A DNA stretch of 64,000 nucleotides from an uncultured Acidimicrobiales bacterium (GTDB lineage: Bacteria > Actinomycetota > Acidimicrobiia > Acidimicrobiales > SHLQ01). The stretch is taken from assembly GCA_937922235.1 (NCBI GenBank), contig CAKZVC010000021.1, positions 1 through 64,000 of the forward strand, in the 5' to 3' direction. The stretch's first letter is position 1. The number at the start of each line of letters is the position of its first letter. Under the pieces are notes generated by a model. That model was given only the letters and a program-made list of their open reading frames with translations, did no database searches and had not been told where the DNA came from. The position numbers and the translations under genes are program-made. Below, piece after piece: positions 1 through 64,000 of this stretch.

Positions 1-22
1 AGCAAACTGCATACCTTTGAAG

Positions 23-1216
23 TTACTCGCTGGTTACTTCTTGAGGCGAGCTGCAGTGCGAAATCGTCACATTTCTTTGGACGGGTTGTGGATTGTTTGG
101 AGCCGGTGGTGGTGCTGATGGCGGTGTTCGAAACGGCCGGCGTGGCCTTTTCGCAGAAAGGCGCATCTGCGACAGACCTCGGCCCATGCTGTGGGCGAGC
201 TCTCGCACCGACCGAATCGGATGACGCAACCACGCCTTCGCCACGATGGGCACCGGGCGAAGACCTCGAAACGGGTACGCCATCTGTGCAGCCATCGACG
301 TAGGCACGACCTCGTCAACCCCGTAGATCGACGGGCGACGATCTGGCGGCATAAACCACGTTCCGAACGCCATGTCCCATGCAGGCAAGAACACCGAGTA
401 GTTCGAATTGATCGCATCGGCTTCATTTGCATGATGCCAGTGGTGAAAGTCCGGCGTGATCAACAGTCGCTGGATCGGGCGCCAACGCCAACGGACGTTG
501 GCATGCAGGAACAAGCCAATGACGATCTGGATGGCCGCAAGAGCTCCCGTCAGCTCGAGGCTGAAACCAGCGCTCAACAAGAACACGATCGGCGGGGCGA
601 GGATAAAGCCATCGATTGGATGGTTTCGAAACGCCGAGATCCAGTCCATTGTCTCGATCGAGTGGTGGATCGAGTGGAAGCGCCACAGGAACGGCACTTC
701 GTGACTCCATCGATGCACCCAGTAGATGATGAGATCGAAGAGCGCGAAGCCGATCAACGTTTGGGCCAAGGGTGACAACCCGGCGACGAGCGGGCGAAGC
801 AACAGCGCAGGCAGCCACACCATGCTCGCAACCCCGATCACGACGCCGACAGCCAAGGTGACGACACCTAAGGCGGGCTGGCTAAGGGCGTAGGCGATGT
901 CGAGGCTCAAGTGACGTCGTCTCAAAGGCTGATCATGTCGCGGAAAGATACGTTCGAACGGGACGATGAGCACGAACAACAAGGCGACGAGGACAATCGG
1001 TGACTGATCAAACGCGAGCGAACCGCCAACCACTGCAACAGCAAAGAGCCGGAACCACCACCGGCGTCGGCGAACCCGCGGTGGCTCGGGGCTGTCGGAC
1101 GTCGGGGTGGCGTTCGGAGCCGGCGGTGGTGGTACAGGAGCGGTCTGCCGTCTGTCTGCGAGAGTGGTTGAGGTCGCCATACCCTCACGATGACGTACCC
1201 GGCGACGATGGACCAT
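23..1216 (-). CDS. Sterol desaturase / fatty acid hydroxylase family membrane protein
   Basis: Di-iron membrane hydroxylase superfamily. The three histidine boxes are clear: HRWSH, then HSIHH about 10 residues later, then HHWHH about 75 residues further on, set among several hydrophobic helices. They should bind a non-heme di-iron centre that oxidises a lipid C-H bond; the substrate cannot be read from sequence. The N-terminus is proline-rich and cytosolic-looking, followed by an Arg cluster and the first membrane segment. The start is uncertain. The ATG at 1216 has a GGGGG stretch 7 nt upstream, giving 397 residues. An in-frame ATG at 1180 gives 385 residues but has purines directly abutting it. 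The reading frame stays open further upstream, antisense to the neighbouring ppk2, and that part is spurious. The gene is divergent from ppk2. Confidence 0.85.
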   Translation of the reverse strand: MVHRRRVRHREGMATSTTLADRRQTAPVPPPPAPNATPTSDSPEPPRVRRRRWWFRLFAVAVVGGSLAFDQSPIVLVALLFVLIVPFERIFPRHDQPLRRRHLSLDIAYALSQPALGVVTLAVGVVIGVASMVWLPALLLRPLVAGLSPLAQTLIGFALFDLIIYWVHRWSHEVPFLWRFHSIHHSIETMDWISAFRNHPIDGFILAPPIVFLLSAGFSLELTGALAAIQIVIGLFLHANVRWRWRPIQRLLITPDFHHWHHANEADAINSNYSVFLPAWDMAFGTWFMPPDRRPSIYGVDEVVPTSMAAQMAYPFRGLRPVPIVAKAWLRHPIRSVRELAHSMGRGLSQMRLSAKRPRRPFRTPPSAPPPAPNNPQPVQRNVTISHCSSPQEVTSE

Positions 1217-1279
1217 AAGGGATCCCCCGGAGATGACCCTGAGATCCATACGCTCAAGACGTGCCGTAGGAGGACCACC

Positions 1280-2101
1280 ATGTCGAACACCAATCCCGTG
1301 CCCGTCGATCACTATCGGGTCGACCCGGCAAGCTTTGCTGGACTCAGCGCCTTTGACCCGAACGCCAACGGCGGATACGACAAAGCCACGGCGAAGCCGA
1401 TCATGAAGGCGCTCAACGCCCGAGTCGAGGAGCTCCAGGAGAACTTGTATGCCCATGGCAAAGAGCGGCTCCTGTTCGTATTGCAGGCGACTGACACTGG
1501 CGGTAAGGACGGCACTATCCGCGCTGTCTTCGACAAGACGAACCCGCAAGGCGTGCACGTTGCGTCGTTCAAAAAGCCAACGAGCGAAGAACTCGCTCAC
1601 GACTATCTGTGGCGAATCCACAAACACACCCCGGCCAAGGGTGACATCACCATCTTCAACCGCAGCCACTACGAAGACGTACTGATCGTGCGAGTACGCG
1701 ATCTGGTCCCAGAGGCCGTATGGCGCAAGCGCTACGAGCACATCCGCAACTTCGAACAGCTTCTGGCAGACGAGGGCACAACCATCGTCAAGATCTTCCT
1801 GCACATCTCCAAAGACGAACAGCGCGAGCGTTTGCAGGCACGCGTTGACGAGCCGGCCAAGCACTGGAAGTTCGAAATGGGCGACCTCGAAGAACGCAAG
1901 CTCTGGGATGACTATCAGGCTGCCTTTGCTGACATGTTGACCGAAACGTCAACCCCTGACGCACCGTGGTACATCGTGCCAGCGAACCGCAAGTGGTACC
2001 GCAACATCGTGATCAGCCAAATCTTGGTCGACACGCTCGAGAAGATCGCGTCCGACACGTTCCCACCAAACCCCGAACTCAACGGCCTCGTCATCGAGTA
2101 G
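1280..2101 (+). CDS. ppk2: Polyphosphate kinase 2 family protein (polyP:nucleotide phosphotransferase)
   Basis: A 273-residue PPK2-type P-loop kinase that moves phosphate between polyphosphate and nucleotides. The family Walker A variant TDTGGKDG lies near residues 71-78. FNRSHYEDVL near 126-135 is the Walker B/lid motif region, followed by the conserved RVRDLVPEAVW stretch. The start is fixed by a strong TAGGAGGA ribosome site at 1267-1274, 5 nt before the ATG; the longer open frame upstream is non-coding. The length suits a single-domain class I PPK2. Whether it prefers AMP, ADP or GDP cannot be told. It converges on the SMP-30-like gene, with a palindromic repeat between the two stop codons. 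Confidence 0.93.
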   Translation: MSNTNPVPVDHYRVDPASFAGLSAFDPNANGGYDKATAKPIMKALNARVEELQENLYAHGKERLLFVLQATDTGGKDGTIRAVFDKTNPQGVHVASFKKPTSEELAHDYLWRIHKHTPAKGDITIFNRSHYEDVLIVRVRDLVPEAVWRKRYEHIRNFEQLLADEGTTIVKIFLHISKDEQRERLQARVDEPAKHWKFEMGDLEERKLWDDYQAAFADMLTETSTPDAPWYIVPANRKWYRNIVISQILVDTLEKIASDTFPPNPELNGLVIE

Positions 2102-2103
2102 AG

Positions 2104-2152
2104 ATTTCTGCCCCGTTTCAGACCCCTCAGGTCGGTTTTGGGGCAGAGAAAT
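2104..2152. repeat. Dispersed imperfect palindromic repeat, copy 1
   Basis: The outer arms TTTCTGCCCC and GGGGCAGAGAAA surround inner arms GACC/GGTC. The conserved non-pairing stretches GTTTCA and CGGTTTT lie between the two stems. Near-identical elements lie at 5903-5949 (same orientation) and 52428-52477 (inverted). This copy fills the space between two convergent genes and could terminate both. Confidence 0.85.
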
Positions 2153-2155
2153 TCG

Positions 2156-3058
2156 TTAGCTCGCGAACTTCGGTTCGGGGACGCCGGCGACCCCAAGGTC
2201 TAGAGACAAAAGAGCTCCCGCGGGAACGCCCGCGCTGCGCTTCTCGTCGACCGGCCCACCTTGAAGACTCGTCACATACATCGTCGTCAAATCGGCCCCT
2301 CCGAACGCAAGCATCGTTGGCATCGAGACGGGAAGATCGATGACTGCCAGCACGTTGCCATCTGGGGCAATACGGGTGAGTGCCCATCCGGTCACCGATG
2401 CCGACCAATAGCAGCCCTCGGCATCGAGGCAGGCACCGTCGGGAACCCCACGAATCTCTGCGGTCGCGCTGTAGTCGAAGAACACCCGCTTGTTCGAGCG
2501 CATGCCTGTCGAAAGGTCGTAGTCCCAGACCCAGATCGTTGCCGTGAACGTGTCGGCCCAGTACATCCGCTCACGCTGAGGGTCGAAGACCAAGCCGTTC
2601 GGGATGCCCACGTCGGTCTCGAGCGTGTCGATCTTGCCCATGTGATCGAGGGAGTACAGCGAACCGGACGAGAGCCCTTCGTTGGTGACAGGGTGCATGG
2701 TTCCCGCAATGAACCGGCCAGCAGCGTCACATCGGCCATCGTTGAGTCGGTTGCCGGTCGAGGGATCTTCGGCAGCAGCGAAGTGGGTCAGCTCACCCGA
2801 GGCCCAATCGAGCCACTCGAACGACGTCTCCGTCGCGACCAGCAGCCGGCCGGGAGTTTGCGTGAAGACGAACGAACCTGGCCGTCCGGGAAGCGACGTT
2901 GACTCGGTCTCTCCGGTTGCCGGGTCGTACCGATGGATCGCCCGGCCGTCGATGTCCTCCCAGTACAACGACTGATCGTCAGCGTTCCACACTGGGCACT
3001 CCCCCAGTTGTGCAACCACGGTGTCTATCTGGGTGATCTCGGCCTGCGTGCGCTCCAT
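2156..3058 (-). CDS. SMP-30/gluconolactonase/LRE family protein
   Basis: Six-bladed beta-propeller of the SMP-30/regucalcin/gluconolactonase family, 300 residues. Visible family marks are LGECPVWN at about residues 18-25 (Glu metal ligand), RLNDGRCDAAGRFIAGTM, GIPNGLVFD (Asn ligand) and PDGACLDAEGCYW (Asp ligand), so the divalent-metal lactonase site looks intact. The likely role is sugar-lactone hydrolysis; the substrate is unknown. I chose the ATG at 3058 (MERTQ) because the propeller begins immediately after it. Upstream in-frame codons lie inside a 14-bp inverted repeat and give a non-conserved peptide. There is no signal peptide, so it is cytosolic. Confidence 0.88.
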   Translation of the reverse strand: MERTQAEITQIDTVVAQLGECPVWNADDQSLYWEDIDGRAIHRYDPATGETESTSLPGRPGSFVFTQTPGRLLVATETSFEWLDWASGELTHFAAAEDPSTGNRLNDGRCDAAGRFIAGTMHPVTNEGLSSGSLYSLDHMGKIDTLETDVGIPNGLVFDPQRERMYWADTFTATIWVWDYDLSTGMRSNKRVFFDYSATAEIRGVPDGACLDAEGCYWSASVTGWALTRIAPDGNVLAVIDLPVSMPTMLAFGGADLTTMYVTSLQGGPVDEKRSAGVPAGALLSLDLGVAGVPEPKFAS

Positions 3059-3068
3059 AAAACGAATC

Positions 3069-3104
3069 GTACCTGGCACCAGAGGAGCGGCTGGTGCCAG
3101 GTAC
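3069..3104. promoter_or_regulatory. 14-bp perfect inverted repeat just upstream of the SMP-30-like gene
   Basis: GTACCTGGCACCAG at 3069-3082 and its exact complement at 3091-3104 are separated by 8 nt. It ends 10 nt before the ATG at 3058. It could be an operator or a leader hairpin. There is no U-run typical of an intrinsic terminator, only GTTTT next to the start. Confidence 0.6.
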
Positions 3105-3176
3105 AAGACTGCTCTTCTTCCCTACGAGGAGAGCTTCCGCAACCGGAGGGGATTACGGGTTGGGGGGATTGGATAT

Positions 3177-3216
3177 CGGGGCCCGGCGGCGACGGCGGAG
3201 AAGACGCCGGGCCCCG
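3177..3216 (-). terminator. GC-rich hairpin downstream of the lipoprotein gene
   Basis: CGGGGCCCGGCG at 3177-3188 pairs perfectly with 3205-3216 (12 bp, 16-nt loop). It lies 16 nt beyond the stop codon of the minus-strand lipoprotein gene. No U-tract follows, so it would be a non-canonical terminator or a 3'-end stabiliser. Confidence 0.6.
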
Positions 3217-3231
3217 ACACTTGGCTCACGC

Positions 3232-4353
3232 TTAGTTCAGCGTTGCGGTTCCACTTGGGAAGTCGGGTCCTGCTCCGAGGTCGATTCCAACATGGTCAGC
3301 GGTTCCGTCAGGGACGCCTGCAGCGAGTGGCTTGAATGCGAACGGAGCTGGGCTGTCGTCATCTTCAGGCTCGATGCTGATCACGATGGTCGAACCGGTG
3401 AGGTCGGTTGGGAACTCAAGACCGTCAGGTGCGTTCTGGATGAAGTCCTCACCTGGGTAGTTCGGGCCGGTTGCGTCGGTTCCGGAGAAGCCGTTGAAGT
3501 CGTCAGCTGCGCCTGGGTCGACGAAGCGTCCGGTGCTCACTGGCTGGCCGTCGATGACTGCCCAACCTTCATAGACCCAACCTGCAGGGAGCTCGGGAAT
3601 GTCGAGACCCTGAACTGCTGCGCCATCGACGATGTCGATGAACCAAACGCCGGAGAGCTCGTCGTCTTCAACCGTTGTGGTTGGCGTAGCGAGGACGAAC
3701 TGGCCACCGGCTTCGGAGAAGTCGTTGCCGAGTGCTGCCGGGTGTCCAACAGTGAGCTCAGCGACGCCGTCGACGAGGTCGCCAGCGAGCACGTGGGCGT
3801 CAGCTGGAGCTGGGTCGTCGCCCTCGGCTGGCTCGATCGTCAGGACAAAGGCGGTGCCGGTGGAGAGGTCATCCCAGTCTGATCCGGTGTGGTACACCTT
3901 GCTGCCATCAGCCTCAACGCTGAAGCGGCCGGTGCTGTACGGGTTGCCGTCGACGATGACCCAACCTTCGTAGACGAATCCGTCTCCGAGTGGCTCAAGG
4001 CCGTCGAACTCGAGAGCGACTTGCTGAGCGTCAGCGAGGGCCATTGCGTCGCCCTCTTCCATCGCATCTTCCTCCATGGCGTCCTCTTCCATGGCGTCCT
4101 CGTCGTCGGCCATTGCTTCTTCTTCCATGGCTTCGTCATCAGCCATGGCTTCCTCTTCCATAGCCTCTTCATCTTCCATGGCTTCTTCGTCTTCCATAGC
4201 TTCTTCGACCTGCTCTGTGGCGTCGGAGGTTCCTGCGGTGACCGCATCTACCGAGCTTGCGGCGTCAGAGCCACATGCGGCAGCGACGAGAGCGGTCGAA
4301 AATAGCAGTGCTGCCATTTTCGTCCGTGTGTTTTGTTTCTTTGAGATAGCCAT
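3232..4353 (-). CDS. Secreted lipoprotein with acidic Glu/Ala/Met/Asp-rich linker and two repeated anti-sigma-K-like domains
   Basis: A 373-residue exported lipoprotein. An Lys/Arg-rich start and hydrophobic segment end in the lipobox ALVAAAC, with the lipidated Cys near residue 27. A low-complexity linker of about 60 residues follows, made of EEAMEDEEAM- and EEAMADDEAM-type units. After it come two related domains marked by VYEGWVIVDGNPYSTGRF and VYEGWAVIDGQPVSTGRF. This YEGW..V-DG.P.STG.F signature resembles the extracytoplasmic domain of anti-sigma-K (RskA-type) proteins, but no transmembrane segment or sigma-binding N-domain is present. The start at 4353 has AAAGGAA about 10 nt upstream. 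Function is unknown; I infer a surface-anchored binding protein. Confidence 0.8.
   Translation of the reverse strand: MAISKKQNTRTKMAALLFSTALVAAACGSDAASSVDAVTAGTSDATEQVEEAMEDEEAMEDEEAMEEEAMADDEAMEEEAMADDEDAMEEDAMEEDAMEEGDAMALADAQQVALEFDGLEPLGDGFVYEGWVIVDGNPYSTGRFSVEADGSKVYHTGSDWDDLSTGTAFVLTIEPAEGDDPAPADAHVLAGDLVDGVAELTVGHPAALGNDFSEAGGQFVLATPTTTVEDDELSGVWFIDIVDGAAVQGLDIPELPAGWVYEGWAVIDGQPVSTGRFVDPGAADDFNGFSGTDATGPNYPGEDFIQNAPDGLEFPTDLTGSTIVISIEPEDDDSPAPFAFKPLAAGVPDGTADHVGIDLGAGPDFPSGTATLN
4045..4209 (-). repeat. Codon-level tandem repeat encoding the EEAM(E/A)(D/E) linker
   Basis: Imperfect 15-bp units built from GAAGAGGCCATGG-like codons repeat about ten times within the lipoprotein gene. Units differ mostly at synonymous or Asp/Glu positions. 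Length change by slippage is plausible but not shown. Confidence 0.7.
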
Positions 4354-4527
4354 TGGGGGGTGTTCCTTTTCAGTCTCTGAATCTCGCTGTTGTGTGTGTA
4401 CGAGTTCGTTGTGATGTGAAAGGAAAGCGCGTTTGTGCGCCCGAGAATCCCGAAAGCTGATCTGTTCAGAAGTCGTTCTCAACCAGTTCCCAAGCCGTTC
4501 ATTTCCGGCATGCGATAGAGGAGACTG

Positions 4528-5868
4528 TCAGGTCGCAAGACCCAAGATCGTCGAGGCGGCAATCGCGATGTCCTCGGTAGAGGTGGCCCAGCTGCACACG
4601 CTGATCCGAATGATTGGACGCCCCTCCCACACCGATCCGCTGCACCAGAGGACGTCGCTTTGTTGAATCGCGATCAGCAGTTCATCGGTGGCCTCATCGG
4701 TGGCAGCACGAACGAGCACTTGGTTGAGCACGACATCGTTGACGACGTCAAGCCCGCCGTCGCTAAGGACCTCGGCCAGGCCTGAGGCAAGCGCACAGAG
4801 CCGGTCGGTGTGTGCGGCTACGCCGTCAGCTCCGAGCGACTTGATCACGGCCCACGCTTCGATCGATCGAGCTCGCTGCGACATGTCGATGCCACGGCTG
4901 ACCGGTTCGATCCGGGCGGACTCAGGAATGTACTCAGCACCTACGTGGAACGTTCGCGCCATGTCCCCTCGGTCGCGCACGACCGCAATCGCCGAGTCAT
5001 AGGTGGTGTTCAGCCACTTGTGCATGTCGGTAGCCCACGAGTGGGCTCGATCGACGCCGTTCATCAGCGGGGCTTGGGACGGCGACGAACTCGCCCACAG
5101 CCCGAATGCACCATCGACATGAATCCAATGCGGGCTGTCGGCGAAGTGGTCGGCGACCGCAGCAAAGGGGTCCATTGCCCCCGAGTTCACATTTCCAGCC
5201 TGCAAGACCACGAGTGTTGGCTCTCCTGGCTCGGGCAGTTCGCTTGCGATCAGCCGCCCTTCGCTGTCTGCCGGCACCGTGATCACACGATCACGACCGA
5301 GACCGACGTAGCCAAGCGCCTTAGTCACGCTTGAATGCGCCGCAGCGCTCACAACAACGCGAATCTCGGGCGCCCCAAACAGGCCGCGCTCCACCGAATC
5401 CCAACCGGCCTCAGCAAGGAGCGCATCTCGAGCAACAGCCAGGCACGCAGCGTTGGCGGCCGAGGTTCCTGAAACGAACTGGTGCTGGGAGCCAGCGGGC
5501 AGACCCAGAAGGGCGGTCAACCATCCGCCGACAACCGTGTCAAGCACGCCAGCAACTGGCGACATCACGCCAATCGCAGCGTTCTGATCCCACGTCGCTG
5601 AGAGCCACGACGCCCCAACGGCAACCGGATAGGCCGCACCGGTCACGAAGCCAAAGTACCGGCCGCCGCTCGATGCAACGGTTCCCGGGCTTCCGACCTC
5701 GTCAAGCATCGCGAGCACCTGGGTTGGCTCGGTCGCGCCTCGGGGCAGCGGCTCGACAAACCCGCTGAGCTGCTCGATGGCTGCATTGCTCGGAAACACA
5801 GGGCTATCGCCACGCTCCCGCAAGTAGGTGATTCCACGGGCAGCGGCCTCGGCCAAAATCTCATCCAT
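4528..5868 (-). CDS. Pyridoxal-phosphate-dependent group II decarboxylase (aspartate aminotransferase fold)
   Basis: A 446-residue PLP enzyme of the aromatic-L-amino-acid/glutamate decarboxylase group. The HVDGAFG motif near 250-256 carries the Asp that binds the pyridine nitrogen. The ATDMHKWLN motif places the Schiff-base lysine near residue 284. The GTSAANAACLAVARD segment resembles the phosphate-binding region. The substrate could be an aromatic amino acid, glutamate or aspartate; the context gives no hint. The start at 5868 gives a full-length family N-terminus. It lies just upstream of the lipoprotein gene on the same strand but 174 bp away, so it is probably a separate unit. Confidence 0.88.
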   Translation of the reverse strand: MDEILAEAAARGITYLRERGDSPVFPSNAAIEQLSGFVEPLPRGATEPTQVLAMLDEVGSPGTVASSGGRYFGFVTGAAYPVAVGASWLSATWDQNAAIGVMSPVAGVLDTVVGGWLTALLGLPAGSQHQFVSGTSAANAACLAVARDALLAEAGWDSVERGLFGAPEIRVVVSAAAHSSVTKALGYVGLGRDRVITVPADSEGRLIASELPEPGEPTLVVLQAGNVNSGAMDPFAAVADHFADSPHWIHVDGAFGLWASSSPSQAPLMNGVDRAHSWATDMHKWLNTTYDSAIAVVRDRGDMARTFHVGAEYIPESARIEPVSRGIDMSQRARSIEAWAVIKSLGADGVAAHTDRLCALASGLAEVLSDGGLDVVNDVVLNQVLVRAATDEATDELLIAIQQSDVLWCSGSVWEGRPIIRISVCSWATSTEDIAIAASTILGLAT

Positions 5869-5902
5869 GCGGCGACACTACCCATTCCCCACGAATCCAG
5901 GG

Positions 5903-5949
5903 ATTTCTGCCCCGTTTCAGACCTGACAGGTCGGTTTTCGGGCAGGAAT
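5903..5949. repeat. Dispersed imperfect palindromic repeat, copy 2
   Basis: Same element as at 2104-2152. The outer arms are TTTCTGCCC/GGGCAGGAA, the inner stem GACCTG-A-CAGGTC is perfect here, and the unpaired GTTTCA and CGGTTTT blocks are conserved. This copy sits between divergent starts (5868 minus, 5969 plus), so a purely terminator role does not explain it. Confidence 0.85.
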
Positions 5950-5968
5950 CTTGTTGTAGGTTGTCGGG

Positions 5969-6376
5969 ATGAGCGGTGAAACCGACCTGGCCAAGATGCT
6001 GCAGTCCATCTCCGTGACCAAGCGACCCGATGACTATGTCGTAGTAGCGCTCTCCCCCACTGACGACGTGCCGACGCTCGGAAACGGTGTCGCTGCGGTC
6101 ATTGACGAACATGAAGGGCCCACGGTCATCTCGACGATCAAGCGTGCGGCCCACGAGGGTTGGCCGCACGACTTCGTAGCGGCTTGGCTCACCATCGATG
6201 TACATAGTGCACTCGAAGCCGTTGGCTTGACGGCAGCGTTCTCCCGCCAGCTTGGGCGGGCAGGCATTCCGTGCAATGTGATCGCTGGCTTTCACCATGA
6301 CCACATCCTTGTCCCCCACGACAAGAGCGACGCCGCCATCGAAGTCATCGAAGCGCTTGCAGGAGAATCTGCTTAA
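5969..6376 (+). CDS. ACT domain-containing protein (DUF2241-like)
   Basis: A 135-residue stand-alone ACT-fold protein resembling the DUF2241/COG3602 group. It begins MSGETDLAKMLQSISVTKRP, then DDYVVVALSP, an alternating beta-alpha pattern, and the typical C-terminal CNVIAGFHHDHILVPHDK segment with paired histidines. Such proteins are thought to bind small ligands, often amino acids. No catalytic domain is attached. The ATG at 5969 directly follows the palindromic repeat. The next gene begins 72 nt later on the same strand and may be co-transcribed, but no functional link is evident. Confidence 0.8.
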   Translation: MSGETDLAKMLQSISVTKRPDDYVVVALSPTDDVPTLGNGVAAVIDEHEGPTVISTIKRAAHEGWPHDFVAAWLTIDVHSALEAVGLTAAFSRQLGRAGIPCNVIAGFHHDHILVPHDKSDAAIEVIEALAGESA

Positions 6377-6448
6377 TACTTGCACATAGTGATCCGATGA
6401 CCAGGAGATGCATCGGCGGTTCACTCACTTCTTCACCGGGGCCTCATC

Positions 6449-7660
6449 GTGAAGTCCCAGTCCCCTCACCTCACGGTCTTTGGCTTCGAAGTTCGCTTCG
6501 AACTCTTCTTCTGGCTGACCACACTCTTTATTGCAATCCGACTTGGTGAACAGCACTGGGGATACGCAGCGCTCTGGATTGCTCTGGCCACGGTCTCGGT
6601 CTTGCTCCATGAGCTCGGTCACGCCATTGCGTATCGTCACTACGGGGCGAAGGCTCGCATTGCGATGACCGGTTTCGGTGGCCTGACCTATGGCACCGAA
6701 ACCGATCACATCACGCCCAAGCAGCAGATCGTCATCTCCCTCGCTGGCTCGACGATCGAAATGCTGGTTCTCGGGTTCCCTGCCATGCTCATTCGCAGCG
6801 TGTGGGATCCCGCATATGGGTCGTGGGCGTACCTGACGCTGACCTGGCTCATCTGGATCAACGTGACGTGGGCACTCGTCAACCTTGCTCCGGTGTGGCC
6901 AATGGACGGTGGCAAAGTTCTCGAGCAGGTCTTCATCATTCGATCAGGGCACAATCGAATGCGCCTAGTGCACAAGATTTCGATCGCAACGGGCGCCGTA
7001 GCAGTACTCGTGTGCTGGAACTACGGTTTGCGCTTTGGCATCTTCCTCTTCCTCTTCTTCATCGTGATGAACTTGTTCGGGTTGCAAGTCATCAAGACGA
7101 AGAAGCCGTATCAGTTGTGGCCCGGCCTCGACAGTGCCAACGGAACAAAACGGATGTGGGAAGACGACCTCGTCCCTCAAACCGTGTCGAAGCAACAGCA
7201 TGTCCAAAACAGCTTCGCGGCGCTCGTAGACGAACGAACTCATGACGTCGACCGGCACCTTGCCCAGATCTCCAACGCCAAACGGACATCGAAGAAAGTA
7301 CAAGTACTCGTCGAGGAGCTCTCTGTCTGGCGCGAGCTCACTGACGGCCGTCCAGATCTCGCCGAACAAGCACTTGGCAGTGTCTCAACGGCGAGCGCGA
7401 CGCTTCAGGCCGTTATGGCTCTCGAAGCTGGTGAGCTCGCGATCGACGGCCTCGCTCAGGCGATCATGGACGAGGCGAATCATCCCGCCTCTGAGCAGGG
7501 AATCGTCTGGGCCGCCCGAAACGGATATATCGCGCAGCTCACCACAAACCTGCTCGATCGCGACACCCCTCACGCGCTTGGGCATGCGGTTCGTATCGAG
7601 TCAGTACTCGATGCCGCTGGCCTGCACGACGAACGCCGTCTCGTGGCATCGATGATCTAG
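6449..7660 (+). CDS. Site-2 protease family zinc metallopeptidase (M50)
   Basis: A 403-residue intramembrane metalloprotease. HELGH at about residues 54-58 supplies the two zinc histidines and catalytic Glu, and NLAPVWPMDGG near 145-155 supplies the third ligand Asp. The first about 220 residues form roughly six membrane helices. The remaining about 180 residues are soluble and helix-rich with no recognised domain (no PDZ or CBS seen), which is larger than in minimal M50B proteins. The GTG start at 6449 is preceded by CCGGGGCC and gives the family N-terminus directly before the first helix. Substrates are unknown. It faces the ATP synthase operon tail-to-tail. Confidence 0.88.
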   Translation: MKSQSPHLTVFGFEVRFELFFWLTTLFIAIRLGEQHWGYAALWIALATVSVLLHELGHAIAYRHYGAKARIAMTGFGGLTYGTETDHITPKQQIVISLAGSTIEMLVLGFPAMLIRSVWDPAYGSWAYLTLTWLIWINVTWALVNLAPVWPMDGGKVLEQVFIIRSGHNRMRLVHKISIATGAVAVLVCWNYGLRFGIFLFLFFIVMNLFGLQVIKTKKPYQLWPGLDSANGTKRMWEDDLVPQTVSKQQHVQNSFAALVDERTHDVDRHLAQISNAKRTSKKVQVLVEELSVWRELTDGRPDLAEQALGSVSTASATLQAVMALEAGELAIDGLAQAIMDEANHPASEQGIVWAARNGYIAQLTTNLLDRDTPHALGHAVRIESVLDAAGLHDERRLVASMI

Positions 7661-7680
7661 CGGCTAACCCGAAATGCAAC

Positions 7681-7719
7681 AAAAACGACGAAACGCCCCG
7701 AGCCGAAGCCCAGGGCGTT
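7681..7719 (-). terminator. Intrinsic terminator of the atp operon
   Basis: Read on the minus strand, AACGCCC-TGGGC-TTCG-GCTCG-GGGCGTT folds into a 12-bp stem with a UUCG tetraloop. It is followed by TCGTCGTTTTTG. It lies 24 nt after the atpC stop and is a strong rho-independent terminator for the operon. Confidence 0.9.
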
Positions 7720-7742
7720 ACGTACGAACTAGGTACTAGCAG

Positions 7743-8152
7743 CTAGTGGCCGCCGCCGAATCCTGGGAGCGCACCACTGGCAACACCGAGGCGAACCTCG
7801 GCACGCTTGAGTGCACCTGCAGCCTCAGCATCCTCGGCATCAGCCGAGATTGCGGACTCTGCGTTCGACTTCGCTGCCTCAGCGCGAGCAACATCGATGT
7901 CTTCCTTGGCTTCTGACACGTCAGAAAGGATCGTCACCTTGTCGCCAGACATCTGGACGAAGCCCTGATGGATTGCGAAGACCTGCATGTCGCTTCCGGA
8001 GAAGACCGTGGCGGCAGACACCTGTAGCACACCAATGAACGGGACGTGGCGGGGCAAGAATTCGATGTCGCCACCACCAACGGTGCGAACAACGACCTTG
8101 TCTGCCTCACCCGAAAAGGTGATGCGCTCAGGAGAGACGAGCTCGACCTGCA

Positions 8153-8153
<1 letters not shown>
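7743..8153 (-). CDS. atpC: ATP synthase F1 subunit epsilon
   Basis: A 136-residue central-stalk subunit. The N-terminal beta-sandwich is clear (MQVELVSPERITFSGEADKV, then GDIEFLPRHVPFIGVL) and is followed by the two-helix C-domain. That domain carries a short Ala-rich coiled region ending GALPGFGGGH. It couples rotor gamma to the c-ring and can inhibit ATP hydrolysis. Its ATG overlaps the atpD stop by one base (TAATG), implying translational coupling. It is the last gene of the operon, with the terminator immediately after. Confidence 0.95.
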
Positions 8154-10560
<2,407 letters not shown>

Positions 10561-10574
10561 TCAGCGAATCCGTT

Positions 10575-12200
<1,626 letters not shown>

Positions 12201-12236
12201 AGTTTCTTCTCTTCTTGTTCGTTCGTTGGCCCGCCG

Positions 12237-12761
12237 CTAGGCGAGGGTCTCGCGCATCTGGGTAAGACGGCGGCGGACGCTGCCATCAATAACGGTGTCG
12301 TCGATCTGGGTGACAAGGCCACCTACAACCGATGGGTCGATAGTGACTCGCACGCTGACTGGGCGTCCGGCCTTGGCTGACAGTGCCGACTCGAGGCGCT
12401 GGACCTGGTCATCGGTAAGTGCGACGGCTGAGCGGACTTCGGCATGAGCCGAACCTCGCTGGCCTGCAACACGGCTGGACAGTGCCCGGGCAATCTCGGG
12501 AAGGTCGCCGGCGCGACCAGCGCCCACGATCATCGAGATGGCGGCGGTCGATGCCTTGCCGGCCTTACCTGCGAGGACGTCTTCGACGACCTGCTGGCGG
12601 TTCGCCGCTGGGATCGACGAGTCGGACAGGGTGTTTTGCAGTTCGGTCGAACCCGCAACGGCGTTGGTGAACGCATGCAGGTCAGATTCGATTGCCGCCA
12701 TGTCACCTTCGGCGTTGCCGATAGCGATCAGGGCTTCTGCATAGTTTTCAGCTCGGCTCAT
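12237..12761 (-). CDS. atpH: ATP synthase F1 subunit delta
   Basis: A 174-residue peripheral-stalk subunit linking F1 alpha to the b dimer. It starts MSRAENYAEALIAIGNAEGD and carries the family C-terminal pattern in which SVRVTIDPSVVGGLVTQIDD precedes DGSVRRRLTQMRETL. Unlike mycobacteria, where delta is fused to a b subunit, this delta is a stand-alone protein. Its ATG overlaps the atpF stop by 4 nt. Confidence 0.95.
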   Translation of the reverse strand: MSRAENYAEALIAIGNAEGDMAAIESDLHAFTNAVAGSTELQNTLSDSSIPAANRQQVVEDVLAGKAGKASTAAISMIVGAGRAGDLPEIARALSSRVAGQRGSAHAEVRSAVALTDDQVQRLESALSAKAGRPVSVRVTIDPSVVGGLVTQIDDTVIDGSVRRRLTQMRETLA

Positions 12762-13282
12762 GACTGGGCCACCTGTTCGATGTAGCGGTCGATGAGGTCG
12801 GCGTGTGCGGCCTGATCGAGGTTGGCGGTAACGACCGACTCGGCAGCGGTTGCGGCCTGGGCGGCAACCGCGGCTTGAATGTCGGCAGCAGCAGCACCGG
12901 TGGAGGCCGAAGCCTCGACGGATGCTTTGCTCTTGGCGTCTGCGGCGTCGGCGTCAGCTCGTGCAATCAGGTCGGCCTTCAGCGACGCAGCAGTCGCTTC
13001 AGCTTCCTTCTTGATACGGGCGGCCTCGGCGTCAGCGTCTCCGAGCTTGGAGCGGAGCGAGCTCAGCTCAGATTCGGCTTCCGTCTTTGCACGCTCGGCC
13101 TCAACAATCTCAGCACGAATGCGCTCAGACCTGTCGGCGAGACCCTTCTTGGCGAGAGGGAGCACCTTCCAGATGAGGAGCCCAAGCACGATGAAGAACG
13201 CTGCAGCGGACCAGTAGAACTCTTTGACATCTGCGGGCAAGAACATTCCGTTCGGGCCCTCAGCTGCGAGTAGTGACCACAT
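12758..13282 (-). CDS. atpF: ATP synthase Fo subunit b (second b-type copy)
   Basis: A 174-residue b-type stator subunit. One N-terminal membrane helix (FIVLGLLIWKVLPLAKKGLA) is followed by a long charged helix starting RSERIRAEIVEAERAK. The C-terminal half is extremely Ala-rich. A second, clearly different b-type protein is encoded directly upstream with a one-base TAATG overlap. The stator is therefore probably a b/b' heterodimer rather than a b2 homodimer. Confidence 0.9.
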   Translation of the reverse strand: MWSLLAAEGPNGMFLPADVKEFYWSAAAFFIVLGLLIWKVLPLAKKGLADRSERIRAEIVEAERAKTEAESELSSLRSKLGDADAEAARIKKEAEATAASLKADLIARADADAADAKSKASVEASASTGAAAADIQAAVAAQAATAAESVVTANLDQAAHADLIDRYIEQVAQS

Positions 13283-13821
13283 TAGGCATCTCCTCCGTTG
13301 AGTACGGCGTCAATAGCGCTCTGCTGAGCTGCACGATCGAGGTCCTTACCCAGGACCGCTGAAGCGGCGGCTACGGCAATGTCGCCAACGTCGCCCTTCA
13401 TCGATGAGATTGCAGCGTCGCGGCTCGAGTCGAGACTGCCAGCGGCGGTCGCTCGGGCCTCGGCGAGCTCGTTGGTCGCCTCACCCATGACCGATGAGCG
13501 ATGCTCGGCGGCTTCGGCGCGGGCAGCATCGATGATGCCATCGGCCTCGGCCTTGGCAGCAGCGAGCGATGCGTCGTAGTCGGCCTGGGCCTGTCCCGCA
13601 GCACTTCGTGCGCGGTCAGCAGCTTCACGGTCGTCAAGCACCTTCTGCTCACGCTCTTCACGCGCCTTCAACAGCGGTGGAAGCAGCACGAACTTCATCA
13701 ACGCCCACAGGGCGAGGAACGATCCGAGGGCCCAGAGGATGTGATTGACCTCAGGAACCACCGGGTTCGGTGGTGGCTCGGCTTCAGCTGCGAAGCTGAG
13801 CAAGCTTGATTGGATGTTCAC
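13282..13821 (-). CDS. atpF: ATP synthase Fo subunit b' (first b-type copy)
   Basis: A 179-residue b-type subunit. After a short Pro-rich N-terminus there is one membrane helix (LWALGSFLALWALMKFVLLPPLL). A long amphipathic helix containing KAREEREQKVLDDREAADRA follows. Its position next to atpE and its pairing with the second b gene match the b' slot of operons with two b genes. Sequence similarity to the second copy is limited to the general helix pattern, so this is an old duplication. Confidence 0.9.
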   Translation of the reverse strand: MNIQSSLLSFAAEAEPPPNPVVPEVNHILWALGSFLALWALMKFVLLPPLLKAREEREQKVLDDREAADRARSAAGQAQADYDASLAAAKAEADGIIDAARAEAAEHRSSVMGEATNELAEARATAAGSLDSSRDAAISSMKGDVGDIAVAAASAVLGKDLDRAAQQSAIDAVLNGGDA

Positions 13822-13867
13822 GTCTTGTCCTCCTTTTCAGTCGTCTGATTTTCCCGTCCGGGAAGAA

Positions 13868-14200
<333 letters not shown>

Positions 14201-14225
14201 TTATCTACTTGCGATGGTGATGGAT

Positions 14226-14240
14226 TTCGGTAGAGCCGAA
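14226..14240 (-). promoter_or_regulatory. Hairpin in the atpB-atpE spacer, distal
   Basis: TTCGG and CCGAA pair around TAGAG, 22 nt after the atpB stop. With the proximal hairpin it could mark an mRNA processing or stabilisation site in the only sizeable (113 bp) gap of the operon. Confidence 0.4.
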
Positions 14241-14262
14241 GCCCTGTCGATCTTGTGTGGCT

Positions 14263-15042
14263 CTAGTGAGCTGGGTGCATTGCTCCGCCGATGAATACAG
14301 CGGCGAGGATGGTGAACACGAATGCCTGAATCAGCGAGACGAAGATCTCGAAGGCGGTAAAGGCGATGAGGCCACCGAAGGTGAAGATGCCGAGCCATGA
14401 CCAGACACCGCCGACAACGGCGATGCTGAGCACGGCGAAGGTCACAAGAAGAATGTGACCGGCGAGCATGTTTGCAAACAAACGAACAGCGTGGCTGAAC
14501 GGACGAAGCACGAATGTCGAGAGCAACTCGATGAACCCGACAAGTGGCTTAAGGAAGGTGGGTACTCCTGGAGGCCAGGCCAAGTCGGTCACGTACTTGA
14601 TGCCCTGGTGCTTCAGGCCAACCGCAATGAATACGGCCCAGGCAATGAGTGCGATGACGAGCGGGCCGCCCATGCGAGCCATTGCCGGCATCTGGAAGAA
14701 CGGGATGACCTCGGTGATGTTCCCGAAGAACACGAAGAGGAAGAACGACAGCAGGAGTGGGAGGAACGGCAAGCCGTCTGGCCCCATGGCCGGCATGATG
14801 ATCTGCTTCTCAACAAACTCGATGATCGACTCAACAACCGAGCGGATGCCGGAAGGAACAAGACCCTTCTGGCGACCAGCGAGGAGGAACATGATCGTCG
14901 GGATGATGACGGCCAGCAGGTGTGTCAGGCCGATCTTGTCAAGACCGATCGATTCAACGATCGGCGTCCACTCGATGAGTTGCGACAACGATGGGAAGGC
15001 GAGACCGCCACCCTCTGCTTCGGCTGCAAGCAAAAGTGTCAT
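14263..15042 (-). CDS. atpB: ATP synthase Fo subunit a
   Basis: A 259-residue proton-channel subunit with about six membrane helices. The essential arginine lies in FSHAVRLFANMLAGHI, and the last helices contain AFEIFVSLIQAFVFTILAAVF. The start at 15042 is chosen because AACAGGAGCAGC precedes it with good spacing and it overlaps the upstream stop as ATGA. The longer open frame upstream has no family similarity. Confidence 0.96.
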   Translation of the reverse strand: MTLLLAAEAEGGGLAFPSLSQLIEWTPIVESIGLDKIGLTHLLAVIIPTIMFLLAGRQKGLVPSGIRSVVESIIEFVEKQIIMPAMGPDGLPFLPLLLSFFLFVFFGNITEVIPFFQMPAMARMGGPLVIALIAWAVFIAVGLKHQGIKYVTDLAWPPGVPTFLKPLVGFIELLSTFVLRPFSHAVRLFANMLAGHILLVTFAVLSIAVVGGVWSWLGIFTFGGLIAFTAFEIFVSLIQAFVFTILAAVFIGGAMHPAH

Positions 15043-15548
15043 GCTGCTCCTGTTGTTTCGTGAGTTGATTTCGCGGACGGATCCGCAGGGTGATGGATGG
15101 ACATCTTGGCGCTGGGCTTGAGCCCAGGGTGGGCCAAGGTGCCACCGATGTAGCGCATCTCCCAAAAGAGGATTCCGAGATGCGCAACGATCAAGGTAAG
15201 GCCGAGGGGCAGCATATTGACCCATTCGGCGTCTTTGACCAAAAGAACGGCCAAGAAGATGAGGCCAAGGCGAAGCAGGAAGCCAAACATGGCGGCTGCG
15301 CCCATAGCAGCGATCGAGATTCGACCGCCCCAGGCAAGGAGCCAGGCAGCGAGCAAGAAGTTCACGATGACGATGGCGATGCCGTAGGCCACCGAGGCTG
15401 CGCCGGGCGTTTGCCAGAAGACCGCACCGAGGATGATGAGCGCTGGGGCGATGAGCACAGTACGGCGAGCGAGGTCGCGAGCAACGTCCATAACCGGTGC
15501 TGGACCTTCGAGACGGTGGCTCATTGCGCCTGGCTTCATCGGAGTCAT
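15039..15548 (-). CDS. atpI: ATP synthase-associated membrane protein I (AtpI-like)
   Basis: A 169-residue protein with four hydrophobic segments, including TVLIAPALIILGAVFW, VAYGIAIVIVNFLLAAWLLAW and LPLGLTLIVAHLGILFWEM. It sits in the usual AtpI slot upstream of atpB. AtpI helps assemble the c-ring in some bacteria. The sequence is poorly conserved and the call rests on size, topology and position. Four-base ATGA overlaps on both sides show tight translational coupling. The His/Pro-rich tail is likely cytosolic. Confidence 0.75.
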   Translation of the reverse strand: MTPMKPGAMSHRLEGPAPVMDVARDLARRTVLIAPALIILGAVFWQTPGAASVAYGIAIVIVNFLLAAWLLAWGGRISIAAMGAAAMFGFLLRLGLIFLAVLLVKDAEWVNMLPLGLTLIVAHLGILFWEMRYIGGTLAHPGLKPSAKMSIHHPADPSAKSTHETTGAA

Positions 15549-15964
15549 GCGTTCTCGCTCACGTTCCCACGCACACCGTCGAGTGGGTGGTCGATGGAGT
15601 CGAGGTCGCTTTCGAGCACGTAGCTCGGGAGCTCTTCGCGTTCGACCGCTCCAAAGCTGGGGCCGGTCGTTTCGCCATGCTCGGCCACGAATGCCGCTTT
15701 CCGTTCGGCGGTCACCTGCGCCATGCGCTTGGTGTAGCGGAAGTACTGGTTGAACGCCGCCCCGCCAAGACCGATGAGCACACCGAGAATGGTGAGCAGC
15801 GGTCGAAAGCCAAGCGCACCTTCGAGAAGGAAACCGGCGAAACCGAAAATCACCGGAGCAAGCACCAACTCAGCACCACCGTTGCCATATGACATGGCGG
15901 TGTGGATCACATCATTGATCCCATTGTTGTGCTCGCTTTGCTGCGATGCGTCGGTCTCGTACAC
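15545..15964 (-). CDS. AtpZ/AtpI family small membrane protein
   Basis: A 139-residue first gene of the atp operon. Two hydrophobic segments (LVLAPVIFGFAGFLLEGALG and LTILGVLIGLGGAAFNQYF) with a short polar turn match the AtpZ-type two-helix hairpin. The charged C-terminal tail contains RMAQVTAERKAAF. AtpZ has been linked to Mg/Ca transport or assembly near ATP synthase. A GTG start at 15964 is preceded by GGACGGG. An internal ATG (MSYGNGG) is possible but would remove residues before the first helix. Confidence 0.7.
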   Translation of the reverse strand: MYETDASQQSEHNNGINDVIHTAMSYGNGGAELVLAPVIFGFAGFLLEGALGFRPLLTILGVLIGLGGAAFNQYFRYTKRMAQVTAERKAAFVAEHGETTGPSFGAVEREELPSYVLESDLDSIDHPLDGVRGNVSENA

Positions 15965-16132
15965 GTCGGTTACCCGTCCAGGACAAACGCTCCGTCTAGA
16001 ACGCTTGTGAAGTATTTCTCAAAGTATGTGGCGATGTTAGCCCTTGCACCAACTTTTGCCCCGTTCGAATGTATAGCCGTTGTCACACCTGCGTCGCTGC
16101 TGGCCGACACTTTTTTGCGGGATTTTCGGCAA
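15965..16132 (-). promoter_or_regulatory. Upstream region of the atp operon
   Basis: This 168-bp non-coding spacer must hold the atp promoter. On the minus strand a TTGGTG and CATACT pair spaced 18 bp is one candidate, and TTGAGA with TAGACG at the same spacing is another. Neither is strong. No riboswitch-like fold was recognised. Confidence 0.35.
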
Positions 16133-17368
16133 TCACGCGCTCGGTGGTTGACGACCGATCACACCTTGCGCCACGAGTTCATCGCGGGTCGCGTCGTCAA
16201 GTGACAAAATCGATTGCAAAACCGAGTCGGTGTCGGCGCCCGGCTGACCAATGCCTTGCGCTGGGCTCGACGCGAGCTGATCGGCGTGTTGACGGACCGA
16301 GAACGGACTGTTGACGACCTCGATCGTCGTGTCCTGAACGTCTACGGGCCGAAGCATCCCGACAGCTATCGATTGCGGATCGACAACGACCTCATGACTC
16401 TGCATCACCACCGCCGCCACTCCCCCGAGCTCGGTGATCTTGTCGACAACCTCACGGCTGTCGTGCTTGGCCATCTCAACATCAAACAGATCGATTAGCT
16501 CAGACATCTGATGGAAGCGCTTCATGGTGGAGTCGTAGCGGTCGTCGTGCTCAAGATCACCCAACCCAAGCACCTCACACATGATGCGCCAGCCTTTCGT
16601 TGGCTCAGCGAGCGAGAGCTGCACGTACTTTCCGTCCGCACACAAGAACGCCTCGGAGGCAACGTTCACCGAGCCATAGCGGTCCTTTGCCCGAGATGGG
16701 CGGTCTTCGGCTGCCGATCGGGTGAGATCAAAAGCGTTCGACCACGCTGCAGATTGCAGCAGTGACGTCTCGACAACCGACCCCTCTCCCGTCGTTGATC
16801 GATGGAGCAGTGCAGTGACCAGTCCGGCGTAGAGCGACAGGCCTGCGACATGGTCGCCTTGGGCTGCGCGCCACCGAGGCGGCCGTCCGTCGTACCCGCC
16901 GACCGATGCGCTCAGCCCCGATCGGGCAAAGAACGAGGTCAGGTCATACCCCGGCCGCTCGGCGTCAGGGCCAACTTCGCCGAAACCGGTGAGGATGCCG
17001 ACGACGACCGACGGATTCTTCTCACGAATCTCCTCCGCAGTGAGGCCAAGCCGTTCCCTCCTCCCGCGGATGAGGTTCATCAGCACGATGTCTGCGCTGG
17101 CGATGAGTTCGTGGGCGAGCTCACGACCCCGATCGGTGTTGAGCGCGATCGCCACCGACAGCTTGTCTCGGTTCGAGAACTGAAATGCGTGGTCTATCGG
17201 CGGGTCGATGTCGACCCGTGCTTGCTGCATGAGCCCGCGCATCGAGTCGCCAGCCGGAGGTTCGATCTTGATGACCTCGGCACCCTGCTCGGCGAGCAGC
17301 ACACCAGCACTTGGAGCCGCAGCCCAATTCGCGATTTCGATGACCCGGATTCCGTCGAGCGCTCCCAC
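16133..17368 (-). CDS. CaiB/BaiF family (class III) CoA-transferase
   Basis: A 411-residue family III CoA-transferase. It begins with the typical LDGIRVIEIANWAAAPSAG segment, then GAEVIKIEPPAGD, NRDKLSVAIALNTDRG (with a conserved Asp-rich turn), and GYDLTSFFARSG. These enzymes swap CoA between carboxylic acids by way of an aspartyl-CoA thioester. The acid substrate is not predictable. A GTG at 17368 overlaps the upstream stop as TAGTG and gives the family N-terminus; the longer open frame is antibiotic-monooxygenase gene read in another frame. It is the third gene of an apparent operon. Confidence 0.9.
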   Translation of the reverse strand: MGALDGIRVIEIANWAAAPSAGVLLAEQGAEVIKIEPPAGDSMRGLMQQARVDIDPPIDHAFQFSNRDKLSVAIALNTDRGRELAHELIASADIVLMNLIRGRRERLGLTAEEIREKNPSVVVGILTGFGEVGPDAERPGYDLTSFFARSGLSASVGGYDGRPPRWRAAQGDHVAGLSLYAGLVTALLHRSTTGEGSVVETSLLQSAAWSNAFDLTRSAAEDRPSRAKDRYGSVNVASEAFLCADGKYVQLSLAEPTKGWRIMCEVLGLGDLEHDDRYDSTMKRFHQMSELIDLFDVEMAKHDSREVVDKITELGGVAAVVMQSHEVVVDPQSIAVGMLRPVDVQDTTIEVVNSPFSVRQHADQLASSPAQGIGQPGADTDSVLQSILSLDDATRDELVAQGVIGRQPPSA

Positions 17369-17661
17369 TAGACGGCGTCGAGAACGTTGAAGTACTTCGT
17401 GGTCAACGTGTCGAGGTCGACAAGGTCTCCTCCGAGAACGCTCGTGCCGCTCTCGCGTCTCCACGTCTTGTACGCCTCATACTGCTCTTGAGATTCCCAG
17501 TCCTCGATCAACATCAAGGACCCAGGCGAGTCATCGACCTCAGTGAAGGCGATCGAGTTGCACCCAACGAATGCCCGAGTGTCGGGCAGGATGCTCGTGA
17601 GCGCGTCGACAAGCTCATCTCGTTTTCCAGCAGCTGCGGTGAAAGCAATGGTGACGATCAT
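17368..17661 (-). CDS. Putative quinol monooxygenase / ABM-domain protein
   Basis: A 97-residue dimeric alpha+beta-barrel (antibiotic biosynthesis monooxygenase) protein. The pattern MIVTIAFTAAAGKRDELVDAL, a middle FVGCNSIAFTEV strand, then MLIEDWESQEQYEAYK is typical. These cofactor-free proteins oxidise quinols or aromatic intermediates, or serve as small accessory proteins. The start at 17661 is the family Met; the frame upstream of it is spurious. It is translationally coupled to the CoA-transferase, so it may act on the same carbon source. Confidence 0.8.
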   Translation of the reverse strand: MIVTIAFTAAAGKRDELVDALTSILPDTRAFVGCNSIAFTEVDDSPGSLMLIEDWESQEQYEAYKTWRRESGTSVLGGDLVDLDTLTTKYFNVLDAV

Positions 17662-17683
17662 GGCTCGGACCGTAGACGACCGG

Positions 17684-18433
17684 TCAGCTACCTCGATAGC
17701 TGAGAAGAAACCAACGCTTCCCAGCAGCAACGTCTCTCCACTGGTCGAAGTCCTCATCGTTGGGCTTCCAATACAACGACTTGAGAGAATCGACGAGGTG
17801 CTGGGCATCGTCCGAGGAGAGCGGTTCGTCCCGCACATAAGCGGCGAGATAGGAACCCAGGCCAAAGAGCTCGAGTCCAAAGGTCGCTCGCAGTTTGTCG
17901 GCGAGCAGGTAGTTCTGCATCGGACTGAGATCAGCGCTGAAGTACCCGTTTGCGTGTGCAGCAACCGCCATCGAAGGATCAGCCGTCGCGATCGTGGCAC
18001 AAAGAAGAGGGGTCGGGAATACGCGCTCGAGGTTCCTGAAGCACTCGATCAGCTCGACCTCCTCGAGGTTCGGTGACAGCAGCGCGTTCGTTGGCAGTTC
18101 GGTCTCGTCCGCCAACGTCTGAATATTCCGCTCTACGACCTTGGCAAAGAGCTCGGGAGTCAACTCGTAGTTGTCCTGATACAGCTCCCAGGCCGCCGCG
18201 CTCATGTCGTCGGACGTTGCTCGCTGCAAACCGTTCGAATCAAGGGTGTGCATGTTCGTGTAGTTGGCTTGCTGAACGTTGTCGAGTACGTAGAGGGTCT
18301 GACGGCCGGGATTCTCGGCCCGATAGGAGTCACGGAACTCCAGGAGTTCTTCGATGTCTTCCCAACCGGTGAGGCGGAATTCACCAAGACCGTTGCACGG
18401 ACGGTACGGAAGGGGAAGGTGCTCGATTTCCAT
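17684..18433 (-). CDS. Hypothetical protein, first gene of the CoA-transferase operon
   Basis: A 249-residue soluble protein that I do not recognise. It is acidic and aromatic-rich, with no signal peptide, membrane segment or evident nucleotide motif. Segments such as GWEDIEELLEFRDSY and LSSDDAQHLVDSLKSLYWKPNDEDFDQW look like amphipathic helices, suggesting an all-helical fold. It ends 22 nt before the ABM gene on the same strand and probably shares its promoter. Coding confidence rests on length, codon use and position. Confidence 0.7.
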   Translation of the reverse strand: MEIEHLPLPYRPCNGLGEFRLTGWEDIEELLEFRDSYRAENPGRQTLYVLDNVQQANYTNMHTLDSNGLQRATSDDMSAAAWELYQDNYELTPELFAKVVERNIQTLADETELPTNALLSPNLEEVELIECFRNLERVFPTPLLCATIATADPSMAVAAHANGYFSADLSPMQNYLLADKLRATFGLELFGLGSYLAAYVRDEPLSSDDAQHLVDSLKSLYWKPNDEDFDQWRDVAAGKRWFLLSYRGS

Positions 18434-18549
18434 CCCTCAAACGTAGTCGCAGCGACGGCCCCTGAATGTTCGACCCGAGGCTCACGTGGGTGTCGGGGCC
18501 GATGATGTGCTTTCGCCACAAAACAGTCACATGCGAAGCCTACGACTCA

Positions 18550-19335
18550 ATGCAGCACCAGTCCGTCCGATTGGACCCTGTGTCGAATACTTCCACTTCC
18601 GGCGGATCGCCTGCCTCAGACGATCGCCGCGCCTTTCTACAAAAGTCGCTTGTTGCGACGGGAATCGCATGGACCGCGCCAGTAGTCATGAGCTTGCGCG
18701 ACCCGATTGCAGCTGCAACCGGATCGGGAGGTTGCCCGTACACGTTCTGTTTTGATGATGGAACCACCGAAGGCTGGACCATCGACAACACCGCTGGCGA
18801 TGGCAACGGATTGTGGAACGTCGACAATGGGCGATCCACAAGTCCAACCTTCGCCCTTCACTACGGCACAGGAGTCGGCGGCGACTACGACACCGGTGGC
18901 ACAAACTCCGGAACCGTCACGAGCCCGGCATTTGTTGTGCCAGCGGCTGGCGGAGACCTTGACTTCAACCTGTATCGAGACATCGAGGACTTCGCGACCG
19001 GCACGTGGGACGAATTCTCGGTCTCCGTTTTGCCGGGAGGCACTGTTCTCTACGCAGTGTCAGCTGACGGTGGAACCAACGGACTCTTCGAGCCGATCTC
19101 GCTCAGCCTTGCCGCCTTTGCGGGCACGGCGATTCAGATCGTGTTCTCTTTTGCGACTGGCGATGCAAACTTCAACAACTTCGAAGGCATCTGGGTCGAC
19201 GACGTCACCATCCCATGCGATGCGCCCCCTGCGGGCGGTGGCGGTACCGCACGGCTTCAGGGCGGCGGCTACTTTCCCGAGCGCCCCGAACCTAACCGTC
19301 GAGCGCAACGCGAACGGGCCCGAGCTACACGTTAA
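18550..19335 (+). CDS. Tat-exported jelly-roll (choice-of-anchor-J/MAM-like) protein
   Basis: A 261-residue secreted protein. The N-terminus has a twin-arginine signal (DDRRAFLQKSLVATGIAWTAP) without a strong lipobox. The mature part starts CPYTFCFDDGTTEGWTIDN, runs through LWNVDNGRST and GTWDEFSVSVLPGG, and ends with EGIWVDDVTIPC. This FDDGTTEGW...WVDDV arrangement is typical of MAM-like or anchor-J beta-sandwich domains that bind surfaces or glycans. Two Cys pairs may form disulfides. The tail is Arg/Pro-rich with no visible sorting signal. The start is uncertain; upstream in-frame ATGs at 18502 and 18505 follow a GGGG stretch. Confidence 0.7.
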   Translation: MQHQSVRLDPVSNTSTSGGSPASDDRRAFLQKSLVATGIAWTAPVVMSLRDPIAAATGSGGCPYTFCFDDGTTEGWTIDNTAGDGNGLWNVDNGRSTSPTFALHYGTGVGGDYDTGGTNSGTVTSPAFVVPAAGGDLDFNLYRDIEDFATGTWDEFSVSVLPGGTVLYAVSADGGTNGLFEPISLSLAAFAGTAIQIVFSFATGDANFNNFEGIWVDDVTIPCDAPPAGGGGTARLQGGGYFPERPEPNRRAQRERARATR

Positions 19336-19341
19336 GAACGC

Positions 19342-20478
19342 TTAGGCTTCGACCTCTTGCGGTGATTCGGACTGCGCAGTCGACGTCCCAATGCCCGGAT
19401 GGAAGACGGTGTACAGCAGCAAGGCCAGCGCTCCACCGGCGAACGGTAGCGCAGCTTCGCCTGAACCTGTGAGCGTCGAATACAGCACGACGCCGCACAG
19501 CAGGCCAGTCCACAACCACAAGATCAAGACGGTTCTGCGGTGACCATGCCCAAGCCGCATGAGTCGATGGTGCAAATGCTCTTTGTCAGCGTCGGCAATA
19601 CCCACTCCCTTGCGAGTAGCGCGGCGAAGCACAGCGAGCACGAGGTCAGCGAGCGGCACGCCGAGAAGAAGAAGCGGAATCACGAGCGGGGCAAAGAAGA
19701 AGAAGACCTGACCGTCAACCGCCTGGTCGAGTCGACCGCCAACCGACACGGTCGATGCGGCCAGCATGAGTCCGAGTAGCAACGCTCCGCCGTCGCCCAT
19801 GAACGTTTTTGCCGGGTGCATGTTGAGCGGAAGGAAACCGAGACAGACGCCGGTCGTGATCACGGCGAGCAGCGCACCCGGGTTCGAGGCGAACAAGACA
19901 TCGTCTGCGCCGAGTTGCATCGCATAGATGAAGAAGGTTCCCGAAGCGATCGCCACAATGCCACCGGCCAAGCCGTCGAGCCCATCGATCAGGTTGACCG
20001 CATTCGACATCACCAGGAGCCAGACAACGGTTACGACGACGGAGAGATCTGGTGAGAGCTGCACAAACCCGGCGAATGGAAGCCTGAACCACAGCACCGA
20101 CACACCCGCAAGAGCAAGAACCGTTCCTGCGAGAACGATTCCCGCAACTTTCGCAGGAGCCGACACTTCGCGGATGTCGTCGGCAACGCCTACCGCAAAG
20201 ATGATGAGTGCAGCCAGAACAATTCCGACGATGTCAGAAACCGAGCGGAACACCGGGTCGAATGTCCCCATTGTCCACGCCGTCAACAGGCCCGCTCCGA
20301 CACCACCGAGCATCGCCAAACCACCAAGGCTCGGCGTCGGGCGCTCATGAACCTTTCGAGCGCTCGGGGCAGCGACGGCGCCAATTCTGTACGCAAATGT
20401 GCGTGAGAGCGGGGTCAACACGAGGGTGACAACCGCGGCTACTGCGCCGACAATCAGGAAGTCTTCCATCGAGGCCAT
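19342..20478 (-). CDS. wecA: Undecaprenyl/decaprenyl-phosphate GlcNAc-1-phosphate transferase (WecA/MraY family)
   Basis: A 378-residue polytopic enzyme that loads a sugar-1-phosphate from UDP-sugar onto a polyprenyl phosphate, starting cell-wall or polysaccharide lipid-linked synthesis. The Mg-binding motifs are present: GVADDIRE, NAVNLIDGLDGLAGG, HPAKTFMGDGG and the WecA/TagO-type HLHHRLMRLGH loop. About 10-11 membrane helices are visible. Its place upstream of atpI is the ancestral actinobacterial position of rfe/wecA. I use the ATG at 20478; an ATG at 20469 with CGGGA upstream is equally possible. The gene converges on the Tat protein with 6 bp between stops. Confidence 0.88.
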   Translation of the reverse strand: MASMEDFLIVGAVAAVVTLVLTPLSRTFAYRIGAVAAPSARKVHERPTPSLGGLAMLGGVGAGLLTAWTMGTFDPVFRSVSDIVGIVLAALIIFAVGVADDIREVSAPAKVAGIVLAGTVLALAGVSVLWFRLPFAGFVQLSPDLSVVVTVVWLLVMSNAVNLIDGLDGLAGGIVAIASGTFFIYAMQLGADDVLFASNPGALLAVITTGVCLGFLPLNMHPAKTFMGDGGALLLGLMLAASTVSVGGRLDQAVDGQVFFFFAPLVIPLLLLGVPLADLVLAVLRRATRKGVGIADADKEHLHHRLMRLGHGHRRTVLILWLWTGLLCGVVLYSTLTGSGEAALPFAGGALALLLYTVFHPGIGTSTAQSESPQEVEA

Positions 20479-20569
20479 TCCCGACAGTATTCCGTATTCA
20501 GGGCGAAAACGGTTGGTCTTTTCTCGGGAGTGCCCCCGAACGCCGTTGTTTTCGCGAGTTGCGGGGCAG

Positions 20570-21667
20570 CTATACCAGGTCGTTCGGGTCGCTAGCGCCT
20601 TCGCTGGCAAGCACCCAACCGAGCGCATCATCGGCGTGGAAGAGCCACCACATACCGTCTTCATCGAGTCGAAGTTGCGAGCGGAGAAGGCTGACCTTGT
20701 TTCCTCGGACCTTGGCCGAACCACCAAGCGCCTCGAGACCGGGGCGAAGCGCAGCTGGATCTGGATCCCACGATCTGCGAGATACACGCAAGCCCGCAAC
20801 TCCTCCGAACTGCCACGCTTGAGCCGCGCTGGTGAGTTCGTCGATCGGGACCTTTGTCGCGTCGCTGATCGTTCCGACGTCACCACGAGCGGCTCGGCGG
20901 ACGACATCGTTCCCCACGCTCAGGCCAAGACCCGTCCCACCTGTTCCGGACAGCACATCGAGAGCTCGGCTCGCTGCATCTTCGACCAAGGCTCGCAATT
21001 CGGTTTCATCAATACCTGAATCGCTCGGCGGTGGCGCGGCCAGCGTGACTAGTGAACCTGGTTGCCGCGCAAGACGAGGCCACGACTCGAGCGGTTCGGG
21101 ATCGCGGCGCCACGCCTCGCTGGCCTGCGTGCCAGGGTCGATCCCACGCGGGTGATCGATACCGTCGGGTTCGTCGAACCCGAGCGACCGTGAGCGGCGG
21201 GCACGAAGTTCGGTCAGCAGGTCGTTGCGACCACGGCCGCGAATCAACAGCAATGCAAACGGCTCGACATCGAACAGGTCCCCCGCAGCGTGCAGCAGCG
21301 CAGCAGCATGTACACACGGCTCGGCGCCATCAGCACACGAGCAATCGCACGACACCTGTCCCTTGGCCGGAATCACGAGCTCGGCGAGTTCGTCGGGTAC
21401 GTCACCAGCAAGCAGCGCTGCTGAGAGAGCAGCTTGCGAGGTGGCCCGCTCCATCAGCGCCTCCCACGCCGAGTCGGCGAGCGGACTGACACCCACGACC
21501 GTCGTCGCTTCACTGCTCGCGCTGACAACAGAGCGGAGCAGACCAGGCTCAACTTCGATCGCTCCAACCTGACTTTTCTTCAACGGCGTTCGCCCGCGAT
21601 GTAGCCGAATCTCGTCAAGACCAGCATGTTCAACCAGCCCGTCGGTCCATCGCTCGCTCAGCCTCAT
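20570..21667 (-). CDS. SWIM zinc-finger protein, partner of the adjacent SNF2 helicase
   Basis: A 365-residue protein with a SWIM motif, CDCSCADGAEPCVHAAALL (CxC...CxH), near residues 107-125. The N-terminal domain starts RLSERWTDGLVEHAGLDEIRLHRGR, as in SWIM proteins paired with bacterial SNF2 helicases. The C-terminal half is helical and unrecognised. It overlaps the helicase gene by 4 nt (ATGA), so the two are made together and probably act together on nucleic acid or nucleoprotein. The pair is widespread in actinobacteria, but its role is not settled. Confidence 0.85.
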   Translation of the reverse strand: MRLSERWTDGLVEHAGLDEIRLHRGRTPLKKSQVGAIEVEPGLLRSVVSASSEATTVVGVSPLADSAWEALMERATSQAALSAALLAGDVPDELAELVIPAKGQVSCDCSCADGAEPCVHAAALLHAAGDLFDVEPFALLLIRGRGRNDLLTELRARRSRSLGFDEPDGIDHPRGIDPGTQASEAWRRDPEPLESWPRLARQPGSLVTLAAPPPSDSGIDETELRALVEDAASRALDVLSGTGGTGLGLSVGNDVVRRAARGDVGTISDATKVPIDELTSAAQAWQFGGVAGLRVSRRSWDPDPAALRPGLEALGGSAKVRGNKVSLLRSQLRLDEDGMWWLFHADDALGWVLASEGASDPNDLV

Positions 21668-24459
21668 GACGCCGGTTCCAGTGTGACGAGGTCACTGAGC
21701 TCGTCGTTGGAGAGGTCGCCGATCCAGGCGTCTCCCCCACCAACGACACGGTCGGCCAGCTGCCGCTTATTCCGCAGCAGTTCAGCGACGCGGTCTTCGA
21801 TGGTCCCTTCGGTGATGATTCGGTGCACCGTGACCGTCTGCGTCTGACCAATGCGATAGGCGCGGTCGGTTGCCTGGTCCTCAACCGCGGGGTTCCACCA
21901 GCGGTCGTAGTGAACCACGTTCGTTGCTGCCGTTAGGTTCAGGCCGGTGCCGCCGGCCTTGAGTGACAGGACGAGGACGTCGAGCTCTCCGGCTTGGAAT
22001 CGGTCGACGAGCTTCTGCCTGGCCTTGACTGTCAGGCCGCCGTGCAGCATCTCGATCGAGTGCCCACGAGCTTGGAGGTATTCGACGAGCAGTTCCCCCA
22101 TCTTCACGTATTGGGTGAAGATCAGCGTGGCCTCAGCGTTCTCAGACGCACTGTCGAGCAAGAGGCCGAGCGCTTCGAGCTTGCCTGACCGATCGGCGAG
22201 CGGGCCGGGTTCGCCGAGGAACTGCGCCGGGTGATTGGCGATCTGCTTCAACCCCGTCAGTAGTTTGAGCACAAGGCCGCGCCGAGCGATCCCTTCGGCT
22301 TGGGCAACATCGGCGAGCGACTCGTCCACGGTGGCCTTATACAGCGTGACCTGTTCGGGCGTGAGGGGAACGATGACGTCACGCTCGAGCTTTGGCGGCA
22401 ACTCGGGCGCAATGCCAGGGTCGGTCTTGCGGCGACGCAAGAGGAATGGCTTGACCAGACCGTTGAGGCGCTGTGCAGCTTCGCGGTTGTCGTCGCGCTC
22501 GATCGGGGTGGCGGTTTCGCGTTTGAAGGTCTCGAGCGGGCCGAGCAGACCGGGGACGACCCAGTCAATGATCGCCCACAGTTCACTGAGCCGATTCTCA
22601 ACAGGCGTACCCGTGAGCGCGATTCGCGAAGTGGCTGGAATCTCGCGAAGCGACTTCGCCGAACGAGACCGCGGGTTCTTGATGTGTTGCGCCTCGTCGG
22701 CAACGACGAGGTCCCAAGCAACGGAGGCGAGAGTTTCGTGATCGGTTCGAACAACGCCATAGGTGGTCAGCACGAGGTCGCCAGCGGCAACGTCATTGAG
22801 CGACCGCCGCGAACCGTGGAACGCGTGAACCTTCACGTTGGGAAGGAACCGGTTGGCCTCTCGCTCCCAGTTGTTGAGCAGCGAGGTCGGACACACGACA
22901 AGCGTTGGCCCGCTGCGTGTTGCGTGGAGTGCCAGCAGCTGGATTGTCTTGCCGAGCCCCATGTCGTCGGCCAGCACTCCCCCAAGCCCCAGTGCTGCGA
23001 GGTCGGCCATCCAGGCCAGACCACGCTTCTGGTACGGGCGGAGTTCAGCGTGCAGTCCAGCGGGTTCGGCCTGCTCGCGTTCCTCCGTGAGCGAAGCGAG
23101 TTGGGTGGACAGATCGGCAACAGCGCCTTGGAAGCGAACGTCGACCTCTTCGCCGTTCTCGCCGGTGACGATCGATCCCTTCATCGCCGCGTTCAACACA
23201 TCGCCAGCGCTGAGTTTCGGCGGCGGGTTCTTCAGGCGCTCACGTCCGGCCCGGTCGAGCTGCACCCACTTTCCGCGGAGTGGGACAACGGCGCGCTTCG
23301 CGTCGCCGAGCACGTCGAGCTCTTGTTTGGTGAGCGCGACGCCCTCGATCAGGAACTCCCAGTCGACGGTGAGCAGGTTCTCTAGATCGAGCACGCTGCG
23401 CATGGCGCCGGTTGGTGCGGGTTCAGCATCGATGACCAGCTTCCGTTCGATCCGAGGCGCAATCAGCTCCGAAGGGAACCGCACCTCGACGTCAGCGTCG
23501 GCCAGGTCATCGAGTCGATCGAGCAGCAGATCGAGATCATCTTCGTGTAGCACGGCGAGCGTCGGAGCGTTCTCGTCAAGCACCCGAGCAAGTGGCGCCA
23601 CGAGTTGACTTGTCCGTCGCAGCCCGGCGAGCAACGTGATCTCGGCCTGCTGGCCAAGCCGTTCCATCACTGCTGCTGGGGTCTTCCAGAAATCGGCTGC
23701 GTCGATGATCAACGACGGATCGATCCGACTTTGCAGCTGGAACCGGATCGTCCAATACGGCTCGGTATGGCCGTCATCGTCTTCGACCGGTGGATGCGCA
23801 CGGAGCACAAGACGAGAGCTCGCACAATGCGCAGTAGCAAGCTCGTTCACCCATGGCCGGAGGTGCGGAACCCTCGTGGGCCGACGATCAGCGAAGAGCG
23901 ACAGCGAGCCGACCCGATGCGCAGCGGCGGTTCGCAGGAACGTGTCGGCAACAGCATCGAAGACGGCCCGAACGGTGAACTCCGGGTCGGCAATAACACC
24001 ACCATGAGTTGCAGCCGGAGTGCAGTGCGCCTCAGCCGGCAACGAGCGTGCGCATGCCGACACAACCTCGAGCTGACCTGGGGTCAGCGGATCGAGCCGC
24101 CACGTATCGAAGCCATCTGGGCTCACCCAGGGAAGCACACGACCGTCGGCGATAAACGTGAGCGCCGTTCGGACAACACCCGCCCAGGCATGCGTTGAGC
24201 GGCTGGCCTTGGTGGATCGAGGAAGTGTCGAAACGGTGTCGATTAGCTCTGCCATCGAGACCCGACGAGCACCGACGGTTTCGGTGGTTGTGCCGCGCTT
24301 CGCAGGCACGACCAAGTTCACCTGAACTGACTCGGACGCGTCCGCTCCGCCGGCCGAGTCGGCGAACAGGCCACCCTGATCGAGCGGGTCCCACAGAGCA
24401 AACCACGATGCGCGCGGCGGATCTGCCGGGACAAAGGTGAGGTTGCCATCAAGACGCAC
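21664..24459 (-). CDS. SNF2-family DEAD/DEAH ATPase (SWI2/SNF2-type helicase)
   Basis: A 931-residue SNF2 ATPase. An N-terminal about 450-residue bacterial SNF2-helicase-associated region is followed by the motor: DDMGLGKTIQLLAL (motif I), DEAQHIKN (motif II), LTGTPVENRLSELW (motif III), and then the C-terminal lobe. That lobe carries LVLSLKAGGTGLNLTAATNVVHYDRWWNPAVEDQATDRAYRIGQ (shown in parts: motifs V and VI, ending RAYRIGQ). It should translocate on double-stranded DNA and remodel bound proteins. It is the first gene of a two-gene operon with the SWIM protein. Confidence 0.93.
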   Translation of the reverse strand: MRLDGNLTFVPADPPRASWFALWDPLDQGGLFADSAGGADASESVQVNLVVPAKRGTTTETVGARRVSMAELIDTVSTLPRSTKASRSTHAWAGVVRTALTFIADGRVLPWVSPDGFDTWRLDPLTPGQLEVVSACARSLPAEAHCTPAATHGGVIADPEFTVRAVFDAVADTFLRTAAAHRVGSLSLFADRRPTRVPHLRPWVNELATAHCASSRLVLRAHPPVEDDDGHTEPYWTIRFQLQSRIDPSLIIDAADFWKTPAAVMERLGQQAEITLLAGLRRTSQLVAPLARVLDENAPTLAVLHEDDLDLLLDRLDDLADADVEVRFPSELIAPRIERKLVIDAEPAPTGAMRSVLDLENLLTVDWEFLIEGVALTKQELDVLGDAKRAVVPLRGKWVQLDRAGRERLKNPPPKLSAGDVLNAAMKGSIVTGENGEEVDVRFQGAVADLSTQLASLTEEREQAEPAGLHAELRPYQKRGLAWMADLAALGLGGVLADDMGLGKTIQLLALHATRSGPTLVVCPTSLLNNWEREANRFLPNVKVHAFHGSRRSLNDVAAGDLVLTTYGVVRTDHETLASVAWDLVVADEAQHIKNPRSRSAKSLREIPATSRIALTGTPVENRLSELWAIIDWVVPGLLGPLETFKRETATPIERDDNREAAQRLNGLVKPFLLRRRKTDPGIAPELPPKLERDVIVPLTPEQVTLYKATVDESLADVAQAEGIARRGLVLKLLTGLKQIANHPAQFLGEPGPLADRSGKLEALGLLLDSASENAEATLIFTQYVKMGELLVEYLQARGHSIEMLHGGLTVKARQKLVDRFQAGELDVLVLSLKAGGTGLNLTAATNVVHYDRWWNPAVEDQATDRAYRIGQTQTVTVHRIITEGTIEDRVAELLRNKRQLADRVVGGGDAWIGDLSNDELSDLVTLEPAS

Positions 24460-24616
24460 TGCAGCACTCTATCGCAAACTACGAACACCCGTTCGCCCCA
24501 CGCGCTCGGTCACGCCAGGCCGGCGGCACACACAGCGGCGTCAATCTGGGCCTGTCGACCTTCGCCGCCCCCGGCGCCCAGGCTCCGTGCCGCCTGAACG
24601 GCCCCCGGAGGGACAA

Positions 24617-25858
24617 CTAGGCGTATGGGGTGAACTGACCGCAGAGCTCGGCGACTTCACCGCGGATTGCAGCGACAGCAGCTTCGTCACTTCGGTTCTT
24701 GAGGGTGCGCGAGATGAGATCGGCGATCGTGTCCATCTCGGCTTCCTTCATGCCCTGCGTGGTTACGGCGGGGGTGCCGATGCGAACGCCGCTGGTCACG
24801 AATGGCGAACGGGGGTCGTTCGGGATCGTGTTCTTGTTGAGGGTAATGCCAGCTTCATCGAGCACGTTCTGCGCTTCCTTGCCGGTGAGTTCTTCGTCGA
24901 ATGGACGAAGGTCGACGAGGAGAAGGTGGTTGTCGGTGCCACCGGATACAAGCCGGAAGCCTCGGGTTGCGAGGGCCTCGGCAAGGGCTGCAGCGTTCTT
25001 TACGATCTGCGCTGCGTACTCCTTGAACTCGGGCATGAGCGCTTCTCGGAAGGCCACAGCCTTTGCGCCGATGTGATTCTCGAGCGGACCGCCCTGAAGG
25101 CCAGGGAAGATCGACTTGTCGATTGCCTTGGCGTGCTCTTCGGTGGTGAGGATGCAGCCGCCGCGTGGACCACGGAGTGTCTTGTGGGTGGTGAAGGTCA
25201 TCACGTCGACGTACGGCATGGGGTTCGGGTGCACGCCACCAGCGATAAGGCCCGCAATGTGCGCCGCGTCGAACATAAGAAGCGCGCCAACCTCGTCAGC
25301 GATCTCGCGGAACGGAGCTGGTTCGATGATGCGGGGGTAGGCGGTGGCGCCGGCGATGATCATCTTCGGCTTGTGTTCGTGTGCACGCTCACGGAGCTGG
25401 TCCATGTCGATCCGCTCGTCGGAGTCGGTCACTTCATAGCTGACGAAGTTGTAGAGCTTGCCGCTGGCGTTCACGGGCGAGCCGTGCGTGAGGTGGCCAC
25501 CGTGATCGAGGCTCATACCCATAACGGTGTCGCCCGGGTCGAGCATCGTGAGGAAGACCGCCATGTTGGCGTTGGCCCCGGCGTGCGGCTGGACGTTTGC
25601 GTGGTCAGCGCCAAAGACCTCTTTGATGCGGTCGATGGCAATCTGCTCGACCGAATCGACCACCTGGTTACCGCCGTAATAGCGCTTCCCCGGGTAGCCC
25701 TCGCTGTACTTGTTTGTCAGCACCGAGCCGGTTGCTTCCATCACGGCTGGTGATGTGAAGTTCTCAGACGCAATGAGCTGCAACCCCGTATTGAGCCGCT
25801 CCTTCTCCCGGTCGATGAGGTCAAAGATTTCAGTATCACGATCGCCTGGCCACGGCAT
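24617..25858 (-). CDS. glyA: Serine hydroxymethyltransferase
   Basis: A 413-residue PLP enzyme converting serine and tetrahydrofolate to glycine and methylene-THF. Seen are the start region [19 protein letters not shown], the [11 protein letters not shown] loop, the [13 protein letters not shown] segment, and the PLP lysine in [13 protein letters not shown]. The start at 25858 has GGGAGG 8 nt upstream and gives the correct family N-terminus; the longer open frame is spurious. In actinobacteria glyA often lies in or near the prmC-tsaC-wecA-atp string, and here it marks the inner edge of the accessory block. Confidence 0.97.
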
Positions 25859-25955
25859 TGTGGGCCTCCCGGGGTGTAGGGGTAGTAGAACCGAAATCGA
25901 AGAGTACAAGCGATCCTCGTCAAGTACCTGAGCCAGCTGAGAAAATTGAGCCGAA

Positions 25956-25974
25956 GTTGTCCGAATTCGACAAC
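25956..25974. promoter_or_regulatory. Inverted repeat in the glyA/tetR divergent region
   Basis: GTTGTC-N7-GACAAC is a perfect 6-bp dyad centred on GAATTC. It lies 12 bp upstream of a TANNNT -10 box for the TetR gene and would overlap its -35 region. Candidate operator. Confidence 0.55.
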
Positions 25975-25986
25975 TGGGACGTTCGA

Positions 25987-25992
25987 TACGAT
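25987..25992 (+). promoter_or_regulatory. -10 box (TACGAT) of the tetR gene, near-leaderless
   Basis: TACGAT matches the actinobacterial TANNNT box and ends 8 nt before the ATG at 26001. No ribosome site is visible before that ATG, so the transcript is probably leaderless. Confidence 0.5.
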
Positions 25993-26000
25993 GAACCGGC

Positions 26001-26552
26001 ATGCGCCCTGTTTCCATTGAGGACAACGATCTGATCGATGCCTTAAGCCGAGTGATCAGCCGCCATGGATTCGAGGGAGCCAGCCTGCAGATGCTCAGCG
26101 ATGCTGCCGGATTGAAGCGGGCGAGCCTCTATCACCGATTCCCCGGCGGCAAGGCGGAGATCCTCAACGCGGCACTCGACCGGGCTGCTGAGCGCTTCGA
26201 GGTGATGCTGGCCCCGGCCTACGAGGACGCCGATCCAACGACACGAGCCAACGCACTAGCCAAAAGCATCGACGGGTACTACGACGGTGGCTCCGAGTCG
26301 TGCCTGATCGTTGCGATGTCACTCGACGACGATGAACGGCGGACGATGGCAAGCCCCTGCATTAACGCATGGACGTCAGCGTTCGCAAAGATCGCAACCG
26401 ATTCGGGAACTAAGCCAAAGGCAGCCAACGAGCGCGCCGTCGATCTTGTTGCCCAAATTGAAGGGGCACTGGTTATCGCCTCCGCAACCGGCGACACGAC
26501 CCCCTTCGCCCGCGCAATGAAGCGAATACCCGAAACCTTGACGAGCCGCTAG
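26001..26552 (+). CDS. TetR/AcrR family transcriptional regulator
   Basis: A 183-residue repressor. The N-terminal helix-turn-helix reads [32 protein letters not shown], the LmrA/YxaF-like variant with FPGGK after the recognition helix. The C-terminal ligand pocket domain is helical, with a SCLIVAM segment. A perfect palindrome, ACCGAACGTTCGGT, lies between this gene and the membrane protein downstream and is the likely operator. A different inverted repeat lies in its own promoter. The inducer is unknown. Confidence 0.9.
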
Positions 26553-26616
26553 AGGCCGCTCCGAGACGTTTTCCCGAATCGGGAATGCGGAATTCAACCT
26601 TCGAGTTTCATTACCA

Positions 26617-26630
26617 ACCGAACGTTCGGT
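26617..26630 (+). promoter_or_regulatory. 14-bp perfect palindrome, candidate TetR operator
   Basis: ACCGAACGTTCGGT is typical of TetR-family operators (CGAACGTTCG core). It sits 25-38 nt upstream of the ATG at 26655 and just before the AGGAGA ribosome site, where bound repressor would block transcription of the membrane protein gene. Confidence 0.75.
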
Positions 26631-26654
26631 AACTAATTCTAGGAGAAACTTCTG

Positions 26655-27038
26655 ATGCGATTCCTTCCCCAATCCGTACATGGCGCACTCGACTACCTCG
26701 TGGCGATCACCCTCATTGCAGCCCCGTTCATTCTTGACTTTCAGGCGGAATCATCGTTTGCGCACTGGCTCTCGTTCGCCGCAGGTGTCGGCCTCTTCGT
26801 CTACAGCCTGCTCACCGACTACGGCCCCGGCGCTCTCGCCGCCATCCCGTTCAAGGTGCACCTGTTGCTCGACTTCGCCGCCGGCGCCCTGTTCGTCGTG
26901 CTCGCCTTCGTTGCAAACTTCAGCACAGAAGCCGCCTGGTTCTACGGCGTCGTGGGCGCAGCAGTTGTCGCCGTGGTCTTCACGACCAAGCTCGAAGCAG
27001 ACACCCCTGCTGCCAAGCCTGCAATTGCGATGGGCTAG
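26655..27038 (+). CDS. Small membrane protein (SPW-repeat-like), TetR-controlled
   Basis: A 127-residue protein with four membrane helices: LDYLVAITLIAAPFILDF, WLSFAAGVGLFVYSLLTDY, VHLLLDFAAGALFVVLAFVA and WFYGVVGAAVVAVVFTT. Helices 1-2 and 3-4 are related halves, resembling SPW-type small membrane proteins of unknown function. It has a strong AGGAGA ribosome site. The palindromic operator in its leader and the UUCG terminator after it mark a separately regulated single gene, presumably answering to the ligand sensed by the TetR protein. Confidence 0.8.
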   Translation: MRFLPQSVHGALDYLVAITLIAAPFILDFQAESSFAHWLSFAAGVGLFVYSLLTDYGPGALAAIPFKVHLLLDFAAGALFVVLAFVANFSTEAAWFYGVVGAAVVAVVFTTKLEADTPAAKPAIAMG

Positions 27039-27063
27039 CTGTCCCCATTCGCAACCCTGCGGT

Positions 27064-27101
27064 CGTCCCGTCGCATTCGTGCGGCGGGACGCTTGGGTTT
27101 T
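27064..27101 (+). terminator. Intrinsic terminator after the SPW-like gene
   Basis: CGTCCCG-TCGCA-TTCG-TGCGG-CGGGACG forms a 12-bp stem capped by a UUCG tetraloop, followed by CTTGGGTTTT. It begins 26 nt after the stop at 27038. Confidence 0.88.
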
Positions 27102-27116
27102 AGGCAACGCAGGTGG

Positions 27117-28103
27117 CTACAGGCCTCGTTGACCGAACTGGTCTTGAACCTTCTCGACAAACGCTGGCGGCCACAAGACCATTGCTGCGGCGATGTTTGC
27201 CGCTCCCGCTAACCGTTCACCCGCCAAGAACCGCTGACCGCCCTTGCGGAAGTGGATCCGAGACCGATCTCGCAGCTGAACCCGGGCCCGAGCTGCTGCG
27301 GGCTTCGCTGCTTCGGCGGCAACGAACTCGTCGTAGGTTGGTTCGTCGACTCCATCGACGCGAGCTTGCTGACACGCGGCAACGAAGCGGACGATCTCGT
27401 TCTGCTTCTTCCAATTCGCCGATGACATCGACCCTTGATGGATGCGGAAGCCAAACTGGCGGTCAGGAAGTGAAATCACCGGACCCTGGAAAGACATCTG
27501 CGAGAAGATCCGGTTGTCGAAGCTCTGACTGAAGGGCTTCTCAAACCCTCCAATCTTGCGAAGATGGCTTGTGTTGAGCACCGCCCCCGGCCACAGCAGC
27601 TCGAACGCTCGACCAGAGTCATGCCACGCCTGCCACTCACTCACCGAGGTGGGGCCAAGATCCTTGTTCGTACCGATGGCAGGGTCGAATGCATCGCCTG
27701 CGATCCGCTTAGCGAAGGTGGTCACCACCGCCGGCTCGGGGTCGACCGTGTTAAAGGCCTCAAGGATCAGCGGCAAGCGATTCCCGAGCACGACATCGTC
27801 GTCGCCCATGAAGTTCACGAGCGGCGTTTCGATCGCCTCGAGCGCCCGATTGTGCGATTCATCCACCGGGACGATGTCGTCGATGTGGATGAAGTTCGTT
27901 GGGCCTCTCCACGCCTTCGCCTGATCGATCGTGCGGTCACGAATCCAACCAGGAGTGGCGTTGAACAGAATCTGCAGGGGCGCGCCCTCAGGCGTCGTCT
28001 TGATCAGACTGGCGAGACACGCCTCGAGGTACTCAGGGCGGTCGACCGTATTGATGTTGACTGTGAGGTCTTCGATTCCATAGTGGATTCGCTCACCTGC
28101 CAT
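27117..28103 (-). CDS. Family 2 glycosyltransferase
   Basis: A 328-residue GT-A fold glycosyltransferase. The N-terminus DLTVNINTVDRPEYLEACLASL is the GT2 entry, and VNFMGDDDVVLGNRLP supplies the metal-binding acidic motif. Helix-rich C-terminal residues with LRDRSRIHFRKG may attach to the membrane peripherally. It is the last gene of the IMPase-MtnK-nucleotidyltransferase-GT operon (29 nt after the preceding stop). I infer it transfers the sugar activated by those upstream enzymes. Donor and acceptor are unknown. Confidence 0.85.
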   Translation of the reverse strand: MAGERIHYGIEDLTVNINTVDRPEYLEACLASLIKTTPEGAPLQILFNATPGWIRDRTIDQAKAWRGPTNFIHIDDIVPVDESHNRALEAIETPLVNFMGDDDVVLGNRLPLILEAFNTVDPEPAVVTTFAKRIAGDAFDPAIGTNKDLGPTSVSEWQAWHDSGRAFELLWPGAVLNTSHLRKIGGFEKPFSQSFDNRIFSQMSFQGPVISLPDRQFGFRIHQGSMSSANWKKQNEIVRFVAACQQARVDGVDEPTYDEFVAAEAAKPAAARARVQLRDRSRIHFRKGGQRFLAGERLAGAANIAAAMVLWPPAFVEKVQDQFGQRGL

Positions 28104-28132
28104 ATTTCTCCCACCCGCCGTTGCTTCGAGAA

Positions 28133-28891
28133 TCAGTCGGACTCTTTGAGTAGTCGACTGCGAATCGCCTTGTCTTGAGCCGCTTCCATGCTCGCTACAT
28201 CGTTGAGGTTGATGTAGTCACCTTCCATATCGAAGGCTCCAACAGAATGCCCTTCGCGGATCATGTCGTCGACGAAGGTCACGAAGTCGAGGTTGGTGCG
28301 ACCGGTGTCGAATGCTGCTTCAAGGGCATCCATCAGGTCGTGGCGTACAAGGAACGACGCCATGCCAAGAAGGTCGTTCGGGAAGGCAACCGGATTCTCG
28401 ACAAGACGGATCACTCGCTGCCCGTCGCGTTCGACCGAGAAGTTCCGCTTGATGAGCGCTTGGTCTTCGACAGGCTTGACCGGGCACACAACGCTGAACT
28501 TCTCGAGATCAAACTTGGTGAAGTCACCCATGTTCGAATCGAGGTAGAACTCGTCAGCGAGCATGACGCAGCCGTTGCGCCCAGCCATGAATGGCTTGGC
28601 GAGCAGCACAGACCATGCCCAACCCTTGTCGAGGTGCTGGTTCTCGACGTAGTGAATGCGGACGCCTCGGTCGGAGCCATCTCCGAAATACGACTCGATG
28701 CTCTCGGCCATGTAGCCAAGCACGATAACGATCTCGTCAATGCCCATCTCGTCTCGCATCAGGTCGATGTGACGCTCGATGTTGGGCTTGCCATCGATGA
28801 GGAACATGCCCTTGTGCAGCTCGTAGGTGTACGGGCGAGCACGGATGCCACTACCTGCAGCAGGGATGATTCCGATGAGCTTTGAAGACAC
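28133..28891 (-). CDS. Sugar-phosphate/phosphocholine-type nucleotidyltransferase
   Basis: A 252-residue NTP transferase. The start IGIIPAAGSGIRARPYTYELHKGMF is the family G-rich loop in which Lys binds phosphate. GYMAESIESYF and LADEFYLDSNMGDF (the metal Asp region) follow. The closest pattern known to me is sugar-1-phosphate or LicC-type cytidylyl/uridylyl transferases. The GTG at 28891 follows TAGGAGA by 5 nt and is clearly the start. It lies 7 nt after the MtnK-like kinase gene, so kinase and nucleotidyltransferase probably act in sequence to make an NDP-activated compound. Confidence 0.87.
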   Translation of the reverse strand: MSSKLIGIIPAAGSGIRARPYTYELHKGMFLIDGKPNIERHIDLMRDEMGIDEIVIVLGYMAESIESYFGDGSDRGVRIHYVENQHLDKGWAWSVLLAKPFMAGRNGCVMLADEFYLDSNMGDFTKFDLEKFSVVCPVKPVEDQALIKRNFSVERDGQRVIRLVENPVAFPNDLLGMASFLVRHDLMDALEAAFDTGRTNLDFVTFVDDMIREGHSVGAFDMEGDYINLNDVASMEAAQDKAIRSRLLKESD

Positions 28892-28898
28892 GGTTCTC

Positions 28899-30152
28899 CT
28901 AAAGAACTGGGGACGAGTAAAAGTCCCGAATGATCGCAAGCATGTCGTCGATGCTCGAGAGGGTGTTGCGTTCGGCCATAAGCCGCTTACTGAGTTTCAG
29001 GTTTGCGATCTCGAGCTTGGAACGTACGTCGAGGTCTTCGATGTCACGGACGTCGGCGACGCCAGCGATGCCAAGGGTACGGCGCGCCATCGAGCAGGCG
29101 GCGAAGCCCGCACTCTCGCGGAGAAGATTGGTCATGAACTCTTGGCGGAGGCGTTCAGCCTCGTCGGCGGTAAGCAAGCCGTCGATGAGCATTGCTGAGT
29201 CGTCAGCTGCCTTCCACAGTTCAAGGAAGCGAGATTCGAACGTGTTCCAAATGACGGGGATCTGTTCGAGTAGCCACTCGCGATACTCAGCTCCACCAGC
29301 ACGGTGAAAGTGGGACGTGCAGCAAAGCAGGAAGTTCGAGATGACCTTGCCTACGTCAAAGCCGAATGGCCCGAAGTACGCAAACTCCATGTCGATGACA
29401 TAGCTCTCGTCTTGGTTGACCATCAACGAGCCGCTGTGCAGATCTGCGTGCAGCAACGCGTCGGGCTTGGAGACGAAGAGATCCTTGAACGCCAACACAT
29501 CGAGCTTGTACTGCGTATCGGTGTGCACGTGCTCCTTGGCCCACGCGTCGGTGGCGGGGTTGGAGTAGTTCGAGTCGTGCTCCATGTACGGGAACGTGAA
29601 GATGAACTCTTCGGTCAGCTTGCAGAGCTCGGCGTTCATGGTGAAACGATCCATGAGCTCGCGGCGCTCGAGGCTGCCCATCGACCAGTGACTGGTCTTG
29701 AACAGTGTGTCCGCCATGAAGTTGCCAATGTCGGTGGCAACCTTCGGGTAGACCACACCGTCGATCATGCCGAGTCGCAAAATGATGTGATCACTGAGGC
29801 ACTGCATGATCAGCACGCTCATGTCTTCATCGGCGTGGAAGATCGTTGGGACAAGATCGGGGACGACCTCGTTGTACAACGTGAGCGCCCGGATCTCATA
29901 GGTCATCCGGTCTCGACTGAGTGGCCATTCCTCGCCAACCATCCGCAAGTACGGCACCGCTTGTTTCACGATGACCGATCGGTTCGCGTCGCTGGCGTTG
30001 TTGACGCGGTAGACGAAGTTCAGGTTGCCGTCACCGATTTCGAGGATCTCAAGATCGGCGCCTTCTCCGAGGACCTCAACCACAGCGGGGATCCCCGCGA
30101 GGTAGTCAGGGAGCGAGTCCCGGTCGAGGACCCGATAGTTCTCTTCTGTCAT
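28899..30152 (-). CDS. mtnK: S-methyl-5-thioribose kinase-like phosphotransferase
   Basis: A 417-residue APH-fold small-molecule kinase. The catalytic loop LLHADLHSGSLMVN and the metal motif VIDMEFAYFGPFGFDVGK match the MtnK subgroup, which phosphorylates methylthioribose at C1. GDGNLNFVYRV is the nucleotide loop and VIVKQAVPYLR holds the ATP lysine. No other methionine-salvage gene is in the window. The neighbours are a nucleotidyltransferase, an IMPase-like phosphatase and a glycosyltransferase, so the substrate may instead be a sugar destined for a glycan. Family call is strong; substrate call is weak. Confidence 0.8.
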   Translation of the reverse strand: MTEENYRVLDRDSLPDYLAGIPAVVEVLGEGADLEILEIGDGNLNFVYRVNNASDANRSVIVKQAVPYLRMVGEEWPLSRDRMTYEIRALTLYNEVVPDLVPTIFHADEDMSVLIMQCLSDHIILRLGMIDGVVYPKVATDIGNFMADTLFKTSHWSMGSLERRELMDRFTMNAELCKLTEEFIFTFPYMEHDSNYSNPATDAWAKEHVHTDTQYKLDVLAFKDLFVSKPDALLHADLHSGSLMVNQDESYVIDMEFAYFGPFGFDVGKVISNFLLCCTSHFHRAGGAEYREWLLEQIPVIWNTFESRFLELWKAADDSAMLIDGLLTADEAERLRQEFMTNLLRESAGFAACSMARRTLGIAGVADVRDIEDLDVRSKLEIANLKLSKRLMAERNTLSSIDDMLAIIRDFYSSPVL

Positions 30153-30187
30153 GAATGTGTTGCCTTAACTAACGACTAGATGCAGCG

Positions 30188-31018
30188 CTACGCCGATGCG
30201 TTGGAGGCGTCCTTCGGGATGCCAGCGCTCGCGAGCTCTGCGAGGATCGCGTCGTGGACGAGACCGTTTGAGACCAAGAGGTCGGTCTGATCGAGCGTCC
30301 AAGGGTTTCCGTGGAAGTCGGTGGCCCGACCGCCAGCTTCTTGTACAGCGAGCACGCCGGCAGCAACGTCCCACGACGAGATGCTGAGCGTGGTGAATGC
30401 ATCAACACGACCGGCTGCGACCATGTAGCACTCGACTGCGGCGGAACCGATTTTGCGGAAGTCCTTGATCTGCTGATGAAGGGCGTACTCCATCTCGGCA
30501 AAGCGAACGTTGTTCTTCTCTCCACCTGGGCAGCCAACCACGTAGGTGCGACCGATCTCGTCGGTATCGGACACCCGGACTGGGCGACCGTTCACGGTGC
30601 AGCCTTGGTCCTTGCGGGCAACGATCATCTCTTCGATGAACGGCGAGAAGATAACGCCAGTGATTGGTTCGTTCTCGTACGCCAAGCAGATCGATACCGC
30701 GAAGAACGGGTTGTGGTTCAGGAAGTTGCTGCTGCCGTCGAGTGGATCGATGATCCAGGTGTACGGGCTGCCGTTGTCGATCAGGCCCGTCTCTTCGGTC
30801 AAGAGGTTGTGATCGGGGCAGCGATCGCGAAGCAGATCGATGATGATCTTGTCGGCCTCATGGTCGTTCGATGAGGTGACTTCCTTCGAGAGGCTGCGGT
30901 TGCCGACGGACAGAACCTGGTCGCCGTAGACATTGGCGTGGTGCTTGCGAAAGTTACCGACGAGCGCTTTACCTGCGAGCGTTGCCGCCTCAACGGCGAG
31001 ATCTGCGAAATAATGCAT
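30188..31018 (-). CDS. Inositol monophosphatase family protein
   Basis: A 276-residue Mg-dependent phosphatase. Motif EETG near 95, WIIDPLDGSSNFLNHNPFFAVSI with both metal-binding Asp residues, and the C-terminal SWDVAAGVLAVQEAGGRATD are intact. Substrates in the family include inositol phosphate, histidinol phosphate, PAP, fructose bisphosphate and sugar phosphates. As first gene of the sugar operon it probably dephosphorylates a precursor used by the kinase next to it. The start at 31018 has GGAGGAAGC directly upstream; the longer open frame reads into the control region. Confidence 0.9.
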   Translation of the reverse strand: MHYFADLAVEAATLAGKALVGNFRKHHANVYGDQVLSVGNRSLSKEVTSSNDHEADKIIIDLLRDRCPDHNLLTEETGLIDNGSPYTWIIDPLDGSSNFLNHNPFFAVSICLAYENEPITGVIFSPFIEEMIVARKDQGCTVNGRPVRVSDTDEIGRTYVVGCPGGEKNNVRFAEMEYALHQQIKDFRKIGSAAVECYMVAAGRVDAFTTLSISSWDVAAGVLAVQEAGGRATDFHGNPWTLDQTDLLVSNGLVHDAILAELASAGIPKDASNASA

Positions 31019-31090
31019 GCTTCCTCCACGCCACCGGAAGTCGGTGGCCATTCGCCGAGAGTACATTGCACCCACCACCTGTGGATAGTC

Positions 31091-31108
31091 CGAATTTCAC
31101 AATTCGGG
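31091..31108. promoter_or_regulatory. Hairpin CCGAATT-TCAC-AATTCGG
   Basis: Perfect 7-bp arms with a 4-nt loop in the leader of the IMPase operon, 73 nt upstream of its start. On the plus strand it is followed by GCTTTT. It may be an operator or a weak plus-strand terminator. Confidence 0.45.
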
Positions 31109-31153
31109 CTTTTGACTTCCCAGGGCCATTCCGGCGGCAGCAGACCTATCAAT

Positions 31154-31176
31154 TCCGATATGCGACGCATATCGGA
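31154..31176. promoter_or_regulatory. 23-bp near-perfect palindrome
   Basis: TCCGATATGCG and its exact complement flank a single central A. Placed between divergent operons and away from coding sequence, it is a strong candidate binding site for a dimeric regulator controlling both. Confidence 0.7.
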
Positions 31177-31320
31177 TACCCGCAGCTTGATTCGCGCACT
31201 GAGTGAACGGGAGTTGCTGCTCTCTGAAGACGTGACCAAAACTGCCTTAACGTTGCGCCCTTCTAGGCCGATTGGGGTGCGAGGATGGTCAACCTGCGAC
31301 CACCCACGTTTTGCGGATAC

Positions 31321-31340
31321 ACACCGGGCTACACCGGGAT
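31321..31340. repeat. 10-bp direct repeat upstream of rfbG
   Basis: ACACCGGGCT is followed directly by ACACCGGGAT, and a further ACAC follows. The repeats end just before the GAAGG ribosome site of rfbG. Confidence 0.5.
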
Positions 31341-31354
31341 ACACGAAGGCAGCG

Positions 31355-32455
31355 ATGTTCAACAACGCATTTGATGGCAAGAAGGTTCTCGTAACTGGTC
31401 ACACCGGTTTCAAGGGCACATGGATGACGATCTGGCTCCAGCAGATGGGGGCAGAGGTTGTCGGCATCTCCGACAAGATCCCGACCGACCCGGCACACTT
31501 CTCCGCTGCGGGCCTCGAAGACACCATGAAGACGCATTGGCTCGACATTCGCGATGAGGAGGCTGTGCCCGCGGCCATTGTCGAGGAAGCGCCCGACTTC
31601 GTGTTCCACATGGCGGCCCAGGCATTGGTGAAGGCCAGCTACGACGACCCGGTCGGCACCTACACGACCAACATGGTCGGGTCCGCCAACGTCCTTGAGG
31701 GTTTGCGTCGAATCGACAACCAGTGCACCGCTGTCATGATCACATCCGACAAGTGCTACGAGAACGTCGAGACCTACTACGGCTATCGCGAAGATGACCG
31801 TCTCGGTGGAGCCGACCCATACTCCGCATCGAAGGCTGCCGCCGAGATCATTATCTCGAGCCACACCCGTTCGTTCTTTGGCCAGCCTGATGACGAGCGC
31901 AACGTGCGCATCGGCGTCACGCGTGCCGGCAATGTCGTCGGCGGCGGCGACTGGGCTGCTGACCGCCTCGTGCCAGATGTGGCTCGCGCCTGGTCGGTCG
32001 GTGAGAACGTCACCATCCGCCGCCCACAGGCAACCCGCCCGTGGCAGCACGTCCTCGAGCCAATCAGCGGGTACCTGCAGCTCGGAGCTGAGCTCGCTGT
32101 TCGTCCCGAACTCCACAACGAAGCGTTCAACTTTGGGCCACCCGCTGAAGCAGTGAACCCCGTCCGCGATGTCGTCGTTGCGCTGAAGGAACATCTTCCT
32201 GGCCTCGACCTCACCATCGACGAGAGCCAAGCCCACTTCCACGAAGCCGGACTCTTGAAGCTCACCTGCGACAAGGCCCTCAGCTACCTGCAGTGGACTC
32301 CGGTCCTCGACTTTGACGAGACCATGAAGATCTCGGCCGAGTGGTTCCGCAGCTTCTACCAGGACGGCGCCGCCGGCATCCGTTCGGTCACCGATGCACA
32401 ACTCGACTTCTACACGGGCCTTGCAGCAGACCGCGACCTGAACTGGGCCAGCTAA
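31355..32455 (+). CDS. rfbG: CDP-glucose 4,6-dehydratase
   Basis: A 366-residue extended SDR enzyme that makes CDP-4-keto-6-deoxyglucose. The NAD loop is KKVLVTGHTGFKGTWMTIWL, the RfbG-type TGFKG variant. SDKCYENVETYYGYREDDRLGG is the CDP-glucose dehydratase signature, and SASK supplies the catalytic Lys region of the YxxxK motif (PYSASKAAAE). The start ATG at 31355 follows GAAGG by 6 nt; earlier in-frame codons belong to the control region. Its partner rfbF lies 13 kb away on the other strand. It is coupled by TAATG to a cupin epimerase-like gene. Confidence 0.93.
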   Translation: MFNNAFDGKKVLVTGHTGFKGTWMTIWLQQMGAEVVGISDKIPTDPAHFSAAGLEDTMKTHWLDIRDEEAVPAAIVEEAPDFVFHMAAQALVKASYDDPVGTYTTNMVGSANVLEGLRRIDNQCTAVMITSDKCYENVETYYGYREDDRLGGADPYSASKAAAEIIISSHTRSFFGQPDDERNVRIGVTRAGNVVGGGDWAADRLVPDVARAWSVGENVTIRRPQATRPWQHVLEPISGYLQLGAELAVRPELHNEAFNFGPPAEAVNPVRDVVVALKEHLPGLDLTIDESQAHFHEAGLLKLTCDKALSYLQWTPVLDFDETMKISAEWFRSFYQDGAAGIRSVTDAQLDFYTGLAADRDLNWAS

Positions 32456-32886
32456 TGCCCTCGCACTTCACCGAACTCCGCAGAATCGAAACGTCTGGCG
32501 GCGAAGTGATGAAAGCCCTGCACGCTGACGAGGCCGATTTCTACGGTCTTGGCGAAGCGTATTTTTCGCGAGTCAACCCGGGAAGTGTCCGCGGCTGGAA
32601 GCGCCACAACGAGATGACCGTCAATGTCGTCGTACCTGTTGGCCACGTTCGCTTCGTCGTGCTCGATGGCGATGAGCCCGACGCGAGCGCCACCGAATAC
32701 GACCTCGGCCCCGACCACAACTATGGCCGGCTCACGATCAACCCCGGCACGTGGTTTGGTTTCGCTGGCGGCGAAGAAGGCGGCCTGGTCCTCAACTTGT
32801 CGAACATCGTGCATCGACCTGACGAGGCCGACGGCAAAGAGCTCGAGGAGTTCACCTACGACTGGAACACCCCACACGGGATCTAG
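32455..32886 (+). CDS. Cupin-fold dTDP-4-dehydrorhamnose 3,5-epimerase-related protein
   Basis: A 143-residue single-cupin protein. MKALHADEADFYGLGEAYFSRV, then RGWKRHNEMTVNVVVPVGHVRFVVLDG, and a late LVLNLSNIVHRPDEADG segment match RmlC/WbbZ-like sugar-nucleotide epimerases. The His of RGWKRH aligns with the RGxH/RGWH catalytic position. It starts within the rfbG stop (TAATG), so it very likely acts on the CDP-4-keto-6-deoxyhexose made by RfbG. Epimerase or isomerase activity is inferred, not shown. A classical RmlC homologue is encoded separately at 37.8 kb. Confidence 0.78.
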   Translation: MPSHFTELRRIETSGGEVMKALHADEADFYGLGEAYFSRVNPGSVRGWKRHNEMTVNVVVPVGHVRFVVLDGDEPDASATEYDLGPDHNYGRLTINPGTWFGFAGGEEGGLVLNLSNIVHRPDEADGKELEEFTYDWNTPHGI

Positions 32887-32943
32887 GAACGCTGGAGTAC
32901 GTCTGACGTGACGAACAGCCCCTAGAAACGAGAGGATCAACGA

Positions 32944-34212
32944 ATGGGAATCTGGCAACGACTGCAGAAGCGAGCGGACTCCGCTGGCGACGCGCCGATC
33001 GCCGTCATCGGCGCTGGCTATGTCGGCACAGGTGTGGTCCACACCATTGCGCAGTCCCCTGGCATGCGCCCTTCGCTCATCGTTAACCGCAACACCGAGC
33101 GGGCGATCTCCGCCCTCACCCAAATGGGCGTCACCGCCGACGACATTCTCGTGAGCGACAACGTCGACGAGCTCGCCAACGCTATTCGCGCGGGTATTCC
33201 CGCGGTGACACCGCACGCCTTGATCATCACGGAACTGCCGATCGATGTGGTTGTCGAAGCGACAGGTGCGCTCGACTACGGGACCGAATCCATTCTCGCG
33301 ATGCTCGATGCCGGCAAGCACGTCGTGTCGTTCAACGCCGAGTGCGATGCGTTGCTGGGCTGGCTGTTTCATGAGCGAGCTCGTGCGAACGACGTGATCT
33401 ACACGATTGCCGACGGCGACCAGCCCGGTGTGCTGTTCCGTCTCCAACAACAGGTTGAGGCAATGGGCTTCGAAGTAACCGCCTCGTTGAACTGCAAGCG
33501 CCACCTCAACGTGCACCAGAACCCTGAGACGGGTGCCGGCTATGCCGCCCGCGACACGACGTCGGCACACATGACCACCTCGTTCGGTGATGGCACCAAG
33601 ATGCAGGTCGAGCAGGCGTTGGTAGCGAACGCCACCGGGATGATTCCGGACAAGCGCGGCATGCACGGCATCGAGTCGACCGTCGCCACCGCTGCGGTCG
33701 ACATCCCAGCGATCCTTTCCACACCCGGTCGCGTCGACTTCACGCTCGGTGGAGACTTTGGCGCTGGCGTAGGCATTGTTGCTCGCCACCCGAATCATGA
33801 CCTGCATCAGCAAGCCATGGGCTTTTACAAGATGGGAGACGGCCCCGACTACTTCTTCTTCCGTCCGTATCATCTTGTTCACCTCGAGATTCCGCTGACG
33901 ATCGCCGAACTACTGCTTGACAACGAGCCGCTCGCCACGATCGAAGCCCCGCACGTCGCAGAGGTTCTTGCGATTGCGAAGAAGGATCTCGCCGTCGGCG
34001 AAGATCTTGATTGCATCGGCGGCTTCAGCGCCTACGGACACATCGATACCGCCGAAAACGCTGTCGGGTATCTCCCAGTTGGGTTGGTCGAGTACGCCTC
34101 GATGACGGCACCGGTCGCACAAGACGAACCGATCCCATTGTCGGCAGTGAAGCTCGATGAGTCCCGAACCATCGTGCGCGAGTGGCGCAACATGCACGGC
34201 ACCACTGCATAG
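32944..34212 (+). CDS. NAD(P)-dependent oxidoreductase with C-terminal SAF domain (COG4091-type)
   Basis: A 422-residue homoserine-dehydrogenase-like oxidoreductase. The Rossmann entry is DAPIAVIGAGYVGTGVVHTI. VVVEATGALDYG and GKHVVSFNAECDALLG are the dehydrogenase core. The C-terminus (ATIEAPHVAEVLAIAKKDLAVGEDLDCIGG) is a SAF/AFP-like domain. It resembles COG4091 proteins, not true Hom, which is encoded elsewhere. It is third in the rfbG operon, with GAGAGGAT upstream, so it probably reduces or oxidises a sugar-derived intermediate. The last codons lie in a 15-bp tandem repeat. Confidence 0.8.
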   Translation: MGIWQRLQKRADSAGDAPIAVIGAGYVGTGVVHTIAQSPGMRPSLIVNRNTERAISALTQMGVTADDILVSDNVDELANAIRAGIPAVTPHALIITELPIDVVVEATGALDYGTESILAMLDAGKHVVSFNAECDALLGWLFHERARANDVIYTIADGDQPGVLFRLQQQVEAMGFEVTASLNCKRHLNVHQNPETGAGYAARDTTSAHMTTSFGDGTKMQVEQALVANATGMIPDKRGMHGIESTVATAAVDIPAILSTPGRVDFTLGGDFGAGVGIVARHPNHDLHQQAMGFYKMGDGPDYFFFRPYHLVHLEIPLTIAELLLDNEPLATIEAPHVAEVLAIAKKDLAVGEDLDCIGGFSAYGHIDTAENAVGYLPVGLVEYASMTAPVAQDEPIPLSAVKLDESRTIVREWRNMHGTTA

Positions 34213-34248
34213 AAAGACACTGCATAGAAAGACACTGCGTAAAAAGTC
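34204..34248 (+). repeat. Three tandem 15-bp repeats across a stop codon
   Basis: ACTGCATAGAAAGAC occurs twice exactly and once as ACTGCGTAAAAAGTC. The stop of the SAF oxidoreductase is inside the first unit, and later units keep in-frame stops. This looks like a recent local duplication. Confidence 0.8.
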
Positions 34249-34298
34249 ACCGCAGGAACTGATTCCGTTCTCTGAGGTACCGTCGTCATAGGTGGCCC

Positions 34299-35543
34299 AT
34301 GAGTGCGATGAAGAGAACAAAACGGTGGATCGGCGCTGTCGCTATAGCAGCGACGCTTGCTTCAGGCTGTTCGTCAACGGACTCGCGCGAACTGGTCACC
34401 GACGCCGGTGAGGCTGCCACGACCGGGCAATCACGCACGGCTTCCATCGCCGACGACTCTGAGCCGATCGAAATCACGACCACGATCCCCGGCGGGCGAG
34501 TAGCGGCGCCGGAGCGTCCCGCTGGGGCGATCGTGATGGGCCAAGCAAACTGGTCGAGCGGTTGGGTACATCCCCAGATCATCCACGACCTCCTGGAGGA
34601 GATGGGATACGCAGTGACCACTCCCAGCGAGCGGGAATTTGCACCGGATCAGGCCTATCAATCTATGGCCACCGGGCAGATCGACTTCTGGGCTAACTCG
34701 TGGTATCCGGGACATCTTTCCTGGTGGGATGGTGAGCTCCAGGCCAATGCAGGCCAGGTCAGAGACCATTTGACTCGCCCGGAGACCCCGATGGTCGCCG
34801 ACGGAGGCTTGCAAGGCTGGCTGGTGTCCAAAGCTTGGGCAGAGGCGAACCGTGTGACCACGATCGATCAGATCAACGCTGACGAGAGCCTCTGGCGCCA
34901 GCTCGACAGCGATGGCAATGGGAAGGGCGAGTTCTACGGCTGCCCCGAAGATTGGACATGCGACGACATCATGCGCTCCATGTCGACCTTTGCGCAGTGG
35001 GATCGCCTCGAACAGGTGAAACGCGACTACGACTCGATGTTCGACGAGTTTCTTACCCATGTCGAGGCGGGCGAGCCGGCCATCATCTACACCTGGGCCC
35101 CAACCAACTATCTCGCACGAGCGAAGCTCGGAGAGAACACCATGTGGATCTCGGTGCTCGATGATTCCGTTGTCGACGACTCGAACCCGCTACAGATCGA
35201 CTTGGGTCCGCCCGGGTGGGATTGTCAACGCTGCGATGGAGTTATTGGATTCAAAGGTCTCGACCCCAGCGTCTGTCTCCACGGTCCAGACGGGTGCCAG
35301 CTCGGATGGAACGCCGCGAGTATCGAGATCACGGCCAACAGCGCCTGGCTAACGAAGTTCCCTGACATCGAGGCGTTGTTCGAGCAGATCAGTTTCTCGG
35401 CAAATGAGCTCTCGCAGCTACTACTGCTGGCCGAGCAAGCCGGCGGCAACGATGAGGCTGTTCGGGCCGTCGCTGCCGGATGGATCGACGCCAACAGAGA
35501 CGAAGTCGATGACTGGCTTAGGGCGGCGACTGGCGCTGACTAG
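34299..35543 (+). CDS. Glycine-betaine/proline-type (ProX/OpuAC) substrate-binding lipoprotein
   Basis: A 414-residue exported binding protein. The signal IGAVAIAATLASGC has a lipobox Cys near residue 24, followed by a low-complexity linker. The OpuAC domain starts AIVMGQANWSSGWVHPQIIHDLLEEMGY. Trp-rich segments (FWANSWYPGHLSWW, IIYTWAPTNYLARA) are typical of aromatic cages that bind quaternary amines. No permease or ATPase lies nearby, so it is an orphan or serves a transporter elsewhere. The start ATG at 34299 is supported by the signal sequence; MKRTK three codons later is an alternative. Confidence 0.87.
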   Translation: MSAMKRTKRWIGAVAIAATLASGCSSTDSRELVTDAGEAATTGQSRTASIADDSEPIEITTTIPGGRVAAPERPAGAIVMGQANWSSGWVHPQIIHDLLEEMGYAVTTPSEREFAPDQAYQSMATGQIDFWANSWYPGHLSWWDGELQANAGQVRDHLTRPETPMVADGGLQGWLVSKAWAEANRVTTIDQINADESLWRQLDSDGNGKGEFYGCPEDWTCDDIMRSMSTFAQWDRLEQVKRDYDSMFDEFLTHVEAGEPAIIYTWAPTNYLARAKLGENTMWISVLDDSVVDDSNPLQIDLGPPGWDCQRCDGVIGFKGLDPSVCLHGPDGCQLGWNAASIEITANSAWLTKFPDIEALFEQISFSANELSQLLLLAEQAGGNDEAVRAVAAGWIDANRDEVDDWLRAATGAD

Positions 35544-35549
35544 CGACGA

Positions 35550-36275
35550 CTACTTCGCTGCTTGGGAGACGTACTCCTCAACGAACGCGGCGAATCGGGC
35601 GTTGAGTTCAGCGGTGACCGAGGTGGTTGCCAGTTGGGCGAGTTGATCTGCTGCGGTTGAGAGTTTGGGTATCTCGTCCGCGGGCATGCCAGCGTCGACG
35701 AAGTCGGCCCACAAGCGCGTCTCGAATACCTTTCTGAAGCGCTCGGCGATCCCGTCGACGGCAACTTGGAGTGCTTCGTATTCGTCGAGCATTTCACTCA
35801 CTGGAATGCCCTGGGAAGCAATCGCTGGGCCGACGTCGGCAAAGCTTGCGTTTGCAACAATGACGTCGGTACCGTCCACCTCGATCAACCCGATCGCCGC
35901 CGCCTTCCGCATATCGGCTTGGGTGAGTTCGATCCCGGCGAACTTGCTGGCAAAGTCAGCGGGGGTGAGACGAAGTGGCGTGGCAGCCGTCGACGGAACC
36001 AAGTCATCAACACCGAGCAGCTGATCGAGCGACTCGCCGCTGTTCCACGAATCGACAGCCTCCTTGATGGCAGCGAGTGAAAATCCTCGGTCCTGCAGCT
36101 GCGCGATCAAGCGAAGGCGTTCCCGATGACCTGCGTTGTAGTACCCGACCCTCCCCCGCTTTTCCGGCGGGTCGATCAGCCCGCGGTGCTGATACATGCG
36201 GATAGTCGACACGGGCAGTCCAGCGTCGTGGGCGAGCTCGTCAACGGTGAATTCCTGGATGGGCGCATCACTCAT
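35550..36275 (-). CDS. MerR family transcriptional regulator
   Basis: A 241-residue regulator. The N-terminal winged helix reads FTVDELAHDAGLPVSTIRMYQHRGLIDPPEKRGRVGYYNAGHRERLRLI, here with the family YxxxGLI turn. The long C-terminal region lacks metal-binding Cys motifs and probably binds an organic ligand. It is divergent from a YndJ-DUF1990 gene, and a 32-bp imperfect inverted repeat lies between the two. MerR proteins usually control such a divergent neighbour. Confidence 0.88.
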   Translation of the reverse strand: MSDAPIQEFTVDELAHDAGLPVSTIRMYQHRGLIDPPEKRGRVGYYNAGHRERLRLIAQLQDRGFSLAAIKEAVDSWNSGESLDQLLGVDDLVPSTAATPLRLTPADFASKFAGIELTQADMRKAAAIGLIEVDGTDVIVANASFADVGPAIASQGIPVSEMLDEYEALQVAVDGIAERFRKVFETRLWADFVDAGMPADEIPKLSTAADQLAQLATTSVTAELNARFAAFVEEYVSQAAK

Positions 36276-36296
36276 GAAAGAACCTTACCAACATTT

Positions 36297-36328
36297 ACCT
36301 TGTTAATGTTTACTAACATCGTTAAGGT
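36297..36328. promoter_or_regulatory. Imperfect inverted repeat between merR-type gene and YndJ fusion gene
   Basis: ACCTT-N4-ATGTT and AACAT-N4-AAGGT are arranged around TACT. The dyad lies in an AT-rich island of the divergent region and ends 6 nt before the plus-strand start codon. It is a likely MerR operator. Confidence 0.6.
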
Positions 36329-36334
36329 GGGGCT

Positions 36335-37840
36335 ATGACCGAGAACGACAAGCACTCAACCCACCCGACACGAGCCGCAGCTGGCGGGCTTCTCCTGTGG
36401 GTTCTCTGGGTTGCTGTTCTGTCGCCTGCCCGAACACCGGCCGTCACCATGTTCGCCCCATTCGTCATCGTCCCGCTCGGGCTAGCCATCGCAGCGCGAG
36501 GCCACACCGGGCCACGCTCGCTGCTTCTTGGGAAGCTCGCGGTTCGGGCCCCGCTGCTCGCAATCAGCTCAGCGATGAGCTTCCGTTTCGATACCGGCCC
36601 CCTGGCAGCGACCATGACGCTCCCCTGGCTCGGGTTCACCACCGCGCTTGCGCTCATCGGCATCGCCCGGCTCATGTCTCGGCGAACGCTCAACACCCCC
36701 GGCATCGGTGTTGACGCTGGACTGATCTTCATCGTCGTCGGCGCGGCGTTTCTCACCCTCAGCCGAGCTGGACTGCGACCACTCGGCTTTAGCGATCGGA
36801 TCATCGAGCTCACCGCATCACACTTTCACTTCGCTGGCTTCGCGCTGCCGATCATCGCTGGAGCGGTTTCGCTACGACTTGGCCGAGGCCCACTCGTGCC
36901 TGCGGCAATCATCATCGGCATTCCGTTCACCGCAATGGGAATTACGTTCGCCGGCCGGACCGAATGGATCGCCGCAACGTTCATGGCCCTCGCTGGGCTG
37001 GCTGCCGCAGGCACTGTTCTCCAGCTCGCACCGAAGGCGACGGGCCGAGCACGCATTGCCCTCACCATCGCCGGCCTCGCACTGATCGGCGGCATGGCTC
37101 TTGCCTTGGGATGGTCGTGGTCGGCCCACTATGGGTGGGAGTACCTCGACCTTGATGGCATGGTCGCAACCCACGGAGTGCTCAATGGGTTTGGCTTTGC
37201 CCTTCTTGGCCTTGTCGGGCTGAACGCCATGCCTGACGTCGCTGCACCCGACCAACACCGGGTGTGCATCCACCTCGGCCGACCAAGTGAACAGCACCTT
37301 GCGAAGCTCCGGGGCGAAGCGCTCGAACACGATCCAACCAACCCAGCCGGACTACTCTACCGACCACTACCGGATGGCTTCGAAACAAAGGTCTGGCGAC
37401 GCCCCATCGAACACGGCGACTTCAAACAGGCCAGCAACGCAATCCGGGCTTGGGCCGGGCATCGCCACGCAGGAATCGCCCGCTTCCCCGACATGCCCCC
37501 GCTCGAGCTGGGCGAAACCCTCGCTCTCACAATTCCCGTCGGCCCGATCAGCGTGAGCGCCACAGCCCAAGTCGTTGAGCTCATCGACGAGCTCGACCGA
37601 TTCGGGTTTGCCTACTCAACACTCCCCCATCACCCCGAGGACGGCGAAGAGTCATTTGTCGTTACCCGACACCCGAACGGCGATCTCGAGATGATCGTCA
37701 CCGCTGTGTGGCGGGGCGCCGCAGTAGCAAATCATGTGCTTCCTCCGCTCACCCGGTTTCTCCAGAACCAGGCGATTGGGCGATACCTCGACGGGACGGC
37801 GGAGTTCACTAACGACAACGATCTACAGTTGCAGGCGTGA
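36335..37840 (+). CDS. YndJ-like membrane protein fused to DUF1990
   Basis: A 501-residue two-part protein. Residues about 15-300 form some nine membrane helices with ASHFHFAGFALPIIAGAV and THGVLNGFGFALLGLVGL, the conserved His-containing helices of YndJ-like proteins. Residues about 310-490 are a DUF1990 domain (GLLYRPLPDGFETKVWRRPIEHG, then FGFAYSTLPHHPEDGEESF), which is often found next to YndJ. Function is unknown. A merR-type gene is divergent, and its operator is in the 59-bp gap. The stop overlaps the rfbC-like start (GTGA), so the two are coupled. Confidence 0.82.
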   Translation: MTENDKHSTHPTRAAAGGLLLWVLWVAVLSPARTPAVTMFAPFVIVPLGLAIAARGHTGPRSLLLGKLAVRAPLLAISSAMSFRFDTGPLAATMTLPWLGFTTALALIGIARLMSRRTLNTPGIGVDAGLIFIVVGAAFLTLSRAGLRPLGFSDRIIELTASHFHFAGFALPIIAGAVSLRLGRGPLVPAAIIIGIPFTAMGITFAGRTEWIAATFMALAGLAAAGTVLQLAPKATGRARIALTIAGLALIGGMALALGWSWSAHYGWEYLDLDGMVATHGVLNGFGFALLGLVGLNAMPDVAAPDQHRVCIHLGRPSEQHLAKLRGEALEHDPTNPAGLLYRPLPDGFETKVWRRPIEHGDFKQASNAIRAWAGHRHAGIARFPDMPPLELGETLALTIPVGPISVSATAQVVELIDELDRFGFAYSTLPHHPEDGEESFVVTRHPNGDLEMIVTAVWRGAAVANHVLPPLTRFLQNQAIGRYLDGTAEFTNDNDLQLQA

Positions 37841-38361
37841 TCTTCACTGAAACACCGCTTGCCGGAGCCTTCGTCATCGACCTCGAACTCATCGAAGATG
37901 ACCGCGGGTTCTTCGCCCGAGCGTGGGCCGAGGACGAGTTCGCCGAGCACGGACTCGACCCGACAGTTGCCCAGACGAACATGAGCAAGACGCTCCGGTC
38001 CGGCACGTTCCGCGGCTTCCACTGGCAGGACCCACCCTTCGGCGAGGCCAAGACCGTTCGGTGCATTGCCGGCTCGGTCTACAACTGCATCATCGACATG
38101 CGCCCCGACTCGGCGACCTACCGCCAGCACTTCGGCGTCGAGCTCTCTGCGAACAATCGCCGGATGCTCTTTATCCCCGAGCAATTCGCCAATGGGTTTC
38201 TGATCACCAGCGACGAGACCGTGCTGCTCTACAACGTCAGCCGACCGTACGCAGCCGGCAACGAGCACGGCATCCGCTGGGACGACCCCAGCCTCGAGAT
38301 CACTTGGCCCCAAGCCGTCGAGCACGTCAGCGACAAGGACACAAGCTGGCCCGATCTCTAA
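37837..38361 (+). CDS. rfbC: dTDP-4-dehydrorhamnose 3,5-epimerase family protein
   Basis: A 174-residue RmlC-type cupin. DDRGFFARAWAEDEF, QTNMSKTLRSGTFRGFHWQ (catalytic His) and AKTVRCIAGSVYNCIIDMRPDSATY follow the family order, as does the YNVSRPYAAGNEHGIRWDDP segment. It lacks the usual GLH (here GFH), and no rfbA, rfbB or rfbD is in the window, so the sugar nucleotide could be CDP- rather than dTDP-linked. A GTG start overlaps the YndJ-DUF1990 stop, an unusual coupling of a sugar enzyme to that family. Confidence 0.82.
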   Translation: MIFTETPLAGAFVIDLELIEDDRGFFARAWAEDEFAEHGLDPTVAQTNMSKTLRSGTFRGFHWQDPPFGEAKTVRCIAGSVYNCIIDMRPDSATYRQHFGVELSANNRRMLFIPEQFANGFLITSDETVLLYNVSRPYAAGNEHGIRWDDPSLEITWPQAVEHVSDKDTSWPDL

Positions 38362-38406
38362 CTCCAAAAGCTCGCGACGGGCTTGGCGCAGTCCTATCAA
38401 ATCTCA

Positions 38407-38412
38407 TACCTT
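38407..38412 (+). promoter_or_regulatory. -10 box of membrane paralogue 1 (leaderless)
   Basis: TACCTT ends 6 nt before the GTG at 38419. No ribosome site is present. The same arrangement precedes paralogue 2. Confidence 0.5.
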
Positions 38413-38418
38413 CACGAC

Positions 38419-39183
38419 GTGCGAAGCGGAGGACAAGACAACCAACTACCGCGTTGGATTCTTCTCACAATTGACGCGGCGCTGTTTGGGAATCGCGACG
38501 AGGTCGAGGCGGCAGAGCATCGACGGCGATGGGCTGGGCATTTCAGTGACTTGCGCAATGACTCGAGCACCAACACTCTCGACCTGACCGTCGAGGTGAT
38601 TCTCTCAGCGCTCTCGCACGCCTGGTGGCGAATCACCGCTGGCCCAGCAACGACCGTCGCTCCGGGGCTACTTGTTTCGCTTATCGGATCCATATCCATA
38701 GCGTTCGTGTTTTCGCCATCGTACGAAATCACTAGTACGACTACCGCCGGGGGCGTGTTCAGCACAATCTCAGGCCTGCTCATAATGGCGGAGGCCCGAA
38801 CACGGCCCCGCTCGCTCCCTACACGGATCCTCTGGGCGTTGGTTGTGCTCATCCTGACGGCTACGGGTCTCGACTACTGGTTCAACCCCGTCGTTCCGAG
38901 CGACGCGATTGCCAGCATCGGGCTCGCAATACTGACGCTATCTGTCGCTCCCAATCTGCTGATTCAACGACGACGTACAGCGTGGCGACGTTGGGCCCTT
39001 ATGGCAGTTGGCTTCGTGGTACTCGGTCTTAGCAATCTCTTTGGCACACGCGAGTTCACCGACCCCGACGCCGTACAAGTGGCTACGTTGCTATTCGCAA
39101 TGGAGCTCGCCGCCGGCCTCGTGCTCATGCGTTGGGCACTGAGTCGCCGTAGCGACGTTCAGGTCGAAGCTGCCCACGGGTGA
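38419..39183 (+). CDS. Unrecognised membrane protein, tandem paralogue 1 of 3
   Basis: A 254-residue protein of a family I cannot name. A soluble N-terminus carries ALFGNRDEVEAAEHRRRWAG, then SHAWWRITAGPATTVAPGLL, which leads into the first of about six membrane helices. It ends LVLMRWALSRR. Two homologues follow head-to-tail. The GTG at 38419 is chosen over an upstream TTG because it puts exactly 21 residues before the conserved LFG, as in both paralogues, and sits 6 nt after a TANNNT box. A PadR-type regulator follows the array, so a regulated membrane sensor or stress system is possible. Confidence 0.75.
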   Translation: MRSGGQDNQLPRWILLTIDAALFGNRDEVEAAEHRRRWAGHFSDLRNDSSTNTLDLTVEVILSALSHAWWRITAGPATTVAPGLLVSLIGSISIAFVFSPSYEITSTTTAGGVFSTISGLLIMAEARTRPRSLPTRILWALVVLILTATGLDYWFNPVVPSDAIASIGLAILTLSVAPNLLIQRRRTAWRRWALMAVGFVVLGLSNLFGTREFTDPDAVQVATLLFAMELAAGLVLMRWALSRRSDVQVEAAHG

Positions 39184-39214
39184 TTGCTGCATTGCCGGCA
39201 TGTATCAATCGAGC

Positions 39215-39220
39215 TAGGTT
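39215..39220 (+). promoter_or_regulatory. -10 box of membrane paralogue 2 (leaderless)
   Basis: TAGGTT ends 6 nt before the GTG at 39227. The surrounding 23 bp recur (18 of 23 identical) at 40873-40895, beyond the third paralogue. Confidence 0.55.
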
Positions 39221-39226
39221 CCGGTC

Positions 39227-39994
39227 GTGATTTCCGAGGCGACGGACCCCGATACTCCCGCTTGGGTTCGATACACGGTGCGGGCATCGCTGGTTGGTGA
39301 ACCGAATCGCGCTCTTGCCGAAGGTCAAACGCTGAGGTTGGAACAGCATTTCGGCGAAATGAGCCGTGATCCTGCTGTTACGAATTTCGAGTTGGCGATC
39401 GAAGTCGTTCGTTCGTTCGCAACGCACATGGCTTGGCGCGGAATCGCCGGCCCGCCTACGACGGTCGGACCAGGGATACTGAGCATCGTCTGCGGCGTCG
39501 GCGGCCTCGTCCTGGCGCTCAGCCCCTTCTACGACCTCGTGAGCGCTGCATCGGGATCGGGCGTTTTTGCCATCCTCTCCGGGGCACTATTGATCAACGA
39601 CTCGAGAAGCGGGCCCTCTCGTTCGCTGCCTGTGCGAATGCTCTGGGCTGCTTGCACTCTCGGCCTCATTGCCACAGCGGCTGACATGGCGACTCAACCA
39701 AAGGTTCCAAGCGATCGCATAGCGAGTGTCGGCTTCCTTCTGATCGCGTTCGCTATCTCAACTCAAGTAGCGAAGCGCGTGCAGTCGAATACCACCTGGA
39801 AACGGTGGCTTATTGTCGGCATCGGGGTCATGACAGTCGGGGTAAGCAACTTTCTCAGCCTGGCCGAACTCCCAGATGAGCAAGCAATTCGGGTTTCGAC
39901 TGTGTTGTTCGTTATGGAGAGCGCAGCAGGTCTTGTTCTCATTCGCTGGGCCCTCAGTCGGCGCATCTCCAGGCCGACGAACGAGTTCGCCTAA
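39227..39994 (+). CDS. Unrecognised membrane protein, tandem paralogue 2 of 3
   Basis: A 255-residue homologue of its neighbours. It shares the N-terminal SLVGEPNRALAEGQTLRLEQHFGEMSRDP region, the AWRGIAGPPTTVGPGIL entry to the first helix, the DSRSGPSRSLPVRMLWA cytosolic loop and the closing LVLIRWALSRR. About six membrane helices. The start GTG has no Shine-Dalgarno sequence but a TAGGTT box 6 nt upstream. The 43-bp spacer to paralogue 1 carries its own promoter, so the copies can be expressed separately. Confidence 0.75.
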   Translation: MISEATDPDTPAWVRYTVRASLVGEPNRALAEGQTLRLEQHFGEMSRDPAVTNFELAIEVVRSFATHMAWRGIAGPPTTVGPGILSIVCGVGGLVLALSPFYDLVSAASGSGVFAILSGALLINDSRSGPSRSLPVRMLWAACTLGLIATAADMATQPKVPSDRIASVGFLLIAFAISTQVAKRVQSNTTWKRWLIVGIGVMTVGVSNFLSLAELPDEQAIRVSTVLFVMESAAGLVLIRWALSRRISRPTNEFA

Positions 39995-40061
39995 CGGCGA
40001 CTAAACCAACGACTGGCCGGGCACAAGCGAAGGTGACGATTACTTGCGCATATCGACGCAC

Positions 40062-40067
40062 TATTGT
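40062..40067 (+). promoter_or_regulatory. -10 box of membrane paralogue 3 (near-leaderless)
   Basis: TATTGT ends 8 nt before the GTG at 40076. There is no ribosome site. Confidence 0.45.
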
Positions 40068-40075
40068 TACCTGCC

Positions 40076-40849
40076 GTGAAGAGGGCGTATCAGAATTGGG
40101 GCAAACCAGACCTGGCTGACGCCCTCATAAGCGCAAGCCTATTCGGAGCCCCTGATCGCGAAGCCGCGCAGCGCAACCAAGACCGCCTCCACCATCACTT
40201 CGCAGAGATGGCCTCTGATCCATCAGTGAGTCCGGCACGCTACACCTGGGCAGCCTGCTCCTCGGCTGCGTCCCACGTTCTCTGGAGGGTCACGTCGGGC
40301 CCGTCAACTACTGCAGCTCCAGGAATCTTGATCGGCTCGTTCGGGTTGATTGCAATCCTTCTCGCAGCAACGCCCACCTATTCGATTCACGACCCAGCAG
40401 CTAGCTCAGGAGTAATCGCCATCATTGGTGGAGTGCTCGTCTTGGCCGAGGCTCGACGCGCTGACCGTTCCCCACTTACTCGATCCCTTTGGGCACTCGT
40501 CGTTGCGACCTTGACGTGGACCGCGGTGGGATACCTAACAAGGCCACAATCCCCAGGGGACAGCGCGACTGGGGTCGGCTCGCTCATAATCGCACTGGGA
40601 TTACTTCCCCATGCGTTGCAAGCCCTGCGCACCAGCATCACGTGGAGACGATGGGTGGTCGTGAATCTCGGTCTTGCGGTTATTGCGGTCGCCAACCTCT
40701 ACGACGCAATGTGGGTTGACGACGAAGTGGCCTCCAAGGTGTTCTTTCTTCTCTTCGTCCTCGAGTCAGCAACCGTTGTAGCACTGATGCGATGGGCCTT
40801 GAGTCGCCGACGGGCAGCAAGCAGCGCAACCGAACCGGCAGCGGCCTGA
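40076..40849 (+). CDS. Unrecognised membrane protein, tandem paralogue 3 of 3
   Basis: A 257-residue third copy. SLFGAPDREAAQRNQDRLHHHFAEMASDPS, SHVLWRVTSGPSTTAAPGIL (continuing into helix 1), the RSPLTRSLWALVVATLTW loop-helix and ALMRWALSRRRAA align with the other two. Charged loop RADR/RTRPR/RSGPSR residues before the same Ser-Leu-Pro/Thr-Arg pattern are conserved in all copies. I prefer the GTG at 40076 to the TTG at 40064 because of the common 21-residue lead. Function is unknown. Confidence 0.75.
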   Translation: MKRAYQNWGKPDLADALISASLFGAPDREAAQRNQDRLHHHFAEMASDPSVSPARYTWAACSSAASHVLWRVTSGPSTTAAPGILIGSFGLIAILLAATPTYSIHDPAASSGVIAIIGGVLVLAEARRADRSPLTRSLWALVVATLTWTAVGYLTRPQSPGDSATGVGSLIIALGLLPHALQALRTSITWRRWVVVNLGLAVIAVANLYDAMWVDDEVASKVFFLLFVLESATVVALMRWALSRRRAASSATEPAAA

Positions 40850-40981
40850 CGCACCTTTGCACACTTCTGCTAATCGAGATAGGGTCCTGCCGTCGGTGAG
40901 TCGGGCACCGTCGCCAACTCCGTCGACCTGATGAAGAAATCCCTCAAATGGGGCAGCAATTCTTAAGCACAGATCAGGTAC

Positions 40982-40991
40982 TTACCGGTAA
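40982..40991. promoter_or_regulatory. Palindrome TTACCGGTAA upstream of the PadR-like gene
   Basis: A 10-bp perfect palindrome lies 75 nt upstream of the likely padR start in a 216-bp non-coding gap. It may be an autoregulatory site. The same gap holds a near-copy of the paralogue promoter at 40873-40895. Confidence 0.4.
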
Positions 40992-41065
40992 CATCGAACT
41001 AGCCGCACATCGTGGCAATTCACCTGCAACCGACAACGCATCGGAAGCGAAGTGAGGAAATTCTG

Positions 41066-41398
41066 TTGAGACGTAAAGATGGCACTGCACTTGTAAAGAA
41101 CGAAGAACTCGTTCTTTCTGCAGCACTACACCTTCACCGTGATGGTGAAACCCAATACCACGGCTACCGGCTGAATGGGTTTTTGGATGAGCACGATCGC
41201 AAACTTGTTGCATCGACGCTCTACCGAATCCTTCACCGGCTTGAAGAACGTGAGTTCATGACTTCGCACTGGGAACAAGCCCCAGGTGGCACCCAGTGGC
41301 GTTGCGTCTTCACCCTGACGGGCGAAGGTGTCACCGCAGCAGAAGAGGTCGTTGCAAACGCTGTTCCTCACACGATTGCACTAAACCCAGGAATGTAA
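41066..41398 (+). CDS. PadR-like winged-helix transcriptional regulator
   Basis: A 110-residue regulator from a TTG start, or 128 residues from a GTG at 41012. The winged-helix core reads NEELVLSAALHLHRDGETQYHGYRLNGFL, then LVASTLYRILHRLEEREFMTSHWEQ and RCVFTLTGEGVTAAEE, the classic PadR order (HGYxL...YxxLxRLExxG...LTxxG). I favour the TTG because GAGG stands 8 nt before it. PadR proteins often control adjacent membrane proteins, here the three-paralogue array just upstream. Confidence 0.8.
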   Translation: MRRKDGTALVKNEELVLSAALHLHRDGETQYHGYRLNGFLDEHDRKLVASTLYRILHRLEEREFMTSHWEQAPGGTQWRCVFTLTGEGVTAAEEVVANAVPHTIALNPGM

Positions 41399-41403
41399 AC
41401 CTT

Positions 41404-41426
41404 GCCACTGCTGCTACGGCAGTGGC
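41404..41426 (+). terminator. Hairpin directly after the PadR-like gene
   Basis: GCCACTGC and GCAGTGGC pair around a 7-nt loop, 5 nt after the stop. No U-run follows, so termination is uncertain. Confidence 0.45.
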
Positions 41427-41609
41427 CGTAGAGCGCTAGTGCACGGGCCGTCCTTATCCTGCCCGCGCACGTGGCGATGCTCGCCGCCGCAACAACCAAC
41501 GGCAAGCTCAACCGAGCGGCTCAACGCCGTCATCTTCACGCGATCCGAAATCCATGCCGGGAGCTGTCAGCGGCCGATATCTGTGGACGATCGATCGATC
41601 CGTAGCGAG

Positions 41610-41627
41610 CAGAGAGCAATAGCTCTC
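41610..41627. repeat. Hairpin AGAGAGC-AATA-GCTCTCT
   Basis: Perfect 7-bp stem with a 4-nt loop in the padR/FeeM-like gap. Role unknown. Confidence 0.4.
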
Positions 41628-41715
41628 TCTGAGTGGCGACGAGTAAAATTCAATAGCTTTGAGAGAAAAGCCGGGCACAACTTCTCCTTCTGAGCAGCAT
41701 CACGCCATACTCCAG

Positions 41716-41739
41716 GAATACCCCACAGTTGGGGTATTC
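41716..41739. promoter_or_regulatory. 9-bp inverted repeat upstream of the FeeM-like gene
   Basis: GAATACCCC and GGGGTATTC flank ACAGTT, 65 nt upstream of the start. No U-tract follows. It is a candidate operator or leader hairpin. Confidence 0.5.
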
Positions 41740-41804
41740 GGCCTTCGGAACAGGCTTAGCGGCAACCATCGTCCAAGAGCGGGACAGATTGCACCGGAGC
41801 CGCT

Positions 41805-42638
41805 ATGAGCAAGAACAGAACGCCCGCCGACCAGATTCTTGATCTTTCTGAGAACAGGTACAAGCTTTCGACTCTCCGGCACAACGATCTGATCACCCAA
41901 GTGCGCCAGGTTCCCGCCGAAGTGCGTGGCGGGTTGCGAATAGTCGAGCTTGCGGGGTCAGAGTCGGTCAGCGACCTCGGACGGGAACTCGAACAACAGA
42001 TCTTCGACAGCGTCTTTGGCGACACCGTCCCCCACACGCCCGAACTAATGACCTCGGAATACGGACCCTATGAAGACGCCAGTCAGTTTTACGTAGTTCT
42101 CGACGAAGCATCACGTGAGGTGGCCGGAGTCCTTCGCACACTTCAAGGATCGAAGAACAAGACACTGGACGATCTACGCACCGCTCGGCTGATCACCAGT
42201 GACAAAGGTCAACATCCGCTCTTCGATCGTGAAACAACGTGGGATCTGGGAACCGTCGCCGTTTCTCCAGCATCCCAGTCAGGTGGGCGTCGATCGCTTG
42301 TGTCGATTGCCCTCTACCGGGCGTTGTTCTCCGGCCTTGATCACGCCGAGGCAGTGCACTGGACTGCGATTCTCGATGTCGGAGTACTTCCGATCTTCGA
42401 TGAGCTTGGTGTCCCCTACAGCCGAATTGAGGACATAGCGGATATGAACTACCTCGGGTCAAACGCACGGGCGTGTTTCGGTCGAGTAGGCGACATTCGC
42501 GACGCGATGATGAGTCGGTCCAGGAACGCCGATCACGAAACGCGCACAACTATTACTGCCATTCTGAATGGGTCCCCCATGGTCCCTGAGCTAGCAAACC
42601 TGGGCAGGAGGACACACATCCTGCAAAGTTCAGCGTAA
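41805..42638 (+). CDS. GNAT-fold acyltransferase, FeeM/autoinducer-synthase-like
   Basis: A 277-residue protein resembling N-acyl amino acid synthases (FeeM) and, more distantly, acyl-homoserine-lactone synthases. The core is QFYVVLDEASREVAGVLRTLQ, then TTWDLGTVAVSP, an RRSLVSIALYRALF helix, and AVHWTAILDVGVLPIFDELGVPYSRI. This last strand-helix is where these families place the acyl pocket. It would join a fatty acyl chain to an amino compound. The ATG at 41805 has GGAG 6 nt upstream. A cyclic-di-GMP gene follows 52 nt later, so a signalling role is plausible. Call is by pattern only. Confidence 0.6.
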   Translation: MSKNRTPADQILDLSENRYKLSTLRHNDLITQVRQVPAEVRGGLRIVELAGSESVSDLGRELEQQIFDSVFGDTVPHTPELMTSEYGPYEDASQFYVVLDEASREVAGVLRTLQGSKNKTLDDLRTARLITSDKGQHPLFDRETTWDLGTVAVSPASQSGGRRSLVSIALYRALFSGLDHAEAVHWTAILDVGVLPIFDELGVPYSRIEDIADMNYLGSNARACFGRVGDIRDAMMSRSRNADHETRTTITAILNGSPMVPELANLGRRTHILQSSA

Positions 42639-42690
42639 CTAGAGGCCTAGATCGCTTAATACAAGCCATCCGGAACCGATCTGGATACGG

Positions 42691-45672
42691 ATGGGGTCGC
42701 TGAGTAGTTCCGGCAAACTTGTAGCAATTGGACTCTCCATGTCCGCGCTCGCTCTTGTAGCACCGCGCGAGCTGTCAGACGGTATCGTCCTGCTCTGGTC
42801 GAGTGTCTGTTCGTTTCTGCTCATCCGCGCATCTCGTCGCATGAACACTGAGGCGTCCCGTTCATTCCTTCTGCTCGGCGCGGCCGCCTTCATCATGCTT
42901 GCGGGAATTGTTGTCCGATCCATTCACGGAAATGCCGTCGGAGTCGAACAACCCCTTCCATCGCCCGCCGACCTACTGCACCTTCCGGCATATCTCATGT
43001 TCCTGTTCATCGCTCTTCAGATCCGTCGAGCACGGTCTAGGGGCAGAGACATCGATGCGTGGCTCGATTCGATCTCCTTTACGCTTTCAATCTGGGCAGT
43101 ACTTTGGGGACTGTTTCTTGGAGACTTCGTGCTCAACGCCGAAGATCCGGCGCTGACCGTTGGGCTGCATGTTAGCTACAACGCCCTCATTTTCGGGATG
43201 CTCGCAGTAGTACTGAGAATCGGTGTGACCCCCGGACCGCGATCGAAATCGTATTACCTTCTCGGCGCCGGATGCAGCGCGTTCTTCGTTGCCGATATCT
43301 ATGCGACTTGGGCAGCGACAGCGTCGCAGACTGCCTTCGTGACGATCGCTCTCTCTCCGATGGTCTACGGATTTTGTGCTGCGTCGGCCACTCATCCAAC
43401 CGCCCCCAACCTGCTCACACCCGATTTGAAGGCTGAGACTGAATCGACAAATTACCGGACCGCGTACGTTCTATTCGCCCTGGTTGCGCCAGCGATCGTG
43501 GCCGTGGCCGCGGCTGGTGCAAGCGGGATTACTCAGGCAACGGCACTAATCGGCTCAATTGTGGCCGCAGTCCTCGTGTCGATACGGGTCTGGCGACTTC
43601 TTCGGTCCGAAGACATTGCGCGCCAAAAGGAGCGTCGACTCGGGGTGGAGCTAGGAGAACTTGCACGCCTCGATTCGGTAGAAGACATCCGGGCCGCTCT
43701 TCCTCGGGCTTCCAGGAGAATTCTTGAAGACCACTCTGCCCGGCTTTCGGGCAGCAACTCCTCAGCCGGCTCTTCCATTACCCAGCTGGCTTTGCCTACC
43801 CCGCTGCAGGCCGAAGGTCGGGTTCTCACTATCGAACCAGCGCTCACCGACGACCACGACAAGAGACTGCTCGATTCCCTCTGCCGCGATGCGGGACACA
43901 TCGCCAGCACGATTAACGCCCGAAAAGAGATCGAGAAGCAACGCCTAGCGACCGAAGCGAACCGCCTTATTGCAACCAATGAGCGAAAGTTCAGGGCCCT
44001 CGTTCAGAACGCAAGTGACATGGTCATCGTCATAGACCCGCTCACAGATGGTGCGGTCACATACATCTCCGAAGCGTGCGAACGAGTACTTGGCTATCCG
44101 TCGGAGGAGTTCGTCGGCCGCGATCTCGAATGGGTGACTCACGAGATGGACTGGGAGTTCGCTCGCGAGTACATGATGGCCACGCTCACCGGGACCGAGT
44201 CGCACTACAAACATGAGGTTCGTGGTCTCCACAGTGACGGATCCATTCGCCTCCTCGAATGCCTCATGACCGATATGTCTGACATCGATGGTGTCGATGG
44301 TGTGGTCATCAACATTTCTGACGTCACCGAGAAGCGCGCGCTCGAGCGCCATCTGAGAGACGCTGAAACCACCGATCCGCTTACGTTGCTACTGAACCGA
44401 ACAGCGTTCATCCGTGAGGTTGATGTCTCGATTCGTCGAGCGTCGGTAAGCGAAACATCTGTCGCTCTCGCAATCATCAACATCGACGATTTCCGTTTGA
44501 TCAATGAGGGCTACGGCACCGCAACTGCGGATGCTCTGCTTATCGAGCTCGCACATCGTGTTCGCCAGGCTGTTCGCATCGACGATATTGTCGCCCGCCT
44601 CAATGGCGACGAGTTCGGCATCCTCATGCCAGCCGGCTACAGCTCACACGAGGCCGAAGCGGTCGTTGAGCGAGTGCTCCTCGAGCTGGCCGATCCCGTA
44701 GCTGTAAGCGGTCGAATGATCGCACTCCGCGCAACCGCAGGTCTGGTATTCGACGAGCGGGGCCAGAGTACGGGCCTGCGCATGCTTCAAGATGCTGACA
44801 CTGCGCTCGATGCGGCCAAGCAGACGCAGCGTGGCGGCCTGGTGCGATTCGAAGAAGCCATGGGCGAAGAAGTCTCCGAACGCGTCGAGCTGCGCAACCT
44901 CCTGCGGACCGCCATCGAAGAAGACGGTCTACGACTTGCGTATCAACCGATCGTCAATATGGAGACCGGCAAGATCGTCTCACTCGAAGCCTTGTCGCGC
45001 TGGCACGACGACGTCCGCGGCGACATCAGTCCAAGCACGTTCATCCCGATTGCTGAATCCACCGGGTTGATCTCGAAGTTGGGCGAATGGGCCTTGCGTA
45101 CGGCCTGTCAAGACATGGTCATGTGGAGCAAGCAAGGACTGTCCGACTTCACGGTGAGCGTGAATATGTCGGGCCATCAGCTCCGTGAAGAGAATGTCAT
45201 TGCAACAGTGAAGCGGATCCTGGATGACACGAAGGTCGACCCAACACGAGTCACCATCGAAATCACCGAATCCGTACTAATCGATGACACCGACTTCATC
45301 GCAGAACGAATTCGGGCATTGCGTGAGCTTGGTCTTCGCCTCTCGATCGATGACTTCGGTACGGGCTACTCCTCACTCAGCTACCTGCGTCGCTACGAGT
45401 TCGATGTACTCAAGATCGACCGCAGCTTTGTGATTCCACTGGCCAGCGACGAAAACAAGCGCGAGCGCGAGATCGTAAACGCGATGATCAAGCTCGCCCA
45501 GGCGCTCGGCGCAAAAACCGTTGCTGAGGGCATCGAAGAGAGCGAAGAGTACGCAGTCCTTCGCACCCTCGGCTGCGATCACGCCCAAGGATTCTTGTTC
45601 CACTACCCGCTCGAGACGAGCGAGGTGGGTGACGTGCTTCGGGCCCGCCCGATCGACGTCGCAGCCGCCTAG
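42691..45672 (+). CDS. Membrane PAS-GGDEF-EAL protein (cyclic-di-GMP turnover)
   Basis: A 993-residue sensor. An N-terminal block of about eight to nine membrane helices (residues 1-310) is followed by a linker, a PAS domain (about 430-555, NERKFRALVQNASDMVIVID), a GGDEF domain and an EAL domain. The diguanylate site reads NGDEF at about 638-642, so the first Gly is lost and cyclase activity is doubtful; an RIDD I-site stands just before it. The EAL domain looks intact: EALSRW near 766, DDFGTGYSS, KIDRSF, KTVAEGIE and QGFLF. Net function is probably c-di-GMP hydrolysis, tuned by the PAS domain. Likely co-expressed with the FeeM-like gene. Confidence 0.92.
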   Translation: MGSLSSSGKLVAIGLSMSALALVAPRELSDGIVLLWSSVCSFLLIRASRRMNTEASRSFLLLGAAAFIMLAGIVVRSIHGNAVGVEQPLPSPADLLHLPAYLMFLFIALQIRRARSRGRDIDAWLDSISFTLSIWAVLWGLFLGDFVLNAEDPALTVGLHVSYNALIFGMLAVVLRIGVTPGPRSKSYYLLGAGCSAFFVADIYATWAATASQTAFVTIALSPMVYGFCAASATHPTAPNLLTPDLKAETESTNYRTAYVLFALVAPAIVAVAAAGASGITQATALIGSIVAAVLVSIRVWRLLRSEDIARQKERRLGVELGELARLDSVEDIRAALPRASRRILEDHSARLSGSNSSAGSSITQLALPTPLQAEGRVLTIEPALTDDHDKRLLDSLCRDAGHIASTINARKEIEKQRLATEANRLIATNERKFRALVQNASDMVIVIDPLTDGAVTYISEACERVLGYPSEEFVGRDLEWVTHEMDWEFAREYMMATLTGTESHYKHEVRGLHSDGSIRLLECLMTDMSDIDGVDGVVINISDVTEKRALERHLRDAETTDPLTLLLNRTAFIREVDVSIRRASVSETSVALAIINIDDFRLINEGYGTATADALLIELAHRVRQAVRIDDIVARLNGDEFGILMPAGYSSHEAEAVVERVLLELADPVAVSGRMIALRATAGLVFDERGQSTGLRMLQDADTALDAAKQTQRGGLVRFEEAMGEEVSERVELRNLLRTAIEEDGLRLAYQPIVNMETGKIVSLEALSRWHDDVRGDISPSTFIPIAESTGLISKLGEWALRTACQDMVMWSKQGLSDFTVSVNMSGHQLREENVIATVKRILDDTKVDPTRVTIEITESVLIDDTDFIAERIRALRELGLRLSIDDFGTGYSSLSYLRRYEFDVLKIDRSFVIPLASDENKREREIVNAMIKLAQALGAKTVAEGIEESEEYAVLRTLGCDHAQGFLFHYPLETSEVGDVLRARPIDVAAA

Positions 45673-45705
45673 CCGCTACTACGGCAAGCCGCTAGCGCTG
45701 GTGCT

Positions 45706-46503
45706 CTACCACACCCGCCAAGGGGCTTCGCCGGTGTCCCACATACGGTTGAGCTCGACGTACTCCCGGTAGGTGTCCATGCCTCGCCAGAAGCCCTTAT
45801 GCAGACGGAACGAGAGTTGGCCATCCTTTGTCAAACGCTGCAATGCGTCTGACTCAAGCATGTCGCCGTCATCGTCGGTTGTGTAGTCGAGGAACTCACG
45901 GTTGAACATGAAGTAACCGCCGTTTACGACACCCGTATTCAGATCTGGCTTCTCGGCAAAGTCGGTGACAGCGTCGCCGTCGACCTCGAGCTCACCGAAA
46001 CGGCTGGTCGGGTGCACTGCGGTGACGGTGCCTATCTTGCCGTGCGCAAAGTGAAACTCACGTAGTGCAGGAATGTCGATATCAGCCAAGCCATCGCCGT
46101 ACGTCAACATGAACGCCGGAGCGTCCTTGAGGTACTTCGATGCCCGAGACAAACGGCCGCCGGTCAAGGTGTCGAGGCCGGTATACGCCATAGTGACTTC
46201 GAAATCTTCCGTGCCATAGTCGCCGTGGAAATGGCGTTCGGCATTGCTGAGATCGACGGTGAAGTCGCTTGTCTTCTCGCGGTACGACAGGAAGTACTCC
46301 TTCACCGTCCACGACTTGTAGCCGAGCAACAGCACGAACTTGGTGTGTCCGTATGCCGCGTACGTCTTCATGATGTGCCACATGATCGGCTTACCACCGA
46401 CGTCGATCATTGGCTTTGGCAGTGATTCAGAAGCCTCGCGAATTCGGGTTCCCTTGCCACCGGCAAGGATGACCACTGGGATATCGGCGGGATCTACTGT
46501 CAT
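45706..46503 (-). CDS. rfbF: Glucose-1-phosphate cytidylyltransferase
   Basis: A 265-residue enzyme forming CDP-glucose from CTP and glucose-1-phosphate. VVILAGGKGTRIREASESLPKPMIDVGGKP is the nucleotide loop with its conserved Arg and Lys (given as family landmarks GGKGTR and PKPM). MLTYGDGLADID is the metal Asp site, and VNGGYFMFNREFLDY and GFWRGMDTYRE are RfbF signatures. It feeds RfbG, encoded 13 kb away on the opposite strand. The gene is the last in the minus-strand string, 99 bp after tsaC, and converges on the GGDEF-EAL gene. Confidence 0.95.
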   Translation of the reverse strand: MTVDPADIPVVILAGGKGTRIREASESLPKPMIDVGGKPIMWHIMKTYAAYGHTKFVLLLGYKSWTVKEYFLSYREKTSDFTVDLSNAERHFHGDYGTEDFEVTMAYTGLDTLTGGRLSRASKYLKDAPAFMLTYGDGLADIDIPALREFHFAHGKIGTVTAVHPTSRFGELEVDGDAVTDFAEKPDLNTGVVNGGYFMFNREFLDYTTDDDGDMLESDALQRLTKDGQLSFRLHKGFWRGMDTYREYVELNRMWDTGEAPWRVW

Positions 46504-46602
46504 GGAAGTCTGCTCCTCGAACCGATCGGGGCTGGATCGCCCCCACTCGGCAGTAGCTCTATGTTTTCACGAACTCGGCTGCGGTGCCTCGATGCTTTCG
46601 AC

Positions 46603-47208
46603 TCAGTTGGTGTGGTCGAGATGGACCACACCCTGGCGAAGCACAGTTGGTGGATCTGATAGTAGGTCGACAACGGTCGACGCTGTCCCGTCGAGGACGC
46701 CTCCATCGATGATCACCGACACGTCGTTACCAAAGGCGGCATCCAACTCGGCAGGATCGACAATCGTTGGCTCACCGTGACGGTTTGCACTGGTTGCAGC
46801 GATGGGCCCAAACGCTTCTGCGCACGCCCGAATGAGATCGTGATCGGGCACGCGGACACCGACGGTCGTGACCTTACCGAGGTGAAGCCGGGCACCGACT
46901 TCGCTGCCTTGGGCCACCATCGTGAGCGCTCCTGGCCAATGCGCTTCAGCAAGGGCGTGAAACATTGGGGGTGCCGTAACCAAGGCGCTAGCTTGCTCGA
47001 TCGAGGCAACAAGCACTGCTACAGGCACGCCTTCAGGGCGCTCCTTGAGCTCGAAGAGCCGGCGCATCGCATCTGGCGATGATGGATCGGCGGCAAGCCC
47101 GTACACCGTGTCGGTTGGGATGACTACGACCTCGCCACGAGTCAGGGCTGCGATGACCTGCTCAACCTGATCAGCGTGTGGGCTCGTGGTTGATGTTTCC
47201 TCAGTCAT
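46603..47208 (-). CDS. tsaC: L-threonylcarbamoyladenylate synthase (Sua5/YrdC/TsaC)
   Basis: A 201-residue enzyme that makes threonylcarbamoyl-AMP for the t6A37 tRNA modification. GEVVVIPTDTVYGLAAD is the family entry, KERPEGVPVAVLVAS the substrate loop, and GPIAATSANRHGEPTI the nucleotide loop. It is the short YrdC-type form without the Sua5 C-domain. The start at 47208 overlaps the prmC stop as ATGA; the longer open frame belongs to the antisense of prmC. Confidence 0.95.
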   Translation of the reverse strand: MTEETSTTSPHADQVEQVIAALTRGEVVVIPTDTVYGLAADPSSPDAMRRLFELKERPEGVPVAVLVASIEQASALVTAPPMFHALAEAHWPGALTMVAQGSEVGARLHLGKVTTVGVRVPDHDLIRACAEAFGPIAATSANRHGEPTIVDPAELDAAFGNDVSVIIDGGVLDGTASTVVDLLSDPPTVLRQGVVHLDHTN

Positions 47209-48095
47209 GTTTTCCTCGCGACGACCGCTCGATCCAGGCCTGCGTGGTCGGCATGGATCGTCGTGGTAAATCCCAGGGCATCCAGCTCTGCGGCCACGCC
47301 GGCCGTTTGCTCGGCGCCCATCTCCAAGACAAGCGCTCCATCTGCGCGAAGCCAACGGTAGGCATCGCTCATGATGAGGCGAAGATCGTCGAGACCGTCC
47401 CTGCCAGCGAGCAGCGCCGATGGGGGTTCCCAGTCCGCTACGGATGCTGGAAGCGTCTCGGCTGTTGGCACATATGGCGGGTTCGAGATGATCACATCGC
47501 ACTCCCCCAGGTAGCGCTCGGGCACTGCCTCGAACCATGAGCCTTCGGAGATTTCGACGCTTCGGCCCAGCAAACCAAGACCGCTGAGGTTGGCTCGAGC
47601 CACTGCCAATGCATCGGGGCTCGCATCGGTGAGCAGGACCCGGCTCACCTGCGGGCGTTCGACCGCGATCGACAGACCAATCGCCCCCGAGCCGGTGCCG
47701 AGGTCGACAACGGTGCCGCCACCATCAGGGCGCATGCGGTCAAGTTCGTCGAGCGCAAGGCCAGCCAGCATCTCGGTTTCTGGCCGCGGGATCAGCACTC
47801 GTTGGTCAACCATCAGGTCGAGAGTGCGGAATGCCCAGTTGCCCAGGACGTATTGGATGGGCTCGCCAGCCGTTCGGCGAGCGACCATCGAGTCGAGATG
47901 GTTGACGCCTCGGACCGTCGCCAGCTCGTCCATTGCAGAAGCAAATTCAGCCCGAGTGGCGCCGCTCGCTTCTTCGAGGATCCACTTCGCCTCAGTCTTC
48001 GGGTTATCCGACTTCCCGGACCGTTCGAGCAGTACCTCGGTCTCCTTTAGGAGCGCACCCCAGGTGACCGTGCCGTCGAGATCTTGCTCAGACAT
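47205..48095 (-). CDS. prmC: Peptide chain release factor N5-glutamine methyltransferase
   Basis: A 296-residue SAM-dependent methyltransferase that modifies the GGQ glutamine of RF1/RF2. The N-terminal helical domain (AKWILEEASGATRAEF, GEPIQYVLGNWAF) is followed by the SAM loop VVDLGTGSGAIGLSIA and the catalytic NPPYV. The ATG at 48095 lies inside the prfA coding end (8-nt overlap), coupling it to its substrate RF1. The upstream open frame extension is prfA sequence. Confidence 0.96.
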   Translation of the reverse strand: MSEQDLDGTVTWGALLKETEVLLERSGKSDNPKTEAKWILEEASGATRAEFASAMDELATVRGVNHLDSMVARRTAGEPIQYVLGNWAFRTLDLMVDQRVLIPRPETEMLAGLALDELDRMRPDGGGTVVDLGTGSGAIGLSIAVERPQVSRVLLTDASPDALAVARANLSGLGLLGRSVEISEGSWFEAVPERYLGECDVIISNPPYVPTAETLPASVADWEPPSALLAGRDGLDDLRLIMSDAYRWLRADGALVLEMGAEQTAGVAAELDALGFTTTIHADHAGLDRAVVARKT

Positions 48096-49155
48096 CGTCC
48101 CCGGCAAGGCGACGCTGCTGCTCTTCCTGAACGAGCGCATCGCTTACGCTGTCGAGCTCGCCAGCCAACACCTTGTCAAGATTGTGCACGGTGAGGTTGA
48201 TCCGGTGATCAGAGACGCGGTTCTCTTTGAAGTTGTAGGTGCGGATCTTCTCGGAACGGCCGCCGCTGCCGGTCTGGCTCTTGCGGGCTTCGCTGGCCTC
48301 GGCCTGCTGGCGCTCTTGTTCAGCTTGGAGAATGCGGCTTCGCAGCACTCGCAACGCCTTTGCCTTGTTCTGAATCTGACTCTTCTCGTCCTGCATAGCA
48401 ACAACCACGCCGGTGGGAATGTGCGTGATTCGACACGCCGAGTCGGTGGTGTTGACCGACTGCCCACCAGGACCTGACGAGCGGTAGTAGTCGATCTTCA
48501 GGTCGTTCTCGTCGATATTGACTTCGACCTCTTGGGCCTCCGGGAGCACCGCAACCGTTGCTGACGAGGTGTGCACTCGTCCCTGACTCTCGGTCTTAGG
48601 GACGCGCTGCACTCGATGCACGCCGGCCTCGAACTTCATTCGGCTCCAGACGTCATCGCCGGACAGCCCAAATGTGACAGTGGTGAATCCACCCATGTCG
48701 GATTCGGTGCCGTCCATCATCTCGAACTTCCAGCCCATCCGGCCAGCGAACGACTTGAACATGTCAAACAGGTCCCGAGCAAACAGGTTGGCTTCTTCGC
48801 CACCCTCGGCTCCACGGATTTCGACGATGGCGTTGCGATCGTCGTTCGGGTCCTTTGGCAAGAGCGCAAGTCTGAACTCAGCGGTCGACGCTTCGATCGT
48901 CGCCTCGAGCTCGGCTACTTCTGCCCGCCAAACCTCGCGGTCGTCGCCTTCGGAGTCGTTAAACATCTCCTGAGCGACTTCGTGATCTTCCGTCGCGCTG
49001 CGTAGCTTGCGGCCGATGCTCACGATGGCATCGAGCTCCTTGTGGCGGCGGGCCTCCACCTGAAACTTCGCTTGGTCCGCAATGAGTTGCGGGTCACCAA
49101 GGCGAGCTTCTACATCGGCAAATTCTCGTTCGAGTGATTCGAGGCGGCTGAGCAC
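48088..49155 (-). CDS. prfA: Peptide chain release factor 1
   Basis: A 355-residue class I release factor. RRVPKTESQGRVHTS carries the PxT stop-codon-reading tripeptide (PKT here; PAT or PVT are common). SSGPGGQSVNTTDSACRITH carries the GGQ hydrolysis motif. It reads UAA and UAG. It is followed by its modifying enzyme gene prmC. Confidence 0.97.
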   Translation of the reverse strand: MLSRLESLEREFADVEARLGDPQLIADQAKFQVEARRHKELDAIVSIGRKLRSATEDHEVAQEMFNDSEGDDREVWRAEVAELEATIEASTAEFRLALLPKDPNDDRNAIVEIRGAEGGEEANLFARDLFDMFKSFAGRMGWKFEMMDGTESDMGGFTTVTFGLSGDDVWSRMKFEAGVHRVQRVPKTESQGRVHTSSATVAVLPEAQEVEVNIDENDLKIDYYRSSGPGGQSVNTTDSACRITHIPTGVVVAMQDEKSQIQNKAKALRVLRSRILQAEQERQQAEASEARKSQTGSGGRSEKIRTYNFKENRVSDHRINLTVHNLDKVLAGELDSVSDALVQEEQQRRLAGDDV

Positions 49156-49177
49156 TAGTCCAACCTAACGTTTCGAA

Positions 49178-50152
49178 CTAGTCGACCCACTCACCCTCGA
49201 CAGTCTCGACCCGGGAGGGAACTGCAAGGGAGGCAACGGCGTCAACAATCCGCGGGTGGTGATCACGCGGTGGAAGGACAACGATGAGCGAATCAGGCTG
49301 GTGCAAGGCGATAAGGCCGGCTGCCGTTTCGGCGATTCCGAGGTCGAGCCCGACGGTGCAGCACACAAGAATGATGTCGTCAGCCGATGTCCCAAGCGCC
49401 GCTGCGGGTTGGGTTTCGTTCATTCCGGGGCGCTCGTGCAGGAGCGGAATCGGGTTGAGCGAATCAAGGCCGATCACGTCGGGGTTCCGGACGAGTTGCG
49501 CCCGCAACCACCGAGAGCGGACAATCCGCCCCAACGCATGCGGTGTGGAACTGGCCTGGCGGTGAGGGGCGACCATCGAGACCACCGTCTCCAGCGACTC
49601 GGCGACGTTGCGGTCGGGGCTCAGGGCCGCCGATGCGAACTGGTCGTAGGCGCCGACGCCGATGTCGATCGAGCACTCGCCATCTCGCATTCCGACGCGG
49701 GCCACTTCAAGCCCGTTGATCTCGCCGAGCCATACGCCGTGATCGGCGACGATGTCGAGGCCCGCTGTCGAGAGCTCGGCAGTGAGGACCGCACATGCCG
49801 GCGGGGCATCGACCGTTGGGGTGATCGGTTCGGCCTTCGCGATCGTGCGGCCAGTCGCGAGCCAGATGACGGGGGCTGGTTGCGCGAAGCCGGTCGCTGC
49901 GTGGGCCAGCTCGCCTGCACCCTCATCAACGATGAGGTTCGTCGACGTGCAGTTGTTGGCGGCGGCCCAAATGACAGCGGTGCCGAGCACACCGGGCGCG
50001 AGCGTTGGGAAGTACACCCAGCCAGCGCCATCAACAAGGGCAGACGCGCCACCGCCGAGGCGTGATGCCTCGGCGATGTCAGTTTCGAGATGTTCGTTGA
50101 GAAGCCCGCGCAGCTTTACTGCGGCGAGCTCAGTAAGTCGCTCGTTGTTCAG
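49178..50152 (-). CDS. Conserved-looking hypothetical protein between rpmE and prfA, probable CTG start
   Basis: An unrecognised soluble protein of about 324 residues. From the only nearby conventional start, a GTG at 50017, it would be 279 residues. The frame remains open and protein-like upstream ([20 protein letters not shown], then [25 protein letters not shown]) until a stop just before 50152. No ATG, GTG or TTG occurs in that stretch, but a CTG at 50152 overlaps the rpmE stop as CTGA, mimicking the ATGA couplings elsewhere. Segments such as [12 protein letters not shown] and [13 protein letters not shown] suggest an alpha/beta fold. Function unknown. Confidence 0.7.
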
Positions 50153-50559
50153 CTGTCTTCAGCTGGTGCTGCAGCATCCTCTGCAGGAGCTGCTGCCTCT
50201 TCGACTGGTGCTGCTTCTTCAACAGGAGCCTCAGCGGGTGCTGCGGCTTCGGCTGGTGCCGGTGCTGCTGCTTCTTCAGCTGGAGCGGCGTCCTCTGCTG
50301 GAGCGCCGGCCTTCTTCTTGCGTGCGCCGTAGCGACGCTCGAAGCGCTCGACACGGCCAGCCGTATCGACGATCTTCATCTGACCGGTGAAGAAGGGGTG
50401 GCTGCGGGACGAAAGCTCGACCTTGGCGAGAGGGTACTCAACACCGTCGACGGTGATGGTCTCGCTGGTCTGCATCGTCGAGCCGACGATGATGTTGTCG
50501 CCCGAGGACTGGTCTTGGAAAACGACCGGGCGGTACTCGGGATGGATTTCAGGCTTCAT
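50149..50559 (-). CDS. rpmE2: Ribosomal protein L31 type B with long Ala/Glu/Pro tail
   Basis: A 136-residue L31. The first about 80 residues ([16 protein letters not shown], then [29 protein letters not shown]) are a type B L31 without the zinc Cys residues. It therefore should function under low zinc. The last about 55 residues are almost only Ala, Glu and Pro (units such as [14 protein letters not shown]), far longer than the 80-90 residues usual for this protein. It sits in its standard place between rho and prfA. Confidence 0.93.
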
Positions 50560-50610
50560 AGTTCTTCCAGTGTCGCTTGAGTTGGTGAGAGATCAAACTC
50601 CTGGCGGAGC

Positions 50611-52275
50611 TTATTTGGCAACTTCTTTGAGAAAGTCTGCGTTGGTTTTGAACGTGCCAAGACGGTCGATGAGCAGCTCGAGGCCGGCAGCAGAGCTGTT
50701 GTCCGACTCGTTCGAGAGGTTCGCAAGCACTCGTCGGAGCTTGGTGACCTGCTCGACCTGCTTTGGTTCGAACAACAACTGCTCTTGGCGTGTCGACGAT
50801 TGCTCGACATCAATAGCAGGAAAGAGTCGGCGCTCTGCAGCTCGACGGTCGAGGCGAAGCTCCATGTTGCCCGTGCCCTTGAACTCTTCAAAGATGACTT
50901 CGTCCATCTTCGAGCCGGTGTCGACGAGCGCCGTGGCGAGGATCGTGAGCGAGCCACCTTCCTCGAGGTTGCGGGCTGCGCCAAAGAAACGCTTCGGCGG
51001 GTAGAGCGCACCAGAATCGAGGCCACCGCTCATGATGCGACCGTTCGCTGGTGCTGTCTGGTTGTAGGCACGAGCCAAGCGGGTGATGCCGTCGACGATG
51101 ATCACGACATCGCGTCCTACCTCGACCAGACGCTTCGCCCGTTCGATGGTGATCTCGGCGAGGGCCGTGTGTTCGTCTGCTGGCCGGTCGAAGGTCGATG
51201 CAACGACCTCGCCCTCGTTCAACGACCGCTTCATGTCGGTGACTTCTTCAGGACGTTCGTCGATCAGCAGCACGATGAGCGTGACTTCAGGATTGTTTCG
51301 CTCGATCGCCTGGGCGATGTTCTTCATGATCGTGGTCTTGCCGGCCTTGGGCGGCGACACGATCAGACCACGCTGGCCCTTGCCGATCGGGGCGATCAGG
51401 TCGATGATGCGCGCCGTCATATCTTCGGGATACCCCTTGCGTTCCTGGACGAGTTTCTCGTCGGGGAAGAGTGGGGTGAGCTCGTCGAAGTGCGGGCGGC
51501 TCTTGGCCTGTTCGGGGGTTTCGCCGTTGACCGAATCGATGCTGAGCATCGCCGGGTTCTTCTCGTTGCGGTTTGCCGGACGGCTGGTGCCGATCAGGTG
51601 GTCGCCCTTGCGGAGACCGAACTGGCGCACCTGCTTGACCGACACATACGCGTCTTCCTTGGATGAGCGCATCGTGCCAACGCGGAGGAAGCCGTAGCCA
51701 TCGTCACGTAGGTCGAGGTAGCCCTCGACGTGCACGGGCTCGGCCTCGGCCTGTTCGCCACCGTCGCCACCACGACCACGGCGCCGACGACGTCGGTTGC
51801 CGCGTTCGGTGTGATCGTCGTTGTCACCATCGTTCTTGTGGCTGTCGTTCTTGTTCTCGCCGCCGGAGTTGCCGCCCGAGTTGCCGTTGTTTCCGCCGCC
51901 CTTGTTGCGGTTGCGGCCGGAGCGCTTGGTGGTGACCTCGCCAAAGTCGAATTCGTCATCGCCGGCGTGGTAGGTGCCATCGTCGGAGGCATCGTCGCTA
52001 TCGGCGCTGGAGGCGTCCTTGTCAGCGGCCTTAACTCGACCCTTTGCCGCCTTTTTGGCTGGTGGCTTCTTTGTGTCGTCGGCCTTCGCGTCAGACTTCT
52101 CGTCCGGTGCGGCTTCATCGGCGCTGTCGGTCGTGGCCGTCTTGATGATCAGATCGACAATCTCGGCCTTGCGAGCCTTCGATGGCGGCTTCGAGCCGAG
52201 TGCTGTTGCGATAGTGACCAGTTCGTCACGATCTTTGCGTTCGAGCGTTGACCGCCGAAGTTCCGTGGCTTCCAC
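50611..52275 (-). CDS. rho: Transcription termination factor Rho
   Basis: A 554-residue hexameric RNA helicase. A short Rho-N helical domain is followed by a roughly 125-residue polar insert: acidic, then Lys/Ala-rich, then Gly/Asn-rich and Arg-rich ([15 protein letters not shown]). The OB-fold RNA-binding domain follows ([16 protein letters not shown]). The ATPase has [13 protein letters not shown] (Walker A), [16 protein letters not shown] and [13 protein letters not shown] (Q-loop/R-loop region). The insert is typical of high-GC actinobacteria. The GTG start has AGAGG 6 nt upstream. Confidence 0.97.
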
Positions 52276-52427
52276 GAGTACCTCTTCAAGGATGTTGGCG
52301 AGGGAGTGGGTCTCTCTCGCAGGATGCTCGAGTCGACGAGACCGATTGGCCGCCGCACCCCGCAGACTGCAGGTTCACAAGCACGTTTCATCGTAGCCGA
52401 GCCACCCCGCCACGCCACTTTCTGAAG

Positions 52428-52477
52428 ATTTCTGCCCCAAAACCGACCTGTGGGGTCTGAAACGAGGCAGAGAAAAT
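52428..52477. repeat. Dispersed imperfect palindromic repeat, copy 3 (inverted)
   Basis: Same element as copies 1 and 2 but in reverse orientation: its complement reads CTGCCTCGTTTCAGACC, CCACA, GGTCGGTTTTGGGGCAG. It abuts the thrC stop, occupying the place where thrB lies in related genomes. Confidence 0.85.
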
Positions 52478-53847
52478 TAGGTGCGGGCGTCGCGGACGAA
52501 TGCTTGGACGGTGGCGAGGTCGTCTGGGAGCACGGTGTAGTGCTCGTCGCGTTCGTAGAGATCGGCGAGGTGTGCTGGCAGTGGAGGACGGGAGCCCGTT
52601 GCCTGCTCGACGGCATCGGGGAACTTCGCCGGGTGGGCTGTTGCCATCACCAAGCGTTGCATCGAATCGGGGCGGCGGCGGGCGGCAGCGACTCCAACCG
52701 CAGTGTGTGGATCGAGAATCATGCCGCTCTCTTCGTGCACCATCTGCATGGTCTCGATCGTCTCGGCATCGGTGACGCTCTCCCCCAGCCAGCTCTCTTG
52801 CATGCGCGGGATGAGCTCGGCTGGCAACGACACGTGCCGCTCAGAGCGGAATTTCGCCATCAGGTCGTCAACAGCCTTGCCGTCGTTGCCCAAGATCTCG
52901 AAGATCAACCGCTCGAGATTGCTGCTGACCTGAATGTCCATGGACGGAGATAGCGATGGTTCGACGCCGCCGATGGTCATGGCACCCGTCTGAAAGAACT
53001 GGGTGAGGATGGCATTGCGGTTGGAGGCAACGACGAACTCGCCGATCGGCGCCCCCATGCGTTTGGCGACTCTCCCGGCGAACACGTTGCCGAAGTTTCC
53101 GGTGGGAACCGTGACCGACACCGGCCGGTCGGATGCCTTGGCGCCAGCCCAGTGGTAGTAGACCACCTGTGCCATAACCCGAGCCCAGTTGATCGAGTTC
53201 ACCGCAGCGAGGCCGACGTCATCTCGGAATTGAACGTCGGCGAACATGGCCTTGACGATGTCTTGGCAGTCGTCGAAGGTGCCTTCCACGGCCACGTTCG
53301 AGACATTTGCTGCAGCAACGGTGGTCATCTGCCTGCGCTGCACTTCGCTGGTGCGTTCGTGCGGATGCAGGATCACGATGTCGACGTTTTCGCGGTCGCG
53401 GAAGGCTTCGATCGCAGCCGAACCGGTGTCGCCTGAGGTGGCGCCGACAATCGTCACTCGGGTGCCCCGCTTGCCGAGCTCATGGTCGAAGAGTCGACCG
53501 AGCAGCTGCATCGCAACATCTTTAAATGCGAGGGTCGGCCCGTGAAAGAGCTCGACGAGCTCGATGCCGTCGGCGAGGGTCGTTACCGGGATGACGTCGT
53601 CTGCGGAGAACGTGCCGTAGGCATCGGCGCAGATCTGCTCGAAGGCTTTGCGCTCGATCGAGCCGTCGACGAACGGCCACATGACCTCAGCAGCGAACGC
53701 TGCGTAAGGAAGTGACGAATCGACACTCGTCGACGTTGGCCACTCCGCCGGCACATACAGCCCGCCGTCGGGTGCCAGGCCGGTGAGCAAAACGTCGGCA
53801 AAGGACAGTTCAGGTGATCCGCCGCGGGTACTGGTGTAGGAGATCAC
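52477..53847 (-). CDS. thrC: Threonine synthase
   Basis: A 456-residue PLP enzyme converting O-phosphohomoserine to threonine. It is the long class with an N-terminal YTSTRGGSPELSFADVLLTGLAPDGGLYVP segment. FHGPTLAFKDVAMQLL supplies the PLP Lys, and GATSGDTGSAAIEAF the phosphate loop. The GTG start follows the hom stop by 3 nt. No homoserine kinase gene follows, although its substrate must be made. Confidence 0.96.
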   Translation of the reverse strand: MISYTSTRGGSPELSFADVLLTGLAPDGGLYVPAEWPTSTSVDSSLPYAAFAAEVMWPFVDGSIERKAFEQICADAYGTFSADDVIPVTTLADGIELVELFHGPTLAFKDVAMQLLGRLFDHELGKRGTRVTIVGATSGDTGSAAIEAFRDRENVDIVILHPHERTSEVQRRQMTTVAAANVSNVAVEGTFDDCQDIVKAMFADVQFRDDVGLAAVNSINWARVMAQVVYYHWAGAKASDRPVSVTVPTGNFGNVFAGRVAKRMGAPIGEFVVASNRNAILTQFFQTGAMTIGGVEPSLSPSMDIQVSSNLERLIFEILGNDGKAVDDLMAKFRSERHVSLPAELIPRMQESWLGESVTDAETIETMQMVHEESGMILDPHTAVGVAAARRRPDSMQRLVMATAHPAKFPDAVEQATGSRPPLPAHLADLYERDEHYTVLPDDLATVQAFVRDART

Positions 53848-53850
53848 GAA

Positions 53851-55140
53851 CTAGTCGCAGACAACTCGGAGGACTTGGCCGACGTTCTTCACTGCGTCGA
53901 GGTCGGACACAGCAGCAAGGGTCTTTCGGAAGTCGCTCTCGATGGCGTCATGGGTGATGAAGACGAGACGTGCCACGTCGTCGGTGCTGTTCTCTTGCTC
54001 CATCGAGCGGATCGAAACTCCCTCGGAGCCGAACGCGTTGGCGATGTCGGCCAGGACGCCGGGCTGGTCGAGCGCATCGATGCTCACGTAGAACGCCGAC
54101 ACGCTGTCGTCGATCGGCACGATGGCGGCCGAACCCAGTTCGCCAACGCTGCGATGTACGCCAGCCCGCTTGTTGAGGGCTACATCGATCGCGTCGCCGA
54201 CCATCATTGCGGCGGTCGGGTGACCGCCAGCGCCGCGGCCGTAGAACATGATCTGGTCGATGCCAGCGCCTTCGACGAAGACCGCGTTGAAGCTGTCTCG
54301 AACCGAGGCGAGCGGATGGCTACTTGGAAGCATTGTTGGGTGCACGCGTGCCGCGATAGCGCCTGAATCTGACTGTTCGACGACAGCGAGCAACTTGATG
54401 ACGTAGCCCATCCGGGTGGCGTTGGAGATGTCATCGGCGGTGATGGTTTCGATGCCTTCGATGTGCACGTCGCCGGCTCGAACAGCTTCACCGAACGCGA
54501 GGGTGGCGATGATGGCGGCCTTGGAACCGGCGTCGAAGCCACCGACATCGGCGGTCGGGTCGGCCTCGGCAAAGCCGAGTCGTTGCGCTTCGGCGAGCGC
54601 GTTGTCATAGCTCGCGCCGTGCTCGGTCATCTGCGACAGGATGTAGTTCGTGGTGCCATTGACGATGCCCATGGCGCGGCTCACGTCTTCGCCGACGAGC
54701 GACTCGCGCAGTGCCCGAATGAATGGCAGTCCAGCGGCCACCGAAGCTTCGAGTGCAAGGTCGACCCCGGCGGTATCAGCAGCAGCGAAGAGTTCAGGGC
54801 CATGAAGTGCCAAGAGTTCCTTGTTGGCCGTGACGACAGGCTTGCCCGAACCAAATGCCGAGAGCATGAGGGCCTTGGTGTGATCGACGCCGCCCATCGT
54901 TTCGATGATCACGTCGATGTCCGGATGGGTGACGATGCCGTCGGAGTCGGTGGTCAGCAGCGATGCGTCGACTCCGGCGCGTTCTTTCGAAGCGTCTCGA
55001 ACAGACACTGCGGCGATTTCAAGCCGCATTCCTGTGCGGCGTTCGATCTCGTCCGCCTGCTCGGTGATGAGCTGCACAAACGACGTTCCCACCGTGCCGC
55101 AGCCCAGCACGCCCAACCGAACCGTATTCGAAGAGTTCAT
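53851..55140 (-). CDS. hom: Homoserine dehydrogenase
   Basis: A 429-residue enzyme reducing aspartate semialdehyde to homoserine. RLGVLGCGTVGTSFVQL is the NAD(P) loop, and FAEADPTADVGGFDAGSKAAIIATLAFGE carries the catalytic Asp and Lys. The C-terminal ACT domain (AFYVSIDALDQPGVLADIANAFG) suggests feedback control by threonine. The start at 55140 fits the family; the upstream open frame overlaps the promoter of the divergent kinase gene. Confidence 0.96.
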   Translation of the reverse strand: MNSSNTVRLGVLGCGTVGTSFVQLITEQADEIERRTGMRLEIAAVSVRDASKERAGVDASLLTTDSDGIVTHPDIDVIIETMGGVDHTKALMLSAFGSGKPVVTANKELLALHGPELFAAADTAGVDLALEASVAAGLPFIRALRESLVGEDVSRAMGIVNGTTNYILSQMTEHGASYDNALAEAQRLGFAEADPTADVGGFDAGSKAAIIATLAFGEAVRAGDVHIEGIETITADDISNATRMGYVIKLLAVVEQSDSGAIAARVHPTMLPSSHPLASVRDSFNAVFVEGAGIDQIMFYGRGAGGHPTAAMMVGDAIDVALNKRAGVHRSVGELGSAAIVPIDDSVSAFYVSIDALDQPGVLADIANAFGSEGVSIRSMEQENSTDDVARLVFITHDAIESDFRKTLAAVSDLDAVKNVGQVLRVVCD

Positions 55141-55191
55141 AGCCGCCCACGCTATCGCCGCCTTGGAAAACGTGAGGCACACAAGTCGCGT

Positions 55192-55220
55192 TTGACTCTT
55201 TCACTACATTTCAATATCTT
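55192..55220 (+). promoter_or_regulatory. Sigma-70-type promoter of the membrane kinase gene (leaderless)
   Basis: TTGACT (55192-55197) and TATCTT (55215-55220) are spaced 17 bp. The -10 box ends 7 nt before the ATG at 55228, and no ribosome site is present. This is the clearest promoter in the window. Confidence 0.75.
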
Positions 55221-55227
55221 TCCATAT

Positions 55228-56553
55228 ATGCAAGCTTCTTCTAATGACACTCCTGCTGGGGAAACCGCGATCGACGCGGGTCTAAAAGCAAGACACGACC
55301 GGACCGAGGACATCGGAGAACTGCGTCTCGGCGAGCTCGTTGGCTCGGGCCGCCACGGAGTCGTGGTGCGCGCCCAACATCGCGAGACACCCACCGAAGA
55401 CATGTCCGATGTTGCGGTGAAGGTACCCGCTGATGGCCAGTCGTTGGAGAACGAGGCGAAGACCCTTGCGCGTTTTGATCATCCACATATCGTCAAGCTG
55501 CTCGACGGGCCACTGAGCAATGGCGCCCTCATCCTCGAGTTCTGCGGACGTGGGTCGTTGGCTGACCGCGGTGATGAACCCCTCAGCGCAGACGAGGCGT
55601 CGACCGTGCTCCATCAGATCGGTAGCGCATTGTGCGCCATGCACGCTGAGGGATGGATTCACGGCGATGTGTCACTGGACAACATCGCCATCCGCTCGAA
55701 CGGAACCCTCGCACTTATCGACTTCGCAACTGCCCGAGCGTCAAACGGCGATCCGCTGACCGAAGGTACCGCCGAGCTGGCAGGGCCTCGTCGAACGGCA
55801 CGACCTGAACTCGACTTTCGATGCCTGGCGGCAGCGGTGCTCTCGGCACTCCCCGACCCGACGCTCGATGCAACGGTGCCGGTCGACATTCGCAAACAGC
55901 GACAAACCTTGATGACGGTCATTGATCGCAGCGATGCCGGTGAGCCAGTCGAGTACGCCGATCTGTTCGCCAGCACTCCAACGGCCGATGTCGAGATCAC
56001 GAGCCAACGGCGACGAATAGCCGGCGAACCTGGTGGGCCAACGACACGGGAGTTCGGGCCTCGGCCCGGTGGCGGTGGCGACGCTGACGAAGACGTCGAC
56101 ACTCCCCGAACAGTGAATCCGACCAGCATCGCAATCATCGTGGCGCTGCTTGCCGTCGCCGCATTGGCCTCGACGCTCTTCGAGCGCGACGGCGAACCAT
56201 CACCCGAACATGCACTCGCAACCGTGGAAGATTCGATCGTGTCCCAGAGCACAGCGACCGATTCGCTCGCTACCTCACAGGTCACATGGAGTAACGGGGT
56301 CGCGGTCCGTGAGACAGCAAATGGCTCCGTGACGTACGCCGTTGGCATCCCTGGCGACCTTGCCGCCGTTGGCGACTGGGGTTGCAACGGCAGCCGAACC
56401 CTCGGGGTCTACCGACCCGCCACCGGGTCGTGGTTCACCTTCGAGAGCTGGGAGTCGAGCAGCTCGTCTACCGTGCGCCAACTCGACCCAGGCCGAGCTT
56501 CGCTGTTCGTCGAACAAACAGCTGGCGGATGTGAGCGCCCGCTGGTTGCTTAG
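55228..56553 (+). CDS. Membrane-anchored serine/threonine protein kinase with atypical active-site motifs
   Basis: A 441-residue receptor-like kinase. The kinase domain (about 30-240) has LGELVGSGRHGVVVRA, the VAVKV lysine, WIHGDVSLDNIAI in place of HRD, and LIDFATA in place of DFG. After an acidic/Gly linker comes one membrane helix (SIAIIVALLAVAALASTLF). An outside domain follows, with GDLAAVGDWGCNGSRTLGVYRP and a GSWFTFESWE motif, like FG-GAP/VCBS-type repeats. Non-RD, DFA kinases can be active or pseudo. Transcription looks leaderless. It is divergent from hom. Confidence 0.85.
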   Translation: MQASSNDTPAGETAIDAGLKARHDRTEDIGELRLGELVGSGRHGVVVRAQHRETPTEDMSDVAVKVPADGQSLENEAKTLARFDHPHIVKLLDGPLSNGALILEFCGRGSLADRGDEPLSADEASTVLHQIGSALCAMHAEGWIHGDVSLDNIAIRSNGTLALIDFATARASNGDPLTEGTAELAGPRRTARPELDFRCLAAAVLSALPDPTLDATVPVDIRKQRQTLMTVIDRSDAGEPVEYADLFASTPTADVEITSQRRRIAGEPGGPTTREFGPRPGGGGDADEDVDTPRTVNPTSIAIIVALLAVAALASTLFERDGEPSPEHALATVEDSIVSQSTATDSLATSQVTWSNGVAVRETANGSVTYAVGIPGDLAAVGDWGCNGSRTLGVYRPATGSWFTFESWESSSSSTVRQLDPGRASLFVEQTAGGCERPLVA

Positions 56554-56586
56554 GACGCTTCTGCACTATTGGGCAAGACAGCGCAG

Positions 56587-57639
56587 TCAGCGACCGAGCA
56601 TGTTTCGGACACGACCAACGGGGTCCGATCCGTCCTGGAGCCCAACAGCGAGCGCATAGGCCGGCCGATCGGCGAGCGGAAGTGCCTTCAGCGTCGACGG
56701 AGCAAGCGCGGCGAACCTGCCGCTCGAATCGTTCGTGAGGTACGGGGCGATCATCTCGAGCTCGCTTGCCGGAACCGCAGCGTGAACGTACCTGACGAGC
56801 TCGTCGGGAAGCTCTGCATCGAGGCGAGCTTGAGCAAGACGCACGGCTCGCTTGATGACCGCTCCCCCACGCCAACGGGTGATCGTCTCGTCGAACCGGT
56901 CGAAGTCGATGCCATCAGTGGCGGCAAGCATTGCGATGTCACGAAGGTTCGACAGGACCGGCGTGACCTGGCCGAGCGCAACGTGGTAGCAGGCATGCAC
57001 GAGATGACTTGTTGGATCGAGCGTCGGAAGGCCGCGACCACCGAGCTGCACCGACTGCCTGAGAAGGAATAACTCCTTTGGCTTCATCCATACACCGAAG
57101 GGTCCGGGGCTCAGCACCCGATGAATGTCAACCTCGATGTCACCGGACTTCAGTGTGACCGACTTACCGAATCGTGCGTCATAGCCAGCGCGCAGTTCAG
57201 CTTGCAGGCGGGTGGAACCAGCGCGTGTGAGGACCTGAACTGCTTGGTCGATGTCGTCGCCGCCGACGAGCACGTCGACGTCTCGAAACGAACGATCGGC
57301 TGGTCGCACAGCCATCGTGTGCGCGAGCGCTGCACCTTTCAGGATGCGGTGATCGATGCCAGCCTCATCGAACAGTTGCGAGACCTCGACGGCTTTGACT
57401 TCGATTCGCATCGTCTGACGCATGACCTCATCGTGTGCCGCAATGACGTCACCGATGACGTCTTCGTCGCCGAGCAATGCGCCCTGGTCGATACCTCGTG
57501 CGGCCACGCCAAGGATGCGTTCGTTCATGAGCATCGGAACGATGGCGCTACCGACCTCGTCGAGCTCGATCAGGTCGGGTGAGGACCCGGGCAGCCCAAT
57601 CGAGGCGATTCGCTCAGCGATGCGCTCAGCAGCACCCAT
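56587..57639 (-). CDS. Nucleotidyltransferase family protein (NTP_transf_5-like)
   Basis: A 350-residue protein with the uncharacterised nucleotidyltransferase signature. HRILKGAALAHTMAVRPADR and SFRDVDVLVGGDDIDQAVQVL give the G-x-D-x-D metal motif, and VTLKSGDIEVDIHRVLSPGPFG supplies a third acidic residue. Such proteins often sit beside PqqD domains in RiPP (for example lasso peptide) and capsule clusters. Here it follows a PqqD-like gene with a TAATG overlap and closes the argS-lysA operon. Substrate unknown. Confidence 0.82.
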   Translation of the reverse strand: MGAAERIAERIASIGLPGSSPDLIELDEVGSAIVPMLMNERILGVAARGIDQGALLGDEDVIGDVIAAHDEVMRQTMRIEVKAVEVSQLFDEAGIDHRILKGAALAHTMAVRPADRSFRDVDVLVGGDDIDQAVQVLTRAGSTRLQAELRAGYDARFGKSVTLKSGDIEVDIHRVLSPGPFGVWMKPKELFLLRQSVQLGGRGLPTLDPTSHLVHACYHVALGQVTPVLSNLRDIAMLAATDGIDFDRFDETITRWRGGAVIKRAVRLAQARLDAELPDELVRYVHAAVPASELEMIAPYLTNDSSGRFAALAPSTLKALPLADRPAYALAVGLQDGSDPVGRVRNMLGR

Positions 57640-57956
57640 TACGCCTCCTCGACATTCGCGACATCATCAGGGCTGGTGACGAGCGAACTGTCGATAAACA
57701 TCGAGATCGCGGCCCTGACGCCACCGGCGATGACGTCGGGGCTGTCGGTGAACCGGGATTGCAGTTCGGGAACGATTGCCTCGACGGACGGATGTGCATC
57801 GAGCAAGTCCCAGATCATCGGCGCCGAGCCTGCGAGTTGTGTTGGCGTGTCTGCTACCAGCGGCTGCACAAGCCGACGGCCACGTGCAAGGCTGCGCTCG
57901 ACGTGAGGCACCCGTTCAAACCGTTGGCTGTTGGCAAAGGTCTCGCTCATGATCAC
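57639..57956 (-). CDS. PqqD family (RiPP recognition element-like) protein
   Basis: A 105-residue winged-helix protein. RFERVPHVERSLARGRRLVQPL, then QLAGSAPMIWDLLDAHPSVEAIVPELQSRF, and a helix before SSLVTSPDD match PqqD domains, which bind leader peptides in RiPP and related pathways. A GTG start overlaps the lysA stop (GTGA) and its end overlaps the nucleotidyltransferase (TAATG). No precursor peptide gene or radical-SAM enzyme is seen nearby, so its binding partner is open. Confidence 0.8.
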   Translation of the reverse strand: MIMSETFANSQRFERVPHVERSLARGRRLVQPLVADTPTQLAGSAPMIWDLLDAHPSVEAIVPELQSRFTDSPDVIAGGVRAAISMFIDSSLVTSPDDVANVEEA

Positions 57957-59266
57957 ACGTCTCGCGAGAGTAAGTCGTCGAGTGTTTCTCGCCGCACGAC
58001 CAAACGGGCGTTGCCATCGGCACAGAAGACGACGGGTGGCCGTGTCACGGCGTTGTAGTTGGAACCCATGGAATGACCGTACGCACCAGTGACCGGGGTT
58101 GCCAAGAGCTCTCCGACCTGTGCGTCGCCCGGTATCTGGGCCTCCCGGACGAGAACATCGCCCGATTCGCAGTGTTTTCCGACAATTCGGACTCGTTGGT
58201 CACGTTCGGCTGCCGGCCGGCCCGGGAGGAATGCCTCGTAGCCGCTGCCGTAGAGCACGGGACGTGGGTTGTCGGACATGCCACCATCGACAGCCACGTA
58301 GGTGCGGATTCCGTCGAGCGGTTTGATCGTGCCGATTTCGTAGACCGTGATGGCGGCGGCTGCAGCGATGGACCGGCCGGGTTCGGCAGTTACATGCGCC
58401 GACACTCCAGCGGCATCGAGCGCATCATGCACGACGTTGGCCCATTGGCTGATCGTCGAGCTTTCCTCGCCCATGACGTAGGGAACACCCAGTCCGCCTC
58501 CTACCGATACTTCGGGGAGGCCGTAGGGCTCGCCGACAGCTGCGATGACTTCGGCCGACTTTGCGAACGAGTCGACGCGGAAGACCTGCGAACCAATGTG
58601 GGCGTGGATGCCTTTCAGGTTCACGGACTCAGAACCAGCTGCACGTTCGATTGCTTTGGCTGCCAGGCCGGTCGACACGGTGAAGCCGAACTTCGAATCG
58701 TCGCGTCCGGTGGCAATAAATTCATGCGTGTGTGCTTCGACACCCGGCGTAATGCGCAGCAACACGTTGGGGACAGGAAGGCCTTCGGCGTGGAGCGCGT
58801 CGAGCCGGTCCAGTTCGTCGAAGCTGTCGACGATGATCCGGTTGACGCCTGCCGTGATGACCGTGCGGAGCTCGTCCATCGATTTGTTGTTGCCGTGGAA
58901 GATCATGTTCTTCGCAGGCACACCGGCGGCAGCTGCGATATGAAATTCGCCGGCAGTAGAGACATCGATATCCATGCCTTCTTCATGCACGAGCTTGGCC
59001 ATCGCCGTACAGAGGAAGGCCTTGCTTGCGTACGCCACGCCAGGGCCGAAGGCATCGACGGCTTCGCGCGCCCGCGCCCGAAGGTGCGCTTCGTCATAGA
59101 TGAACAGCGGCGTTCCGTACTCGGCGGCTAGTTCGGCAACCGAGCATCCGCCGATCTCGAGCCCGCTGTCGCCAATCGTGGAGTTGTCGGGAAGGAGCGA
59201 GAAGGGAATTGGACGTGCGGATGGTTCGAACTCAGCGCGTTCGGACTGCTCGTACTCGCCGCTCAC
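57953..59266 (-). CDS. lysA: Diaminopimelate decarboxylase
   Basis: A 437-residue PLP-barrel enzyme making lysine from meso-diaminopimelate. GVAYASKAFLCTAMAKL carries the PLP Lys. GIHAHIGSQVF, EPGRSIAAAAA and the late HCESGDVLV (active-site Cys of the partner subunit) follow. The start overlaps the argS stop by 4 nt. argS-lysA-hom-thrC is the standard actinobacterial order. Confidence 0.96.
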   Translation of the reverse strand: MSGEYEQSERAEFEPSARPIPFSLLPDNSTIGDSGLEIGGCSVAELAAEYGTPLFIYDEAHLRARAREAVDAFGPGVAYASKAFLCTAMAKLVHEEGMDIDVSTAGEFHIAAAAGVPAKNMIFHGNNKSMDELRTVITAGVNRIIVDSFDELDRLDALHAEGLPVPNVLLRITPGVEAHTHEFIATGRDDSKFGFTVSTGLAAKAIERAAGSESVNLKGIHAHIGSQVFRVDSFAKSAEVIAAVGEPYGLPEVSVGGGLGVPYVMGEESSTISQWANVVHDALDAAGVSAHVTAEPGRSIAAAAAITVYEIGTIKPLDGIRTYVAVDGGMSDNPRPVLYGSGYEAFLPGRPAAERDQRVRIVGKHCESGDVLVREAQIPGDAQVGELLATPVTGAYGHSMGSNYNAVTRPPVVFCADGNARLVVRRETLDDLLSRDV

Positions 59267-60909
59267 TCTCCCTCACTCATTGCGGCTTCGGCTTCGTCGC
59301 TCCACATCGAGTCGGGAGCCGACACGCCAAGGCGGTTGAGCGTCGCAGCAAGACCAATCCGCGCAGCTTCGATCAACCACAAGCGCGCCTGGGTGAGCTC
59401 GGGCGACACGTTGTCGCCAATCACGTAGCAGTCCTTGTGCTGATAGAAGCTGTGGACGGCCGCGGCAAGCTGACGGACCCAACCAACAACACGGTGCGGG
59501 GCCCGTTCCCTGGCTGCGACCTCGACCATTTCTGGTCCGCCAAAAAGCACCCGCAGAAGCTCGATCTCGCGCTCATGAGTGAGCAGGGAAAGATCGGCCT
59601 GCTTGAGTGGCACCCGCTCAGCTCCAGCCTCAGCGGCACGATTTTGCACGGCCCGGATGCGGGCGTGGGCGTACTGGGTGAAGAAGACCGGATTGTCCTT
59701 GGCCTGCGACACCGCAAGGGCCAAGTCGAACGTCTGCTGAGAGTCGATGGACTGCAGCAAATAGGTGAAGCGGGTGGCATCGGCGCCAACCTCTTCGGTG
59801 AGGTCGCTGAGCTCAACGATGTTGCCGGCACGCTTGCCCATCTTGACCTCTTCACCGCCACGCATCAGTCGAACCATCTGCGTGACCTGCACGTCGAGCT
59901 TGTCTCGGTCGTTGCCGAGCATCTCCATGGCGGCCTTCATCCGAGGTATGTAGCCGTGGTGGTCTGCGCCCCACACGTTGACGAGCTCTTCAGCACGCCC
60001 GAACTTGTCGTGGTGATACGCAATATCGGGCGTGAGGTAGGTGTACGAACCGTCGGCCTTCACCAGGACGCGATCTTTGTCGTCGCCGAACTCGGTGCTG
60101 CGCAGCCAGGTGGCCCCGTCGTCGTCGTAGATCGCGCCACGTTCTTTGAGCGTTTCAAGCGCGGTCTCGATAGCGCCGTTCTCGACGAGGCTCCGTTCGC
60201 TGAACCAGACGTCGAACTCAATACCTAGCGCGGCAAGCGTGTCTTTCTGGTCTTGCAGCGCTCGGGCATATCCCCATTCAAGCGGATCGGCATCGTCGGG
60301 CATTTCGCCGGCCCAGTCGATGATGTACTGACCCATGTAGCCGCCGTCAGCCGGTTCGTTCCCGGCCTTTCGTGCAGACAATGAGTCGGCGAAGGTCTGC
60401 ATCTGAACGCCACGGTCGTTCAGGTAGCACTCACGAGTGACCTCGTATCCGGTCCACTCCAGCAACGCGGCAAGCGCATCACCAAAGACCGCACCACGTC
60501 CATGACCTGCGTGCAGCGGGCCAGTGGGGTTCGCTGACACAAACTCGACATTGATCGTCTTGCCGGCATTCGCGGTGTTCGCGCCGAAGTTCTCGACGCC
60601 GGTCTCGACGACATGTGTAAGCACGTCATGGAGCCACGAGTTGGTGAGCCGAAAGTTGATGAAACCCGGGCCAGCAATATCGATGCCTTCGACGTGGGCG
60701 ATGTTCTGCGATTCAAGGTTGGCGACCAAGCGCCCGGCCAGCTCGCGGGGGTTCGTCCCGGCCTGCTTCGATGTGGCGAGCGCGAGGTTCGACGACCAGT
60801 CGCCGTGGTCGCGGTTGGCTGGCTGCTCGAGGCCTATTTCGTCGGGCGCGGTAAGCCCTTCTGCTGTTGCCGCCGCGGCGAGCGCACTGCGCAACTGTTC
60901 CTGAATCAT
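59263..60909 (-). CDS. argS: Arginyl-tRNA synthetase
   Basis: A 548-residue class Ia synthetase. VSANPTGPLHAGHGRGAVFGD carries the HIGH-type motif (HAGH), seen in parts. VKMGKRAGNIVELSDL replaces KMSKS, as is normal in ArgRS. The N-terminal ArgRS-specific domain and the C-terminal DALR anticodon domain (HARIRAVQNRAAEAG, RLGVSAPDSMW) are complete. A tRNA-Arg gene lies 82 bp upstream on the other strand. Confidence 0.97.
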   Translation of the reverse strand: MIQEQLRSALAAAATAEGLTAPDEIGLEQPANRDHGDWSSNLALATSKQAGTNPRELAGRLVANLESQNIAHVEGIDIAGPGFINFRLTNSWLHDVLTHVVETGVENFGANTANAGKTINVEFVSANPTGPLHAGHGRGAVFGDALAALLEWTGYEVTRECYLNDRGVQMQTFADSLSARKAGNEPADGGYMGQYIIDWAGEMPDDADPLEWGYARALQDQKDTLAALGIEFDVWFSERSLVENGAIETALETLKERGAIYDDDGATWLRSTEFGDDKDRVLVKADGSYTYLTPDIAYHHDKFGRAEELVNVWGADHHGYIPRMKAAMEMLGNDRDKLDVQVTQMVRLMRGGEEVKMGKRAGNIVELSDLTEEVGADATRFTYLLQSIDSQQTFDLALAVSQAKDNPVFFTQYAHARIRAVQNRAAEAGAERVPLKQADLSLLTHEREIELLRVLFGGPEMVEVAARERAPHRVVGWVRQLAAAVHSFYQHKDCYVIGDNVSPELTQARLWLIEAARIGLAATLNRLGVSAPDSMWSDEAEAAMSEGE

Positions 60910-60990
60910 CCGTTCATCCTAGAAGCGCTGGTGCACGCTCCGATGCCACTGGGCCGAAGGACCGCTAAGCCCGCTAGAGTCGTGCAGCAA

Positions 60991-61062
60991 GCCCTCGTAG
61001 CTCAGGGGATAGAGCATCGGCCTCCGGAGCCGTGAGCGCAGGTTCGAATCCTGCCGAGGGCG
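60991..61062 (+). tRNA. tRNA-Arg (anticodon CCG)
   Basis: A cloverleaf can be drawn by eye. The acceptor GCCCTCG pairs with CGAGGGC, the D arm is GCTC/GAGC, and the anticodon loop CTCCGGA gives CCG. The T arm is GCAGG-TTCGAAT-CCTGC, with discriminator G. The 3' CCA is not encoded. The top of the anticodon stem has a T:T mismatch (27:43). Confidence 0.95.
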
Positions 61063-61110
61063 CAATTTCGCCGGTTCATTTCACGCGTTGTGACGAACCA
61101 CATTTCTCTC

Positions 61111-61156
61111 GTTGCACCGATGACAACGTGCGCGTTGCGCCGATGACAAAGTGCAC
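61111..61156 (+). repeat. Two tandem 23-bp direct repeats
   Basis: GTTGC(A/G)CCGATGACAA(C/A)GTGC(G/A)C occurs twice with no gap (20 of 23 identical). It lies between the tRNA and the promoter of the coiled-coil gene. It could be paired activator sites or a remnant of an insertion at the tRNA. Confidence 0.65.
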
Positions 61157-61177
61157 ACCGCAGACACAGCGACCGTT

Positions 61178-61207
61178 TTGGAGTTGCGCTCGGTTGCTGC
61201 GTACTCT
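61178..61207 (+). promoter_or_regulatory. Candidate promoter of the coiled-coil gene
   Basis: TTGGAG and TACTCT are spaced 18 bp, 45 nt upstream of the start codon. A hairpin (CGGGGC/GCCCCG, 61216-61233) lies in the leader. Confidence 0.45.
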
Positions 61208-61252
61208 CGGGTGCACGGGGCTTGATGGCCCCGGGCAAACACCGGAGTAGGA

Positions 61253-64000
61253 ATGACCACAGACGACAAGTCGCAGAACATCGATGATGCGACTCGTGAT
61301 TCTGACACTGCTTCGAGGGCAACATCGGCGGGCGCAGACCGCTGGCAGGCCCTCGGCGTAGACGAGCGTCGCAGCCAGTTGGCGGCCGAGCGCGAGACGC
61401 TGGCCGAGTTCGACGGCGAGCTTCGGGCATTTCGCACCGAGCTCGAACGGCAGCGCCATGAACTCGACGATGCTGCCCGCGCCCACAACGTGCGGCGGAC
61501 CAGCCTCAGCATCGAGCTTGAAGAGCTCGACACGATCGAACGTCAACTCCGGGCCCGGGAAGCCGAATACGCCCAAACACTGGCGTCGCTCGAAGAAAAG
61601 CAAAGCTCACTGATGAGCACCCAATCGTCGAACGCCGCCGAACTCGAAACGCTGCAGGCCGAGCGAATTCGCATCGCACAAGACCGGGCCGAACTGCACC
61701 AGCAAGAAGAAGCCCTCGTAGAGCGCCGAGAAGGGCTCGACAAGGACGCCGACGAAATCGAGTTCCGCGAAGCAACGCTCAAAGAGCAGGAGGCCGAGCT
61801 CGAACGTCGCCTCGTCGAGATTCAGCGCCGAACTGACGAGCTTGAAGACCTCAACGCCGAGCTCGCCCAACAAGAATCCTCGCTCGCATCGCGCACGAGT
61901 GAAATCAACGATCGGTCATCACGCCTGGCACAAGCCGCCGACTCGATTCAGCTGACCGAAGCCGAGCTCGCGACAACCCAAGCAAGCCAGGCCCAGCGCG
62001 CCGTCGAGCTCGACCTGAGCTCGGCCGAGATCCGCAAGAGCGAAGCCGCAATCGTTGCGCAGCGCTCCGAACTTCACCGTGAAGAGGAGGAGCTCGCCGA
62101 GGCCCGCAGCCGTCTGGCTGAAGAGTCCGCCGAGATTGCTGCATTGCAGCTGGCACTCGATGAGAAGCGTTCAACAGTCGAAGAAGAGCGCCTCGAACGC
62201 GAGGCGCTAATCGCCGACATCGAGGAAACGAGCGCTGCCGAGCTTGCCGCAGCACGCGACAACGCCGACTTCCGAACCCGCGCCATCGAAGAAGAACAGA
62301 GCCGGCTCGATGAGCAGGCCGACCTTCTTGAGAAGCGTCGCCTCGGGCTAGCCGCCGAGGCAGACCAACTCGCAGGTGCTCGAGCCGAACTTGACCAAGA
62401 GCGCGACGATATCGAAGCCGAACGCAAGGTTCTGGCCGAACAGTCTGAGGCGATCGACAAGCTCGAAGAAGAACTCCAGGACCGTCAACACGACGTCAAC
62501 GAGGCGAATGAACGGGCTGCTGATCTATCCGCCCGTTCCATCGAACTCGACGAGCTTGAACGCGAACTCTTCGACCGGATGACGAAGGCCGAAGAGGCGC
62601 AGCGTGAACTCGCCGATCTCGAGGCGACCACCGAAGCGCTCTCTGCTCGCGATGCCGAGCTCGTGCGCGCTGCAGCCGAGCTCGATGCCCGCGAGGCCGA
62701 GCTTCTGCAAGCCGTAGCTGAACACGGCGAATGGCAGAATCGCATCGAGCTCGAAGAGCAGCGTCTTGTTGAAGCCGAGGCTGCAGTGGCGCTGCGCGGC
62801 GACGAGCTCGATGTCTTGCTCGCTCAGCTAAACGAACGCGCCGAGGGTCTCGAGAGTCGCGCCTCGTCGTTGGACACGCGCGAGGTCGAGCTCGAACGCA
62901 TGGCGATGGCGCTTGACGAACAACAGGTTGTTCTGAGCGAACGTGTGCAGGAGCTCGAGAAGCTCCACGACGAGCTTCAGGCTCGCTCCGACGCGCTCGA
63001 TGCCGAGTCGGTTCGCCTCGACGAACGCGATCTCGCGCTTCAGGATCGTAAGAAGGCACAGACCGCCGCCCAGCGCGAACTCGAAGAGCTCGACAACGAG
63101 ATCCTCGAGACGGCGGCAGCCCTCAACCAACAGGTCGAGGAACTTCGCCAGAAGGAGCACGCGCTCGAGGCTCGCGAGCGCGGCTACCAGGCGCGCCGCA
63201 GCGAGATCGCTGAACGGATGGAAAGCCTCGAGGCTGACCGCGAGCAGCTCGAAGCGGCCGAACGCCTCCTCCAGCGCCTCGAGAACGAGCGTGAAGATGT
63301 CGAGAACGAACTTCTCGTATTGGCCAAGCGCCGCGAGGACATCGCTCTTGAACGTGCACGAGTCGCGGCGCTGACCGACGAAATCGACATGACGACTCGC
63401 GAGCTTGAGTCCGAGCACCGACTACTCGACGACGAGCGTTCCGACGTCTCGATTCAGCGATCCTCACTCGCGGGCCAGCGAGAGCGTCTCAACGAGGCCG
63501 AAGCGACGATCAAGGAACGCCGGCGACAGCTCGACGAAGAGCACGACCTGCTCGAAGCTGACGCCGCTCGCCTTCGTGAGCGTCGCCAGTTGCTCATCCG
63601 CGAGCGTGATGGCCTCGACGCCGAGAACGAACAGCTGACCCAACATCGCATGTTGGTGGAAACTGATCAGGCCAATGTCGATGCCGATGCAGCGGCCGTG
63701 GCGACCGACCAGATCGAAACTCGCCGTCAACGCGAAACGATCGTCAAGACGATCGCGGACGTCCAGTCCCGGGCAGAAGCTCTTCGAGCCCGCAACCAAG
63801 ACCTTGATTCAGAAGAACGTCGCATGGACGACAAGCGGGAGAAGCTCGATACCGAGAGTGCAGAGATGGCAGAGCGCCGTCGCCAGCAGGAAGCGGAGAG
63901 TCGCGAGCTGATCGAATACCACGAGCAACTCAACGCAGAACGTACCGAGCTCCTCGAACGTCGCACAGCTGTGTCCCAAGAGCGCGAGCGCCTTGAGCAG
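61253..64000 (+). CDS. Very long coiled-coil protein (5' part; runs off the window)
   Basis: An open frame of at least 916 codons with no stop before the window end. After about 30 polar residues (MTTDDKSQNIDDATRD) it is an almost unbroken heptad-type coiled coil rich in Glu, Arg, Ala, Leu and Asp. Units such as ERETLAEFDGELRAFRTEL, EEQSRLDEQADLLEKRR and DERDLALQDRKKAQ recur. Proline is essentially absent, and no membrane segment, signal peptide or enzymatic motif is visible. The ATG has GGAGTAGGA directly upstream. It could be an SMC-like, cytoskeletal (FilP/Scy-like) or scaffold protein; the missing C-terminus would decide. Composition bias makes similarity searches unreliable. Confidence 0.85.
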   Translation, partial: MTTDDKSQNIDDATRDSDTASRATSAGADRWQALGVDERRSQLAAERETLAEFDGELRAFRTELERQRHELDDAARAHNVRRTSLSIELEELDTIERQLRAREAEYAQTLASLEEKQSSLMSTQSSNAAELETLQAERIRIAQDRAELHQQEEALVERREGLDKDADEIEFREATLKEQEAELERRLVEIQRRTDELEDLNAELAQQESSLASRTSEINDRSSRLAQAADSIQLTEAELATTQASQAQRAVELDLSSAEIRKSEAAIVAQRSELHREEEELAEARSRLAEESAEIAALQLALDEKRSTVEEERLEREALIADIEETSAAELAAARDNADFRTRAIEEEQSRLDEQADLLEKRRLGLAAEADQLAGARAELDQERDDIEAERKVLAEQSEAIDKLEEELQDRQHDVNEANERAADLSARSIELDELERELFDRMTKAEEAQRELADLEATTEALSARDAELVRAAAELDAREAELLQAVAEHGEWQNRIELEEQRLVEAEAAVALRGDELDVLLAQLNERAEGLESRASSLDTREVELERMAMALDEQQVVLSERVQELEKLHDELQARSDALDAESVRLDERDLALQDRKKAQTAAQRELEELDNEILETAAALNQQVEELRQKEHALEARERGYQARRSEIAERMESLEADREQLEAAERLLQRLENEREDVENELLVLAKRREDIALERARVAALTDEIDMTTRELESEHRLLDDERSDVSIQRSSLAGQRERLNEAEATIKERRRQLDEEHDLLEADAARLRERRQLLIRERDGLDAENEQLTQHRMLVETDQANVDADAAAVATDQIETRRQRETIVKTIADVQSRAEALRARNQDLDSEERRMDDKREKLDTESAEMAERRRQQEAESRELIEYHEQLNAERTELLERRTAVSQERERLEQ

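Follow-up and report, generated by a model that had tools for sequence, protein, structure and literature searches.

Three tandem membrane paralogs beside a PadR-type regulator gene in an uncultured Acidimicrobiales bacterium, compared with the HAAS-PadR dyad

Background

What kind of system is formed by three neighboring genes for related membrane proteins and the PadR-type regulator gene that follows them, and does any known family account for it? The question is raised by a locus in a 64,000-nucleotide stretch of DNA from an uncultured Acidimicrobiales bacterium; here, "window" denotes that whole stretch.

The closest known kind to the window set is the published HAAS-PadR dyad. In the accessible text of Ravi et al. 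2024 (PMC11237479), HAAS is described as a domain of three helices, the third of which is kinked at a GxP motif; it is N-terminal to varied transmembrane (TM) domains, among them uncharacterised 6TM, 4TM and 2TM proteins, and always lies beside a standalone PadR gene. On the basis of gene neighborhoods and domain analysis, the same text proposes the dyad as an alternative to two-component systems, and it likewise presents as a proposal that the HAAS domain binds PadR and passes on a signal. The model is repeated in the accessible text of PMC12419801.

The locus

The locus contains the following genes, in which the membrane copies come first and the PadR gene last, with gaps of 43, 81 and 162 bases:

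38419..39183, + strand: membrane paralog 1, 254 aa, GTG start, intact ORF, 39% identity to paralog 2
39227..39994, + strand: membrane paralog 2, 255 aa, GTG start, intact ORF
40076..40849, + strand: membrane paralog 3, 257 aa, GTG start, intact ORF
41012..41398, + strand: PadR-type transcriptional regulator, 128 aa, GTG start, intact frame, PF03551 at 2.9e-10

The initial annotation described three tandem membrane paralogs, and its coordinates proved correct: the frames are intact, and copy 2, used as a query against its own genome, retrieves copy 1 at 2.9e-52 and copy 3 at 9.6e-44. Pairwise identity among the three copies is 36-39% (copy 1 has 39% and 38% identity to the other two). In the same genome, which is 87.5% complete, no fourth copy is detected at E <= 10 with copy 2 or at E <= 1e-4 with a profile of eight rows; the latter gives a single weak partial match at 0.005 (G000:C88), which was excluded from the counts. 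The PadR-like gene reported after the triplet is also as described, its product scoring 40.4 bits against PF03551, the winged-helix model in Pfam, above the cut-off of 27. Of the motifs said to be shared, the entry to the first membrane helix (GP[APS]TT[VA][AG]PG[LI]L) and RWALSRR are present in all three copies, but the loop RSLPxRxLWA occurs as such in copies 1 and 2 and is altered to RSPLTRSLWA in copy 3.

Two neighboring regions may be recorded here. Positions 36335-37840 of the window encode a single protein combining a YndJ-like domain with DUF1990, and positions 41805-42638 encode a protein whose GNAT-type (Acetyltransf_5) match is sub-threshold, directly before a PAS-GGDEF-EAL protein at 42691-45672.

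In the DNA upstream of the genes, one palindrome was listed:

40982..40991, no strand assigned: TTACCGGTAA palindrome upstream of padR, candidate operator only

This palindrome is absent from the nine other upstream stretches examined, and the chance of its occurring in such a stretch is estimated at about one in ten. A shared operator was sought in the upstream stretches examined, was not found, and was rejected. Each membrane gene is preceded by a TANNNT-like hexamer, whose end is 6 bases from the GTG codon in copies 1 and 2 and 8 bases from it in copy 3, a spacing that would suit leaderless transcripts. A sigma-70 scan found no promoter, 1.2 being expected by chance.

Searches for a known family

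When copies 1-3 are compared with Pfam and NCBIfam, nothing exceeds the curated cut-offs, and the same is true of five relatives (described below) in Pfam and of four in NCBIfam. A profile of eight members finds nothing better than 0.19 among PDB sequences. The four window proteins have no match among the PADLOC defence families, and a defence-family identity was rejected on that basis. Two further candidates were rejected among eight members scanned: DUF998, which is matched by copy 3 only (4.4e-5, under the DUF998 cut-off), and 7TMR-DISM_7TM, which is matched by three members (best 0.0067, also under the cut-off). Viral relatives were rejected as well, since none was found in the viral contigs scanned with copy 2. 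A literature search whose coverage excluded most subscription journals found no paper on the window membrane family. A profile match to a well-characterised family, the finding that the initial annotation named as evidence against its reading, was therefore not obtained above cut-off in the Pfam, NCBIfam, PADLOC or PDB-sequence searches.

Relatives and their distribution

Near-complete members of the family number 11, from eight genomes of the order. A single-sequence search of 98 genomes finds the own genome alone and misses relatives later found by profiles, and the genome contigs scanned with the three-row alignment yield no relatives. The profile of the three window copies led to members in G154, G004 (which belongs to the genus of the window) and G299; the pair in G006, unlike these, was reached through a PadR search. 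The eight-row profile additionally gave G346 and, in a further scan, G411 and G407, as well as G404, where the match is a fragment, a C-terminal half at a contig edge; G404 is excluded from the adjacency counts.

Among 397 genomes of the order, the three-copy profile has matches at E <= 0.1 in at least 46 genomes and under 1e-6 in at least 4, and the eight-row profile has matches passing 0.01 in at least 23 and under 1e-10 in at least 6; weaker matches in both scans were dropped before counting. A scan of 246 sampled genomes of the phylum returns the own genome and at least five weak matches (1.4e-4 to 9.9e-4), all partial and one of them within the order, and relatives outside the order were rejected because these matches are only partial. 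In most genomes, the 397-genome and 246-genome scans scored part of the first-look candidates, so that their hit counts are lower bounds. At the level of bacterial families, the membrane gene is present in 6 of 39 genomes of the family of G154 (E <= 1e-4) and in 3 of 19 genomes of the window's own family.

Members from different genomes are 13-28% identical. In a tree, the window copies form one clade (97/97) and the two G004 copies form another (100/99). Since the two clades are separate, the membrane gene has undergone tandem duplication at least twice; judged from this tree, the window and G004 duplicated it independently.

Association with PadR

Of the eight genomes that carry a near-complete membrane gene, six (own, G004, G006, G154, G299 and G407) have a PadR gene beside it; when the window is set aside, and likewise G006, whose pair came from the PadR search, the count is four of six. 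The initial annotation had named the lack of any PadR association in homologous loci as a second finding that would count against it, and these counts run the other way. In the five relatives with an adjacent PadR, the PadR gene is upstream, and the frames overlap or are 4-13 bases apart. In G004, which has two membrane copies, 13 bases separate the PadR stop from the first of them, and in G154 the distance to the membrane gene is 4 bases. The overlap is 4 bases long in G006 and G299, given the starts assumed, and one base long in G407, which is in neither profile. The window padR product is 49%, 37%, 23% and 43% identical to the adjoining PadRs of G154, G004, G299 and G006, respectively. In G346 and G411, which belong to one genus, no PadR lies beside the membrane gene on its contig, which in G411 has just 548 bases before the gene; both genomes have a close PadR on another contig (2.8e-27 and 1.4e-24).

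Co-occurrence was counted in the bacterial family of G154. At E <= 1e-22, a cut picked at a gap after the list was seen, PadR is present in 6/6 genomes with the membrane gene vs 4/33 without it (Fisher 6.4e-5, or 0.0011 when two genomes in the PadR profile are removed). At the search cut of 1e-10, the counts are 6/6 vs 10/33 (Fisher 0.0025). Close PadRs without an adjoining membrane gene are found in G035, G282, G154:C3, G299:C43 and G346:C498; the subfamily is thus not confined to such pairs, and the tie is one-sided. Two close PadR relatives without a membrane gene (L104 and L107) lie near secreted-looking proteins, one of which has an LPVTG segment near its C-terminus.

The adjacency might be a by-product of gene transfer or chance, with no functional tie between the genes. 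The sporadic distribution within the order (at least 6 of 397 genomes at E <= 1e-10) fits this explanation, as does the low third-position G+C of the locus, 0.48 in padR and 0.62-0.65 in the membrane copies vs 0.84 in the upstream epimerase gene, though the downstream EAL gene has 0.65; positions 38419-41398 are perhaps a late arrival or weakly expressed. However, the adjacency is kept between proteins only 13-28% identical, in two bacterial families, and the frames overlap or nearly touch in five relatives. In view of the adjacency count, we regard chance or transfer as very improbable.

Architecture of the membrane proteins

Judged from predictions, each protein of the family appears to begin with a cytosolic N-terminal domain of three helices, after which come about six membrane helices. 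The AlphaFold models of paralog 1 (mean pLDDT 56) and paralog 3 (pLDDT 64, pTM 0.57) are both of low confidence, and both have three N-terminal helices and then six TM helices. The N-terminal domains are placed as follows:

38452..38637, + strand: predicted cytosolic three-helix domain of paralog 1, residues 12-73 (model helices 12-22, 28-47, 53-73)
40109..40297, + strand: predicted cytosolic three-helix domain of paralog 3, residues 12-74 (model helices 12-21, 28-47, 53-74)

Among the 11 members, hydropathy gives six segments in four (including copies 2 and 3), seven in five, eight in one and five in one; the extra hydrophobic segment is helix 3 of the N-terminal domain in copy 1, G154, G299 and G346. 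In copy 2, the loops read as inside contain 10 K/R residues vs 3 in those read as outside, and the K/R counts of copies 2 and 3 are compatible with both ends inside.

Twenty columns are kept in at least 8 of the 11 members. Half of them map to the first 78 residues of copy 2, a segment making up less than one third of the protein, and the other ten to the TM part. The seven columns kept in at least 10 members are, in copy 2 numbering, G24, H41, H67 and R71 in the N-terminal domain and P130, G200 and R240 in the TM part and its end. The charged or histidine columns kept in at least eight members (H41, D48, H67, R71, R137 and R240) all lie away from the middle of the predicted TM helices.

These features bear on the possibility that the proteins are a small transporter or drug exporter family under PadR control. 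About six TM helices and diverged copies in tandem would suit such a family, and PadR proteins do control exporters, as LadR does mdrL in the accessible text of PMC6624303. Against this, transporter profiles score above cut-off in none of the eight members scanned; the position of the kept charged and histidine columns also counts against it. Foldseek with the models of copies 1 and 3 finds no PDB match at E <= 0.001; its best row is a transporter, PnuC, but at E 0.44. We consider a transporter family distinctly unlikely.

Comparison of the N-terminal domain with other PadR partners

The N-terminal domain was compared with two sets of PadR-coupled proteins. The first, designated the SDLWEQ...PADLxWR family after its SDLWEQ and GxPADLxWR motifs, has the members L109, L111, L112, L143 and L145, of which three were reached through PadR and two by the SDLWEQ profile. 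PadR is immediately upstream in all five; no Pfam match above cut-off is found in three scanned, and no NCBIfam match in two scanned. In the own genome, the family is not found at E <= 1e-5 among the candidates scored. Like the window family, it is PadR-coupled and has an N-terminal domain, alignable over 59 columns (hhalign 68%, P 4.7e-5, with 0/300 column shuffles as good). Unlike the window family, it keeps the GxP of helix 3 in 4/5 members and has a different TM part.

The second set is HAAS. A sample of 59 genomes of the order yields it in 12 at E <= 0.001, with 10 of these over the cut-off; it is not found in the own genome. The 13 HAAS sequences used were taken from the order: 10 above the cut-off, 2 below it and 1 PadR-adjacent look-alike. 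Against all 13, the window N-terminal domain gives a 30-column alignment, located where expected, with P 0.0088 and a probability of 4.6% (0/300 shuffles); against only the 10 rows above the cut-off, P is 0.043 and the probability 1.2% (0/150 shuffles). The SDLWEQ family gives P 0.0083 with 13 rows (1/300 shuffles) and 0.023 with 10 rows. Column shuffling is a lenient control, in which helical periodicity is lost; reversed alignments, which retain periodicity, and unrelated controls (the own TM part and PadR) give nothing in hhalign.

The HAAS model PF22564 matches none of the eight members scanned (all but those of G346, G407 and G411), and NF038403, the NCBIfam model for permease prefix domain 1, matches none of the seven scanned; a positive control protein, L101, is matched by PF22564 at 3.5e-6 and also by NF038403. 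No GxP lies within helix 3 in any of the 11 members; a G-x-P is found between helices 1 and 2 in seven and a GPP or GQP directly after helix 3 in three. Because both the PF22564 match and the helix-3 GxP are lacking, the window family is not filed as HAAS. It also differs from the dyad in having tandem membrane copies beside one PadR, with PadR last. It resembles the dyad, as described in the accessible text of PMC11237479, in having a multi-TM protein with a predicted helical domain at its N-terminus and a standalone PadR beside it. The initial annotation overlooked this resemblance; its reading of the genes as a possible undescribed envelope sensor or transporter set is supported in part, sensor and transporter both being candidate roles.

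These alignments suggest one drifting set of PadR-partner domains comprising the window N-terminal domain, SDLWEQ and HAAS, in which the window domain would be joined firmly to SDLWEQ and only tentatively to HAAS. The existence of families that have an adjacent PadR and lie outside the HAAS profile suggests that present models underestimate how broad this kind is.

Proposed working

The best explanation, which we advance tentatively and at slightly under an even chance, is that the N-terminal three-helix domain of these proteins with about six TM helices acts as the partner of the neighboring PadR, as proposed for HAAS, with which it would share common descent. PadR would act as repressor at the promoters of the membrane genes and of padR itself, and the helical domain would contact PadR. 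The TM part would sense a lipophilic compound or an altered membrane, and the stimulus would alter the contact between the N-terminal domain and PadR and hence repression; three membrane copies would serve one PadR. The window family would then be, at best, a variant working like the HAAS-PadR dyad and not a proven member of it. Counted in favor of this partner reading are the adjacency and co-occurrence with PadR, the profile similarity of the N-terminal domain to that of the SDLWEQ family, and the share of kept columns in that domain. Counted against it are the position of the window PadR, last instead of first, and the 162 bases before it, as well as the missing PF22564 match and helix-3 GxP, the two genomes without an adjoining PadR, the close PadRs that stand alone, the negative operator and sigma-70 results, and the low-confidence models with no PDB match. 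Our confidence was lowered because the kept columns are evenly split between the two parts of the protein and because the similarity to HAAS shrinks without the doubtful rows.

Alternatively, the membrane proteins may be effectors protecting the membrane against a compound, and PadR, without contact to them, an ordinary ligand-binding repressor. This is possible but on the unlikely side. A parallel is the BC4206-BC4207 pair of B. cereus (accessible text of PMC2774856), which like the window set combines PadR with an uncharacterised multi-TM protein and answers membrane attack: enterocin AS-48 induces the pair, and BC4207 increases resistance. BC4207 differs in having 4 TM helices and in coming from a Firmicute, and it is set beside the window family by description only. 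Similarly, Listeria LltR represses its own operon, which contains a DUF1700 membrane protein, lmo0600 (accessible text of PMC6624303). Both parallels support envelope responses for PadR-membrane pairs generally, not for the window set specifically. The resemblance of the N-terminal domain to that of another PadR-coupled family and its over-representation among the kept columns speak against pure effectors, yet both are compatible with them all the same.

A stronger version of the partner reading, which seems unlikely, is a one-to-many unit, in which a PadR-partner domain distinct from HAAS, or far drifted beyond it, is carried by several tandem-duplicated, diverged membrane proteins that feed one PadR or are driven by it. 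If true, one regulator with several inputs would stand in for a two-component system. Loci where one PadR is accompanied by two or three diverged membrane copies are natural experiments on which of the two proteins, regulator or membrane protein, sets specificity.

Other PadR-membrane pairs in the order

Elsewhere in the order, membrane genes of other unnamed families also follow PadR genes, those of the SDLWEQ family among them. A further unnamed family paired with PadR, the EWxAE...GAPRLA family (L120, L121 and L122), gives P 0.049 against HAAS with 13 rows (1/300 shuffles) and 0.038 with 10 rows; it was rejected as kin of the window family, 80/300 shuffles being as good. It forms a second PadR-membrane pair in the own genome, at G000:C6:18000-23000 (L120, 1479-2644, minus strand). 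Pairs of the same family are also present in G009 and G001 of the genus (L121 and L122), and all three were reached through PadR.
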